From a virus, in the IMG/VR virus record IMGVR_UViG_3300020207_000042, positions 1-49,170 of that record: 49,170 nucleotides of DNA; one strand, 5' to 3'. The notes below the pieces were generated by a model. It was not told the DNA's origin. It saw nothing but the letters and a program-made list of their open reading frames with translations, and ran no database searches. The position numbers were made by a program, and so were the translations under genes. How positions within the stretch are numbered: the stretch's first letter is position 1; every line of letters starts with the position of its first letter. This document shows, one piece after another, positions 1 to 49,170 of this stretch.

Positions 1-305
1 CTGTAGCCCCGGTTGGCGTTGGAATAACCCAACAGAGCTTAGGTAATGGCGATGCGTCAGAAACAGTATTCGGCCCATTAGCAAGCAACGATCCTGAATA
101 TCCGGTTCCAGTAGCCGCACAAAACGTTCTAGTATTTGTTGAAAACGTGTTTCAAATAAGCACAACAAACTATACATTAGAACAAAGCGTTAGCGGAAGT
201 TTAACAGGCCCTAATGCTCCATACGCTGATGGTTGGTATCTTAAATTTACATCAGCACCAGACCTTAATAAGCCAGTAACTGTACTACATAACTTCGACA
301 AGTAA
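1..305 (+). CDS. Virion structural protein, C-terminal end only
   Basis: The reading frame is open from the left edge (first full codon at position 3) and stops at TAA 303-305, giving about 100 residues. The visible part is beta-rich with Gly, Ser and Thr, contains the stretch QNVLVFVENVFQIS and ends in VTVLHNFDK. It has no Cys and no membrane segment. It is followed after 4 bases by a late-promoter-like element and then by a giant fibre gene in the same direction, so it is most likely another virion component. I do not recognise the family with certainty. The start lies outside the window. Confidence 0.7.
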   Translation, partial: VAPVGVGITQQSLGNGDASETVFGPLASNDPEYPVPVAAQNVLVFVENVFQISTTNYTLEQSVSGSLTGPNAPYADGWYLKFTSAPDLNKPVTVLHNFDK

Positions 306-308
306 TCC

Positions 309-316
309 AATAAATA
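309..316 (+). promoter_or_regulatory. T4-type late promoter (AATAAATA)
   Basis: AATAAATAC lies in the 29-base gap before the giant gene at 335. By T4 spacing, transcription would begin near 322, so the message would start almost directly with the Shine-Dalgarno sequence AGGAG (322-326). The spacing to the ATG (18 nt) matches the elements at 18483 and 48271 (20 nt each). Confidence 0.6.
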
Positions 317-334
317 CAAGTAGGAGAACTTTAA

Positions 335-3300
335 ATGTCGCAAGTAGGTAGAATCTCAGGACCACTATTATTCGCTAATCTAGAAAGAAACGGCATTGAT
401 CTGGCCTTTGAAACAGACTTACTTTACCTTGATGTTAATAATGGCAAAATAGGTATAAGAAATAATGCTCCTACTAACGATTTACATGTTTTAGATACTA
501 CTAGAACTACTACATTATACGGCGATACACAAGCAGATATTGCTAATATAAACTTTCAAAACTCAACAATACAGCCTTTTCCGGGACAATTATTTCTTGA
601 TGCTAGATATAAGATAACATCTTCAAACGCTAAAACAGGCGACATTTTTATAGATGATAATTACATATCTACTACAAATAGCAATTCTAATTTAGAACTA
701 CGTCCTAACGGAACGGGTCGTGTAGAAGTTTACAGCGATCTACATACAGACGGTAATATACATGCAACAGGCAATATCACTCTTGATGGTAACATTATTT
801 TTGGCGACACCGGTGATGATTCAACAGCATTAAATGATACTGTAACATTTCAAACTGATGTAAACAGTAATATAGATCCTACAGTCACAGAAGTATACGA
901 TTTAGGAAAGTATAACAAGCGTTGGTTAGAATTGAATACTAGGCTTGTTAATGGTGTTGCTGTTGAATCTAGTAGTTTTATATTAGGCGGAGTTGACCTT
1001 AATAATAGACCAGGTAAAACTTATTACGTATCTAAAAATGGCGACAATGACTACACTGGTACACATGTACAACACCCATTTGAAACTATTGATTATGCTG
1101 TAACGCAAGCAACGGCAGGAGATACTATCCATGTATTTCCTGGAGAGTACGAAGAATCTACACCAATTGTTGTTCCTGCAGGTGTTACAGTAGTTGGTCA
1201 CGATTTAAGAAACACAGTTATTACACCGCCAAGTAGTCAAAGCTCTACAGATATATTTCATCTTAACGGCGAAAGTACCGTAGCAAATTTTACAATTAAA
1301 GATTTCTTTTATGACAGTGTAAATGACACAGGTTATGCTTTTAGATTTGCTCCTAATGCAACAATTACAACACGTAGTCCTTATGTTCAAAACGTTACAG
1401 TAAGCACACAAGGTAGCACAACTAGTGCAAGCGATCCTAGAGGATATGCTAGTGGCGATGCTGGTAAAGGTGCGTTAGTAGACGGAGCAAGTGTATTAGG
1501 TACAAGCAATGAAGCAAGCATGTTGTTCCATGCTGTAACATTTATTACACCAGGTGTAGATGCACTTACAATGACAAATGGTGTTAGGGTAGAGTGGTTA
1601 AATTCATTTACATATTTTGCAGACAGAGGTTTATATGCTGTTAATGGTGCAACAGGACATTTAAGCACAGACGGAAGTACAATTAAGTACGGTGCAGAAC
1701 TACGCTCAATTGGTTCAGCAAACGTATACGGTAACAAAGGCGCTGAAGCAGATGGCGCTGATACATTAATGTATCTTATTCAACACAACTTTGGTTATAT
1801 AGGATCTGGAAAATTTGTAGACAATGATCCTAGCAGAGTTATACAGACAAATGAAACTATTGAATTAAACTCGGGTAAAATTTATTACAGTTCTACGGAC
1901 CATTTAGGAAATTTTAGAGTAGGCGATCAGTTTTTTGTTGATCTAGAAACTGGTAACAGTACACTAACTATTGACGAATCTACAGTTAATGCATTAGCAG
2001 GACTAACTGTTACAACTAACGGAAATATTGCAATTATTGATGGCAATAAAGTTCAAAATCAAAATATAAGATTTAGCGGCAACACAATTGAAAGCCTATC
2101 AGGCGAAATTAATATTGACAGTCCTGCTAGTACCTTTATAAATCTAAACGGCAATACTAACCTTGTAGGTAATTTAGACATTACAGATAACTTTACGTTT
2201 GATGGCACACTTTCATTAGCAGGCGATCAACCTACAGACACAGTAACGTTTAATACAGAATTTAGTCAAGATTTAGAACCCAATCAAGACTTAACTTTTA
2301 CTTTAGGTAACGAAACAAAAAGGTGGAATTGGACTTATGTAAATGATGCAGAAATAGACGGCGTCACTATAGAAACAAATTATATTACTTCAAACGAATC
2401 GAATGCAGACTTAGAACTTAGAGCTAGTGGAACTGGTAAAGTTAATATTACAGATCAAGTTAATATTAATAATCAACTTACAGCATTAGGAACAAGTACT
2501 TTTCAAAATGTTTCACTACAAGTGTTAACAAGTAATGCAGACTTAGAAGCAACAAACTTTAGTATTAACGATTTTAATATCCAAGGAAATCTTGACATTC
2601 AAGGAGAAGCCCAACTAGAGAATATACTAATTGATGATAATTTTATTACTACTACACAAAGTAATAGCGATTTAGAATTAAGAGCTGCAGGTACAGGCGA
2701 AGTTACTACACAAGAATTAGTAAGAGTTAACGGGTTATTAATTAACGAAAGTACACTACAGACTGGAAATGTAGACATTGCTGGAACTGTGACATTTGGA
2801 ACTTTAGAAACTGACGAAATAAGAATTAATAACAACACAATAGAAGCATTTAACACTAATCAAGACTTAAACTTAGATGCAAACGGTACCGGCGAAGTTC
2901 AAATTAACAGTAGTGATGTTATTATTCAAGAAGACTTAACTGTTAACGGTAACACAACACTACAAGGAACTGATATAACAGGGTCACTTGTTCATTCAGG
3001 TAACTTAACCCAAACTGGAAACTATAACATTGCTGGTGAAATTAGTAACGGCAATATTCTAATTGAAGATAACTTTATTACTACAACAAACAGTAATAGT
3101 GATTTAGAACTACGTGCTAGTGGAACCGGCGAAGTTCTTATACCTAACAATGATGTACAAGTTAATAATAATTTTACTGTAACTGGAGCAAGTGATTTTC
3201 AAGATGTAACAGTTAATGGAACATTCCTACCAGGGTTTTCATATCAAACAGGTGATAGAAGTTTTAATGGTAATCTTACAATATCACAAAATTTAGATGT

Positions 3301-5875
3301 AACTGGATTTGCACAGTTTGAAGAAATCCTAGTTGATGATAATTTTATTACTACGACTACATCGAACACAGATTTAGAACTACGTGCTAGTGGAACTGGC
3401 AAAGTTCTTATACCTAACAACAATGTTGTTATTAATAATAATTTAACAGTAAATGACGCAAATGTTGTAAATGTTACAGTTGCTCAAGATATACTACTTA
3501 ATGAAATTGTTATTCCGCCTAGTATTATAGAAATAGATGATAATTTTATCAGCACAAAAGTTTCTAATGAAAGTTTAGATTTAAGAGCTAACGGAAGTGG
3601 CAACATATTATATGTTGACAACACAACTATTTCTAACAATTTAAATGTTAATGGCCAAACAAATACTGAAAATATAGAAATTACAGGGACTACAAATATT
3701 GTTGGCAATACCAACTTTGCACAAGACTATAACTTAACAGGACAATTAACAACAGACAAATTAGTTCTTACTGAAAATTATCAAGACTTTGAACGAGTAG
3801 GTATACATGGCAACAAGATTACTTCTCAAGAAACTAACACAGACTTAGAATTACGTGCAAGTGGTACAGGCAGGGTAGTAATAGATAATGCAACTTTTGA
3901 TAGAAATGTTACAGTAAATGATCTAAATGCAAATAACATTATTGCTGATCAAAGTTTTGAAGCGGCGTTAATTGATAGTGAAAACATAGAAGCGTTTGGT
4001 AATGTTGTAACAACAACTCTTAGCAATAGCGATTTAGAATTACGTGCTAATGGCACAGGGCAGGTTATTGTTGATAACGCTAGTTTAAATATATCAAATA
4101 ATTTTACAGTAAATGATCAAACAGTAATAAATGATGATACTACAGTAACAGGATCGTTAAACATAAACGGTGATACTGTTCGTACAGGTAATTCTACGGT
4201 TACACTTACAAGCGATTACACAATTAATGGAGCCTTAACAGTTGATAGAAAAACTGATTTAGGAGACTGGACTATTGACGGAAATGTTTTAGAATATACA
4301 CAGACAGGTGATGTAGTGCTTGACACCGCAGGCACAGGTGATGTAGTGTTTACTGATACTGTTGTAAGTAGAGATATGTCAGCAGCAAGTGCGTCATTTG
4401 GTAGTCTAAGAATTCTAGATAGTGTTGCATTAGAAAATATGGTTAGTTCAACTGACATAGAAATATTTGATAACGTAATTACAACAACAAATAGTAATAG
4501 TAATTTAGAACTTAGAGCGGCAGGAAATGTTGAAATTGACAACAACTTTAGTGTTACCGGAACATCTCAAATAGATGGAACTACATCTTTACAAGGTACT
4601 GAAATTAATGCTCCTATAACAGTAAATGCAAATATTATACAAACTGGTAATAGAGATATTACAGGTGATTATTCTGCTACAAACTTAATTGTTGACAGAA
4701 GAACCGATCTCGGAAACTTTACATTCGAAGATAGCACAATACTTAATAACAATATCGGAGACATGACTATAACTGGTTCTGGAACTGGAAATGTTGTTAT
4801 AGAACAAGGTAGAGCAGATAAAAATTTAACAGCTACAAGTGCAACAAGTAACGGATTTTTTATTGAAAAAGCTGTAGCTGCTAACAAGTTTATAGTTACA
4901 GATGATATTGAAATATTTCAAAATGTTATTACAACAACAAACAGTAACAGTAATCTAGAATTACGCACAAGCGGCTCAGGAGAAATATATCTAGAAGGTA
5001 TAAGGGCGTTAGACAGTACATTACAAACGTTTAGTGGAAATGATCTAACTATAACCAGTAACGAAATATTGTTTGATAGTACTCATAGTATACAGATTCC
5101 AATAGGCGATAGCTCACAACGTATTGTAGCATCTGTAGCAACAATAGTTCTAGATGGTGGTAACGGTGTAAATGATCCACAGCCTATCACTGTTGATGGT
5201 GGTGATGCTGTAACAGTATTTGGTCCAACGGATACGTTCTACGACGGTGGAACTTCGCTAGAGCCTAACGGTAACGCCGGCGACATTAGATTTAATACTG
5301 ATTATGGACTATTTGAAGGATTCAGTCAAGCAAACCAGTATTTTGGCGGTGTGTTTAGTGAAGACGCACAGACTAATGTTCAAGCACTCAATGACGAAGT
5401 TGAATTTAGAGTAGCAGGTACTAAAGTAGGTAGCGTAGCCTATGACGGTGTTAATATTAGCACATCATTAAAAACAGCAAATATTACTATATCTAATAAC
5501 ATAGTTACATCTGAAAATAATACAGCATTGCAATTAGTTCCAAATGGAGCGGGTACTGTTAAGATGTTTGATAATATGTCGTTTGACGACAACAAGATTA
5601 AAAATCTTGCAAACGACGATGGTTTACATATTGTAACTACTGATAACGGATATGTAAAAATTGATACTCAAGTTAGCGGTATAGTATTACCTACCGGTGA
5701 CAATTCAACTAGAGATGCAACTCCGGTTGTTGGAGAAATTAGATATAATACAGAAGCACCTGGTGCAGAAATATGGAACGGTACAGAATGGGTATCTGTT
5801 GCAGGTGATACTGGTGATGCAGATGCGATAGTTCTCGGCGAAGCCTTTGACGAATGGACTCTTATACTAGGGTAA
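335..5875 (+). CDS. Giant fibre-like structural protein, beta-helix plus ~12 repeats (paralogue A1)
   Basis: This 1846-residue protein is probably an extended trimeric fibre or adhesin on the virion. The N-terminus (MSQVGRISGPLLFANLERNG) is shared with the next giant gene and is likely the particle-attachment part. Residues about 226-500 look like a right-handed beta-helix of the pectate-lyase type, beginning TYYVSKNGDNDYTG and including VVPAGVTVVGHDLRNT. A motif STDHLGNFRVGDQFFV (about residue 521) recurs in all four giant proteins. About twelve copies of a ~28-residue repeat of the form IDDNFITTTxSNSDLELRAS follow. Two modules with an IRYNT-like core end the chain. I saw no Cys in the whole protein. 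ATG at 335 is preceded by AGGAG. Neither catalytic activity nor receptor can be read from the sequence. Confidence 0.85.
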   Translation: MSQVGRISGPLLFANLERNGIDLAFETDLLYLDVNNGKIGIRNNAPTNDLHVLDTTRTTTLYGDTQADIANINFQNSTIQPFPGQLFLDARYKITSSNAKTGDIFIDDNYISTTNSNSNLELRPNGTGRVEVYSDLHTDGNIHATGNITLDGNIIFGDTGDDSTALNDTVTFQTDVNSNIDPTVTEVYDLGKYNKRWLELNTRLVNGVAVESSSFILGGVDLNNRPGKTYYVSKNGDNDYTGTHVQHPFETIDYAVTQATAGDTIHVFPGEYEESTPIVVPAGVTVVGHDLRNTVITPPSSQSSTDIFHLNGESTVANFTIKDFFYDSVNDTGYAFRFAPNATITTRSPYVQNVTVSTQGSTTSASDPRGYASGDAGKGALVDGASVLGTSNEASMLFHAVTFITPGVDALTMTNGVRVEWLNSFTYFADRGLYAVNGATGHLSTDGSTIKYGAELRSIGSANVYGNKGAEADGADTLMYLIQHNFGYIGSGKFVDNDPSRVIQTNETIELNSGKIYYSSTDHLGNFRVGDQFFVDLETGNSTLTIDESTVNALAGLTVTTNGNIAIIDGNKVQNQNIRFSGNTIESLSGEINIDSPASTFINLNGNTNLVGNLDITDNFTFDGTLSLAGDQPTDTVTFNTEFSQDLEPNQDLTFTLGNETKRWNWTYVNDAEIDGVTIETNYITSNESNADLELRASGTGKVNITDQVNINNQLTALGTSTFQNVSLQVLTSNADLEATNFSINDFNIQGNLDIQGEAQLENILIDDNFITTTQSNSDLELRAAGTGEVTTQELVRVNGLLINESTLQTGNVDIAGTVTFGTLETDEIRINNNTIEAFNTNQDLNLDANGTGEVQINSSDVIIQEDLTVNGNTTLQGTDITGSLVHSGNLTQTGNYNIAGEISNGNILIEDNFITTTNSNSDLELRASGTGEVLIPNNDVQVNNNFTVTGASDFQDVTVNGTFLPGFSYQTGDRSFNGNLTISQNLDVTGFAQFEEILVDDNFITTTTSNTDLELRASGTGKVLIPNNNVVINNNLTVNDANVVNVTVAQDILLNEIVIPPSIIEIDDNFISTKVSNESLDLRANGSGNILYVDNTTISNNLNVNGQTNTENIEITGTTNIVGNTNFAQDYNLTGQLTTDKLVLTENYQDFERVGIHGNKITSQETNTDLELRASGTGRVVIDNATFDRNVTVNDLNANNIIADQSFEAALIDSENIEAFGNVVTTTLSNSDLELRANGTGQVIVDNASLNISNNFTVNDQTVINDDTTVTGSLNINGDTVRTGNSTVTLTSDYTINGALTVDRKTDLGDWTIDGNVLEYTQTGDVVLDTAGTGDVVFTDTVVSRDMSAASASFGSLRILDSVALENMVSSTDIEIFDNVITTTNSNSNLELRAAGNVEIDNNFSVTGTSQIDGTTSLQGTEINAPITVNANIIQTGNRDITGDYSATNLIVDRRTDLGNFTFEDSTILNNNIGDMTITGSGTGNVVIEQGRADKNLTATSATSNGFFIEKAVAANKFIVTDDIEIFQNVITTTNSNSNLELRTSGSGEIYLEGIRALDSTLQTFSGNDLTITSNEILFDSTHSIQIPIGDSSQRIVASVATIVLDGGNGVNDPQPITVDGGDAVTVFGPTDTFYDGGTSLEPNGNAGDIRFNTDYGLFEGFSQANQYFGGVFSEDAQTNVQALNDEVEFRVAGTKVGSVAYDGVNISTSLKTANITISNNIVTSENNTALQLVPNGAGTVKMFDNMSFDDNKIKNLANDDGLHIVTTDNGYVKIDTQVSGIVLPTGDNSTRDATPVVGEIRYNTEAPGAEIWNGTEWVSVAGDTGDADAIVLGEAFDEWTLILG
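3074..3129 (+). repeat. 56-bp exact repeat, copy 1 (inside giant gene A1)
   Basis: These 56 bases are identical to 8954-9009 in the neighbouring paralogue, exactly 5880 bases downstream. They encode one copy of the fibre repeat (FITTTNSNSDLELRASGTG). Flanking sequence is similar but not identical, which fits recent gene conversion or recombination between the two genes. Confidence 0.9.
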
Positions 5876-5897
5876 GTCCACCCTTTTTCTCTAAAAC

Positions 5898-5905
5898 GAT
5901 AAATA
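5898..5905 (+). promoter_or_regulatory. T4-type late promoter (GATAAATA) before leader RNA
   Basis: CGATAAATACTATT is shared base for base with the promoter before the gp13-like gene (48270-48283). T4 spacing puts +1 at about 5911, two bases before the first stem of the structured leader described at 5911-6016. This is the only late promoter seen here with a long (about 105-nt) leader. Confidence 0.65.
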
Positions 5906-5910
5906 CTATT

Positions 5911-6016
5911 AATGCAGCATAGACCAATGTTGCAGGGTCAAACTGTGGTTAGCCAGCAAAGAGCGAGAGCTGAAAATTTAGGCTAGAGGGACAGGATCCC
6001 CGTGTAAGGAGAAGAG
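5911..6016 (+). ncRNA. Structured 5' leader RNA with pseudoknot upstream of the second giant gene
   Basis: The non-coding gap folds by eye into a compact structure. An 8-bp hairpin pairs 5913-5920 with 5927-5934 (one G-U). Its 6-nt loop carries GACC (5922-5925), complementary to GGTC at 5936-5939, giving an H-type pseudoknot. A second stem pairs 5949-5954 with 5981-5986 and encloses a small AGC/GCT hairpin with a GAGA tetraloop (5962-5971). CTGT 5943-5946 can pair with ACAG 5991-5994, in competition with a GGG/CCC pairing (5988-5990 with 5998-6000). The Shine-Dalgarno sequence AAGGAG (6007-6012) follows directly. Marine phage leaders of the manA and wcaG RNA classes occur in such places, but I cannot confirm membership from memory. 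It could be a cis-regulatory element or a 5' stability element. Confidence 0.55.
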
Positions 6017-9000
6017 ATGGCTGTAGGTCGCATATCAGGTCCGCTCTTGAAGTCTAATTTGATTCGTAATGGAATCGATTTAGCTTTTGAGACAGACTTA
6101 TTATATCTAGATGTTAACAATCAGCGAATTGGTGTTAAAACTAATGCTCCATCACACGACTTACACGTTAACGGCACAACACGTACAACCAACTTAATAG
6201 TAGACAATATAGCAGAAATTGCTGATATTACTATTTCTGGTAATACTATTCAAAGTGCAAATACTCTTAATCTTCTTACAACTGGCGCCGATAGTGTTGT
6301 TTATCAACGTCAACTTGACATTCAAAGCATTTCAATATTTGACAATGTAATTAATACAAACGATTCTAATGCAAATTTAGAATTACGTCCTAACGGCACA
6401 GGCCAAGTAGAAGTTTATTCAAATTTACAAGTTGAAGGTAATATACATGCAACGGGTAATATTAGTGCTGATGGCAATATTACACTAGGTGATGCAGATA
6501 CAGATAATGTTACTTTTAACTCCGCTGTTGCAAGTGATATTATTCCAGATCAAACAGACACTTATAAATTAGGTAACAGTGTTAAAAGATGGGATGATGT
6601 CTGGCTACAAAATCTAAACGCAACAACAATTAACAGTTCAGATCTTCTTGTTGACGGTATTGACATGACTCTACGTCAAGGTAACATTTATTATGTTGCT
6701 GAAAATGGAGATGATACTAGAACAGGAACACATCCTCAAGATCCGTTTGCTACAATAGAACAAGCATTAAGTGTAGCAACAACAGGCGATACTGTTTACA
6801 TTTATCCAGGCGCTTATGAAGAAGTATTTCCTTTAACTGTTCCAGTAGGAGTAACAGTTAAAGGACACTCATTAAGAAGCGTTACAATAACTCCTACAGC
6901 AGGCACGAATACAAATGATGCATTTTTACTAAATGGTGAAACTACTGTAGAAGATATTACAATTAAAGACTTTTATAGTCCAGGATTTGCATTTAAATTT
7001 GCAAACAATATGACTGTTACAAGCAGAAGTCCTTACATTAGAAACGTTACAGTTATTACAAAAGGTTCAACACTTACAGCAGAAGATCCAAGAGGATTTA
7101 ATGCAGGAGACGCAGGTGGCGGCGCATATTTAGACGGTAGTGTTGTAAATGCAAATTCAAAAGAAGCAAGTTGTTTATTCCATGCTGTTACATTTATAAC
7201 ACCCGGTGTTGACACACTACAAGCAACTAACGGTGTTAGAGTAGAATGGCTTAACTCATTTACATATTTTGCTAATAGAGGCTTGTATGCGTTTGACGGC
7301 ACAGCAGGAAAGTATAACGATGGTAAAACGTTTGTTAGACTAGGCGGCATAAGCGGCGGCACATTCCAAGCAGGCGATACAGTTACATTTACAAGTACAG
7401 ACAGTTCAACTGTTTTAAATGTAAATGTTGAAAGTGTAGACAACGATGTACTTGTAATTGACGGCAAAAATATTGACTTTATAGATTTTGATACAACACC
7501 GCAAAGTATTTCAAACGGTTCGGGCGTAACAGCAACAACAATACTTAATCATGATGTAAGAGACTTTGGTGCAGAAATAAGAATGATTGGCTCTGCATCG
7601 GTTTACGGTAATTATGGATTATACGGCGACGGCCCGGGTGTAATTGTTTATGCTATTGGACAAAATCTAGCATACATTGGTAATGGTAAAGAAGTTACTA
7701 ATGACCCAGGTACTGTATTACAAGATAACGAAGTTATTGAATTAAATGATGCTAAGATTAGATATAACTCAGTAGACCATAAAGGTGATTTTAGAGTTGG
7801 TGACCTATTTTATGTTAACCAAGATGACGGTACTGTAAACTTTGTTGCAAATGCACTTAATGTAGATTTAACTTCAGGTGTAACATTTACAAGTGGCGGT
7901 AATTCAACTTTTGTAAGCGGTGATAGAATTGACACTGGTAACTTAAGAATAAGTGGAAATACTATAGAAAGTTTAAGTGGTAATATAAACATAAGTCCAC
8001 TTACACAAACATTAAATTTAAACAGCGATGTTAATGTTGCAGGTAGTTTAGATGTTACTGGTAATGTAACTATTGGTGGCAACATCACAATAGGTGATCA
8101 AGCAACTGATACTATACAAATAGTTGCAGGTATTGACAGTGACCTAATACCTAATCTAGATACAACATATAATTTAGGTAATCCATCTAAGATGTGGAAA
8201 TACCTTTATACTAATGGAGCAGATTTTGGCGACATTAGAATAACAAATAACTTTATTGAAACAACTGTTTCGAATGCAGATTTAGAATTACGTGCTAGTG
8301 GAACAGGTAAGATACTAGTACCAAATTCAAATGTTGAAATTACAAATGACTTAATAGTTGGAGGAGATTCTACATTCCAAGACGTTGATATTCTTGGTAA
8401 CTTGACTATTGGCGGTGATATTACACAAACTGGTAACCAAACAGTTATTGGTGATGTTGCTGTTGGCGGTAATCTATCAGTAACAGGACAAGCTCAGTTT
8501 GAAGAAATACTAATCGACGATAACTTTATTACAACTACTAGTTCAAACGCAGACTTAGAACTTAGAGCTAATGGAACTGGTGAAGTATTAATTCCTAATA
8601 ACACATTTAGAATCAGTAACGATTTAATTGCTGATTCTGTGCAAGCAAATACACTAGTTGCAACTACAGTAGATGCTACTGATTTTATAAATGGTACAAT
8701 TAGAATTGATAATAATCACATACAAGTAACTACAGCAGACACTGACTTGTTTATTGATGCTGCAGGCACAGGTGATGTAAAAATCAACAGTAGTGATGTT
8801 GTTATACAGCAAAATCTAACTGTAAATGGAGCAACCAGTTTACAGAATACTCAAATTACAGGAACAATAACACATACTGGCGATACTACACAGACTGGTA
8901 ATTTTAATATTGCTGGTGAAATTAGTAATGGCAATATTCTAATAGAAGATAATTTTATTACTACAACAAACAGTAATAGTGATTTAGAACTACGTGCTAG

Positions 9001-11671
9001 TGGAACCGGTGAAATATTAATTCCAGATAATAATGTACAAATTAATAATAACCTGACTGTAAGCGGTACAACTGATCTACAAGATACTACAGTAAATGGT
9101 ACATTTACACTTACAGGTGATTTAAACCAAACAGGTGATGCAACTATTACAGGAAGTGTAACAGTTACACAAGATTTAGATGTTTCGGGTGCAGCACAGT
9201 TCGAAGAAATATTAATTGACGACAATTTCATTACTACAACAACTTCTAATACAAATTTAGAACTACGTGCTAGTGGAACTGGTATTGTTTTAATACCAAA
9301 TGCAAATGTTGAAATTACAAATGATTTAGATGTACAAGGCACACTAACAGTTAATGATATTAACAGTTCAGGAACCATAACAGCAAATAGATTTAGTACT
9401 GGTGATATTTTAATTGACGACAACTTTATTACAACGACACAGAGTAATAGCAATTTAGAATTACGTGCAAACGGCACTGGCGAAATAATTGTTCCTAATA
9501 ATGATGTAACATTTCAAAATGCTGTAACTGTTGAAGGATTAACAACATTATCTGATACAACCGTAAATGGAACATTACAAGTACAAGGAAATGTAACACA
9601 TACCGGTGATATTCAAGTTATTGGTACAAGCACACTTGACAAGGTTGTTGTAAATCAAACTCTTCAATTAGAAGAAATATTAATTGATGATAATTTTATA
9701 ACAACAACTAGCTCAAATGCTGATTTAGAATTAAGTGCAAACGGCACAGGACAAGTTATTGTTCCTAATAATGATGTTGTTATTACAAATGATCTTGATG
9801 TTAACGGAACATTTACTGTTAATAACATAAACAGCTCAGGTACAATTACAGCAAATAGTTATTCAACTGGTGATATTTTAATTGACGATAATTTTATCAC
9901 TACTACATTAAGTAATAGCGATTTAGAATTACGAGCTAATGGAACTGGTGAAGTTCTTATTCCTAATAATGACGTACAAATTGATAATAATTTAAATGTT
10001 GACGGTAGTGCAACATTATCTAATACAACCATAAATGGTGCGTTTAATCATACAGGGGATACTGTTCAAGTTGGCGATTACACACAAACAGGTAATGCAA
10101 ATTATACAGGTAATTTAGTTGTATCAGGTGACTCTCAATTTGAAAATATTCAAATTACAGGCAATGTTATACAAACTACACTTAGCAATAGTGATTTAGA
10201 ATTTAAAACATCAGGTACTGGTAGCGTATTAATTCCAAGTGCAAACGTAAATGTTACTGGTGATTTAACTGTTGTTGGACAACTCACAGTTGGTGATATT
10301 CAAAGCACAGGAACAATTGAAGCAAATAACTTTACTACTGGTGATATACTAATTGATGATAATTTTATCACAACTACAACGTCTAACAGCGACCTAGAGC
10401 TTAGGGCTAATGGAACTGGCATAGTAGTAGTCCAGGACAGTTTGCAAGCAACACAAGACCTTACAGTAAGCGGAAACACTACTTTAAACAGTGATGTAAC
10501 TATTAACGGAGATGTTACACATACAGGTACAACAGTACAAACTGGAAACTTTACACAAACTGGTACAACAGATGTTACAGGAAACTTAACTGTAACAGGA
10601 GATGCCGATTTTGAAGGTATTAGACTTGCAGGAAATTCAATAATAGGCACACAATCAAATGCTGATATTGAAATTAAAACATCCGGTACTGGAGATATAT
10701 TATTTCCAAACAATGACTTACAAGTAACAAATGATTTTGTTGTAGGAGGCACACTAACTGTTGGAAACTTAACAGCGACAGGTATTATCGAAGCTGACAG
10801 TTTTACAACAGGTGATATATTAATTGATGATAACTTTATTACTACAACTTTAAGTAACAGTAATTTAGAACTACGTGCAAATGGCACTGGTGGTATTATT
10901 GCAGAAAACTTTACCATCAACGAAAGCACAATATCTACAACAACAGATGATATGACAATTAGCCCTGCTACTGGTTATACAAAGTTTGCTGGTACTGGTG
11001 CTATAAATGTTCCAGTTGGTACAACATTACAAAGACCTTCAAGTCCACAAGTAGGACAAATTCGTTATAATCAAGATTTAAGTAGATACGAAGGATATAA
11101 CGGAACTAATTGGATTATATTACAAGGTGTTGAAGATTTAGACGGTAACACAAAAGTTACAGCAGAACTTGTTGAAGGCCAAAATGATAATATTATTAGA
11201 TTCTACACAGATAATACAGTTAGAGCTAATATCGATTCAAATAGATTCTATGCAGATAGATTTGAAGTAGATGATGTACAAATAGAGCAAAACACAATCA
11301 GCACACTTACTACTGATCAAGACTTGGTGTTAAGTGCCGCAGGTACTGGTAGAGTAGTAATAGAAAACTTTGCCTTCGAAGACAATAGGATTATAAATAC
11401 AGTATCGAATAGTATTACTCTTTTTGAAAACACTAATAACGGATATGTTAAGTTTAGTGGAACAGGTGGACTTGTAATACCAAGTGGTACTAGTGCAGAA
11501 AGACCTGCGGTTGCTTATAGAGAAATAGGCATGGCCAGGTTTAACACTGAAGACGACAGGGTTGAAATATTCGACGGAGTAAACTGGGCCTCTTCAGCTG
11601 GTGCAGGATCTGGTATTAATCCATCAGATGCAGCAGACTTAGCAATTGAAACAGTTTTATACTTAGGATAA
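6017..11671 (+). CDS. Giant fibre-like structural protein, beta-helix plus ~14 repeats (paralogue A2)
   Basis: This 1884-residue protein is paralogous over its length to the preceding giant protein: same N-terminus (VGRISGPLLKSNLIRNG), beta-helix beginning YYVAENGDDTRTG near residue 223, and HKGDFRVGDLFYV motif near residue 587. About fourteen copies of the ~28-residue repeat ILIDDNFITTTxSNxDLELR follow. The end carries two modules of the form RPxxPxxGxIRYN...YNGTNW, the last containing FDGVNW. Compared with its paralogue it has an extra beta-rich stretch of roughly 70-75 residues (about 7310-7560) in the beta-helix region. I noticed a single Cys (EASCLFHAV), where the paralogue has Met. Start ATG 6017 follows AAGGAG and a structured leader. 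The role is inferred as a virion fibre or adhesin. Confidence 0.85.
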   Translation: MAVGRISGPLLKSNLIRNGIDLAFETDLLYLDVNNQRIGVKTNAPSHDLHVNGTTRTTNLIVDNIAEIADITISGNTIQSANTLNLLTTGADSVVYQRQLDIQSISIFDNVINTNDSNANLELRPNGTGQVEVYSNLQVEGNIHATGNISADGNITLGDADTDNVTFNSAVASDIIPDQTDTYKLGNSVKRWDDVWLQNLNATTINSSDLLVDGIDMTLRQGNIYYVAENGDDTRTGTHPQDPFATIEQALSVATTGDTVYIYPGAYEEVFPLTVPVGVTVKGHSLRSVTITPTAGTNTNDAFLLNGETTVEDITIKDFYSPGFAFKFANNMTVTSRSPYIRNVTVITKGSTLTAEDPRGFNAGDAGGGAYLDGSVVNANSKEASCLFHAVTFITPGVDTLQATNGVRVEWLNSFTYFANRGLYAFDGTAGKYNDGKTFVRLGGISGGTFQAGDTVTFTSTDSSTVLNVNVESVDNDVLVIDGKNIDFIDFDTTPQSISNGSGVTATTILNHDVRDFGAEIRMIGSASVYGNYGLYGDGPGVIVYAIGQNLAYIGNGKEVTNDPGTVLQDNEVIELNDAKIRYNSVDHKGDFRVGDLFYVNQDDGTVNFVANALNVDLTSGVTFTSGGNSTFVSGDRIDTGNLRISGNTIESLSGNINISPLTQTLNLNSDVNVAGSLDVTGNVTIGGNITIGDQATDTIQIVAGIDSDLIPNLDTTYNLGNPSKMWKYLYTNGADFGDIRITNNFIETTVSNADLELRASGTGKILVPNSNVEITNDLIVGGDSTFQDVDILGNLTIGGDITQTGNQTVIGDVAVGGNLSVTGQAQFEEILIDDNFITTTSSNADLELRANGTGEVLIPNNTFRISNDLIADSVQANTLVATTVDATDFINGTIRIDNNHIQVTTADTDLFIDAAGTGDVKINSSDVVIQQNLTVNGATSLQNTQITGTITHTGDTTQTGNFNIAGEISNGNILIEDNFITTTNSNSDLELRASGTGEILIPDNNVQINNNLTVSGTTDLQDTTVNGTFTLTGDLNQTGDATITGSVTVTQDLDVSGAAQFEEILIDDNFITTTTSNTNLELRASGTGIVLIPNANVEITNDLDVQGTLTVNDINSSGTITANRFSTGDILIDDNFITTTQSNSNLELRANGTGEIIVPNNDVTFQNAVTVEGLTTLSDTTVNGTLQVQGNVTHTGDIQVIGTSTLDKVVVNQTLQLEEILIDDNFITTTSSNADLELSANGTGQVIVPNNDVVITNDLDVNGTFTVNNINSSGTITANSYSTGDILIDDNFITTTLSNSDLELRANGTGEVLIPNNDVQIDNNLNVDGSATLSNTTINGAFNHTGDTVQVGDYTQTGNANYTGNLVVSGDSQFENIQITGNVIQTTLSNSDLEFKTSGTGSVLIPSANVNVTGDLTVVGQLTVGDIQSTGTIEANNFTTGDILIDDNFITTTTSNSDLELRANGTGIVVVQDSLQATQDLTVSGNTTLNSDVTINGDVTHTGTTVQTGNFTQTGTTDVTGNLTVTGDADFEGIRLAGNSIIGTQSNADIEIKTSGTGDILFPNNDLQVTNDFVVGGTLTVGNLTATGIIEADSFTTGDILIDDNFITTTLSNSNLELRANGTGGIIAENFTINESTISTTTDDMTISPATGYTKFAGTGAINVPVGTTLQRPSSPQVGQIRYNQDLSRYEGYNGTNWIILQGVEDLDGNTKVTAELVEGQNDNIIRFYTDNTVRANIDSNRFYADRFEVDDVQIEQNTISTLTTDQDLVLSAAGTGRVVIENFAFEDNRIINTVSNSITLFENTNNGYVKFSGTGGLVIPSGTSAERPAVAYREIGMARFNTEDDRVEIFDGVNWASSAGAGSGINPSDAADLAIETVLYLG
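8954..9009 (+). repeat. 56-bp exact repeat, copy 2 (inside giant gene A2)
   Basis: This is identical to 3074-3129. The surrounding ~300 bases, encoding the segments around INSSDV and NIAGEISNG, are also collinear and similar, so the homology is in register rather than a chance match of short repeats. Confidence 0.9.
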
Positions 11672-11674
11672 TAA

Positions 11675-12004
11675 ATGGCAACGATATTTAAAAATAAAGT
11701 TATTAACAATGTAGGCACACAACCTATAGACATTATTGAAACTAACTCGGCAACTAGAGCCACTGTTATCGGGTTAAGTTTAACAAATCTTACTGATAGT
11801 TTTGTTTATGTAAGTGTGTTAATGAAAGACGATACAAGTGTAACTGGACATTATATTAAAGATACGTTGCTACCAGCAAATACTAGTTTGCGAGTTGTTG
11901 CAACAGGCGAAAAATTAATAGTTGCACCTGATAATATTGTCCAAGTAGTAGCAAGTACAGATGATGCTGTAGACGCTATAGCAAGTTATGTGGAGATAGT
12001 ATAA
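11675..12004 (+). CDS. Small beta-rich structural protein (109 aa)
   Basis: The gene starts 3 bases after the giant gene's stop, in the same operon. The protein is a compact, beta-strand-rich chain without signal peptide or Cys. Its overall pattern (N-terminal strand, central ISLTN-like strand, a GEKLIV turn, C-terminal SYVEIV) resembles the 106-aa protein at 25540, which likewise sits next to a giant fibre gene. The opening MATIFKNKVINNVG also resembles the N-termini at 26827, 27702 and 29660, suggesting a shared virion-attachment segment. No specific function can be named; a small decoration, connector or fibre-associated protein is plausible. Confidence 0.7.
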   Translation: MATIFKNKVINNVGTQPIDIIETNSATRATVIGLSLTNLTDSFVYVSVLMKDDTSVTGHYIKDTLLPANTSLRVVATGEKLIVAPDNIVQVVASTDDAVDAIASYVEIV

Positions 12005-12447
12005 TGAGTCATTATATAGGAAGTAATCCAACAGACGTACAAAACGGATTTATCAAAAGATATTTTTACGGTTTACGTAGGAATGATGATGGTGAATTAT
12101 TTTTAGTTAGAGTTGATCAACTTGCAGGCGGAGACTCAAACAGTGTTACAATTAACGATTTAGGTATATCAGAAGAAAACTTTTTAGATTTTGAAGAAGG
12201 TATTGATTACTTAGATGGTATTGATGAAAATAAAGATATTGTTTATCCTAACTTGCGTTACCCTCAACTACGTTGGGACGGTAGAAGTTTAACATATTAT
12301 ATTGAAGCAGGCACAGGACATTTTGTACAATCAGTTAGTGAAAAAGTAACATTCGAAGATAATATTAGTTCACCAGCATACGGTGAAGGTGTAGATAATG
12401 CGGTATTGCTTCCTGGTGAAACAGGCGGACCAGGACCAGGATACTAG
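12004..12447 (+). CDS. Hypothetical structural-region protein (147 aa)
   Basis: The ATG overlaps the upstream stop codon by one base (TAATG), implying translational coupling. The protein is acidic, begins MSHYIGSNPTDVQNGFIKRY, has a central LRYPQLRWDGRSLTYYIEAG stretch and ends in a Gly/Pro-rich tail (GETGGPGPGY). There is no membrane segment. It lies between a small beta protein and a giant adhesin-like gene, so a virion role is likely. I do not recognise a named family. Confidence 0.7.
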   Translation: MSHYIGSNPTDVQNGFIKRYFYGLRRNDDGELFLVRVDQLAGGDSNSVTINDLGISEENFLDFEEGIDYLDGIDENKDIVYPNLRYPQLRWDGRSLTYYIEAGTGHFVQSVSEKVTFEDNISSPAYGEGVDNAVLLPGETGGPGPGY

Positions 12448-12457
12448 GGGAAAATAA

Positions 12458-15400
12458 ATGGCAGAATTTAAACTAGAACGTTTTAAGTATACATGGAAAG
12501 GTGAATGGATCGCAGCCACAGTATACAAACGTGATGACATTGTAAGAGTTGGCGGTAAAACATATGTGTGTTTAGAAGGACATACAGCTGATACTAAATT
12601 TAAAACCGACTTACTTGCTACATTGCCTGGAAGTAATCCACCACAAGCAGCCCCTAAGTGGAGATTAATGACAGATGGTAGATCTTTTAAAGGTGCGTGG
12701 GCAACAGCGACTACATATGCAATTAGTGATATTGTATTAAAAGACGGATCACTTTGGGTATGTCTAAACGAACATGATTCAACAGAATTTTATGTAAACA
12801 AAGACGACTGGGCCCTGCTTGCAGAGTCAGTAAAATATACTACTAATTGGGAAACAGCAACTGATTATGGTACAGGTGCATTAGTAAAATATAATGGCAT
12901 CGTATACAAGTGTATAGTTCCTCATGTATCGGGATTGTTTTTAGAAGATAACTTAGTTACTACACCTTCAAATATTCAAGTTGCTGTAGTAAGAAATGCA
13001 GAAGACACAGCAAACATTTATACATTAAATGGTATTCCTCAAGCAGAATTAACGTTTGCATTTGGCAAAACATATGTATTTGATCAAAGTGCTCCTCAAG
13101 ACGGTAGCGATGATACAAATTTATATTTTGGCGGCGGCTTTGACCAGAACGGCGATCCAGTACAGAATCCACATCCATTATTATTAAGTATTACTGATGA
13201 TGGGCTTTGGAATAGCGGAGTTCCTTATGCAGACGGTGTAACATATTTTCTTAACGGTAACGAAGTTACACAGCAAGTATATGTTTCAAATTTTGCACAA
13301 GCAACAACTAGACAGGTAAGATTTACTGTACCATATACCGCACCAGAAACACTTTATTACTATTGTAGATATCATGCAGGAATGGGTGCGTCCCTTGCTA
13401 CTGAAACATCTGCAGATGTTTCATGGGAAGTTTACCACAGCGGAATTGAATATGTAGGTGCATGGGCAAGAGACACTCTATATAGAAAAAACGATTTAGT
13501 ATTATATGGCGGTAGTATATGGAGATGTACAGAAACACACCAATCTGCTTCTCAAGGATTTTTAGATGGTGACGGCAATCTTGCAGATCAATTAGATACT
13601 ACTAAATTTGCTATAGAATTACCAGGCTTTCAATATGAGTCAGAATGGAGTGACACAGCAGAATATCAAGCAGGCGATGTTGTACGATATGGTGGTTACT
13701 TATATTTTGCAACCAAATACAATAGAGATGATCAACCCGCCCAGTCACAAGACAGTACATCAAGTTGGGTAGAACTTCAATATGGTTACAACTTTAGAGG
13801 TGAATGGGTAGACGGCGCAGAATATAATCCAGGCGACATAGTTCAACGAGGCGGCGAACTATACATGGCTCTAGTTTCTATAGGTAAAGTAGAAGTTGAC
13901 GGAAGTACATCTGATTATCTGCAAACAGAAAAATGGCAATTACTTGTTCCAAGTAAAACTTGGGGCGAAGCATGGATTACAGGACGTACATATTTTGTTG
14001 GTGAAGTTGTTTACCACTTTGGTAGTGCTTATGTTTGTAACGAAGCACACGTTAGTACAAATGATAACTTTCCTGGAGATAACGGTAGCGGATACTTTTA
14101 TTGGGATACATTAGTTGAAGCAGGACAACCGTCAGGTTTGTCAGCCCAAGGCGATCTACTAACTTATAATTTAAGTAGAACAAACGTTGGCGACGGTAGT
14201 ACTATTGGCCCTGCAGGAGTAGCTATAGGCGAAGAAAGACAACTGTTATCAGTTAACGATGACGACACTGTATTTTGGAAAAATTATCTAAGAACAGCGC
14301 AAGAAATTTATGTTGGGCATCATGGCATGGACACAGAAGGATATGGACGAGATCCAAATAGACCATTTAGGTCCGTGAGATATGCTTGTGAATTTGTAGA
14401 AGAAACATTTCCAGCATTAACACCTGTAAAAATTAAAGTTGATACAGGAAGGTACACAGAAATAGGCCCAATTAGCGTACCAGCAGGTACAGCGGTAATG
14501 GGCGACGAACTTAGATCTGTAACTATTGTTGCAAATCCGAGATTAGACGAATATCAAAATGAAACAGAAGAATTTAATGCTGCATGGGATTATGTAACAA
14601 GTATTTTACTTAACTTGTTTAGCAATGTTGACGTTCCACCACTTCCTGGAAATACACTTACACAACCTAAGACTACCTTAACTTTAGGATTAAGTGAAGT
14701 TAACTTAGCAATTACTCTTATTGATGTAATTAAAGATAAAGTTGAATTTAACGCAGAAAGCGGTGCTGTTGATCCTATTATGACAGGAACAAACACCCTT
14801 ACATCAAACAGTGTTAGACGTCAAACAGCTTCTAAACTAGAAAGTTTACAAAGTTATCTTTCTCAACAAGTTGAAGCATGGGTGCGTGAAAACTATCCAA
14901 CTAAACAATTTAGAATGAATAGAATAGCAGAAGATTTTATACACTTCTTTAAAGCTATCTGCTATGATTTAAGGTACGAAGGAACTTACAAATCAATACT
15001 ATCAGCTGAAAGATATGCCAATGCAATTACAGGTAGTAATCTAAGTGATTTATTTAGAATGAGAGATACAACTGGCTTACGTCAATGTACTGTTGAAGGA
15101 CTAGATGGAGCACTAAACCCACCAGGTGTTTACGACTTATACCAAAGACCAACATCGGGTGCCTTTACAGCACTTGATCCAGGTTGGGGAACAGCAGATG
15201 ATAGAACATGGATTAAACGTAGATCACCTTACATACAAGGTGTAACAACTATTGGTACAGCATGTACAGGTATGCGTGTAGATGGATTATTACATAACGG
15301 TGGTAACAAGTCTATGACAGCAAACGACTATACACAAGTGTTAAGTGATGGTATTGGTGCATGGATTTCAGACAATGGTAGAGCAGAGCTTGTGTCAGTG

Positions 15401-18400
15401 TTTACATACTATAACCAAGTTGGATATTTAGCAGAACGTGGAGGAGTTATTCGTGCAACAAACGGTAACAACTCATACGGAAAATACGGTAGTATTGCAG
15501 ACGGCATTGATCCTAACGAAGTACCTATTACAGCATCAGTGTTCAACAGAGATAATGAAGCAACGGTAGACGGGGTGTTTGCAGGAGCGTTTGGTGATGA
15601 AATCCTAATTTATGAATATGCAAATGCAGGCGAAAATTATACCACAGCTACAAGCACTATAACAGGTGCAGGAGCAAATGCTGAAGCATTACACGAAGAT
15701 ATTAGACACGGTGCATTATTCCAATCAAGAATTGTTAATCCTGCAGACAGCGGAGCAATAGGCGGAGTAGGATATACAAATATTCAAAACCAAGCAACTA
15801 TTGGAGATAGTACAAGTATTACCTTAAACGTCAACGAAACAATTACTGAAGAAGAAATTGTAGGACAAGCACTTTATATTATTTCAGGTGATGGTACAGG
15901 ACAATATGGTTATGTATCTGCCTATAACGAACTTAATCAAATTGCTTCTATAAACAAAGAAAGCACAGGTCAACCAGGGTGGGATCATTTACTTCCTGGT
16001 ACTACAATTGAAACAACACTGAGCTCAAATACTAGATATCAAATTGAACCACGCATAGTATCATCGGCACCGTCATATGCAGCAAACAACTATAACATTG
16101 CAAGTGGTAGAGATATTATAGATGTTGCATTTAGTAATACAACTTTTGAATTTACAGACATTGAAGGACAACCAGGAACAGGTGACGTTATAACGCAAGA
16201 TGGTCTTGCTCCTGCTAATGCAAGATTTGATATTACTAAAAACGGACTTGTCTATGAAGTAACTATTGCAGATGGTGGTTTAGGATACGCTATTGGTGAT
16301 TCTATTACAATTTTAGGTAGTGTATTAGGCGGCGATGATGTTACTAATGACTGTCATATTAAAGTGAGTGGTGTAACTGACGATAGTTCAAACTCGATTA
16401 CAAGTGTAGTTGTAACAGGTACAGGACGTAGTGGTAAGTTTGTTGCTATCGCAAAACCAAATTTTGTGTTAGAAAGTGATACAGGACAAGGTTGGAATGA
16501 AGTATTATTGCCAAACTCTACAGCCATTGATTGGATCAAAGTAGCTGCAGGTGCAAATAGATTTGTTGCTATTGCTAAAGGTACTGATGAAGCTGCATAT
16601 AGTTTAGATGGAGTAAATTGGAATTCTGTAACATTACCTTTTGTGGAAGATTGGATTGACATTACTTTTGGAGAAGGTAGATTTGTTGTTATTGCTGAAA
16701 ACTCTACAAATGTTATTCAATCAGCAGATGGTATAACATGGACATCTAGTAACATGCCTAACGATGCTGTTGGTGACAGTGCATCAGCAGAATGGCAAGG
16801 ACTTACATACGGTAAAGGTAAGTTTGTTGCTGTAGCAGGTAACGACGGTGTAGTAGGTCATAGTACAGATGGAACTACATGGACATTTGATACTGGGTTC
16901 CCAGCAACACCTAATTTACAGGTTGCAGGGTTAGCATACGGTAATAATAGATATCTTGCACTACTAGAAACAGGCGAAACTTACTATAGTTTTGATGGTT
17001 CAACTTGGACACAAGGAGCAGATGCTCCAACACAGGACGGATCAACAACTATGCGTTGGAATGATATGAAGTTTGCAGAAGGTGTGTTCTTTGCTATATG
17101 TGATGCAAACAATCAAATTGTTGGCGGCGATATAGACGGTAATAACACAAATTTTGCGGCAACTACTGAAGACGGAATACTGTGGACAGGCAGAACTCTT
17201 GCAGCGTCTAAAACTTACTTTGGACTAGGCTTTGGTGTTGTTAATAACGTAGGTAGTTGGATTATAGGAACTAAAAACACCGCAATAGGAGGCATTGCAA
17301 AAGTAGAAACAGGTGCAAAAGTAAAAGTCCGTGCAAAACTAGGTAGTGGCGGCTTAATACAAACAATAAAGATTCTTGATTGCGGTAGTGGATATTCTCC
17401 TCAAAACCCACCAGTATTTACAATTACAGATAATGCATACACTGTAGGCATTGGGTGGGAAAATAGAGTAGGTAATGGAGTTCTTGCACAACCAAGTTGG
17501 ACTAACAGAGGTATTGGTTACAGATCAAGCACTACAAGAGTTGATATTACAGGCGATGGCTATGCTGACTTTATACCAGAAACTAACATTATAAAAATTG
17601 CAGGTTTACCGAGAGTACCAACTATTGGTAGCCAGTTGTTGTTCCCTAATATTCCAGACGATACAACAGACAATCCAGACGATCTAAAAAGTTTTAGAGT
17701 TGCTGTTGCAACAGATTTAGGTGATGATGGCACTGGTAATGGAACAAAACTAGTACAATTCCAAATCAGTCCTAGAATGCGTAACGAATACGATCTAGTT
17801 CATAATACAAGTGTAACAATTAACGAAAACTTTAGCCAATGTAGAATTACAGGACATGACTTCTTAGACATTGGTACTGGTAATTTCTTAGAAACAAATT
17901 ACCCAGAAATATATGCAGGCGGCAACTACTTTGTTAGTGCGCCTGAAAATGAAGTATACGAAACCGGAGGCGGACGTATATTCTACGTAAGTACAGACCA
18001 AGACGGTAACTTTAGAGCTGGTGAACTATTTTCAGTACAACAGGCTACTGGTGTTGTGACAATTAGTGCCGAGTTCTTTGATCTAGATGGCCTTAGCGAA
18101 CTATCACTAGGTGGTGTAAGACTAGGTGGTTCGGGCGCGGTTGTTAGAGAGTTTAGTACAGACCCAACATTTGCTGAGGATAGTAATAATGTAGTACCAA
18201 CACAGAGAGCTATTGCAACATTCCTTGCAGATAGATTAAGCGTTGGCGGTTCAGATCTAGAGTTAAATGCATTCTCAGCGGGACAGATTTATGTAGGAGG
18301 ACCAGACAATCAATTTGACAACATACAAGATGCACAAATATTAGTTGGTGTGCCTGTTAATATGGAAGGTACAGACGCTAACGGCAATCCTGTAGGAATA

Positions 18401-18460
18401 AGCGGTTCATATGTTGGACAAATGATGTTACTTCGTAATTTTGATGATGGTATGAAGTAA
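12458..18460 (+). CDS. Giant modular adhesin-like protein with cupredoxin-like domain (paralogue B1, 2000 aa)
   Basis: Domains in order. Seven short modules of the form W..W...T.Y..GDIV.YGG..Y.C...H, resembling CBM5/12 carbohydrate-binding modules, fill residues about 10-510. Between modules 3 and 4 a cupredoxin-like domain (about 174-316) carries His239, Cys303, His306 and Met309. A beta-helix follows from about residue 617 (EIYVGHHGMDTEG), then a helical module (14848-14986) and a second beta-helix part (TWIKRRSPYIQG). A beta-propeller-like region (about 16430-17300) has Asp-box-like repeats YSLDGVNW, QSADGITW, HSTDGTTW and YSFDGSTW. STDQDGNFRAGELFSV comes near the end. The gene starts 10 bases after its neighbour. 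It probably contacts host surface glycans, as inferred from the modules. Confidence 0.85.
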   Translation: MAEFKLERFKYTWKGEWIAATVYKRDDIVRVGGKTYVCLEGHTADTKFKTDLLATLPGSNPPQAAPKWRLMTDGRSFKGAWATATTYAISDIVLKDGSLWVCLNEHDSTEFYVNKDDWALLAESVKYTTNWETATDYGTGALVKYNGIVYKCIVPHVSGLFLEDNLVTTPSNIQVAVVRNAEDTANIYTLNGIPQAELTFAFGKTYVFDQSAPQDGSDDTNLYFGGGFDQNGDPVQNPHPLLLSITDDGLWNSGVPYADGVTYFLNGNEVTQQVYVSNFAQATTRQVRFTVPYTAPETLYYYCRYHAGMGASLATETSADVSWEVYHSGIEYVGAWARDTLYRKNDLVLYGGSIWRCTETHQSASQGFLDGDGNLADQLDTTKFAIELPGFQYESEWSDTAEYQAGDVVRYGGYLYFATKYNRDDQPAQSQDSTSSWVELQYGYNFRGEWVDGAEYNPGDIVQRGGELYMALVSIGKVEVDGSTSDYLQTEKWQLLVPSKTWGEAWITGRTYFVGEVVYHFGSAYVCNEAHVSTNDNFPGDNGSGYFYWDTLVEAGQPSGLSAQGDLLTYNLSRTNVGDGSTIGPAGVAIGEERQLLSVNDDDTVFWKNYLRTAQEIYVGHHGMDTEGYGRDPNRPFRSVRYACEFVEETFPALTPVKIKVDTGRYTEIGPISVPAGTAVMGDELRSVTIVANPRLDEYQNETEEFNAAWDYVTSILLNLFSNVDVPPLPGNTLTQPKTTLTLGLSEVNLAITLIDVIKDKVEFNAESGAVDPIMTGTNTLTSNSVRRQTASKLESLQSYLSQQVEAWVRENYPTKQFRMNRIAEDFIHFFKAICYDLRYEGTYKSILSAERYANAITGSNLSDLFRMRDTTGLRQCTVEGLDGALNPPGVYDLYQRPTSGAFTALDPGWGTADDRTWIKRRSPYIQGVTTIGTACTGMRVDGLLHNGGNKSMTANDYTQVLSDGIGAWISDNGRAELVSVFTYYNQVGYLAERGGVIRATNGNNSYGKYGSIADGIDPNEVPITASVFNRDNEATVDGVFAGAFGDEILIYEYANAGENYTTATSTITGAGANAEALHEDIRHGALFQSRIVNPADSGAIGGVGYTNIQNQATIGDSTSITLNVNETITEEEIVGQALYIISGDGTGQYGYVSAYNELNQIASINKESTGQPGWDHLLPGTTIETTLSSNTRYQIEPRIVSSAPSYAANNYNIASGRDIIDVAFSNTTFEFTDIEGQPGTGDVITQDGLAPANARFDITKNGLVYEVTIADGGLGYAIGDSITILGSVLGGDDVTNDCHIKVSGVTDDSSNSITSVVVTGTGRSGKFVAIAKPNFVLESDTGQGWNEVLLPNSTAIDWIKVAAGANRFVAIAKGTDEAAYSLDGVNWNSVTLPFVEDWIDITFGEGRFVVIAENSTNVIQSADGITWTSSNMPNDAVGDSASAEWQGLTYGKGKFVAVAGNDGVVGHSTDGTTWTFDTGFPATPNLQVAGLAYGNNRYLALLETGETYYSFDGSTWTQGADAPTQDGSTTMRWNDMKFAEGVFFAICDANNQIVGGDIDGNNTNFAATTEDGILWTGRTLAASKTYFGLGFGVVNNVGSWIIGTKNTAIGGIAKVETGAKVKVRAKLGSGGLIQTIKILDCGSGYSPQNPPVFTITDNAYTVGIGWENRVGNGVLAQPSWTNRGIGYRSSTTRVDITGDGYADFIPETNIIKIAGLPRVPTIGSQLLFPNIPDDTTDNPDDLKSFRVAVATDLGDDGTGNGTKLVQFQISPRMRNEYDLVHNTSVTINENFSQCRITGHDFLDIGTGNFLETNYPEIYAGGNYFVSAPENEVYETGGGRIFYVSTDQDGNFRAGELFSVQQATGVVTISAEFFDLDGLSELSLGGVRLGGSGAVVREFSTDPTFAEDSNNVVPTQRAIATFLADRLSVGGSDLELNAFSAGQIYVGGPDNQFDNIQDAQILVGVPVNMEGTDANGNPVGISGSYVGQMMLLRNFDDGMK

Positions 18461-18482
18461 TTTTATAGGACAGTAAAAAATG

Positions 18483-18490
18483 TATAAATA
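18483..18490 (+). promoter_or_regulatory. T4-type late promoter (TATAAATA)
   Basis: This is a perfect match to the T4 late consensus TATAAATA in the 50-base gap between the two B-type giant genes. Predicted +1 is near 18496. The message would carry CGGAG (18497-18501) as ribosome-binding site and ATG at 18511, a leader of about 15 nt. Confidence 0.7.
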
Positions 18491-18510
18491 CAATAACGGA
18501 GCATTAAAAA

Positions 18511-21500
18511 ATGGCAGAATTTAAACTAGGTAGAATAAGATTTGTGTGGAAAGACGCATGGTCTTCTGCCACTACATATTACAAAGACGATGTTGTAAGA
18601 TTCGGAGGTAAGGTATACATTTGTGTGATTGGCCACACAAGTGCAACTGATTTCTTTACAGATTTTGAAATAGTACCACCTAAATGGAATCTTGTAAGTG
18701 ACGGTCAAACATGGAAGGGTGAGTGGGCAACAAGCACCGGATATGTTTACGGAGATATTGTACAATATGGTGCAAGATTATACATTTGTAAAGTTGTTCA
18801 CACATCACAAGCAACAGTAGCAGCTGGCCTAGAAGCTGATATTGCTAATTGGGATGTCTATGCTGACGGTTTAGCATGGAAAGGCGACTGGACCGTAGAT
18901 ACAAAGTACCTAATAAATGATCTAGTAAAATACGGCGGCCAAACTTATGTGTGTAATACATATCATACATCTGCTGCAACTGAAGCCGACGGGCTAGAAG
19001 CAGACCAGGCAAGTTGGGACGTATTTAATGCAGGTATCGAATACAAAAGTACATGGACATCTGGAACTAGATATAAAGTTAATGACGTAGTTCAGTATGG
19101 TGCAGCTCTTTGGATTTGTACTACTGAACATACTGGCTCAACATTGTTTAGTACAGATAGTGCAAATTGGGAACAATTTGTTAGAGGATTCCAATTTGAA
19201 TCAGACTGGGAAGCACTAAGACAATATCAAAAAGGTGATATTGTTAGATACGGCGGCAACCAATATATTGCACTTACTAACCATAGCGAGAAAAATCCTG
19301 TCGTAGAAACTACAGACTGGCAACTATTCTCACAAGGTATTAGATTTTTAGGTGACTGGCAAGATGACAGTACACTTCAAGATTATAGAGTAGGAGAAGT
19401 TGTTCGATACGGTGGCTACACATATATTTGTACAGCAGATCACCAAGATCAAACACCTACTGATACAAACTATTGGCAACGACTAAACACTGGCCTAAGA
19501 TGGAGAGGTGAGTGGGTAGATGATCAAGAATATCTATTAGGTGACGTTGTAAGATTTACAGACAACTCTTACGTTTGTGTTCAAGGACACTTTTCAGAAG
19601 GCGACGACTTTTCAACAATACAAACACAGCCCGGAGGCGGCGGTGCACAGAATTCACGTCCTGATTTAGATACAACAGGTACATACTGGCAAGTATTGTC
19701 AATTGGTAATGAAGCAAGTGTACTAACTACAAAAGGTGATTTAGTTTATTATGCAGCAGGCGGACCAGCAAGATTACCTGTCGGTGCTGAAGGACAATTT
19801 TTACAAGTCAGCAACAATCAAACACCTGAATGGGCTTACATGGGCGTCGCAGACGATGTTTATTATGTAGCAACACACGGCGCAGATACACCTGCTCCTA
19901 CTAATGGACGTTCAATTGACAAACCGTGGAAAACAATAAGATACGCAGCAGAACAAGTAGAAAGAGGAGCAAAGAATCCCCAAGCAAGACGTTTACTAGA
20001 ACTGAACAGATATTTTATACAAAGAGAAATTGTAGAATGGACTGACGCTCAAATTACAGGTAACATTTCACCATTCACTACAGGTTTTGATTACGATAGT
20101 GCTAAATGCGAAAGAGACATGGGCTATATTATTGATGCTGTAATATGGGATATTACACACGGCGGAAATGTAAAGTCAAGAGAAGCTGCACTTTCCTATA
20201 TTAATGATACTGTTGGATCACCATATCTTACACAAAAAGCAGAAACTGTAGCAAGTATAAATTATGGCTTAGAAGTTATACAGGCTGTATTGAATCAAGA
20301 AGCACCGGCTGTAAATTATCAAGTTAACAACGGAGATAATTCAACAGCAATAGTTGCACAATACTTTGATGCAAGTCTTTCATCAGAAACTGTATATACT
20401 GAAATTTCAAATCTTGTAAAAATTATTACAGATGCAATTACAGCAGGTAATGCAGATAATATTCCAGACAGATTAATACGTAACAGTCTTATAAAAGTTG
20501 CAACAGGAAAATACTACGAAGTATTGCCTATAATTGTACCTGCAGAATGTTGTATAATTGGTGACGAACTACGTTCTACAAACGTATTCCCAAGAAAATC
20601 AAACAATTCAACACTTACTTCTGCAGAAGATTATTTGTATAGTAACACAGCAATTGAAAGAGTTGAAGCAATTATTGGAGACATTGTAGAAGGTGTAGCT
20701 GTAACAGCAACAACAGGAAATACACAAACACAAAGTACTCTTTATCCTTTAGCAAACAACGAAACAGGGTATGTTAGACAAGCAACTGAACAATTAGCAA
20801 GACTTTATAGAAGAAGAACAGACTGGGCTTTAGGACGCAAAGAAGAAGCAATAGCAACATTTACATTAGCTGACGAAATGGCTGATCCTAATGCAGGCTA
20901 TGCTAGAAACTTGCTTATTGCTAACAGAGAATTTTTAAAAGCAGAATTAATTGGCTACATTACAGAAAACTATCCAGACTTAAAATACAGCAGAACAGCA
21001 TGTAAAAAAGATGTTGGATACCTAATTGATGCTGTAGCATACGACTTAACATATGGCGGTAACTGGCAAACTGTAAATGCCGGTGAAGCATATTATGTTG
21101 GTGCAACTTCGAACTTACCAGCGGCACAGAAAGCGGCAACACTAGCAGCTTATGGGTACCTAAAAGGTATTATGCAAACTGTAGGTAGAAACATTACTGT
21201 TACTCCTGGCACACAGTCTACTGTAGAACAAGTAGTTGGTGATCCAGGGGATGCTGCAAGCGCAACAACAATAGGCGACTTACTAGACGACTTTATTAAT
21301 ATTGTTGATAACGGTACTGGTAGCGAGACTATAGTATATCCAAGTATTACTGGTGCTGCGGCAGGTTTACAAACTGACCATTCACTATTAGGGTCAGCGG
21401 CTGCTACAATTAAAACAGACACAACAAACTGGATTACAGCAAACTTTCCTAACTTAACATATGATAGTGCAAAATGTGAAAGAGATATTGGTTACTTACT

Positions 21501-24500
21501 AGATGCGGCAAGATACGATTGGTGTTTAGGTACAACATTTGCGTCAACAGTGGCGGCAATTAGTTACTTGAGAAAACCAAGTGCTAAAGTTACAGGCGAC
21601 CAAAAAGAAGCAACACTTGCAAGTTATGAATATGCTAGAAATGCGGCAAGAGCTGAAGTTTCTGAAGCGGCAAGTTTGGCACAAATTAACAACACTTTTG
21701 TTACAACAAACGATATTATTTTAGGTGGTAGTAACGAAGGTAGTAACCGTGCTGCAGAAGATCAAGACGTTTATGCAGGCATACAGCAACTTGAACTTAA
21801 CAAAGAGTTTATTGCAAAAGAAGCGGTTGCTTATGTTAACGATTATTATGCAGATAGTGTTACAGCAACTACAGCTGCAACAGGCGCACTTACTGTTACA
21901 AGTACAGGATGGTTAAGACAAAACAGACCAATTAAGTTTACTGGAACAGCAATAGGTGGATTAACACTAAATCAAACTTATTATGTTAAAAACATTTTAA
22001 GTTCAACAACATTTACTATTAGTTCTACAATAGGCGGAACAGATGTAACAGTAACTGACGATAGCGGTGCAATGGATGTCGAAAAAGATTACGACTACAA
22101 CGTAACATTGTGCGAGAGAGATATTAGATCTATTGTAGATGGAATGATTTGGGATCTAAAATATGCACCTAATTATAGAAGAACATATACAGGTAATATT
22201 AATTTAACAGTACCTGCTACATATGCAACTAGATATGCATCAAGATACTATGTTAATAGCGTAATAGGCTCACAAGAAGAAGACTTCTACTATCTACGCA
22301 ATGGTACAGGAATCAGACTACAAACATTAGAAGGCCTACAGGGTGATATGACAGCAGAAACAGCCGCTGGTACAAGTCGTGTAACAGCAGGTGCGTATGC
22401 GTCACTAGATCCAGGTTGGGGTCCAGATGATGATAGATGTTGGATTACGGCACGTTCACCGTATGTACAAAACTGTACAACATTTGGTAATGCCGCAACT
22501 GGTCAAAGAATTGACGGTGCATTACACAACGGCGGTAATGACAGTATTGTTTCAAACGACTTTACACAGGTTATAAGTGATGGTATTGGAGCACACATTT
22601 TAAATAATGGTAGAGCAGAACTTGTGTCGGTGTTTACATATTACTCACACATTGGTTATCTAGCAGAAACAGGCGGACGTATACGTGCAACTAACGGTAA
22701 CAACTCATATGGTGATTATGGTTCAGTTGCAGAAGGTGTTGACCCAGATGAAACTCCAACAACTGGTATAGTAGATAACAAGACACAATATAATGCTACA
22801 ATAGCATCAGCTGTTACAGACCAAGACACTATTCTAACAGCAGAATTTACACATGCTGGTAATGATTACACAGAAGTAACATTTAATGTGTTTGGTCCAG
22901 GTAGTGGCGAATCAGTTATTGGTGATGAATTTAGAGACGAAGCACTAATACAAGCTCGTGTTATTGACGATCAAGTTGACGGCGATGCAGGTGGTAGTGG
23001 ATACTTAACAGCAAGTAACACAGCACAGTCAGGTAACGCAACAAGTATTACACTTTCAGCTACTGACGGTAACTTAAATACTTCTTATCCTGGCATGAAG
23101 GTATTGATTGTAGGTGGCGCAGGCGCAGGCTTATATGCACTTATTGATACATATGATGCAGGTACAAAAGTTGCTACAGTAATTAAAGAATCAGACGGCA
23201 CAGCAGGTTGGGATCACTTTGTTCCTGGCACACCATTTGTTTCACCAAACGCTTCATCTACATACGAGATTGAGCCAGCGGTATCATTCTCAGCACCTAC
23301 AAGAAGTACACAGAATGTTGTAATTACTTCAAATATTTACGAAGACTTTGGATTCTTTGAAACATCACAACAGGTAAACAACCAAGGTGCTGATACTTAT
23401 GCAGGAACAGGTAGTAACGCAACTTTTAACATTGACAGAGTTGGCGCAAAATATTATGTTGCATTAAACAGTGCTGGTAGTGGATATACAAGACTTGAAA
23501 CTATTACTGTTGCAGGTACATCATTAGGTGGCACAAGCCCTGAAAATGATCTAGTTATTACATTAACAAGCATTGGTACTAGCGGAGAAGTTATTGACTT
23601 TGATTTCACTGGTATTGGTGCTAAAGGTAAATTTGTTGCACTAAGTGACGATACTTCAGCAGCCACAAGCGGAGACGTTGCAACTTGGAGTAATGTAACA
23701 CTTCCACAACAATGCGATAGATTTACAACTGGACTACTTAACGATGGTAGTTCTCAATATAAGTCAAGTGCATTTGTTGCTGTTGCAACAGGATCTAGTA
23801 ATGCTGTACTAAGTGAGGACTTGTCAACATTTAGTACATCAGCTCTACCAGCAGGATTAGATACTTCAACAGGAGTTGATGTACAATACGGCTATTTAGG
23901 TGCTGGATCGAACAGATTTGTAGTTATTGCCCAAAATGATACTGATATTGCTTATTCAGACAACGCAGGTACATCTTGGACACTATCAAGTGCAGCATTG
24001 CCTAATACAGGATTTACAAGTATTACTAATGGTGCAGGAAAATATGTTGCTGTAAGAACAGGTTCAAACCAAGCAGCATATTCAGTAGACGGCATTACAT
24101 GGACAGCAAGCACATTACCAGCAAGTTCAAACTGGAGTAAAGTTGTTTGGGGTAACGGCAGATTTATTGCAATATCAAACAACAGTGTAAACGGTGCATA
24201 TAGTTTAGATGGTATTACTTGGTATGCATTAACCATAGGCACAGAAGGCGCAGCTCTTCCAACAGATATTTGTTACGGACAAGGTATGTTTATGGTAACT
24301 AGTGCAGACACAAATAGTGTTTGTTACAGTGATTATGGATTAATTTGGTCAAACTTAACTGTTACAGCAAACGTAAGCGGCTACAAACTAGCGGCATTTG
24401 GTAACATAAACCAAGAGCCTGCCTGGTTAGCAATAGCAGACGGAACAACTACTCAAGTAGCATCAAACAAACTTGGTGCTAGAGCAAGAGGACGAGTAAA

Positions 24501-25524
24501 CATTGCTAACGAGAAAATATTTGAAGTAAAACTAGCAGAACCAGGAAGTGGTTATGGTGGTACTCCGCCAACAATTACTATTACTGATCCAAACAACATT
24601 GACGATGTTGTATTCCAAAATAGACTCGGAAATGGTGCTTTAGGTAATCCTAGTTTTGCAGATAGAGGAACAGGCTTTAGTGCAGCAAGTATGGAAGTTG
24701 ATGGACAAACATCAAATGGTAATGCAGATTTCTTACAGAACGGGTCATTTGTTGCTGTTAGACGTTTAACTGAAAGACCAGTAGCAGGATCAAATATTAC
24801 GTTTGATAGTTTACCAGGACAGTACTTTAAGTTGGTAACTGTTGTTAGTTTCTTAGGAACTAACCCAGGATCACATACAGCATTCTTACAATTAAGTCCA
24901 AGTATGACTATTGCAGATGCACCAGCTGACGGCGACGGAGTAACTTCAAGAATACGTTATTCACAAGTACGTCTAACAGGACACGATTTCCTAGATGTTG
25001 GTACAGGTAGTTTTGCAGAAACAAATTATCCTGGACTACCATTACAAATACCGGTCCAAGCTCAAGAAACATATGATGTTGACGGAGGACGAGTGTTCTT
25101 TACATCAACTGACCAAGATGGTAACTTTAGGGTTGGTGACCTGTTCCAAATTGAACAGGCAACAGGTGTTGCAAACTTGAATGCTGAAGCATTTAACATT
25201 GCAGGTCTACAAGAACTTACACTAGGTGAAGTTACACTAGGTGGTAACTCAGCAAGTATTAGCGAATTTAGTACAGACCCATTCTTTACAGCAAACAGCG
25301 ACAGTGTTGTGCCAACGCAACGTGCTATTAAAGCATACATTGAAGCACAAATTGGTGGCGGTGGTGCTGCATTGAACGTTAACAGTGTCACAGCTGGTGA
25401 CATTTTCATAAGCTCAAACATTATAACAACGGTGTCAGGCGAGTTGATAAATATTACAGCAAACATGAACTTCACTGGTCCAGTTACAGGTTATCCTTTA
25501 GCATACCAGTACTTTTTAAGATAA
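18511..25524 (+). CDS. Giant modular adhesin-like protein (paralogue B2, 2337 aa)
   Basis: This is a paralogue of the 2000-aa protein; both start MAEFKL.R......W. Seven CBM5/12-like modules fill residues 10-360, without the cupredoxin-like insertion. A fibre motif follows (TTKGDLVYYAAGGPARLPVG, about 406-425), then YYVATHGADT opening a beta-helix. Four helical modules with the pattern LNR.F...E and CERDIGYLIDA are interleaved (about 19990-20172, 20900-21075, 21385-21537, 21783-22175); the fourth is split by a beta-rich insert. Next come RSPYVQN beta-helix turns, a propeller-like region (about 23620-24470) with SVDGITW and SLDGITW motifs, and a STDQDGNFRVGDLF region near the C-terminus. It is probably a host-recognition fibre or adhesin and the largest protein in the window. 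Confidence 0.85.
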   Translation: MAEFKLGRIRFVWKDAWSSATTYYKDDVVRFGGKVYICVIGHTSATDFFTDFEIVPPKWNLVSDGQTWKGEWATSTGYVYGDIVQYGARLYICKVVHTSQATVAAGLEADIANWDVYADGLAWKGDWTVDTKYLINDLVKYGGQTYVCNTYHTSAATEADGLEADQASWDVFNAGIEYKSTWTSGTRYKVNDVVQYGAALWICTTEHTGSTLFSTDSANWEQFVRGFQFESDWEALRQYQKGDIVRYGGNQYIALTNHSEKNPVVETTDWQLFSQGIRFLGDWQDDSTLQDYRVGEVVRYGGYTYICTADHQDQTPTDTNYWQRLNTGLRWRGEWVDDQEYLLGDVVRFTDNSYVCVQGHFSEGDDFSTIQTQPGGGGAQNSRPDLDTTGTYWQVLSIGNEASVLTTKGDLVYYAAGGPARLPVGAEGQFLQVSNNQTPEWAYMGVADDVYYVATHGADTPAPTNGRSIDKPWKTIRYAAEQVERGAKNPQARRLLELNRYFIQREIVEWTDAQITGNISPFTTGFDYDSAKCERDMGYIIDAVIWDITHGGNVKSREAALSYINDTVGSPYLTQKAETVASINYGLEVIQAVLNQEAPAVNYQVNNGDNSTAIVAQYFDASLSSETVYTEISNLVKIITDAITAGNADNIPDRLIRNSLIKVATGKYYEVLPIIVPAECCIIGDELRSTNVFPRKSNNSTLTSAEDYLYSNTAIERVEAIIGDIVEGVAVTATTGNTQTQSTLYPLANNETGYVRQATEQLARLYRRRTDWALGRKEEAIATFTLADEMADPNAGYARNLLIANREFLKAELIGYITENYPDLKYSRTACKKDVGYLIDAVAYDLTYGGNWQTVNAGEAYYVGATSNLPAAQKAATLAAYGYLKGIMQTVGRNITVTPGTQSTVEQVVGDPGDAASATTIGDLLDDFINIVDNGTGSETIVYPSITGAAAGLQTDHSLLGSAAATIKTDTTNWITANFPNLTYDSAKCERDIGYLLDAARYDWCLGTTFASTVAAISYLRKPSAKVTGDQKEATLASYEYARNAARAEVSEAASLAQINNTFVTTNDIILGGSNEGSNRAAEDQDVYAGIQQLELNKEFIAKEAVAYVNDYYADSVTATTAATGALTVTSTGWLRQNRPIKFTGTAIGGLTLNQTYYVKNILSSTTFTISSTIGGTDVTVTDDSGAMDVEKDYDYNVTLCERDIRSIVDGMIWDLKYAPNYRRTYTGNINLTVPATYATRYASRYYVNSVIGSQEEDFYYLRNGTGIRLQTLEGLQGDMTAETAAGTSRVTAGAYASLDPGWGPDDDRCWITARSPYVQNCTTFGNAATGQRIDGALHNGGNDSIVSNDFTQVISDGIGAHILNNGRAELVSVFTYYSHIGYLAETGGRIRATNGNNSYGDYGSVAEGVDPDETPTTGIVDNKTQYNATIASAVTDQDTILTAEFTHAGNDYTEVTFNVFGPGSGESVIGDEFRDEALIQARVIDDQVDGDAGGSGYLTASNTAQSGNATSITLSATDGNLNTSYPGMKVLIVGGAGAGLYALIDTYDAGTKVATVIKESDGTAGWDHFVPGTPFVSPNASSTYEIEPAVSFSAPTRSTQNVVITSNIYEDFGFFETSQQVNNQGADTYAGTGSNATFNIDRVGAKYYVALNSAGSGYTRLETITVAGTSLGGTSPENDLVITLTSIGTSGEVIDFDFTGIGAKGKFVALSDDTSAATSGDVATWSNVTLPQQCDRFTTGLLNDGSSQYKSSAFVAVATGSSNAVLSEDLSTFSTSALPAGLDTSTGVDVQYGYLGAGSNRFVVIAQNDTDIAYSDNAGTSWTLSSAALPNTGFTSITNGAGKYVAVRTGSNQAAYSVDGITWTASTLPASSNWSKVVWGNGRFIAISNNSVNGAYSLDGITWYALTIGTEGAALPTDICYGQGMFMVTSADTNSVCYSDYGLIWSNLTVTANVSGYKLAAFGNINQEPAWLAIADGTTTQVASNKLGARARGRVNIANEKIFEVKLAEPGSGYGGTPPTITITDPNNIDDVVFQNRLGNGALGNPSFADRGTGFSAASMEVDGQTSNGNADFLQNGSFVAVRRLTERPVAGSNITFDSLPGQYFKLVTVVSFLGTNPGSHTAFLQLSPSMTIADAPADGDGVTSRIRYSQVRLTGHDFLDVGTGSFAETNYPGLPLQIPVQAQETYDVDGGRVFFTSTDQDGNFRVGDLFQIEQATGVANLNAEAFNIAGLQELTLGEVTLGGNSASISEFSTDPFFTANSDSVVPTQRAIKAYIEAQIGGGGAALNVNSVTAGDIFISSNIITTVSGELINITANMNFTGPVTGYPLAYQYFLR

Positions 25525-25539
25525 TGGAGAAAAAATAAA

Positions 25540-25860
25540 ATGGCAAACGGAAGATTAGGAGCAGCGGATCTATCAGCAGCCACAAATACAACAGTTTATG
25601 AAGTCCCAGCAGACAATTTTGCTGTTGTAACTGTGAGCATTTGTAATAGAGACGCCGGCAACAGAACAATAAGACTTGCATTAGCAAGTGCAGATACTCC
25701 TACAGCAGCAGAATACATAGAGTATGATACTGAATTAGTAGGAAATGGTACACTTGAAAGATCAGGTATTGTACTTGATGCAGGTAAAAAACTTGTTGTT
25801 TATAGCAACAGTTTAAGCGTTTCGGCTGTAGTTTACGGTTTAGAAACATCAACACTATAA
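25540..25860 (+). CDS. Small beta-rich structural protein (106 aa)
   Basis: ATG 25540 is preceded by TGGAGAA 11 bases upstream, with a 15-base gap after the giant gene. The sequence alternates hydrophobic strands (FAVVTVSICNRD, RTIRLALASA, KLVVYSNSLSVSAVVYGLE), consistent with a small beta-sandwich. It resembles the 109-aa protein at 11675 in length, strand pattern and position after a giant fibre gene, though identity is low. No family name can be assigned; a virion-associated role is inferred from context. Confidence 0.65.
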   Translation: MANGRLGAADLSAATNTTVYEVPADNFAVVTVSICNRDAGNRTIRLALASADTPTAAEYIEYDTELVGNGTLERSGIVLDAGKKLVVYSNSLSVSAVVYGLETSTL

Positions 25861-25872
25861 GAGGAATAAGAC

Positions 25873-26823
25873 ATGCGTAAGATAGGAATAGGAACAGCAG
25901 GAGATCCAGTATTAGGTAAGTCACTAATTTTGGATAATACTGTAACAACTTTGGACGCTGACGCTGACCTAATACTAGATCCTAACGGCGCAGGTGAAAC
26001 CAAAGTAAACGGCCATATACAGGTCAATTCAGGATCAACACTAAAACTTGGCGATGATGACAACAGTCATTGGGTAGCTTTAAAAAGTCCTGCAAGTGTA
26101 ACAAGTAACTTGACTTTTAGTTTGCCAACAAGTTATGGTTCAAATACACAGGTACTTACAACAAACGGCTCAGGTGCATTAAGTTGGACTACTCCGGGTA
26201 TTAGTGTTACAAATGACGTATCCACAGGTAATAATAACAACTACTTGATGTTTACAGCAAGCACAAGTGGAACAATTACAGGCACAAGTGTAAGTGATTC
26301 AAAACTTGCATATCAACCTAGCACAGGTAACTTGTTTGTAGGTATTGTAAGTGGCGGTGAAGGTAACGGTAACAGTTTAACACTTAGAAGTACAAGTGCA
26401 GGTACAAAAGGCCAAGTTTATGTTGATGAAGGAACAGCAAGTTCTAGCACAACAACTGGAGCATTTAGAGTTGCAGGCGGCGCCGGTATTGGCGGAAACT
26501 TATACGTAGGCGGTTCGTTTACAGCAACATCTGTAACTGAAACATCGAGTATTGCATTAAAGGAAAATGTGCAACCAATTGAAAATGCACTAGAAAGTTT
26601 AACAAAACTAGTTGGTGTTGTTTATGATCGTAAAGACGGCTCAAGTAAAAACGAAGCAGGATTGATTGCAGAAGAAGTAGATAAAGTTTTACCAAACCTA
26701 GTATCAAAAGATGCAAACGGAAATGCAGAAAGTATTTCATACACAAAAATTAGTGCTTATCTAATTGAAGCAATTAAATCTTTGAAAGAAGAAATAGATA
26801 ATGTAAAGCAGAAGCTGGGGTAA
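25873..26823 (+). CDS. Fibre protein with C-terminal S74-type intramolecular chaperone
   Basis: In this 316-residue protein the N-terminal part carries one copy of the fibre repeat found in the A-type giants (LDNTVTTLDADADLILDPNG). A Ser/Thr/Gly-rich beta region follows, with RVAGGAGIGGNLYVGG (a common phage-fibre motif). The last ~92 residues match the peptidase S74 / endosialidase-chaperone family, with LKENVQPIENAL, GLIAEEVDKVLPNLV and an amphipathic end helix LIEAIKSLKEEIDNVKQ. Ser225 and Lys230 have the S-x4-K spacing of the self-cleaving dyad. Such domains trimerise beta-helical fibres and are then cut off. The ATG follows a GAGGAA ribosome-binding site. Confidence 0.8.
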   Translation: MRKIGIGTAGDPVLGKSLILDNTVTTLDADADLILDPNGAGETKVNGHIQVNSGSTLKLGDDDNSHWVALKSPASVTSNLTFSLPTSYGSNTQVLTTNGSGALSWTTPGISVTNDVSTGNNNNYLMFTASTSGTITGTSVSDSKLAYQPSTGNLFVGIVSGGEGNGNSLTLRSTSAGTKGQVYVDEGTASSSTTTGAFRVAGGAGIGGNLYVGGSFTATSVTETSSIALKENVQPIENALESLTKLVGVVYDRKDGSSKNEAGLIAEEVDKVLPNLVSKDANGNAESISYTKISAYLIEAIKSLKEEIDNVKQKLG

Positions 26824-26826
26824 TAA

Positions 26827-27690
26827 ATGGCGACACTTAAAAACACTGTCATTAACGATGTTGGAGCCATAACATTACCGAAAGGTACAACGGCACAACG
26901 TCCTACAAATCCACCAAACGGTTCTATGAGATATAATACTGACTTAGGTTATACAGAAGCGTATTATAACGGATTTTGGTTTGATTTGTCAACTGGCAGG
27001 GGCCTCCCTACAAAAACAGAAAACAAGTATATATTGTTAGATGCAAGTTTGTCATCAAGTACTAATGGCACAACAGCTGCAGGTTGGACTAATATTGGGT
27101 ACCAATCGGGTAGAAATTTTGAGTTCTTTGGATCTCCTACTTATACAAGTAATGGATTAAACAGTTACTGGAGATTTGACGGTAACCAAATGGCTGTGTG
27201 TGAAAACCAATGTAATGACTTACAATACAACACTGTAGAATGTGTGTTTAGAAGATTCTCAAACAGTCCAGAAGATATTTTGTATAACAAAGAAAACACA
27301 TGGGAAGCAAAAACAGATAGTGCTACTTTCCAATGGGCCTGGCAAACAACTGATAGAAGTTGGTTTTGGTCAAGTACAGGTGCAATAACAGATAATCAAT
27401 GGTATCATTCTGTTGTAACTTATGACGGGAACAGAGTCAGAGCTTATATTAATGGTAGATTAAGACAAGAAGATACAGGAAACTATGAAAATGGAACGTT
27501 AATACAAACGCATGCCAGCTATCCTAAAATTAATAGTAGAGGCGCCGATCGTACAACGTATTCTAATACAGGTCATCATGAAGTTGCTTATTTTGCTGTT
27601 TATGATACACCTCTAAGTGATTCGGAGCAACATCATAATTATCAATGTATGGCTGAGCGTTTTAACATACCATATATACCATATAACTAG
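26827..27690 (+). CDS. LamG/concanavalin A-like lectin-domain fibre protein
   Basis: Residues 1-55 form the shared fibre module (MATLKNTVINDVGAITLPKG, then RPTNPPNGSMRYNTDLGY and YNGFWFDL). The remaining ~225 residues look like a concanavalin A/LamG jelly roll: SYWRFDGNQM, TVECVFRR, then WYHSVVTYDGNRVRAYINGR, which is the hallmark LamG strand pair, and HEVAYFAVYDTPLSDSE near the end. This fold usually binds carbohydrate. It starts 3 bases after the S74 protein gene stops, in one operon. Probably a receptor-binding or accessory adhesin; the ligand is unknown. Confidence 0.75.
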   Translation: MATLKNTVINDVGAITLPKGTTAQRPTNPPNGSMRYNTDLGYTEAYYNGFWFDLSTGRGLPTKTENKYILLDASLSSSTNGTTAAGWTNIGYQSGRNFEFFGSPTYTSNGLNSYWRFDGNQMAVCENQCNDLQYNTVECVFRRFSNSPEDILYNKENTWEAKTDSATFQWAWQTTDRSWFWSSTGAITDNQWYHSVVTYDGNRVRAYINGRLRQEDTGNYENGTLIQTHASYPKINSRGADRTTYSNTGHHEVAYFAVYDTPLSDSEQHHNYQCMAERFNIPYIPYN

Positions 27691-27701
27691 GAACAAATTA
27701 A

Positions 27702-29660
27702 ATGGCTATACTTAAAAGTACAATAATAAACGACATAGGTTACTTGAGCTTGCCTGTCGGATCAGAAGCACAAAGATTAGCAACTGTTGCTGGTACATTA
27801 GTATACTTTACAAGTGTAGGAAACACAAGTTGGACTGTACCGAGCGGTGTTGACAGTGTCGAAGTACTAGTTGTTGGCGGAGGCGGCGGAGGCGGCTCTG
27901 ATATGGGCGGCGGCGGTGGAGCCGGCGGCGTAGTTTATGACGGGAATTATCCTACAGTACCTGGACAAAGTATTTCAATTACAATTGGAGGCGGTGGCGC
28001 AGGAGCATCAGCAGGTGTTGGTCAAGCAAGAGGTAGCAACGGCGGAAACTCAGTATTTGGTAGTATTACAGCATATGGTGGAGGCGGAGGCGCAAGTTGT
28101 CACGATAGATCAACTTCACCAGCAGGAGACGGCGCATCAGGTGGAGGCGCATCAGGTGGTGCTGTTCCTCCAAGCGGTGGTGCAAACGGAACAATTAATG
28201 ATAACGGACTAATTGGTAACGGCGGCTACGGAGGTGGCTCAAGAGGTAGATCAATTTATCCAGAACAAGGACATGACGGATCGTGGGGATCAGGTTATTG
28301 GTATCCAGGCGGCGGAGGCGGCGCTGGAGAACCTGGAACTTCTTATCCAAGACCACATGGTGGTAGAGGCGCAGAAATTACAATTACCGGCGAACCAATT
28401 TTTTGGGGCGGCGGTGGCGGTGGCTCTGGATACTCTAACACAGGCGGCGACGGCGGCCTAGGTGGTGGTGGCGGTGGAGCCGTTAACAGTACATATGGTG
28501 GTGTAGGTTACAACAACGGAGCCGACGGTGGCGGAGGTGGCACTAGTACATGGGCTAACACTCCAGGCGGCAATGCAGGCGCAAACACTGGCGGTGGCGG
28601 AGGCGGTGGCGCCCACTACAATTCAAATAACTACGGTGGTAATGGCGGATCAGGTATTGTTATTGTTAGATATAATACAACTAATCCTACCCAAGAAACA
28701 GCACAAGGTGCAATGAGAATCAATACTACCACAGGTGAAGCAGAATTTTACAGTTCAGATGCTACATGGCAAAGTTTATCTATTCCGTTTAAAGAAAGAA
28801 CACATATTACAACTAACTATATGTTAGGTGGTTATAAATCAAGTAGTGCATGGAATAATGTAAATAGATGTTCTATAGCAACAGACACTACTGTTAATTT
28901 AGGTGACAATTCATTAGAAAGAGCATTCAACTATCAGTCAGGTGCTTGTAGTAAAAACGTAGCATGGGTGTTTGGTGCAGGTAACGGTCACGCTGTACAA
29001 TCAAACTATGTTATAGGATTTAACATGCGTACTGACCAACAGTATACAGGTACATTTGATAGAAACCTAAGTGGTAATAAGTTACAAGACGGCACTATAT
29101 GGAAAGAACACTATATGGCGTGGGTATCAGGAAGTGCAGAACTTGACAGATACAACATGCTTACTGAAACACAATCAACTGTAGGCATCGGTGCACCAGG
29201 CGGATCAACAGTACAAGCATGGGGCATGAGTTGGGAAAATGAAGGAATGTTTACTAGAGATAACGATGGTACATTATTCCAATTCACTACAGAAACTTAC
29301 GGTGCATGGAGCGGTACATTCCCAAGTAATCATCACCAACAAAAGTCTATGAATAGTAAATTAAACTATTGTTGGGCAGGTAACGAAGGTGGCTATGCTA
29401 GTGGTGTAAACTTCCGAAGAACAAACTGGATTACTAGAACTACAGCAAATACATACGCTAAGCCTGTTACCGGCGGTGAAGAAAACTTTACAATGGGACA
29501 AGACCATGCTTACCAGTTAGGTTGCTTTAATGGTGCGCAAAATAATGATAGTTTCCGTTGGAACTATTATACCGAGTCTGGTTTTACAGGAGGAGTTTCT
29601 ATGCAGCCAAAAGGTAAAGCAGGATCTAGTTCAGGACTAGGCGCATGGAGAGATAATTAA
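27702..29660 (+). CDS. Glycine-rich adhesin-like fibre protein (652 aa)
   Basis: The N-terminus (MAILKSTIINDIGYLSLPVG) is the shared fibre module. At residue ~27 the module is broken by ~300 residues of glycine-rich sequence (VEVLVVGGGGGGGSDMGG, many GGGGG runs, ending GSGIVIVRYNT). The module then resumes (GAMRINTTTGEAEFYSSDATW). The rest (about residues 360-652) is homologous to the protein encoded directly downstream. Gly-rich domains opening with this EVLVVGGGGGG pattern are known from phage tail adhesins, where polyglycine helices present host-binding loops, so an adhesin role is likely. The stop overlaps the next start (TAATG). Confidence 0.75.
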   Translation: MAILKSTIINDIGYLSLPVGSEAQRLATVAGTLVYFTSVGNTSWTVPSGVDSVEVLVVGGGGGGGSDMGGGGGAGGVVYDGNYPTVPGQSISITIGGGGAGASAGVGQARGSNGGNSVFGSITAYGGGGGASCHDRSTSPAGDGASGGGASGGAVPPSGGANGTINDNGLIGNGGYGGGSRGRSIYPEQGHDGSWGSGYWYPGGGGGAGEPGTSYPRPHGGRGAEITITGEPIFWGGGGGGSGYSNTGGDGGLGGGGGGAVNSTYGGVGYNNGADGGGGGTSTWANTPGGNAGANTGGGGGGGAHYNSNNYGGNGGSGIVIVRYNTTNPTQETAQGAMRINTTTGEAEFYSSDATWQSLSIPFKERTHITTNYMLGGYKSSSAWNNVNRCSIATDTTVNLGDNSLERAFNYQSGACSKNVAWVFGAGNGHAVQSNYVIGFNMRTDQQYTGTFDRNLSGNKLQDGTIWKEHYMAWVSGSAELDRYNMLTETQSTVGIGAPGGSTVQAWGMSWENEGMFTRDNDGTLFQFTTETYGAWSGTFPSNHHQQKSMNSKLNYCWAGNEGGYASGVNFRRTNWITRTTANTYAKPVTGGEENFTMGQDHAYQLGCFNGAQNNDSFRWNYYTESGFTGGVSMQPKGKAGSSSGLGAWRDN

Positions 29661-30688
29661 TGGCTAATTTAAAAAACACTACAATTAGTGATACTGGTCA
29701 CTTAACATTACCTGGTGCAGGCGATGGAGTTCATGAATCGGGTGATATTAGGTATAACGGTAACTTTGGTAGGATAGAAGTTTTTCATGATAAAGATGGA
29801 GGCCAGTGGACTAACATGGCTATTCCTTTCCTAACAAGACAAATTATTACTACAGGATATGTTCATGGCGGGTATGCTAGTAGTGTGGTATGGGACGAAA
29901 CTAACAGAGTCACATTTGCTACAGATACAACTGTTGACTTAGCAGGTAAACAAGAAAGAGGACACAACTACAAAGACAGCATGCACAACAGTGACTTGTG
30001 TTGGACTGTAGGAGGAGCAGCTAATGCTCACTGTGCAGCAAGTAACGGTATTACTTGCTACAATCATAGAACAGAAAACAATATTACAAGCGGCTACACT
30101 AGAACTCATACATGGAGTGCTAATAACATTGGTATTATACAGCAAGGTTTAACAACAGCATGGATTACAGGCGGTGGTAGTAGTCAAATTAGACGTTTTA
30201 ACATGATTACTCAAACCCTTGGCTCACAATATGGAAACTCAAATACATCAGGCGGTATTTGGGGGATTCAACACGAAAATTACGGTATTTGGTGTACTAA
30301 TAACCAAGGCTTTAAATGGGCAACAGAAACACCATACGGACGTAGTGCTACATCACCACAAGGTGACAAACACCAGCATGCTCTTATGTTTAAGCATGCT
30401 AATATGGTTGCTGGACGTGAAGGTAATCCAAGTTCAAACTGGAGAGAAACAAACTTTTATAGCGATACTACACAGGACGTTATTGGAACAAAAGGTTATT
30501 ACGGTGGTGAAGAAAACATGGTTGTTGGACAAGATTGGGGCTATGCTATTGGCTGGTATCAAGGTTCACACGTTGTAAGTAGTGCTAAATTTACATACAC
30601 TACTAGACAAAGTATTACAGGCGGAGCAAGCCTTAATGCTAAAGGAGTTAATGGACAAAGTTCAGCAACGATGTCTTGGAGGGATTAA
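29660..30688 (+). CDS. Fibre-like protein paralogous to the C-terminal half of the glycine-rich adhesin
   Basis: This 342-residue protein is translationally coupled to the preceding gene by a one-base overlap. It opens with an uninterrupted copy of the shared module (MANLKNTTISDTGHLTLPG, SGDIRYNGNFGRIEVF, QWTNMAIPF). It then aligns with residues ~360-652 of the preceding protein: TTGYVHGGY versus TTNYMLGGY, FATDTTVDL versus IATDTTVNL, and GGEENMVVGQDWGYAIG versus GGEENFTMGQDHAYQLG. The repeated segments suggest a propeller or other beta-repeat fold. Function is inferred as a virion fibre tip or accessory protein. It ends AKGVNGQSSATMSWRD, like its neighbour. Confidence 0.7.
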   Translation: MANLKNTTISDTGHLTLPGAGDGVHESGDIRYNGNFGRIEVFHDKDGGQWTNMAIPFLTRQIITTGYVHGGYASSVVWDETNRVTFATDTTVDLAGKQERGHNYKDSMHNSDLCWTVGGAANAHCAASNGITCYNHRTENNITSGYTRTHTWSANNIGIIQQGLTTAWITGGGSSQIRRFNMITQTLGSQYGNSNTSGGIWGIQHENYGIWCTNNQGFKWATETPYGRSATSPQGDKHQHALMFKHANMVAGREGNPSSNWRETNFYSDTTQDVIGTKGYYGGEENMVVGQDWGYAIGWYQGSHVVSSAKFTYTTRQSITGGASLNAKGVNGQSSATMSWRD

Positions 30689-30691
30689 CTT

Positions 30692-30699
30692 GGTAAATA
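30692..30699 (+). promoter_or_regulatory. Weak late-promoter-like element (GGTAAATA)
   Basis: GGTAAATATTC lies in the 39-base gap before the coiled-coil protein gene, with AAGGAG (30717-30722) and ATG 30728 downstream. It matches the TAAATA core but lacks the usual RA at its left side, so it is only a candidate. Confidence 0.3.
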
Positions 30700-30727
30700 T
30701 TCATATATTATTATCAAGGAGTTTAAT

Positions 30728-31597
30728 ATGACAAATGATGTACAAAATGTCGATCGTCGCAAGCAATATATGTCTGATCATAGATATGAGAGCACTGTTA
30801 ATACAGATGTTTCAATGCTTAACGAACGCGAAAAGGGTGCAATTAGTTATGCAATTAACAAAGAATGGACTAACCCTAAGTACAAATTAAGATGGTTTGT
30901 AGGTCAAGCTCAAATTACACCATACAGTAAATTAAGACAATATCTATTAGAAATTAAATCTAAGGAAGAATCAATTGAAAACATCGAATACGAAATTGCA
31001 AAGTATGATGTAGAAGTTAGACGTTTTAAACGTATGGCTGAAGAAGCTCATGATGAACTAGATAGAGAATTAGCCAGTGTTGAAGCGTGGAATGCAGAAC
31101 GTAATCATATTATGTCGAAGCGTAGATTGCAAGATTGGTATTTAGAAAGACAACACTTACTAGATCTTTTACAAGAGTTTTTAGATAGTGACGAAGCACA
31201 ACTACCAGATGGTAGTGGTCGTACTTATATGGATGTTTTAAATACAGACGAAGAAGATATTTACGAAGCAGAGTATTGGACTAATAGACTAGCTAAACAA
31301 GCAGCTACAGATATGATATTCTATGGACGCATTGGTACAGGTAACATGGATGCTATCCTTAGTGTTGGACCTGAACAACAAGCAGACATACTAGCACTAA
31401 CAATGAATTATAGTACACAATTACAAAATTACAATCTTCAACTACAACAAAAAGCAGAAGAAAATCTTAAATTACAATCAAAGTTTGATAATAAAGAACT
31501 ACTTGCCCCGCAAGATAAATACGATGTAATAGAAAATCCAAAACCACAAACTAATGGAGGCTCTGAGGAGACAATAAATGACATATATAATGTTTGA
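30728..31597 (+). CDS. Hypothetical coiled-coil protein (289 aa)
   Basis: ATG 30728 is preceded by AAGGAG. The protein is rich in Glu, Lys and Gln, with long helices. Residues about 75-150 (KSKEESIENIEYEIAKYDVE and onward to WYLERQHLLDLLQEFLDSDE) and about 220-255 (NYNLQLQQKAEENLKLQ) have heptad character. It has no signal peptide or Cys. The gene overlaps the next one by 20 bases. I do not recognise a named family. It could be a virion assembly or chaperone-like protein, given its place at the end of the structural block and its non-fibre composition. Confidence 0.7.
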   Translation: MTNDVQNVDRRKQYMSDHRYESTVNTDVSMLNEREKGAISYAINKEWTNPKYKLRWFVGQAQITPYSKLRQYLLEIKSKEESIENIEYEIAKYDVEVRRFKRMAEEAHDELDRELASVEAWNAERNHIMSKRRLQDWYLERQHLLDLLQEFLDSDEAQLPDGSGRTYMDVLNTDEEDIYEAEYWTNRLAKQAATDMIFYGRIGTGNMDAILSVGPEQQADILALTMNYSTQLQNYNLQLQQKAEENLKLQSKFDNKELLAPQDKYDVIENPKPQTNGGSEETINDIYNV

Positions 31598-32111
31598 AAC
31601 AGTGCCTGGTAACGACCCTAGGCTAGTACCAGAAATTGAAATTATAGGTAGTGACTGGCATTTTAGTTTTGCTAGAATAACTGGCACTCCTATTATTGAA
31701 TGGTTAAAACCTACTACGATCACAGAAGCAATGTTTCATGCAAGACATTTTACTAATGCATTAAACGGCGAAGTTGGTATTATGCGAAAAGTAGATAATC
31801 CTTCAGATATCATCCAACCAACAAGTGAAGGCGACAATGACTACGAGAAAGTTGCTTACAGACTAAATTCTATTGATGAGTCAAATGCTGTAGCACTTTT
31901 AAAGGCACAGATGTTAAATTGGGCAGAAAATCATTTTACAGACGAAACAGGCTTAATACAGATTAGAGCTCAAGTACCTGGTTTAAGAACATTAGAAGAA
32001 ACACAAATGTATATGGCTACCTATTTTGAATGGGAGTGTGCTTATACAGCAAATCAAGAGAAAACCCCACAGTTTACAACAACAAAATTTAGTCAACAAT
32101 TATACGATTAA
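31578..32111 (+). CDS. Hypothetical protein (177 aa)
   Basis: ATG 31578 is chosen because GAGGAG lies 9 bases upstream; an in-frame ATG at 31590 is possible but more distant. The gene overlaps the coiled-coil gene by 20 bases. The protein is soluble and mixed alpha/beta, with WHFSFARITGTPIIEWLKP near the start and MYMATYFEWECAYTANQEK near the end. There is no signal peptide or recognised motif. It is followed by an intrinsic terminator, so it closes the first structural operon. Function unknown. Confidence 0.65.
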   Translation: MTYIMFETVPGNDPRLVPEIEIIGSDWHFSFARITGTPIIEWLKPTTITEAMFHARHFTNALNGEVGIMRKVDNPSDIIQPTSEGDNDYEKVAYRLNSIDESNAVALLKAQMLNWAENHFTDETGLIQIRAQVPGLRTLEETQMYMATYFEWECAYTANQEKTPQFTTTKFSQQLYD

Positions 32112-32130
32112 TTCACTTTACTTTTTGTTA

Positions 32131-32170
32131 AAAAGGTGCTATAATAAGTAAAAGTATAGCACCTTTTTTT
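32131..32170 (+). terminator. Strong intrinsic terminator
   Basis: A perfect 13-bp stem pairs 32131-32143 (AAAAGGTGCTATA) with 32155-32167 around an 11-nt loop, with a T run at 32164-32170. It separates the structural operon from the enzyme cassette. The ascending arm also contains TGCTATAAT (32137-32145), an extended -10-like sequence. Confidence 0.85.
32137..32145 (+). promoter_or_regulatory. Candidate extended -10 host-type promoter inside the terminator stem
   Basis: TGCTATAAT is a perfect TG-N-TATAAT extended -10. No well-spaced -35 is visible; TTGTTA at 32125 is only 9 bases upstream. If used, transcription would begin near 32152, after most of the stem, so the hairpin would not form in the new RNA. 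It could give the enzyme cassette its own sigma-70 start. Confidence 0.3.
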
Positions 32171-32187
32171 ATGGAAGACAAATCTTA

Positions 32188-33897
32188 ATGAATCAAAAAG
32201 TTTTTAGTATACCTCTTAACCCAAAACTCTCTAACGAGCAATATATAGAGTTTATAAATTTTGTCGAACAATATAAAGACTATATTAAAGACATATATTT
32301 TACATGTAGAATCCCACCCTTTACACAAGATGCAATGGGAGATATATTTGTATTAGACGAAGATTATAACTTAGCAATAGATCAAGCACTGTTTGTACAA
32401 GAAAGAACAGGAGTTCCTATTAGTGCTACATTTAATAATATACAAATTCCACCAAGTCAAAAAAATCTTGATACTTTTATAAAGCATTTTAAACCTTTAT
32501 ATGACAAAGGTATACGTATTGCTACTATTCCGCATACACATTGGATGGCAACAGGACAAATTAAACGAGCATTTCCGGAACTTTATGTAAAAAATACTAT
32601 ATTAAGAGATGTAAGAGTTGCGGCAGAAATAGTTCATCTAGCAAAATATGGATTTGACTATATTAATCTTGACAGAGACTTAATGAGAGATCGAGATACT
32701 TTACAACGTCTTAAAGAAGCTAAAGATTGGATTAAAGAGAATTACGGAAAAGAAATACATTATAGTTTACTAGCAAATGAAGGATGTAAAGGTAACTGTC
32801 CTATGATGGTTGAACATTTTGAATACAATAATACTAGAGCAGGAAATGAGCCACAATATTTTAACAATGCTATTAGTAGAGTTAGTTGTCCAAAGTGGGA
32901 CGTAGATGATCCTAGTATTCATTTAAAAACAGCAAACATTCCTCCTTGGAGAGAAGATTGGGACGAATTTTTAAATGATTTTGGCATTGACGTTTTTAAA
33001 ATGCATGGTAGAGAAGCTGTTAGCAGACTTTACGAAACAATGGATATTGTAAAAAGATGGGCAAATAATGAAAAAATACTTTTTGATAACTTTGAAAATT
33101 ATCTAAGTAGTACAAATTTAAAAGATCGTCCAATTGATGCTTGGCGTAAAAAAATTAAAAATTGTAAATTTGATTGTTGGGAATGTCATTTTTGTGATGA
33201 TATTTACAAAGTTAAATCAAAAATTGAACATACAAATAAAGTAAAGCATGTTGCTGAAAGTATTCTTATAAGCGGTGTTCCAACAGTTAATACACAAATA
33301 CCAGGATTAACTAGTAGTAGAGTACAAACAGTTCTTAATCATATTGCAAGTGGTAGTACACACTATATGGAAGTAGGTGTAGCACAAGGTGCAACATTCT
33401 GTGGTGCAATCAAAGACAATAAGTTAGATGCTGTAGCAATTGACGACTGGCAAAGTGATATACAGCCTGCTGATCCAAATGCACCAAGATTACCACATAA
33501 CGAAAAAGAAAACTTTTTAAAGAATCTAGACAAGTATAAACAAGAAAACAACGTAGATGTAATTGATAAAGATTTATTTGAAGCAGATGTATCAAAATAT
33601 AATGGTAAAATAGACATGTGGTTTTATGACGGACCTCATGATGCAACAAGTACAGAACAAGCTGTTATACATTATAAAGATACATTTGCAGACGAAGCTG
33701 TTTTAATATTTGATGATGCTAATTGGCAAGGAGTTGTTGAAGGCGCAAGAAACGGAATTAATAAAACAGGGTTTGAAGTTGCATATGAAAAAATGCTGTT
33801 ATGTGATGTAGAAGATTTAGAAAGTTGGTGGAACGGATTATACATACTTGTAATATCTAAGCCAGAAGAAAATATAATTTCGATAGAGGAAATTTAA
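32188..33897 (+). CDS. U32-like Fe-S protein fused to a class I methyltransferase domain
   Basis: This 569-residue protein has two parts. Residues 1-345 look like a TIM-barrel protein of the peptidase-U32-like type, whose members (UbiU/V, RlhA and TrhP families) are Fe-S proteins acting in hydroxylation rather than proteolysis. Cys200 and Cys204 (NEGCKGNCPM), Cys234 and a cluster Cys326-x3-Cys330-x2-Cys333-x2-Cys336 are candidate cluster ligands. Residues about 375-560 resemble a SAM-dependent methyltransferase (Methyltransf_24 type), with glycine motif THYMEVGVAQGATFCGA, acidic AVAIDDWQ, then DMWFYDGPHD and EAVLIFDDANW. It is first in an accessory operon and overlaps the halogenase start (TAATG). 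Substrate unknown. The methyltransferase assignment is firmer than the U32 one. Confidence 0.6.
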   Translation: MNQKVFSIPLNPKLSNEQYIEFINFVEQYKDYIKDIYFTCRIPPFTQDAMGDIFVLDEDYNLAIDQALFVQERTGVPISATFNNIQIPPSQKNLDTFIKHFKPLYDKGIRIATIPHTHWMATGQIKRAFPELYVKNTILRDVRVAAEIVHLAKYGFDYINLDRDLMRDRDTLQRLKEAKDWIKENYGKEIHYSLLANEGCKGNCPMMVEHFEYNNTRAGNEPQYFNNAISRVSCPKWDVDDPSIHLKTANIPPWREDWDEFLNDFGIDVFKMHGREAVSRLYETMDIVKRWANNEKILFDNFENYLSSTNLKDRPIDAWRKKIKNCKFDCWECHFCDDIYKVKSKIEHTNKVKHVAESILISGVPTVNTQIPGLTSSRVQTVLNHIASGSTHYMEVGVAQGATFCGAIKDNKLDAVAIDDWQSDIQPADPNAPRLPHNEKENFLKNLDKYKQENNVDVIDKDLFEADVSKYNGKIDMWFYDGPHDATSTEQAVIHYKDTFADEAVLIFDDANWQGVVEGARNGINKTGFEVAYEKMLLCDVEDLESWWNGLYILVISKPEENIISIEEI

Positions 33898-35405
33898 TGT
33901 TAAAAAAAATAATAATTTTTGGTGGCGGCACTAGTGGTTGGTTAACAGCTGCATATCTTACTAATAATTTAATTCAACCTGTAGAAATACAATTAATTGA
34001 AGATGCATCTAAAGGTCCAATTGGTGTAGGAGAAGGCACTCAGCCATTAACAGCATCATTCTTATATAAGTGTGGTATAGATGCTAAAGATTGGATGAAG
34101 CCAAGTAATGCGGCATTTAAGTATGGCGTAGAACTTACTGGCTGGAATGACGAGCCATATTTTGTAGATAATGATGTAGTTGACAATGTACTTCCGGCAC
34201 CTCATTTGCCAGTCAGCAAATATTTTATAGACAAGCCCTATAGCGAATTTAAAAAGTGGCATCCTGCATACAGGTTAGCAAAAAACAATACAGCAACAAA
34301 AATAGATGATGCAACTGATATTAATTTTAATGTAGGATTAGACAGTTACGGTGCTGTGCATTTTAGTGCATTTGATATAATTGATACAATTAAAAAATTA
34401 ATTTTAGATAGAATAGATTATGTAGATACTAAAATAACACAAGTAGGTAGCGATGTAACTGGTATTACAAAATTAATTGACGACAAAGGTGTAAATTATA
34501 AAGCAGATCTATATATAGATTGCACAGGATTTCAATCTATCCTACTTGGTAAAACACTAAAAGAACCATTTATAAGTTATAACGATTGGTTAATAAATGA
34601 TAGTGCTGTTGCAATGCCAACGCAATATACTAATCCAGAAGAAGAATGTTTTCCTTATACAAAAGCAACAACAATGAAAGCAGGCTGGCGTTGGACAATT
34701 CCAACTTACCATAGAATAGGTAACGGATATGTATATAGTTCAAAACATATAACACCAGAAGAAGCAGAAGCAGAACTTAGAGAAGCAATAGGCGAATACG
34801 AAGCGCCAGCAAACCATTTAAAAATGCGTATCGGCTCTCATGAAAACATTGCTGTTAAAAATGTTTTAGGTGTAGGACTAAGTGCAGGATTTGTTGAACC
34901 TTTAGAAGCAACAGGTATTACATTTACTACAGCATTAGTAACATCACTTGCTGATTTGTTAAATCGTACAGGTAATGTTTGGGACGAACAACCTATGGCA
35001 ATGATTAATAGAGGTTTTTATGAAATGAGTATAGAAATACTCACATTCATTTATGCACACTATTATTTTAGTAGTAGGAATGATACTCCTTACTGGCAGG
35101 AAATTAGATCAAAAACACTAGACGAATTACCAGCAGATGGCAGAATGATGATGAGTCAATACTATCCTAATTTAGGTGATTTTATATTCTTTACACCCGG
35201 AAGTATGTTTAGTAGTATACAATGGTGGAGTATGCTACATGCTGGCGGAGCATACCCTAATGCAAAATCTGATCTTACAGATAAACAAAAACAGTATATA
35301 GAACATTTTATGAAAGTACAAGATGTAAGAGTAGAAAGTGCTAAAGAATTATTTGGTAATCATTACAAATTTTTAGATAAGTGGTATAGTGAATGGAAAG
35401 AGTAG
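33897..35405 (+). CDS. Flavin-dependent (tryptophan-type) halogenase
   Basis: FADH2-dependent halogenases make hypohalous acid and pass it through a tunnel to a catalytic lysine that halogenates an electron-rich substrate. All family hallmarks are visible: FAD-binding GGGTSGWLTAAY (residues 9-20), GVGEGTQP (43-50), the lysine in NAAFKYGVEL (Lys75, equivalent to PrnA Lys79), the monooxygenase-discriminating WRWTIP (264-269), DCTGF (208-212) and GFVEPLEATGI with Glu337 (PrnA Glu346). Length 502 aa is normal. A cyanophage homologue, VirX1 of Syn10, has been characterised as a halogenase with a preference for iodide. A flavin reductase is not seen nearby and may come from the host. The ATG overlaps the previous stop by one base, with GAGGA upstream. 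Confidence 0.9.
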   Translation: MLKKIIIFGGGTSGWLTAAYLTNNLIQPVEIQLIEDASKGPIGVGEGTQPLTASFLYKCGIDAKDWMKPSNAAFKYGVELTGWNDEPYFVDNDVVDNVLPAPHLPVSKYFIDKPYSEFKKWHPAYRLAKNNTATKIDDATDINFNVGLDSYGAVHFSAFDIIDTIKKLILDRIDYVDTKITQVGSDVTGITKLIDDKGVNYKADLYIDCTGFQSILLGKTLKEPFISYNDWLINDSAVAMPTQYTNPEEECFPYTKATTMKAGWRWTIPTYHRIGNGYVYSSKHITPEEAEAELREAIGEYEAPANHLKMRIGSHENIAVKNVLGVGLSAGFVEPLEATGITFTTALVTSLADLLNRTGNVWDEQPMAMINRGFYEMSIEILTFIYAHYYFSSRNDTPYWQEIRSKTLDELPADGRMMMSQYYPNLGDFIFFTPGSMFSSIQWWSMLHAGGAYPNAKSDLTDKQKQYIEHFMKVQDVRVESAKELFGNHYKFLDKWYSEWKE

Positions 35406-35968
35406 GTTTATTTAAATCAGATTTTTTTGTAACTAAAATAGGCAATGAATCTGAACTAATAGACTTAAAAGAGCAGATGCATCAAGCACATGTTGATGAT
35501 GTTGAATCTATTAACATGAGTAATGCAGGTTGCTGGAGAAGTACCGTACAATATTCAAATATTAACTGGCTATTAGACGGCGTAAAAACCGCAACTGAAC
35601 AAGCAATTAATTATTATACAGGATTTGATAGTACATTTAAAAAACATATCAAGGAAAAACATATTAGTTTAGATTACTGGTCTAATATAAATGAACCTGG
35701 TAGTAGAAATGTATTGCATAATCATGTTGCTGATAGTTTTGCGGCTGTGTACTATGTACAAGGAAAAGATACAGGAGCATTAAAGTTTATAAATCCAGGA
35801 AATGTTTTAAACGATTGTAATCCAATTTCTCCTTATACAAGAGAAGTTTTAGTTTATCCTACAGATGGAGAACTAATACTATGGCCTGCTTGGGTGCCAC
35901 ACGAAGTTGAAACTAATACTAGTAATAGGCAGAGAATGAATATTGCATTTACAATACAGGTTAGATAA
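35393..35968 (+). CDS. 2-oxoglutarate/Fe(II) oxygenase-like protein (TIGR02466-like)
   Basis: This 191-residue protein has the pattern of the putative 2OG-Fe(II) oxygenase family common in marine phages. It shows YWSNINEPGSRNVLHNHVAD with candidate iron-site residues His109/His111, then AVYYVQGKDTGALKFINPG, then GELILWPAWVPHEVETN with the distal His170, and RQRMNIAFTIQ with Arg181 as probable 2OG-binding residue. The jelly-roll strand order fits. The gene overlaps the halogenase by 13 bases and the next gene by one, so it is co-translated with them. It probably hydroxylates the same unknown substrate or a related one. Which residues bind iron is inference. Confidence 0.75.
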   Translation: MERVGLFKSDFFVTKIGNESELIDLKEQMHQAHVDDVESINMSNAGCWRSTVQYSNINWLLDGVKTATEQAINYYTGFDSTFKKHIKEKHISLDYWSNINEPGSRNVLHNHVADSFAAVYYVQGKDTGALKFINPGNVLNDCNPISPYTREVLVYPTDGELILWPAWVPHEVETNTSNRQRMNIAFTIQVR

Positions 35969-36711
35969 TGTTTAAGAAGAAAGATAAGATAGAATTTTTT
36001 AGTAAAATAGACGGAGTTGCTGAAGCATATCCTATTATACCTGCTAAAGATTTTCGTCCTAAGTGGATGTCACGGTGTAAACAAAATTACATTGACAACA
36101 AGGATAGAAACTTGCCTAGCCATCTATATCAATGCCCTGGAATTTTTGATCTTTACAATTATGGATTTATTTTGCCTTTATGGCACGATGTTATAATTAA
36201 GACACAAGCAGGACAACAAGGATTTCAATATGTAAATCCTAGTCAAACACTTAGTAAACTACTAGAAGGCGACCCTGTAACAAGTCAACCACCTGAAATA
36301 TCTAAATGGTTGCCAAAACGCCCTCATAGTATTGAAGCTATTGTAAAATTTAATACGCCTTGGAATGTTATTGCACCTAAGGGTGTAAAATTTTTAATAA
36401 CACCTATTGCATATAGTGATAGTTATGAGTTTGAATCTAGTATAGGTGTGTTAGATCCTGCTATAAACACAGAATTAAATATACAAGGTTACTGGAATAT
36501 ACCAAACGGAGAACGCAAATTAACAGCAGGTACTCCTATTGCTCATATTATTCCATTAACTGAAAAAAGATATGACTATATAATTAGAGAAATGAATGAG
36601 AATGATTTTAGATTTTTTAGAAAAAGACTATTCTGGGGAACACATTCTTTTAAACATAATAAATCATTAATTAAAGAAATGTATAGAAAGCATTTTCAAG
36701 GAGAAAAATAA
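35968..36711 (+). CDS. DUF6065-like protein, copy 1 (247 aa)
   Basis: This is a soluble mixed alpha/beta protein beginning MFKKKDKIEFFSK. Conserved blocks shared with the protein at 37120 are YPIIPAKDFRPKW, CPGIFDLYNYGFILPLWHD, IVKFNTPWNVIAPKGVKF, IQGYWNIP and LTAGTPIAHIIPL. I associate this pattern with DUF6065, a family of unknown function, but only from memory. It is coupled to both neighbours by one-base overlaps. Position between an oxygenase and a small protein suggests it takes part in the same modification, for example in binding substrate or product; that is inference. Confidence 0.65.
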   Translation: MFKKKDKIEFFSKIDGVAEAYPIIPAKDFRPKWMSRCKQNYIDNKDRNLPSHLYQCPGIFDLYNYGFILPLWHDVIIKTQAGQQGFQYVNPSQTLSKLLEGDPVTSQPPEISKWLPKRPHSIEAIVKFNTPWNVIAPKGVKFLITPIAYSDSYEFESSIGVLDPAINTELNIQGYWNIPNGERKLTAGTPIAHIIPLTEKRYDYIIREMNENDFRFFRKRLFWGTHSFKHNKSLIKEMYRKHFQGEK

Positions 36712-37127
36712 TGCCGTTGCAAGAATCAAATACAGAAGAATTTGTAACATATACTCAAACACTAAGAGTTGCTAAAGATCAATATACAGCTCGCAAAGTT
36801 CAAAAAGATAGAATAAAGCATGTAGGATGGTTTAACATAGTTCTATCTGCAAAAGATATGGTGTTATTATATAAAGATGGTGCTAACGGTATTCAGCAAG
36901 TTATAGCATCTAAAAATTGTGCTGGCGCCGAACCGTTACCAGAAGTGCCTACTACCGTTGAAAACGTTTTAGGAGAAGATGTTGAAGAAATTCATCACGT
37001 TACTTTTTATACCAAACCAGATGGTAATATTAAATTAATTCATGTTGATGATATTGTCTCTTGGACTGTTACAAATTCACTACTTAATCAATTAGATAAG
37101 AAGTATAAGGAGAACATTCGTGTTTAG
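36711..37127 (+). CDS. Hypothetical protein of the halogenase cassette (138 aa)
   Basis: The start overlaps the preceding stop by one base (TAATG), preceded by AAGGAG (36698-36703). The protein is small and soluble, with YTQTLRVAKDQYTARKVQKD near the N-terminus, a beta-rich middle (GWFNIVLSAKDMVLLYKDG), EEIHHVTFYTKPDGNIKLIH and a helical C-terminus. It has one Cys (Cys69). I recognise no family. It sits between the two DUF6065-like copies and overlaps the second by 8 bases, so co-expression is certain if the operon is transcribed. Confidence 0.65.
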   Translation: MPLQESNTEEFVTYTQTLRVAKDQYTARKVQKDRIKHVGWFNIVLSAKDMVLLYKDGANGIQQVIASKNCAGAEPLPEVPTTVENVLGEDVEEIHHVTFYTKPDGNIKLIHVDDIVSWTVTNSLLNQLDKKYKENIRV

Positions 37128-37884
37128 TTTTTTTAAGAAAAAACCAAAAGTAGAATTTGTTGCTCTATTACCAGAAGTAAATCAAATTATGCCTATTATT
37201 CCTGCTAGTAAAATGAAGTTTGATTGGATCAAGCCTGCTATGGAAGATTGGAAAAAACTTAAAGAAAAACATGAACAACTACCTACAAAACTAACACACA
37301 TTGCTAGGTGCCCTGGCATACACAAAATTATGCGTGAAGGTTGGATTTTACGCAGCTGGTGTGACTTTACAATAAAAACAGATGGTGATGGTAAATCTTT
37401 TCAATGGGCAACACCAGTATCTCAGCAAACTGTAGATGCAGATCATATTTGGAAATGGGATTATTTGTCACATCATGCAGAGTCAATATTTGGACAAGTA
37501 GATAAAAGAAATACACTAGATACTGTTATTAAGGTACAATCACCTTGGATAGTTTATATTCCTAAAGGTTATTATTTAATGAGTATGCCTATTCCCTATC
37601 CAGATAATCATAGTTTTACAGCTGCTACTGGACTGATCGACGGGGACGAAGGACCAAACTTTTTAAATGTTCAGCTATACTGGCACGAACTAAATAATGT
37701 TACTAAGATACCTGCGGGTACTCCTCTTGCTCAATATATGCTTGTAAAGAAAGACAAGATTGATGCAGAAATAAGAGATGTAACTGATAAAGATATTAAA
37801 AACTTAAGGCTACGATCTACTATATTAGATAATAGATTTATTGTAGACTACAAACCATTAAAGGAAGTAAAATGGCATGAGTAG
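37120..37884 (+). CDS. DUF6065-like protein, copy 2 (254 aa), GTG start
   Basis: This is a paralogue of the protein at 35968 by shared order of blocks: MPIIPASKMKFDW, ARCPGIHKIMREGWILRSWC, FTIKTDGDGKSFQWATP, VIKVQSPWIVYIPKGYY, LNVQLYWHELN and IPAGTPLAQYMLV. It starts with GTG at 37120, with AAGGAG (37107-37112) 7 bases upstream; no ATG is better placed, and GTG gives MFSFFKKK, matching MFKKK of copy 1. It overlaps both neighbours by 8 bases. Identity to copy 1 is low, so the duplication is old. Function unknown. Confidence 0.65.
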   Translation: MFSFFKKKPKVEFVALLPEVNQIMPIIPASKMKFDWIKPAMEDWKKLKEKHEQLPTKLTHIARCPGIHKIMREGWILRSWCDFTIKTDGDGKSFQWATPVSQQTVDADHIWKWDYLSHHAESIFGQVDKRNTLDTVIKVQSPWIVYIPKGYYLMSMPIPYPDNHSFTAATGLIDGDEGPNFLNVQLYWHELNNVTKIPAGTPLAQYMLVKKDKIDAEIRDVTDKDIKNLRLRSTILDNRFIVDYKPLKEVKWHE

Positions 37885-38101
37885 TTTTCACAAGGTTGAA
37901 ATAAGTTTGTACGCAAACAAAGACACTAAATTTATGAATGATGCGCATGCACATTGGTTAAATTACTCTGTGCAACATAGACGTATGGCCGGCTTTAGAA
38001 TAAAAATAAGCCATTGTAAACAGTTTGTTACAATGAATGACGAAGAAGCATTCAATTACTTTTTAGATACTTGGAAGCATTACAAGCGAGTCATATACTA
38101 A
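37877..38101 (+). CDS. Small hypothetical protein (74 aa)
   Basis: ATG 37877 lies 8 bases inside the previous gene, near GGAAG, and the gene ends 7 bases before a late-promoter motif. The protein is basic and aromatic-rich (HWLNYSVQHRRMAGFRIKIS), with five His and one Cys (Cys47) and no membrane segment. It is the last gene of the halogenase cassette by spacing. No family recognised. It could be an RNA- or protein-binding helper, but nothing in the sequence settles this. Confidence 0.6.
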   Translation: MSSFHKVEISLYANKDTKFMNDAHAHWLNYSVQHRRMAGFRIKISHCKQFVTMNDEEAFNYFLDTWKHYKRVIY

Positions 38102-38102
38102 A

Positions 38103-38124
38103 CTACAGATAAATACTACTGTAG
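38103..38124 (+). promoter_or_regulatory. T4-type late promoter (GATAAATA) within an inverted repeat
   Basis: GATAAATAC (38108-38116) is flanked by the inverted repeat CTACAG (38103-38108) and CTGTAG (38119-38124). Predicted +1 is near 38121. AGGA at 38127-38130 and ATG 38138 follow. This element opens the second structural block after the halogenase cassette. Confidence 0.6.
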
Positions 38125-38137
38125 ATAGGATTTTAAT

Positions 38138-39634
38138 ATGGCATCAAATTCAGCACCAGTAGTAGATAGAATACGCATTATACCAAGACCTGACGATTTC
38201 TTAGATCGTAATGTCGGTTCTAGCGGTGAAGTATTCTTTGATAAACAAGCAAATACCTTACGTGTATACAGCGGAAAATTAGCTGGCGGCTATACTGTTG
38301 TTACTGAAGATAATTTACAACGAAATATTTCTAATGCTAAGGTTGCAACTGTACAGTATAATGTTGTCGTTGAAAACCAAGGTGAAGGTAATAAGTATAT
38401 CCTTAATGGTGAATACAAACCTGAACTAACATTTGTTATAGGTTATACATATGTATTTGATCAAACAGATCCTACTAATGTCTATTATCCAAATCCAACA
38501 GGCGGTACCCTAAACGAACATCAACTTGCATTTTCAACAACACTAAACGGCGAATTAGATGTAGGCGGAACAGCATATGAAGACAATGTTAGATATTATA
38601 TAAATGATGATCCTGTAACACGAGCTGTATACTACGATAAATTCAACGAAGCTATAACACGTCAAGTACAGATTACAGTTACAAACGATACGCCTACTAC
38701 ACTTTATTACTGGTGTAAAAATCATACCGGCATGGGAAATTCTATTACTGTTGCAGAACCAGGAACAGGTGGTGCAAGCGGTGGTGCTAGTGTTGATGTT
38801 AGTGATACACCACCTACATCTCCAGAAGCAGGTAATATATGGTTTGATAGTTCAACTGGTAAAATTTACATTTACATAACAGATGATGACAGTAGTCAAT
38901 GGGTTCAGCCTACTACACCTTTACCTTCTGTTAACACATTTAAAAATGTGACAGTAAGTGGTGATCCTGATAGTATTATTGCGTCAGGAAATAGCGATAC
39001 TTTAAATTTTGCTCCTGGAGCAAATGTTACACTAGACGTAGATAATACAACAAATACTATTACAATAAACAGCTCCGGCGGCGGTGGTGGCTCTACATAC
39101 GATCAAAATCTTAATACTACAGATGATGTAACATTTGATGATATAACAGCAACCGGTGTATTAACTGTTGACAGTATAAATGCAGCAAATATACAAAATA
39201 CAGGAATTGGTAATCCTACATTTACAAGTGCAAGTACTATAGATTTTATTGCTCCAGACGGTATAAGACTAGAAAATGTACTTAAAACTAATGAAGTAAT
39301 TACAAACGAAACTGGAGTTACGGGTACAGTTAACCATAACTATTCAGGCGGTCCTATTTTTAATATTTTATCTCCAGCAGCTAATTGGACAGCAAATATT
39401 ACAAATGTACCTGCAACAGAAAACAGAGCAACAAATATAGCATTTATAATTACACAAGGTACAACACCATATGTGCCTAACGTAGTGCAGATTGACGGTG
39501 TAACTCAAACAGTGAAATGGATAGATAATGTTGCTCCAACAGGAAATGCAAACAAAACAGATGTAATAACTTTATCCATGATACGCTCAGGAGGTTCTTG
39601 GAACGTTTTAGGCAGTTATGTAAATTATGGATAA
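38138..39634 (+). CDS. Fibre-like structural protein with cupredoxin-like domain (498 aa)
   Basis: Residues 1-70 carry a short beta module (RIIPRPDDFLDRNVGSSG). Residues about 72-206 form a cupredoxin-like domain related to that in the 2000-aa giant: KYILNGEYKPELTFVIGYTY, GTLNEHQLAFS with His128, and YYWCKNHTGMGN with Cys193, His196 and Met199. A linker (GNIWFDSSTGKIYIY) leads to a fibre-like region (YDQNLNTTDDVTFDDITATG) and a beta-rich C-terminus ending WNVLGSYVNYG. It is the first gene after a late promoter. Virion location is inferred from the modules shared with other structural genes. Whether copper is bound is unknown. Confidence 0.75.
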   Translation: MASNSAPVVDRIRIIPRPDDFLDRNVGSSGEVFFDKQANTLRVYSGKLAGGYTVVTEDNLQRNISNAKVATVQYNVVVENQGEGNKYILNGEYKPELTFVIGYTYVFDQTDPTNVYYPNPTGGTLNEHQLAFSTTLNGELDVGGTAYEDNVRYYINDDPVTRAVYYDKFNEAITRQVQITVTNDTPTTLYYWCKNHTGMGNSITVAEPGTGGASGGASVDVSDTPPTSPEAGNIWFDSSTGKIYIYITDDDSSQWVQPTTPLPSVNTFKNVTVSGDPDSIIASGNSDTLNFAPGANVTLDVDNTTNTITINSSGGGGGSTYDQNLNTTDDVTFDDITATGVLTVDSINAANIQNTGIGNPTFTSASTIDFIAPDGIRLENVLKTNEVITNETGVTGTVNHNYSGGPIFNILSPAANWTANITNVPATENRATNIAFIITQGTTPYVPNVVQIDGVTQTVKWIDNVAPTGNANKTDVITLSMIRSGGSWNVLGSYVNYG

Positions 39635-39639
39635 AAACT

Positions 39640-40920
39640 ATGCCAAGATATAGCTCAGTAAGTTCTTTACAATATTTTCAACCTAAAGTAACACCCTTCA
39701 AATTATTAAGATATTTAGAAAATCCAAATCCGGAAGGAATTGCACAATCAGATGCTTTTGGAACATCTGTTGCAATACATGGTAATTTTATTGCCGTAGG
39801 CGCACCAGGGGAACAGGATGCAAACGGAGTCCCCTCCCAAGGTAAAGTTTATTTGTATTCAAGCACTGGAAACTATTTAAGAACTATAGACGATCCTAAT
39901 CCTGTAGCACCAATAAATGCAGGCGACGGCGACAGTTTTGGAACTAGTGTTGCCTTAAATACGGGCTATGTACTTGTAGGCGCACCTAATGAAAACGATA
40001 CAACAGATAACAACGGTAAAGCATATTTGTTTGATGTAACAAATGGCAATTTAGTTCATACATTCGATGACCCCAATCCTAATACAACAGAAGTTAACCC
40101 CAATGGTGATGCATTTGGTCAAAACGTAGCTCTAACAGAAAACTATGCTTCTATAAGTGCATACAGAGAAAATGCTGTAGGCATTGGAGATGACACTGGT
40201 TGGATTTACATTTTTGATTTAAATAATAATTATAACTTAGATCATTCTATTGAGAATCCTAATTTAGATGCAGAAGATGAATATCCTGGAGATCAAATAG
40301 GTCAATTAATTAATACACTCGCAATTACTGATACATGGACAATGGTAGGTAACTGGCGAGAAAACGAACCTGGTGCATTGGGCCAAGGAGACAGTGGTGC
40401 ATTTTTCCTATTTAACAATAGCACGGGTGCTACTGACCAATCTATATACAATCCAAAAGAGGATGCATTAGACTTAGACGATAGATTTGGATATGCTGTT
40501 GATTTAAATGAAAGTTATGCAGCGGTAGGCTGTCCAGGAGAAGACAGTGACGGCACAAATAGCGGTCGTGTATATATTTACAATCCTACTAATGGTAGTC
40601 TAATACAAACTATTAACAATCCAAATACCTATAATACAAATACAGATGATAGATTTGGTGAATCAATAGCATTAACTGACAATTATCTTGCTGTAGGAGC
40701 ACTAGAAGAAGATGACGACAATGGTACAGCAAGTGGTGTGATACATATTTTTAGTACAACAGATTGGAGTTATCAAAATACTGTAGTAAATCCAAATAAA
40801 TACGATACAAGTACAAACGATAGATTTGGATATACAATTAGAGCAAACAACGATTACATGGTAGTAGGTGTTCCAGCTGAAAACCAAGGTAGTGGGGCTG
40901 TTTACATATTTAAGGCATAA
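39640..40920 (+). CDS. FG-GAP/integrin-like beta-propeller protein (426 aa)
   Basis: At least six repeats of the form DAFGTSVAIHGNFIAVGAPG...GKVYLYSSTG are spread over the chain, for example FGTSVALNTGYVLVGAPNE, FGYAVDLNESYAAVGCPGE and FGESIALTDNYLAVGALEE. They typify FG-GAP-like beta-propellers, and the Asp/Asn-rich loops (GDGD, DTTDNNG) could bind calcium. I chose ATG 39640 because it lies 5 bases after the upstream stop. A TTG at 39598 would extend the protein by 14 residues but into the previous gene, with a non-propeller sequence. No signal peptide. Probably a virion adhesin or fibre accessory. Confidence 0.75.
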   Translation: MPRYSSVSSLQYFQPKVTPFKLLRYLENPNPEGIAQSDAFGTSVAIHGNFIAVGAPGEQDANGVPSQGKVYLYSSTGNYLRTIDDPNPVAPINAGDGDSFGTSVALNTGYVLVGAPNENDTTDNNGKAYLFDVTNGNLVHTFDDPNPNTTEVNPNGDAFGQNVALTENYASISAYRENAVGIGDDTGWIYIFDLNNNYNLDHSIENPNLDAEDEYPGDQIGQLINTLAITDTWTMVGNWRENEPGALGQGDSGAFFLFNNSTGATDQSIYNPKEDALDLDDRFGYAVDLNESYAAVGCPGEDSDGTNSGRVYIYNPTNGSLIQTINNPNTYNTNTDDRFGESIALTDNYLAVGALEEDDDNGTASGVIHIFSTTDWSYQNTVVNPNKYDTSTNDRFGYTIRANNDYMVVGVPAENQGSGAVYIFKA

Positions 40921-40922
40921 CA

Positions 40923-42491
40923 ATGGAAAAAGAATATATTGTAGTAGTACATAGAGGAATAGACTTAGAAGCATTTGATGCAGAACTATCTGCAAGTACA
41001 GGAGAAGGTCCTATTCCTAGCAGAAGTGTAGACATTGCTGATCCTAGAGTAGGTTCCAAGCGTATGACACATTGGATGCTAACTGACGAAGAAGCACAAG
41101 ATCTAAGACAAGATCCAAGAGTGTTATCGGTAGAAATTCCACCAGATCAAAGAGACGATATAGAGCTAATTCGTAATGCAACACAAACAGGAGTATTTTA
41201 TAGAAGTATTTCGGGTGCTGCATTAACAACACCAACGTTTGTAAATTGGGGGTTAAGACGTTGTATAGAAGAAACTAACGTATATGGAACTAATACTACA
41301 ATAGCAGGCGACTATCTTTATGCACTAGATGGCACTGGTGTAGATATTGTTATTCAAGATAGCGGTATTGATCCTGAACATCCAGAATGGCAAGATGCAT
41401 CTGGCAACAGTAGATTACAGCAAATTGACTGGTATACAGAATCTGGACTAATAGGTACGCAATCAGCAGACCATTATAGAGATGCCGACGGACACGGCAC
41501 TCATTGTGCAGGCATAGCAGCAGGCAAAACATATGGTTGGGCTAAGGGAGCTAGAATATTCAGCCAAAAGTTACAAGGGCTAGAAACATTATCAGGAAGT
41601 GATGGCACAGGCATTCCGATCTCTCAAGCATTTGATGCTATACGTTTATGGCATAGTGCAAAAACAAACGGTAGTCCAACTGTTGTAAATATGAGTTGGG
41701 GGTATGGATCAACACAATCTTCTGATCCTACAAACGGTGTATATAGAGGAACTCCTTGGACATACGGAGTTGACTATACAACTAGAGGCGAACTGTGGGC
41801 GGCAACAGGTGTAAGTAGAGAATTTTTCGGTCAAATGCGATTACCAGTTAGAGTAGCCTCAGTTGATGCAGAAATTGAAGATATGATTGATGCCGGAATA
41901 CACATATGTATTGCGGCTGGAAACAATCGTTATAAAGCCGATGTGCCCGGTGGCGCAGACTTTGATAACACTGTAACTTTTGGTGGGTTTGCATATGAAT
42001 ATCATCAAGGTAGTTCACCTTTTAGTAGTGAAGCATTTATGGTCGGAAATATTGATGCAGAGGTAGACGGTACTGTAGACAAAATTGCAGATAGTTCTAC
42101 AAGAGGCCCTGCAATAAACATTTATGCACCGGGTGATAACATAATGAGTACATCAAGTAGAATTGCAGATTCTGGATATACACTTTTAGATTATCCAGCT
42201 AACAGCATATACAAAATTATGAGTATAGGAGGCACATCTATGGCATCACCGCAAGTTGCTGGTGTTTGTGCATTACATTTACAAGTACAGCCTGATCTTA
42301 CTCCTGCACAATTACAAGATAAAGTTTTTGCAGATTGTAAGAGTGTTATTTCAACAACAGGTTCTGATACAGATTACGATAATTATACGTTAACACTATT
42401 AGGCGGTCCTAATAGAATGCTGTATAGTAGACATGGTCAAGCAAATCCGTGGGCTATATCAGGAACGATAAATATTAGTGGAGGTAACTAA
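40923..42491 (+). CDS. Subtilisin-family serine protease with I9-like propeptide (522 aa)
   Basis: The S8 catalytic residues are all present: Asp146 in VIQDSGID, His191 in DADGHGTHCAGIAAG, the oxyanion Asn334 in CIAAGNNR, and Ser439 in GGTSMASPQVAG. Residues 1-75 (EYIVVVHRGIDLEAFDAEL ... LRQDPRVLSVEIPPD) resemble an inhibitor-I9 propeptide, so it is probably made as a self-inhibited zymogen. No signal peptide is visible. It starts 2 bases after the propeller gene and overlaps the next start by one base (TAATG), so it belongs to the structural operon. It may mature virion proteins or be carried in the particle to cut a host surface protein. Substrate unknown. Confidence 0.9.
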   Translation: MEKEYIVVVHRGIDLEAFDAELSASTGEGPIPSRSVDIADPRVGSKRMTHWMLTDEEAQDLRQDPRVLSVEIPPDQRDDIELIRNATQTGVFYRSISGAALTTPTFVNWGLRRCIEETNVYGTNTTIAGDYLYALDGTGVDIVIQDSGIDPEHPEWQDASGNSRLQQIDWYTESGLIGTQSADHYRDADGHGTHCAGIAAGKTYGWAKGARIFSQKLQGLETLSGSDGTGIPISQAFDAIRLWHSAKTNGSPTVVNMSWGYGSTQSSDPTNGVYRGTPWTYGVDYTTRGELWAATGVSREFFGQMRLPVRVASVDAEIEDMIDAGIHICIAAGNNRYKADVPGGADFDNTVTFGGFAYEYHQGSSPFSSEAFMVGNIDAEVDGTVDKIADSSTRGPAINIYAPGDNIMSTSSRIADSGYTLLDYPANSIYKIMSIGGTSMASPQVAGVCALHLQVQPDLTPAQLQDKVFADCKSVISTTGSDTDYDNYTLTLLGGPNRMLYSRHGQANPWAISGTINISGGN

Positions 42492-44443
42492 TGGCATTAA
42501 ATTTTCCTAACAGTCCTAGTATAGACGATACATTTACAGATGGCACAACAACTTGGCAATGGGATGGTACATCTTGGAATGTAGTTGCAGGCGCAGGTAT
42601 ATCAGCAGAAGCACCTGATGTCTTTAAGACCTTCACAGCAGACAGCGGTACAACTACAGCAGATGCAGAAGATGATTCTTTTGCTATAGTTGGCGGTACT
42701 GATATTACAACAGCAATATCAGGAGACCAAGTTACAATTAATTTTACAGGATCAGTAGCAACCCCGGATCAAAATCTATTCCAAACATTTAATGCAGATG
42801 CAGGAACTATAACAGCATCTAGTCCTACTGACAGTTTAACAGTTGCAGGAGCAGGCACAGTAAGTACGGCTATTAGCGGTAATACACTTACTATTACAGG
42901 TGCTGGCGCAGCTAATTTAGGCATTGACGATTTAACAGATGTCGATACAAGTAGCAATCTTCCGTCTGCAGGTAATGTTTTAAAATGGGATGGTGCTAAG
43001 TGGTCACCTGGTGCAGACTTAACCGCAGGTGGCGGTGGCAATGATGTTACATCAGTAGTTGCACCATTTGCGTTTGCTAGAATAGATGCAGGAAACTTAA
43101 CTACACCAACACAGTTTGTTGAAATGCAAAGTGCGGCACACGTATACAATGCAAACACAGACAGTTACATAGACTTTACATTTGATACAGCACAAAGTAA
43201 TACTAATTATGTAGTTGTCACTGATTTAGAAATTGCAGGCGATGCAAATATATCTGTTGAGATTGCAAACAAAACTGTAAACGGATTTAGAGCTAATTTC
43301 TATGACGATACAACAGGAACAGAATTAACACCTGGTTCTGTTGGTGCTAATGTTCCAGTGTTTATGGTTTACAATTCAAACTTTACAGTAGATGTTAGTG
43401 TAGGTGCAAACGCAGATACACTTGACGGATTTGAAGGTGTATACTTTTTAAATTATAACAACTTTATTAATACTCCTACTATTCCTTCCGATGTAAGCGA
43501 CTTAACTGATACAACTAGTTTATTATTTGATAAACAGTTTAGTTCATTAACAAATACTCCAACTACAATAGCAGGATATGGAATCACAGACGCCTTTGAT
43601 GGAGCATTTAGTTCATTGTCTGGCAAGCCAACTACTATAGCAGGATATGGGATCACAGACGCTTTTGATGGAGCATTTAGTTCATTATCCGGAACTCCTA
43701 CAACAATAGCTGGATACGGCATAACGGATGCTTTATCGACAAGTTCTAACATAGGAGATTTAAACAATGTCAGTAGTGCTGCACCGTCAACAGGACAAGC
43801 ACTTGTTTGGGACGGAAGTACATGGGGACCTGACACAGTAAGTGGTGGTGGTGGTGATCCAGATCAAAATTTATGGTTAACATTTAACGGTGATGCAGGT
43901 AGTGTTTCTGCTAACACAACAACAGATACATTCACATTTACTGGTGGTACTAACATAAGCACAACAGTTACAGGCGACAGTGTGCGTATCGATATGCCAG
44001 CGGCATTAGGTGTTAGTAAATATGACGATCTAGAAGAAGTTGTGCGAACTGGTAGAACTATAGATAAAAGTTATATGCCAGCATTTGCTATGTTACGCCT
44101 AAACAATGCAGGCAACTCTGCGTATCTGTGCGACAGTCACGGTTATACAGGAAACAATCCTACACTATATGCAATAGGTGGTATGACTATTGCTTTTGAC
44201 TTAGATCAAATTGCAGGACATCCTTTTGAAATTCAAGACGGTACAGGAACAGCATATAATACAGGATTAATTCATGTAGATATTATTGGCAATGTGTCGA
44301 CTGGAGCAAACGCTCAAGGTAAAGATGGCGGAACATTGTATTGGGAAGTTCCTGAAACTATTTCAGGAAACTATAGATATCAGTGTACATTGCACCCTGC
44401 AATGGTAGGTGCTATAACAATTAAACGTATATCAGTTATCTAA
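42491..44443 (+). CDS. Tail-fibre-like protein with C-terminal cupredoxin-like domain (650 aa)
   Basis: The N-terminus contains a fibre module (DTFTDGTTTWQWDGTSWNVV). Two related beta segments begin PDQNLFQTFNADAG and PDQNLWLTFNGDAG. Three tandem 23-residue repeats with PTTIAGYGITDA (43540-43735) are of a kind common in phage tail fibres. The last ~130 residues resemble a cupredoxin: AGHPFEIQDG with His577, a hairpin, then YRYQCTLHPAMVGAITIKR with Cys632, His635 and Met638. The Cys-x2-His-x2-Met spacing is that of amicyanin. The gene ends overlapping the convergent minus-strand gene by 12 bases. Role inferred as a virion fibre. Confidence 0.8.
   Translation: MALNFPNSPSIDDTFTDGTTTWQWDGTSWNVVAGAGISAEAPDVFKTFTADSGTTTADAEDDSFAIVGGTDITTAISGDQVTINFTGSVATPDQNLFQTFNADAGTITASSPTDSLTVAGAGTVSTAISGNTLTITGAGAANLGIDDLTDVDTSSNLPSAGNVLKWDGAKWSPGADLTAGGGGNDVTSVVAPFAFARIDAGNLTTPTQFVEMQSAAHVYNANTDSYIDFTFDTAQSNTNYVVVTDLEIAGDANISVEIANKTVNGFRANFYDDTTGTELTPGSVGANVPVFMVYNSNFTVDVSVGANADTLDGFEGVYFLNYNNFINTPTIPSDVSDLTDTTSLLFDKQFSSLTNTPTTIAGYGITDAFDGAFSSLSGKPTTIAGYGITDAFDGAFSSLSGTPTTIAGYGITDALSTSSNIGDLNNVSSAAPSTGQALVWDGSTWGPDTVSGGGGDPDQNLWLTFNGDAGSVSANTTTDTFTFTGGTNISTTVTGDSVRIDMPAALGVSKYDDLEEVVRTGRTIDKSYMPAFAMLRLNNAGNSAYLCDSHGYTGNNPTLYAIGGMTIAFDLDQIAGHPFEIQDGTGTAYNTGLIHVDIIGNVSTGANAQGKDGGTLYWEVPETISGNYRYQCTLHPAMVGAITIKRISVI
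43540..43735 (+). repeat. Three tandem 69-bp coding repeats
   Basis: Period is 69 bases (23 codons), each unit encoding FSSL..PTTIAGYGITDA.. within the fibre gene. Units 1 and 2 are nearly identical in DNA; unit 3 has diverged at synonymous positions, so the array is not freshly expanded throughout. Confidence 0.9.
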
Positions 44444-44698
44444 TTGTTTTAACATTACTTCAATTTTTTCTTTAACTTTGAACAAATTGTGTTTTGTGTC
44501 TATTAATTGACGCGGACTAATAATGCCTCCGCTACTTGATTGATGTCCTACATCTATTTCATTAGATAGTTCCTCAAACGTTTTTATATAATTGACTAGT
44601 TTGAGTTTAACTTTTTCATCTTCTATTATAAGTGTAGCATTCTTATAACGCTTTAAATCATTAGTCCATTTTTCTGACTTTGTTAATCGTGGAAACAT
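44432..44698 (-). CDS. Small hypothetical helical protein (88 aa)
   Basis: This is the last gene of the minus-strand operon, 3 bases after the cupin-like gene stop, and it overlaps the convergent fibre gene by 12 bases at its end. The protein is charged and mostly helical (SEKWTNDLKRYKNATLIIED at the start, KVKEKIEVMLKQL at the end) with a Gly/Ser turn in the middle. No Cys or membrane segment. It has no recognised family. The tight operon spacing supports it being a real gene. Confidence 0.6.
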   Translation of the reverse strand: MFPRLTKSEKWTNDLKRYKNATLIIEDEKVKLKLVNYIKTFEELSNEIDVGHQSSSGGIISPRQLIDTKHNLFKVKEKIEVMLKQLDN

Positions 44699-44701
44699 GT
44701 T

Positions 44702-45061
44702 TCACCCTACGTTTTTACCAGGAAGCACTATAAACTTATCTTTTTCAAACTCACCATTGCTTGATTCTGTAATCGACGAATCGTCTTTTATAGATTCAAG
44801 ACAACACGGCATTAGGGGAGGAACATGATGAATTTGCCCTTCGCCTATAACTGTTTCAAAAAGTTTTCCTGTATCAGTATCAATCCAACGCAATTTAAAA
44901 TTGCCTGTATTTACAAACCAAGTTTTTTCTTTTTTTACGTTAAAGAAAAAGTCTGTAATACTTCCTACTTTTTCAAATGCTAATATTTTTGTACAATAAT
45001 CATTTGTTCTTGCTATTGTAAGTTCATGTCCCCATGATTGTTTTGATACGTCACTACTCAT
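44702..45061 (-). CDS. Cupin-like protein lacking usual metal histidines (119 aa)
   Basis: The strand pattern WGHELTIARTNDYCTKILAF, then DFFFNVKKEKTWFVNTGNFK, then GEGQIHHVPPLMPCCLESI resembles a single-domain cupin of the phosphomannose-isomerase type (ManA-like), which phages often encode. At the places where metal-binding His residues are expected (before KKEKTW and after PPLMP) I see Phe/Asn and Cys instead. It may therefore be non-catalytic, a sugar-binding or structural cupin, or I may have the register wrong. It overlaps the upstream Nudix gene by 8 bases. Confidence 0.55.
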   Translation of the reverse strand: MSSDVSKQSWGHELTIARTNDYCTKILAFEKVGSITDFFFNVKKEKTWFVNTGNFKLRWIDTDTGKLFETVIGEGQIHHVPPLMPCCLESIKDDSSITESSNGEFEKDKFIVLPGKNVG

Positions 45062-45494
45062 TGTCTTCCATTACCTTTAGTACTTCTGTTATTGTTGATA
45101 ATTTTCCTTGTATTGTTTTGTTCTGTAGTGTATTTCTTAACCCGTGGTGTAGTGGCTTAGGCCATTGTCCAATTGATACCCAAGCATATCCATCATGCTC
45201 TTTATTTAATTGGGGGATGAATTCTTCATTTATAACTATTAGATAGGTATGAAATGAAAACCTATTATCGTTACTTACAAAACTTTCTAAAGGAATTACT
45301 TTCTTGAAATCTACATTACCAATTTCTTCGTAAATTTCTCTTTTTAATCCTTCCCAAGGAGTCTCTTTATTTTCATTTGTTCCGCCAACTAATCCCCAAG
45401 AGATATTAGACTTAGGACCAGTCCTATGTAGGAATAAAAATCTTTTTGTATTTAGGGAGTAGAATAATGCTCCACTACAAACAATATCGCTCAT
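45054..45494 (-). CDS. Nudix hydrolase (146 aa)
   Basis: The full Nudix box G-x5-E-x7-RE-I-x-EE-x-G is present (GTNENKETPWEGLKREIYEE, followed by IG). Nudix enzymes hydrolyse nucleoside diphosphates linked to another group, using Mg2+ held by the box glutamates. The N-terminus VCSGALFYSLNTKRFLFLHR and WGLVGGTNE just before the box are typical of the fold; HDGYAWVSIGQWP matches the usual downstream specificity segment. It lies 8 bases after the gp15-like gene in a minus-strand operon and overlaps the cupin-like gene. T4 itself encodes a Nudix enzyme (NudE), but elsewhere in its genome. Substrate cannot be predicted. Confidence 0.9.
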   Translation of the reverse strand: MSDIVCSGALFYSLNTKRFLFLHRTGPKSNISWGLVGGTNENKETPWEGLKREIYEEIGNVDFKKVIPLESFVSNDNRFSFHTYLIVINEEFIPQLNKEHDGYAWVSIGQWPKPLHHGLRNTLQNKTIQGKLSTITEVLKVMEDNE

Positions 45495-45502
45495 ACTAGT
45501 AG

Positions 45503-47029
45503 TTATGCATCTAGTAGTATGTTCCAGGTCCCTCCTGAGTATTCACCTTCATAGCTCTTAATCCAAAACTCGCCGTTCCATTTATATTGTGTGCCGGTAT
45601 TTAGATTGCTTATGTATGTTGCAGGTGAATCAGTGCTTCCATCGTTTGCACCAGAAGCATCAAACACTACATGCCATTTAGAGCCGTCCCATTCAACAAT
45701 ATCGTTTTCATTTGCTGTAAAATCTGAACCGTCAGTATTTTTCCAAGCATCTGGTCCATCTACATTTTCTGAATTTCCTATATCTCCAAGTATGAGTAAC
45801 CTAATACCTGCTCCCTTTACATCAGTAGGATTAAATCTTAAAGGATCAATAATGTAATCTACACTTGTATAACTATTTGGATTTCTAGCAGGACCTTCAA
45901 TAATAGTATCATCTGGTAATGAATCGCTGTCGAAATTAATTACAATTTTTGTTTCGTCCATAGGATTAATAGTAAATGTTCCTGTAATATAATTTCCATT
46001 ACTATCTACCATAAGTAGTATTCTGCTTACATCTGCTTTATATGTGCCAGGGTAGGCTTCAACTAGTTCTCTCCAATTTACTTCGCCTATCTTATTACGC
46101 CACACTAATTGTGCTACATCATCAACTACACTTAAACCATAATTTTGATAGGTACTACTAATACTTGTTTTATCAAACAATCTCTTTGTATTAAAGTCCA
46201 TATTTCCGTCACCTTGATTTGGAAATGCACCGTCATCAACATTGTATGTGCTTCCGTCATCTTCGGTGTCTATTGGACCTGTATTAACTCTTGTAACAAA
46301 TACAGGTTCAGTACCATCAATTTGTCCTGCTATTGTAGCACCTAAGTTAATATCCCCTGTTTGTTCATTGAATATGTTAGATATAATACTTGTAGTTACT
46401 CCTAAGCGTTTTACCTTTGCAGGCGGTGTTAAGTATATTGGGGTACTAAATTGTATACTAGCAACATCAATTTCACTATCAACTCCTATAGGTATAGAAC
46501 GTGATGAAAAAGTTATACCTTCTATGTTTACTACAGTTAAACTAGTCCAATCTAGATAGTTATCTGTAGTTTGTATTTCAAAACTAGGATTAAACAAAAC
46601 TAATATTTGCTCTAATATTTGTAATTTTTGTTCTGTGTTTGTAGCCCAAAGATCAGCACTTACTTTTAATGTATATGGAGCAGGCATATGTCGTTCTACA
46701 GTGTAGTTTTTACCTTGTGTACTAAGATATTGTCCAGTTGCTTCGTCAAAAGTGCGTTCACGTATGTGACGCTTACTTATTAAACTAGAATCGGCTGTGC
46801 GATCTCTGTCCATTTCAAGACCAGTAATGTAAACAGACATTCTTGGTGCTGTTGGAATCTTGTTTTCGCTGTTGTCTCGTATTATATTAGCAACTTGTCT
46901 AGTCATATCTCCGTACATAACTGGAACTTGCTTTTCATTTCCGTGTGCATCTTGCACATTGAAATTACTCAACATTCTTACTAGTTGAGTTACATACCTT
47001 CTTATCTGTGCATCATAAAAAAATTGCAT
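45503..47029 (-). CDS. 15: Tail terminator / proximal sheath stabiliser, T4 gp15-like, with long C-terminal extension
   Basis: In T4, gp15 caps the finished tail tube and sheath and joins the tail to the head neck. The first ~220 residues match its pattern: MQFFYDAQIRRYVTQLVRML against the T4 start with YFYNSSFRRYATLM, an internal PAPYTLKVSADLWATNTEQK block followed by LQILEQILVLFNPSFE, and IDVASIQFSTPIYLTPP. At 508 residues it is nearly twice the T4 protein. The extra C-terminal half holds Asp-rich beta modules including VEWDGSKWHVVF and YKWNGEFWIKS, like those in the fibre proteins. The start overlaps the stop of the gp14-like gene by one base. Confidence 0.75.
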   Translation of the reverse strand: MQFFYDAQIRRYVTQLVRMLSNFNVQDAHGNEKQVPVMYGDMTRQVANIIRDNSENKIPTAPRMSVYITGLEMDRDRTADSSLISKRHIRERTFDEATGQYLSTQGKNYTVERHMPAPYTLKVSADLWATNTEQKLQILEQILVLFNPSFEIQTTDNYLDWTSLTVVNIEGITFSSRSIPIGVDSEIDVASIQFSTPIYLTPPAKVKRLGVTTSIISNIFNEQTGDINLGATIAGQIDGTEPVFVTRVNTGPIDTEDDGSTYNVDDGAFPNQGDGNMDFNTKRLFDKTSISSTYQNYGLSVVDDVAQLVWRNKIGEVNWRELVEAYPGTYKADVSRILLMVDSNGNYITGTFTINPMDETKIVINFDSDSLPDDTIIEGPARNPNSYTSVDYIIDPLRFNPTDVKGAGIRLLILGDIGNSENVDGPDAWKNTDGSDFTANENDIVEWDGSKWHVVFDASGANDGSTDSPATYISNLNTGTQYKWNGEFWIKSYEGEYSGGTWNILLDA

Positions 47030-48258
47030 TACGTATTATCCGGTTTTGGTCTAAGTGCTTTAGAAAGTGCTTGTCTTTCTGTAATTGTTTCTCCACCAAT
47101 TTCATTTGTATTGGTATTATTAATAAATGTTCCGATTTGAGTTTTTCTATCGTTAGTATTAGTCATTGTCATTCTAATATTATCCTGTACCTTTAACCAC
47201 CTAGTACCATCAAATTTAAACAATCTATTAGGTAAAAAATCTGTACGTAAAAAGTAATCACCTGTTTCGTTTATAGCAGGAAAACTTGTTCCACTTCCGA
47301 ATGCTGCTCCATTAGGTGGTTGACCGTCTTCTACTAGATAACCTGCATACCCACTTCTACTAGGTTTACCTGCGCCTGGGTCGTCTAAAGTAGTTACACT
47401 TGTTCTACCAGTATCGTCTGTAGTAATAGTATAATAATGGCTAGTATCATATCCTGATTTTTCTGCGTCAGCTTCTGCTTCGCTTAAAACAGCATCATTA
47501 ATTGCCTTTTCTTTATCATAAGTGCTTAGTAAATCTCTCAAAGTGTTTTCTGTATATTCAGACCAGTTAAAAACATCTGTAGGTGTATTTCCTGATGTTT
47601 GAGCTGTTGCTTGATAAAGTTTTCCTTTATATTTTACAACTTGTCCTATCTCATAAGTAACAGTTGAACTGTAATCACCCATAAAGATATCTTCATCTTC
47701 CGGTACTTCTAAAATATCGTTAAACTCTTGTGAATCAACAATCTGTTTTAATTTAACTCTATATAAGTGAGGATACCAAGTAGGTGAAAATCCTTCTGCC
47801 GCTCTGTTTACATCTTCAACAACATAATATCTTTTAAGACTAGTTGCAAAATCGTTTTCAGCATACTCATCTTTTAAATGCGGGAGTTCTATAACATCAC
47901 CGCTCATAATCTTCCTTCCTAGCGTTTTTACACTAGAAGTAATATGTATGGTCATAAACAATGTATCATTAGATAAGAATAAACCAAATTGGCTTAGATC
48001 GAAATCAATGTCTTGAACGTTGTATATACCCCGTATAGTATAGATATCTGGATCATACTTTCTGTCTCTGTTTTCTAAGAACAGTAAATCTTGTATTTGG
48101 GTATTATCTTTGACTACTTCACCGTCGTCTGTTCCGACATACTTGTGTATATTAACATCAGTACCGCCGACTGTAAACATTTCATAGATCCTTTGATCCA
48201 TAAATTTGTAGTCATTTCCCTTTTCTGGTTTATATAATGATAGTCTTGGCATATACAT
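47029..48258 (-). CDS. 14: Neck protein, T4 gp14-like (cyanophage type)
   Basis: The protein matches the pattern I know for gp14 of marine T4-like phages: MPRLSLYKPEKGNDYKFMDQ, VGGTDVNIHKYVG, IQDLLFLENRDRKYD, LSQFGLFLS, GRKIMSGDVIELPHLKDEY and SPTWYPHLYRVKLKQIVD. With gp13 it forms the neck linking head and tail. The C-terminal half adds a CBM5/12-like module (VTYEIGQVVKYKGKLYQA) and NRLFKFDGTRWLKVQDN. The first Met (48258) overlaps a GATAAATA element; the third residue is also Met (48252) and may be the real start. It is the first gene of the minus-strand operon, divergent from the gp13-like gene. Confidence 0.65.
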   Translation of the reverse strand: MYMPRLSLYKPEKGNDYKFMDQRIYEMFTVGGTDVNIHKYVGTDDGEVVKDNTQIQDLLFLENRDRKYDPDIYTIRGIYNVQDIDFDLSQFGLFLSNDTLFMTIHITSSVKTLGRKIMSGDVIELPHLKDEYAENDFATSLKRYYVVEDVNRAAEGFSPTWYPHLYRVKLKQIVDSQEFNDILEVPEDEDIFMGDYSSTVTYEIGQVVKYKGKLYQATAQTSGNTPTDVFNWSEYTENTLRDLLSTYDKEKAINDAVLSEAEADAEKSGYDTSHYYTITTDDTGRTSVTTLDDPGAGKPSRSGYAGYLVEDGQPPNGAAFGSGTSFPAINETGDYFLRTDFLPNRLFKFDGTRWLKVQDNIRMTMTNTNDRKTQIGTFINNTNTNEIGGETITERQALSKALRPKPDNT

Positions 48259-48265
48259 ATTTATC
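48258..48265 (-). promoter_or_regulatory. Candidate minus-strand late promoter (GATAAATA) overlapping the gp14 start
   Basis: On the minus strand GATAAATA reads from 48265 to 48258, and its last A is the A of the first ATG of the gp14-like gene. T4 spacing would place +1 at 48252, exactly on the second ATG, giving a leaderless message. It forms a near-palindrome with the plus-strand promoter next to it. Confidence 0.4.
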
Positions 48266-48270
48266 GATAC

Positions 48271-48278
48271 GATAAATA
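48271..48278 (+). promoter_or_regulatory. T4-type late promoter (GATAAATA) for the gp13-like gene
   Basis: CGATAAATACTATT (48270-48283) is identical to the promoter at 5897-5910. Predicted +1 near 48284 gives a message starting GGAG, which would itself be the ribosome-binding site, with ATG at 48299 (15-nt leader). Confidence 0.65.
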
Positions 48279-48298
48279 CTATTGGAGAACAAGATAAT

Positions 48299-49063
48299 AT
48301 GGCAACTAGTTTAGCAACACAAAAACAGGAAATATTTGACTATGTTAACGCCTTTTTAGGTGGCGGCATGGTTGATGTAGAATTAGATCCTATACACTAC
48401 GAATCTGCTCTAACAAAAGCATTAACAAAGTATAGGCAGAGAACAGATCACGCTGTAGAAGAATCTTACTTGTTTTTGACACTAATTGAAGATCAAAATG
48501 AGTACATATTACCTAGCGAAGTTATCGAAGTAAGAAAACTATTCCGTAGAAGTATTGGATCTAGAACAGGCAACGGCGGAGGCGGCTCTCTATTTGAACC
48601 TTTTAACTTAGCATTTACTAACACATATCTTTTAAGTGGATCAACTCAAATGGGAGGATTAGCAACTTATGATATGTTTGCAGGATATCAAGAACTAGTA
48701 GGGCGTATGTTTGGGTCATTTATAGAATTTAAATGGAACACAACTACAAAGAAACTTACAGTATTACAACAACCTAGAGCTGACGAAGAAGTTTTAATCT
48801 ATGCTTACAACTATAGACCTGATAATCAATTATTTGAAGATTATCTAGCAAAGCAATGGATTAAAGATTACACACTAGCAGGTTGCAAATACATGCTAGG
48901 AGAAGCTCGTAGTAAATTTGCTACTGTTGCTGGACCACAAGGCGGCACAAGTCTTAACGGTGACACACTAAAAGCTGAAGCTCAAGCAGATATGGAGAAA
49001 CTAGAACAAGAGTTATCTCTACAAGTTGCTGGCGGCGTTGGCTACAGTTTCTTAATTGGCTAA
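48299..49063 (+). CDS. 13: Neck protein, T4 gp13-like (cyanophage type)
   Basis: This 254-residue protein matches my memory of gp13 of marine T4-like phages: QKQEIFDYVNAFLGGGMVDV, ELDPIHYESALTKALTKYRQ, EDQNEYILPSEVIEVRKLF, RRSIGSRTGNGGGGSLFEPF, AGCKYMLGEARSKF and GPQGGTSLNGDTLKAEAQAD. gp13 binds the portal ring and with gp14 completes the head for tail attachment. T4 gp13 is somewhat longer (about 309 aa). The gene is transcribed away from the gp14/gp15-like genes. The start has GGAG 12 bases upstream. Confidence 0.65.
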   Translation: MATSLATQKQEIFDYVNAFLGGGMVDVELDPIHYESALTKALTKYRQRTDHAVEESYLFLTLIEDQNEYILPSEVIEVRKLFRRSIGSRTGNGGGGSLFEPFNLAFTNTYLLSGSTQMGGLATYDMFAGYQELVGRMFGSFIEFKWNTTTKKLTVLQQPRADEEVLIYAYNYRPDNQLFEDYLAKQWIKDYTLAGCKYMLGEARSKFATVAGPQGGTSLNGDTLKAEAQADMEKLEQELSLQVAGGVGYSFLIG

Positions 49064-49085
49064 TGTTAACGCTATAATATAAGTC

Positions 49086-49101
49086 TACTGTAAATACAGT
49101 A
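49086..49101 (+). promoter_or_regulatory. Inverted repeat around TAAATAC before the last gene
   Basis: TACTGT (49086-49091) and ACAGTA (49096-49101) flank AAAT. The centre, TGTAAATAC, resembles the late-promoter core and the arms recall the CTACAG/CTGTAG arms at 38103-38124. A TATAAT lies upstream at 49073-49078 without a clear -35. Either could drive the gene at 49101. Confidence 0.35.
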
Positions 49102-49170
49102 TGACATACTTCCAACTTAAAGAAGCAAATCGTTTGTATTGGATTGTAAAAGGTCAACTCATCCCTGAAT
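49101..49170 (+). CDS. Start of a gene running off the window (23 codons)
   Basis: ATG 49101 opens a frame with no stop to the window end, encoding MTYFQLKEANRLYWIVKGQL. No Shine-Dalgarno sequence precedes it and the ATG touches an inverted repeat, so the true start may lie further on. The predicted opening is a charged helix followed by hydrophobic residues; it is too short to assign to a family. Confidence 0.4.
   Translation, partial: MTYFQLKEANRLYWIVKGQLIPE

Follow-up and report, generated by a model that had tools for sequence, protein, structure and literature searches.

Do seven tightly packed genes set between the virion operons of a virus act as one pathway and, if so, on what substrate? 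An earlier note on the 49,170-nucleotide stretch analysed here (IMG/VR virus record IMGVR_UViG_3300020207_000042, hereafter the window) had proposed a single pathway that halogenates, hydroxylates or methylates one target. The matter bears on phage halogenases in general, for whose natural substrate the literature, in the passages available, offers proposals only.

Gene layout and a predicted promoter in the left terminator

The seven genes, named G1, HAL (halogenase), OX (oxygenase), TWIN A, G5, TWIN B and G7 in order, share the plus strand and overlap by 1, 13, 1, 1, 8 and 8 bases according to their ORF coordinates, as the earlier note had stated. They follow three plus-strand syntenic neighbours on the tail side, U10 (phrog_1417; 29660-30688), U9 (phrog_1409; 30728-31597) and U8 (31578-32111), which lie outside the cassette and are candidate substrates. 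On the right, the T4-like late promoter motif claimed for the next virion operon, GATAAATA, was found at 38108-38115 on the plus strand. Five of the ten plus-strand matches to [TGA]ATAAATA in the window fall within 591 intergenic bases (binomial p 2e-8), and TATAAATA with at most one mismatch showed no enrichment across the window as a whole (122 matches against 170 expected). Rfam gave no match anywhere in the window.

The left spacer (32112-32187, plus strand) folds at -19.6 kcal/mol (z -3.7) into the strong intrinsic terminator that had been noted there, with a 14-bp stem, an 11-nt loop and seven T at the end of the 3' arm; it is absent from the list of a simple terminator scan, which takes loops of 3-8 only. 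The spacer also holds a predicted sigma70-type extended -10 promoter, TTTACT-17-TGC-TATAAT (32117-32145), whose -10 element lies inside the left arm of the hairpin. This promoter does not appear in the earlier note.

Among 40 distinct U8-G1 spacers, all from HAL loci (at least 30 nt, near-duplicates merged, 25 nt of U8 included), 22 scored at least 11 for a sigma70-type promoter, against 0.34 expected, and 18 scored below 11. One of the latter, with a score of 9, belongs to G005, a contig that nonetheless carries many early-type promoters. ATAAATA occurred in 0/40 cassette spacers versus 63/149 other spacers (redundant, 25-199 nt long, from loci up to L097), and many spacers neighbouring the cassette carry late promoters, unlike its left spacer. 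The promoter class of the cassette clusters in the small-gene region of one relative's contig. The left spacer was also considered as a late promoter (AAGTA standing for AAATA), which is less likely because TTGACA-17-TGCTATACT is found at loci L040, L041, L044 and L045. Taken together, the module of HAL-bearing lineages often has its own predicted early-type sigma70 promoter, which apparently drives the whole set, and the terminator in the window would keep transcription of the tail operon from running on into the cassette. A promoter within a terminator would be a neat way of running an early-type operon inside a late region.

The conserved early-type promoter, together with a terminator against the late operon, is what one would expect under a possible, if rather doubtful, alternative: that the same enzymes, expressed early, alter a host molecule, be it an envelope protein, a lipid or glycan, a tRNA or rRNA, or a pigment, and so aid infection or block superinfection. 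The G1 methyltransferase and the oxygenases would then act on something that the host already contains when infection begins. The modules that lack HAL argue otherwise, as none of their 20 distinct spacers reaches 45 nt, leaving no room for a promoter of their own, so that they would be late genes. For a host target an early promoter makes no less sense than for a late virion protein.

Protein families and predicted chemistry

The assignment of the second gene, HAL (33897-35405, plus strand; 502 aa), as a flavin-dependent halogenase of the Trp_halogenase superfamily was borne out by Pfam (PF04820, E 1.4e-90, 304.8 bits against a cut-off of 21). GGGTSG (GxGxxG), K75 and E337 are invariant in 24/24 aligned HALs, K75 and E337 standing at the catalytic Lys and Glu positions; EPLEATG was present in 69 and EPLES in 9 of 80 distinct HALs. 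The best PDB sequence matches are the free-tryptophan 5-halogenases 8fov and PyrH (2wet; E 1e-87 and 4e-86, profile A4), which have the catalytic Lys and Glu positions in common with HAL. The match covers residues 1-410, the alignment stopping near profile position 414-452, and the HPFE and YYHG motifs of these enzymes are absent in HAL.

According to the available part of PMC8269204, Trp4 (groups A and B), plus an HPFE-type Trp2 for group B, marks free-tryptophan halogenases, and the enzymes without Trp4 include VirX1 and MibH. By motif, HAL falls outside groups A and B: no HPFE, YYHG[FL] or PrnA-type Trp4 pattern was found in any of the 80 distinct HALs, and a looser Trp2-like pattern, [HYNA][PSG]F, was found in 7/80. 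With the free-tryptophan pocket motif missing, the likeliest substrate, in our view, is the side chain of a Trp or Tyr in a protein; MibH is a peptide halogenase. A free-tryptophan halogenase serving an antibiotic was set aside on account of the absent Trp4 motif.

A product of another kind, a diffusible halogenated small molecule that is antibiotic- or signal-like, seems quite unlikely to us. It has been proposed, in the parts of the articles available, for phage PrnA as antibiotic protection, there called speculative (PMC2984593), and for a different jumbo-cyanophage cluster, that of S-SSM6a, which was put forward as a secondary-metabolite or capsule-decorating system (PMC7824862). It would also fit the resemblance of HAL residues 1-410 to Trp 5-halogenases and a TWIN relative in one Bacteroidetes MAG that has a B12/radical-SAM protein and a TauD dioxygenase in its vicinity, but not the missing Trp4. 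Nor did Pfam match any of the seven proteins to a scaffold-building enzyme, ligase, transporter or resistance family, a limited negative because four of the seven are without an accepted family. Flavin_Reduct (PF01613) had no match in six relative contigs, all possibly incomplete, and hosts could supply a flavin reductase. An FAD/NAD oxidoreductase beside a HAL relative (locus L238) was considered as flavin partner and set aside, having matched its own contig only among eight searched.

OX (35393-35968, plus strand; 191 aa) is a 2OG-Fe(II) oxygenase, as had been claimed (2OG-FeII_Oxy_5, PF13759; E 2.1e-15, 57.4 bits versus 27), with solved relatives 3bvc and 2rg4. The signature of these enzymes is an HxD/E...H iron triad with a 2OG-binding Arg; in OX, H109, H111 and H170 (HxH...H) and R181 are invariant in 27 aligned proteins. 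Among 422 OX-labelled ORFs, the putative iron ligands follow HxH..H in 290 and HxD..H in 132.

For G1 (32188-33897, plus strand; 569 aa; phrog_1458), which had been described as a Fe-S/methyltransferase fusion, the methyltransferase half stands, and the Fe-S half amounts to a reading of seven Cys, which are invariant in 29 aligned proteins. Methyltransf_24 matches G1 (E 4.5e-10; 40.8 bits versus 26.3) and 29/29 members, and the modelled C-terminus matches O-methyltransferase 5x7f (Z 17.6 over 176 residues). Its match to the tRNA methyltransferase TrmR (Z 15.8, 168 residues; YrrM sequence match weak, E 0.028) would suit a host target, but many other O-methyltransferases reach a similar Z. The best Foldseek TIM-barrel match of the N-terminus is MTHFR 2fmn (E 8e-9), and G1 as a whole is predicted to join a TIM barrel, which carries the seven invariant Cys, to a COMT-like O-methyltransferase domain. 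A U32-type hydroxylase, to which an NEGC...C pattern in the N-terminus points, is a possible though doubtful candidate: the family matches listed for the 29 G1 proteins do not include Peptidase U32 (PF01136), and no U32 gene was found in five genomes searched. Cellular relatives of G1 were found in 4/398 genomes, with five matches, all within the methyltransferase part.

The fourth and sixth genes, TWIN A (35968-36711, plus strand; 247 aa) and TWIN B (37120-37884, plus strand; 254 aa, GTG start), had been called related unknowns, and both indeed match phrog_7084 (1.9e-39 and 3e-46) with 28-29% identity to each other. The model of TWIN A (pLDDT 93.7) resembles 2y8c (Z 9.3, rmsd 2.6, 120 residues) and 6ky8 (Foldseek E 2.4e-4), from which a dUTPase fold is predicted for the TWINs, and Pfam dUTPase matches weakly in 5/56 (best 0.0009). 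Catalytic motif III of dUTPases includes an Asp and a Tyr; the corresponding TWIN column has Asp in 49/56, but Tyr at +3 in 7/56, short of the catalytic motif. Unlike the dUTPase/dCTP deaminase fold, TWIN has an extra N-terminal part with an invariant CPG. Pfam DUF6065 (PF19541) matches 2/56 aligned TWINs at E up to 0.5 (best 0.0052), and the TWIN relative of halovirus HRTV-2 scores 25.4 bits against its cut-off of 26.6. Cellular TWIN relatives were found at 13 loci (8/13 by ORFs, 13/13 by six-frame translation), 12 of them with titles of what we take, for most, to be Sphingomonadales members. Their fetched flanks gave no HAL, OX, JMJ or G1 profile match in six frames, and the neighbours scanned were uninformative except at L106, where TWIN is split over two frames.

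G5 (36711-37127, plus strand; 138 aa), which often adjoins TWIN, and G7 (37877-38101, plus strand; 74 aa), labelled in nearer relatives only, have no accepted family match in Pfam or PHROG. In Syn9 and S-CREM1, TWIN is followed by a 73-aa gene, which gave no BLAST match to G7.

Conservation of the neighbourhood and a possible substrate

The window belongs to a group of uncultured T4-like phages with a conserved module behind tail genes. In IMG/VR scans, which gave the best 80 of 86, at least 569 and 150 relatives, so that frequencies lean towards near relatives, the order U9 – U8 – G1 – [OX] – HAL – OX – TWIN was found behind tail-fibre genes in strongly diverged contigs. After removal of HALs at least 92% identical, 41 loci have G1 and, downstream of it, HAL followed by OX and TWIN, the labels outside the window coming from profiles built from these sequences in two or three rounds, with distant G5 and G7 labels least certain. 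Because many loci come from the same contigs, lineage counts were used: in 34 halogenase lineages (80% identity), G1 lies within 5 kb in 33, an oxygenase in 32 and TWIN in 30, a conserved neighbourhood rather than the scattered single homologues that would have spoken against the earlier note. In the 35 G1 lineages that have 3 kb to either side, HAL, OX and TWIN tend to be present together (Fisher p 6e-8 to 4e-6, values that overstate the association because the lineages are related).

The seven genes are not always found together. HAL was not seen within 5 kb in 12/35 TWIN lineages (11/32 of those with 3 kb on both sides), and G1–OX–TWIN is found without it; G1 is widespread alone, several lineages having it without HAL, OX or TWIN; the number of oxygenases per locus runs from none to at least five labels; extra halogenases occur; the position of G5 varies; and a close HAL relative immediately precedes a DNA polymerase gene in surroundings that show no label for G1, OX or TWIN. 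The neighbourhood thus keeps the order and co-occurrence that the earlier note wished to see tested, whereas "seven genes, one pathway" claims too much, given the HAL-less TWIN lineages, the lone G1, the variable OX number and the HAL relative elsewhere.

Much of this variation would be expected if the tail-region boundary were a hotspot collecting oxidative auxiliary genes with separate targets and no shared pathway, and so would the weak correlation of OX distances with other genes (0.33-0.47) and a HAL divergence tied to the tail gene U8 (Spearman 0.71) no less closely than to any gene of the cassette. We nevertheless consider such a collection distinctly improbable in view of the recurrent G1 then HAL-OX-TWIN order, the associated presence of HAL, OX and TWIN, the 1-13 base overlaps in the window and the one promoter that appears to serve the whole set. 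A host target would agree with the occurrence of HAL outside the tail region, but less well with a position behind tail genes that is fixed in most lineages.

We favour, with a probability of a little over one in three, an autonomously expressed tailoring operon that would halogenate, hydroxylate and methylate one pre-made, probably protein, substrate, with tail-fibre proteins as leading candidate. The enzymes would be made early, independently of the late genes, and would act in succession on a single pre-existing substrate. HAL would use reduced flavin from the host to form hypohalous acid, hand it to the catalytic lysine and halogenate an aromatic ring; OX would hydroxylate the substrate; G1 would methylate it, possibly on the hydroxyl made by OX; and TWIN may bind the substrate or a nucleotide-like ligand.

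Within the favoured tailoring operon, the leading substrate candidate is the phage's own upstream tail-fibre proteins of the phrog_1417 family. The gene before U9 matches a phrog_1417-type profile in 78/78 distinct cases that have HAL, OX or TWIN versus 4/16 G1-only cases, this profile being broad (352 ORF matches) and among the least certain labels. The specific version, in which the tail-fibre (receptor-binding) proteins of the phage itself are halogenated, hydroxylated and methylated after translation by enzymes that an insulated promoter-in-terminator has supplied early, is unlikely in our estimate; if true, it would mean a virus with a halogenated virion protein. The location by the tail genes may be hitch-hiking, because HAL divergence follows U8. 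The same upstream protein precedes HAL-less modules too. Tryptophan enrichment of the protein before U9 was considered as a substrate mark and showed no clear tie to HAL (mean 2.6% for HAL/OX/TWIN, 2.3% for HAL/OX, 2.3% for OX/TWIN without HAL and 2.0% for G1 only).

Comparison with known phage halogenase clusters

As the earlier note had supposed, the full seven-gene set seems to be undescribed: a full-text literature search found no description of it as a system, the nearest being a different cyanophage cluster (PMC7824862, in the part available). New here are the predicted dUTPase fold of TWIN, the predicted TIM-barrel/COMT-like fusion of G1, a HAL that keeps the catalytic Lys and Glu without Trp4, and a conserved predicted extended -10 promoter inside the left terminator. 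The module narrows the substrate question through fixed partners, a predicted dUTPase-fold companion that also adjoins halogenases in cultured cyanophages, the missing Trp4 and an early-type promoter of its own, so that deletions and mass spectrometry in HAL-TWIN-OX phages available in culture (Syn9, S-CREM1) could put it to the test.

The ten-gene cluster of the jumbo cyanophage S-SSM6a, in the part of PMC7824862 available, combines a halogenase with 2OG oxygenases and a methylase, for which a joint action is predicted, as here. Its carbamoyltransferases, HemK-like methylase and HAD phosphatases have no counterpart in the Pfam matches of our seven proteins. The 30 phage records matched by TWIN do not include S-SSM6a, whose record the collection may lack. 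In Syn10 (VirX1, PDB 6qgm), a TWIN relative adjoins one of two halogenase places, either of which may be VirX1; the Trp1 and Trp2 motifs of VirX1, as given in the accessible part of the source, are STLGHF and YPFGP, versus GTQPLT and YFVDND in HAL. The regions of Syn9, S-RIM44, P-TIM40 and S-CREM1 have a flavin-dependent halogenase, 29-33% identical to HAL, followed by a phrog_7084-type gene, as in the window, and several 2OG/JmjC oxygenases (with as many as 9 OX or JmjC labels nearby), but no G1 label. In Syn9 a late-type motif lies upstream of the halogenase group, unlike the early-type promoter of the cassette, and timing may therefore differ between lineages. Halogenase/2OG clusters are thus already published for cyanophages, and the present cassette is a related variant of them.

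Gene content and predicted folds

The window is a virus record of 49,170 bases; family matches to baseplate wedge, tail fibre, tail sheath and head-tail adaptor proteins place it in the tail/baseplate part of a T4-like phage genome. The earlier note had described seven open reading frames with six overlaps at 32188-38101, and all were borne out when the ORFs were checked. On the plus strand, in order, we term these G1, HAL, OX, TWIN A, G5, TWIN B and G7. The genes upstream are termed U10, U9 and U8. By Pfam, HAL belongs to the Trp_halogenase superfamily, OX is a 2OG oxygenase (PF13759) and G1 carries a C-terminal Methyltransf_24 domain. G1 also matches phrog_1458, and both TWINs match phrog_7084, each listed in PHROG with unknown function; G5, G7 and the tail-side gene U8 (31578-32111) have neither a PHROG match nor a Pfam match above cut-off. 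Between tail-fibre and tail-sheath genes, the window also holds a cysteine-dioxygenase-like and a Nudix-like gene (phrog_7851 and phrog_1198, respectively) on the minus strand (44702-45494), and relatives repeatedly have similar small minus-strand genes downstream.

The catalytic positions of HAL by alignment, Lys75 and Glu337, are invariant in 24 aligned members, and the residue directly after this Glu is Ala in 24/24 versus Ser in the solved Trp enzymes compared. The motif EPLEATG occurs in 69 of 80 distinct HALs, the other 11 being mostly the second halogenase of their locus. Free-Trp halogenases are described in PMC8269204 as having motifs Trp1, Trp2 and Trp4, with Trp3 too in group B. At the Trp1 slot, 67/80 distinct HALs have GTQP[LAF]T, and the Trp4 pattern occurs in 0/80, an absence from which the substrate of HAL might be inferred.

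The G1 model (pLDDT 85.8) has MTHFR, a TIM barrel, as its top Foldseek match, and residues 364-558 match O-methyltransferases structurally (Z up to 17.6). Cysteines 200, 204, 234, 326, 330, 333 and 336 are invariant in 29 aligned proteins, with EGC-x3-C in 107 and C-x3-C-x2-C-x2-C in all of 108 distinct G1 proteins; G1 likely holds an Fe-S cluster.

For TWIN A, the AlphaFold2 model (pLDDT 93.7) has dUTPases as its top Foldseek matches, and all 50 rows listed by VIA-align are dUTPases (Z 8.1-9.3; 2y8c: Z 9.3, rmsd 2.6, 120 aligned). Pfam dUTPase matches faintly in 5/56 TWIN members, as many as match a pectate-lyase-like family. Among 56 aligned TWINs, CPG is invariant and a motif-III-like Asp column holds D in 49. 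Plain dUTPase activity is doubtful, since the Tyr position of dUTPase motif III is not conserved. A TWIN relative in the haloarchaeal virus HRTV-2 (L015, 4695-6765), slightly below the Pfam DUF6065 cut-off, adjoins thymidylate synthase, a hint towards nucleotides. Another, split between two frames in a Bacteroidetes MAG (L106, 4463-8689), has a B12/radical-SAM protein and a TauD-type dioxygenase in its vicinity.

Conservation of the module among relatives

After a first halogenase scan had yielded 10 loci, further scans gave labelled neighbourhoods with the recurrent order U9-U8-[OX OX]-G1-[OX]-HAL-OX-[OX]-TWIN-[G5]. Lineages were defined as 80% identity clusters and neighbours were counted within 5 kb. 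G1, OX and HAL accompany TWIN in 31, 33 and 23 of 35 lineages (best 80 of 86 relatives); G1, OX and TWIN accompany HAL in 33, 32 and 30 of 34 (profile scan, best 80 of 150); and HAL, OX and TWIN accompany G1 in 27, 28 and 26 of 40 (best 80 of at least 569). For the 35 G1 lineages flanked by 3 kb on either side, presence is associated for HAL/OX (p 6e-8), HAL/TWIN (4e-6) and OX/TWIN (4e-7), these values being inflated by shared descent.

Exceptions occur on several levels. HAL-less G1-OX-TWIN neighbourhoods are common (L056-L059, L062, L065, L070, L072, L074, L078-L083 and others), and G1 stands without HAL, OX or TWIN in L166, L171, L176 and L181-L200, part of which are short contigs. Among cultured cyanophages, 123 records match G1, and in 121 the match spans 80% or more of the protein; in three such regions examined, G1 is accompanied by OX profile matches at variable distance, and neither the HAL nor the TWIN profile matches.

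G1, U8 and U9 together with HAL, then OX, then TWIN are found in 119 loci, or 41 once HALs at least 92% identical are removed. Across these 41, pairwise identities of HAL, G1, TWIN and U8 correlate (Spearman 0.60-0.71), and those of OX correlate less with the other genes (0.33-0.47). The tie of HAL to the tail gene U8 is not weaker than to the cassette genes, so plain descent with the flanks accounts for the correlated identities, which are no demonstration that the cassette moves as one unit.

A putative promoter within a terminator

The left spacer (32112-32187) contains TTTACT-17-TGC-TATAAT, a predicted sigma70-type extended -10 promoter lying inside an intrinsic terminator, and no late motif precedes G1 there. 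PMC2984593 describes early sigma70-type and late NATAAATA promoters in cyanomyoviruses. In a region scan, such promoter-like sites occur at chance frequency (42 found versus 41.9 expected). Comparison across relatives alters this picture: among 40 distinct U8-to-G1/OX spacers, 22 score at least 11, versus 0.34 expected from dinucleotide shuffles (maximum 4 spacers in 200 shuffled sets), and TTGACA-17-TGCTATACT is present in L040, L041, L044 and L045. ATAAATA is found in 0/40 of these versus 63/149 other plus-strand spacers, a redundant control set. Spacers of at least 45 nt account for 40/56 distinct cases in HAL loci versus 0/20 in HAL-less loci. The predicted promoter is conserved among relatives.

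Relative contigs were searched with TTKACA-N14-TGNTATAMT (up to 1 mismatch), with the reversed pattern as control. G005 has 23 matches, 16 within its first 10 kb, where a small-ORF stretch (L297) was examined (control 0), and none in its cassette spacer. G004 has 15 (control 1), G003 has 4 (control 0) and G001, in which 12 compared proteins are identical to those of the window, has the cassette promoter as its sole match (control 0).

Read-through from the tail operon would end at the left-spacer hairpin. Because the -10 element sits in the left arm of this hairpin, a transcript initiated within the loop would be missing that arm and avoid termination, a behaviour that we infer from the anatomy. 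The minus strand carries a weaker promoter-like site as well (32181-32153), in keeping with the symmetry of the hairpin. Elsewhere, a 141-nt spacer (5876-6016) without an Rfam match has a late promoter motif and, after it, a long untranslated leader.

Candidate substrates and other halogenase neighbourhoods

We favour a single tailoring operon working on a pre-made, probably protein substrate. A phrog_1417-type profile match lies directly before U9 (30728-31597) in 78/78 distinct cases with HAL, OX or TWIN versus 4/16 with G1 only, which leaves tail fibres as the first-placed candidate substrate. Against this, descent differs between the groups, the profile matches broadly, and the Trp content of the protein encoded before U9 is unremarkable.

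In ten HAL-scan loci (L236-L238, L240, L241, L247-L249, L251, L252), none with a G1, OX or TWIN label, the protein after HAL has ~890-900 aa (truncated where the contig ends in L249). In L238 (7001-12336) it directly follows the HAL relative and is a family-B DNA polymerase (Pfam DNA_pol_B, 1.1e-33), with FAD/NAD oxidoreductase and cupin genes downstream; the oxidoreductase could supply HAL with reduced flavin. A second test of this polymerase assignment, of the three cyanophage G1 regions and of 13 cellular TWIN loci left the weight given to each reading as it was. Two further loci hold more than one halogenase: within 9.5 kb of a phage contig (L010, 4502-13986), three halogenase-family genes, one of them on the opposite strand, are accompanied by five labels for 2OG-type oxygenases, and L097 (7995-16606) has three consecutive TWIN genes, then an oxygenase, while its two halogenases are encoded on the other strand.

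Among the papers listed by full-text searches, none describes G1-HAL-OX-TWIN as a unit. PMC10452541 reports a halogenase in 20/153 cyanophages, and the surrounding literature includes PMC3037559, PMC8407142, PMC9964418, PMC10436341, PMC7824862 and PMC10611076. The cyanophages Syn9, S-RIM44, P-TIM40 and S-CREM1 have the order HAL(-HAL)-TWIN, then oxygenases; S-RIM44 has a structural-protein gene upstream and S-CREM1 a collagen-like-protein gene. In Pelagibacter phage HTVC008M, HAL is flanked by a dioxygenase gene and a terminase gene.
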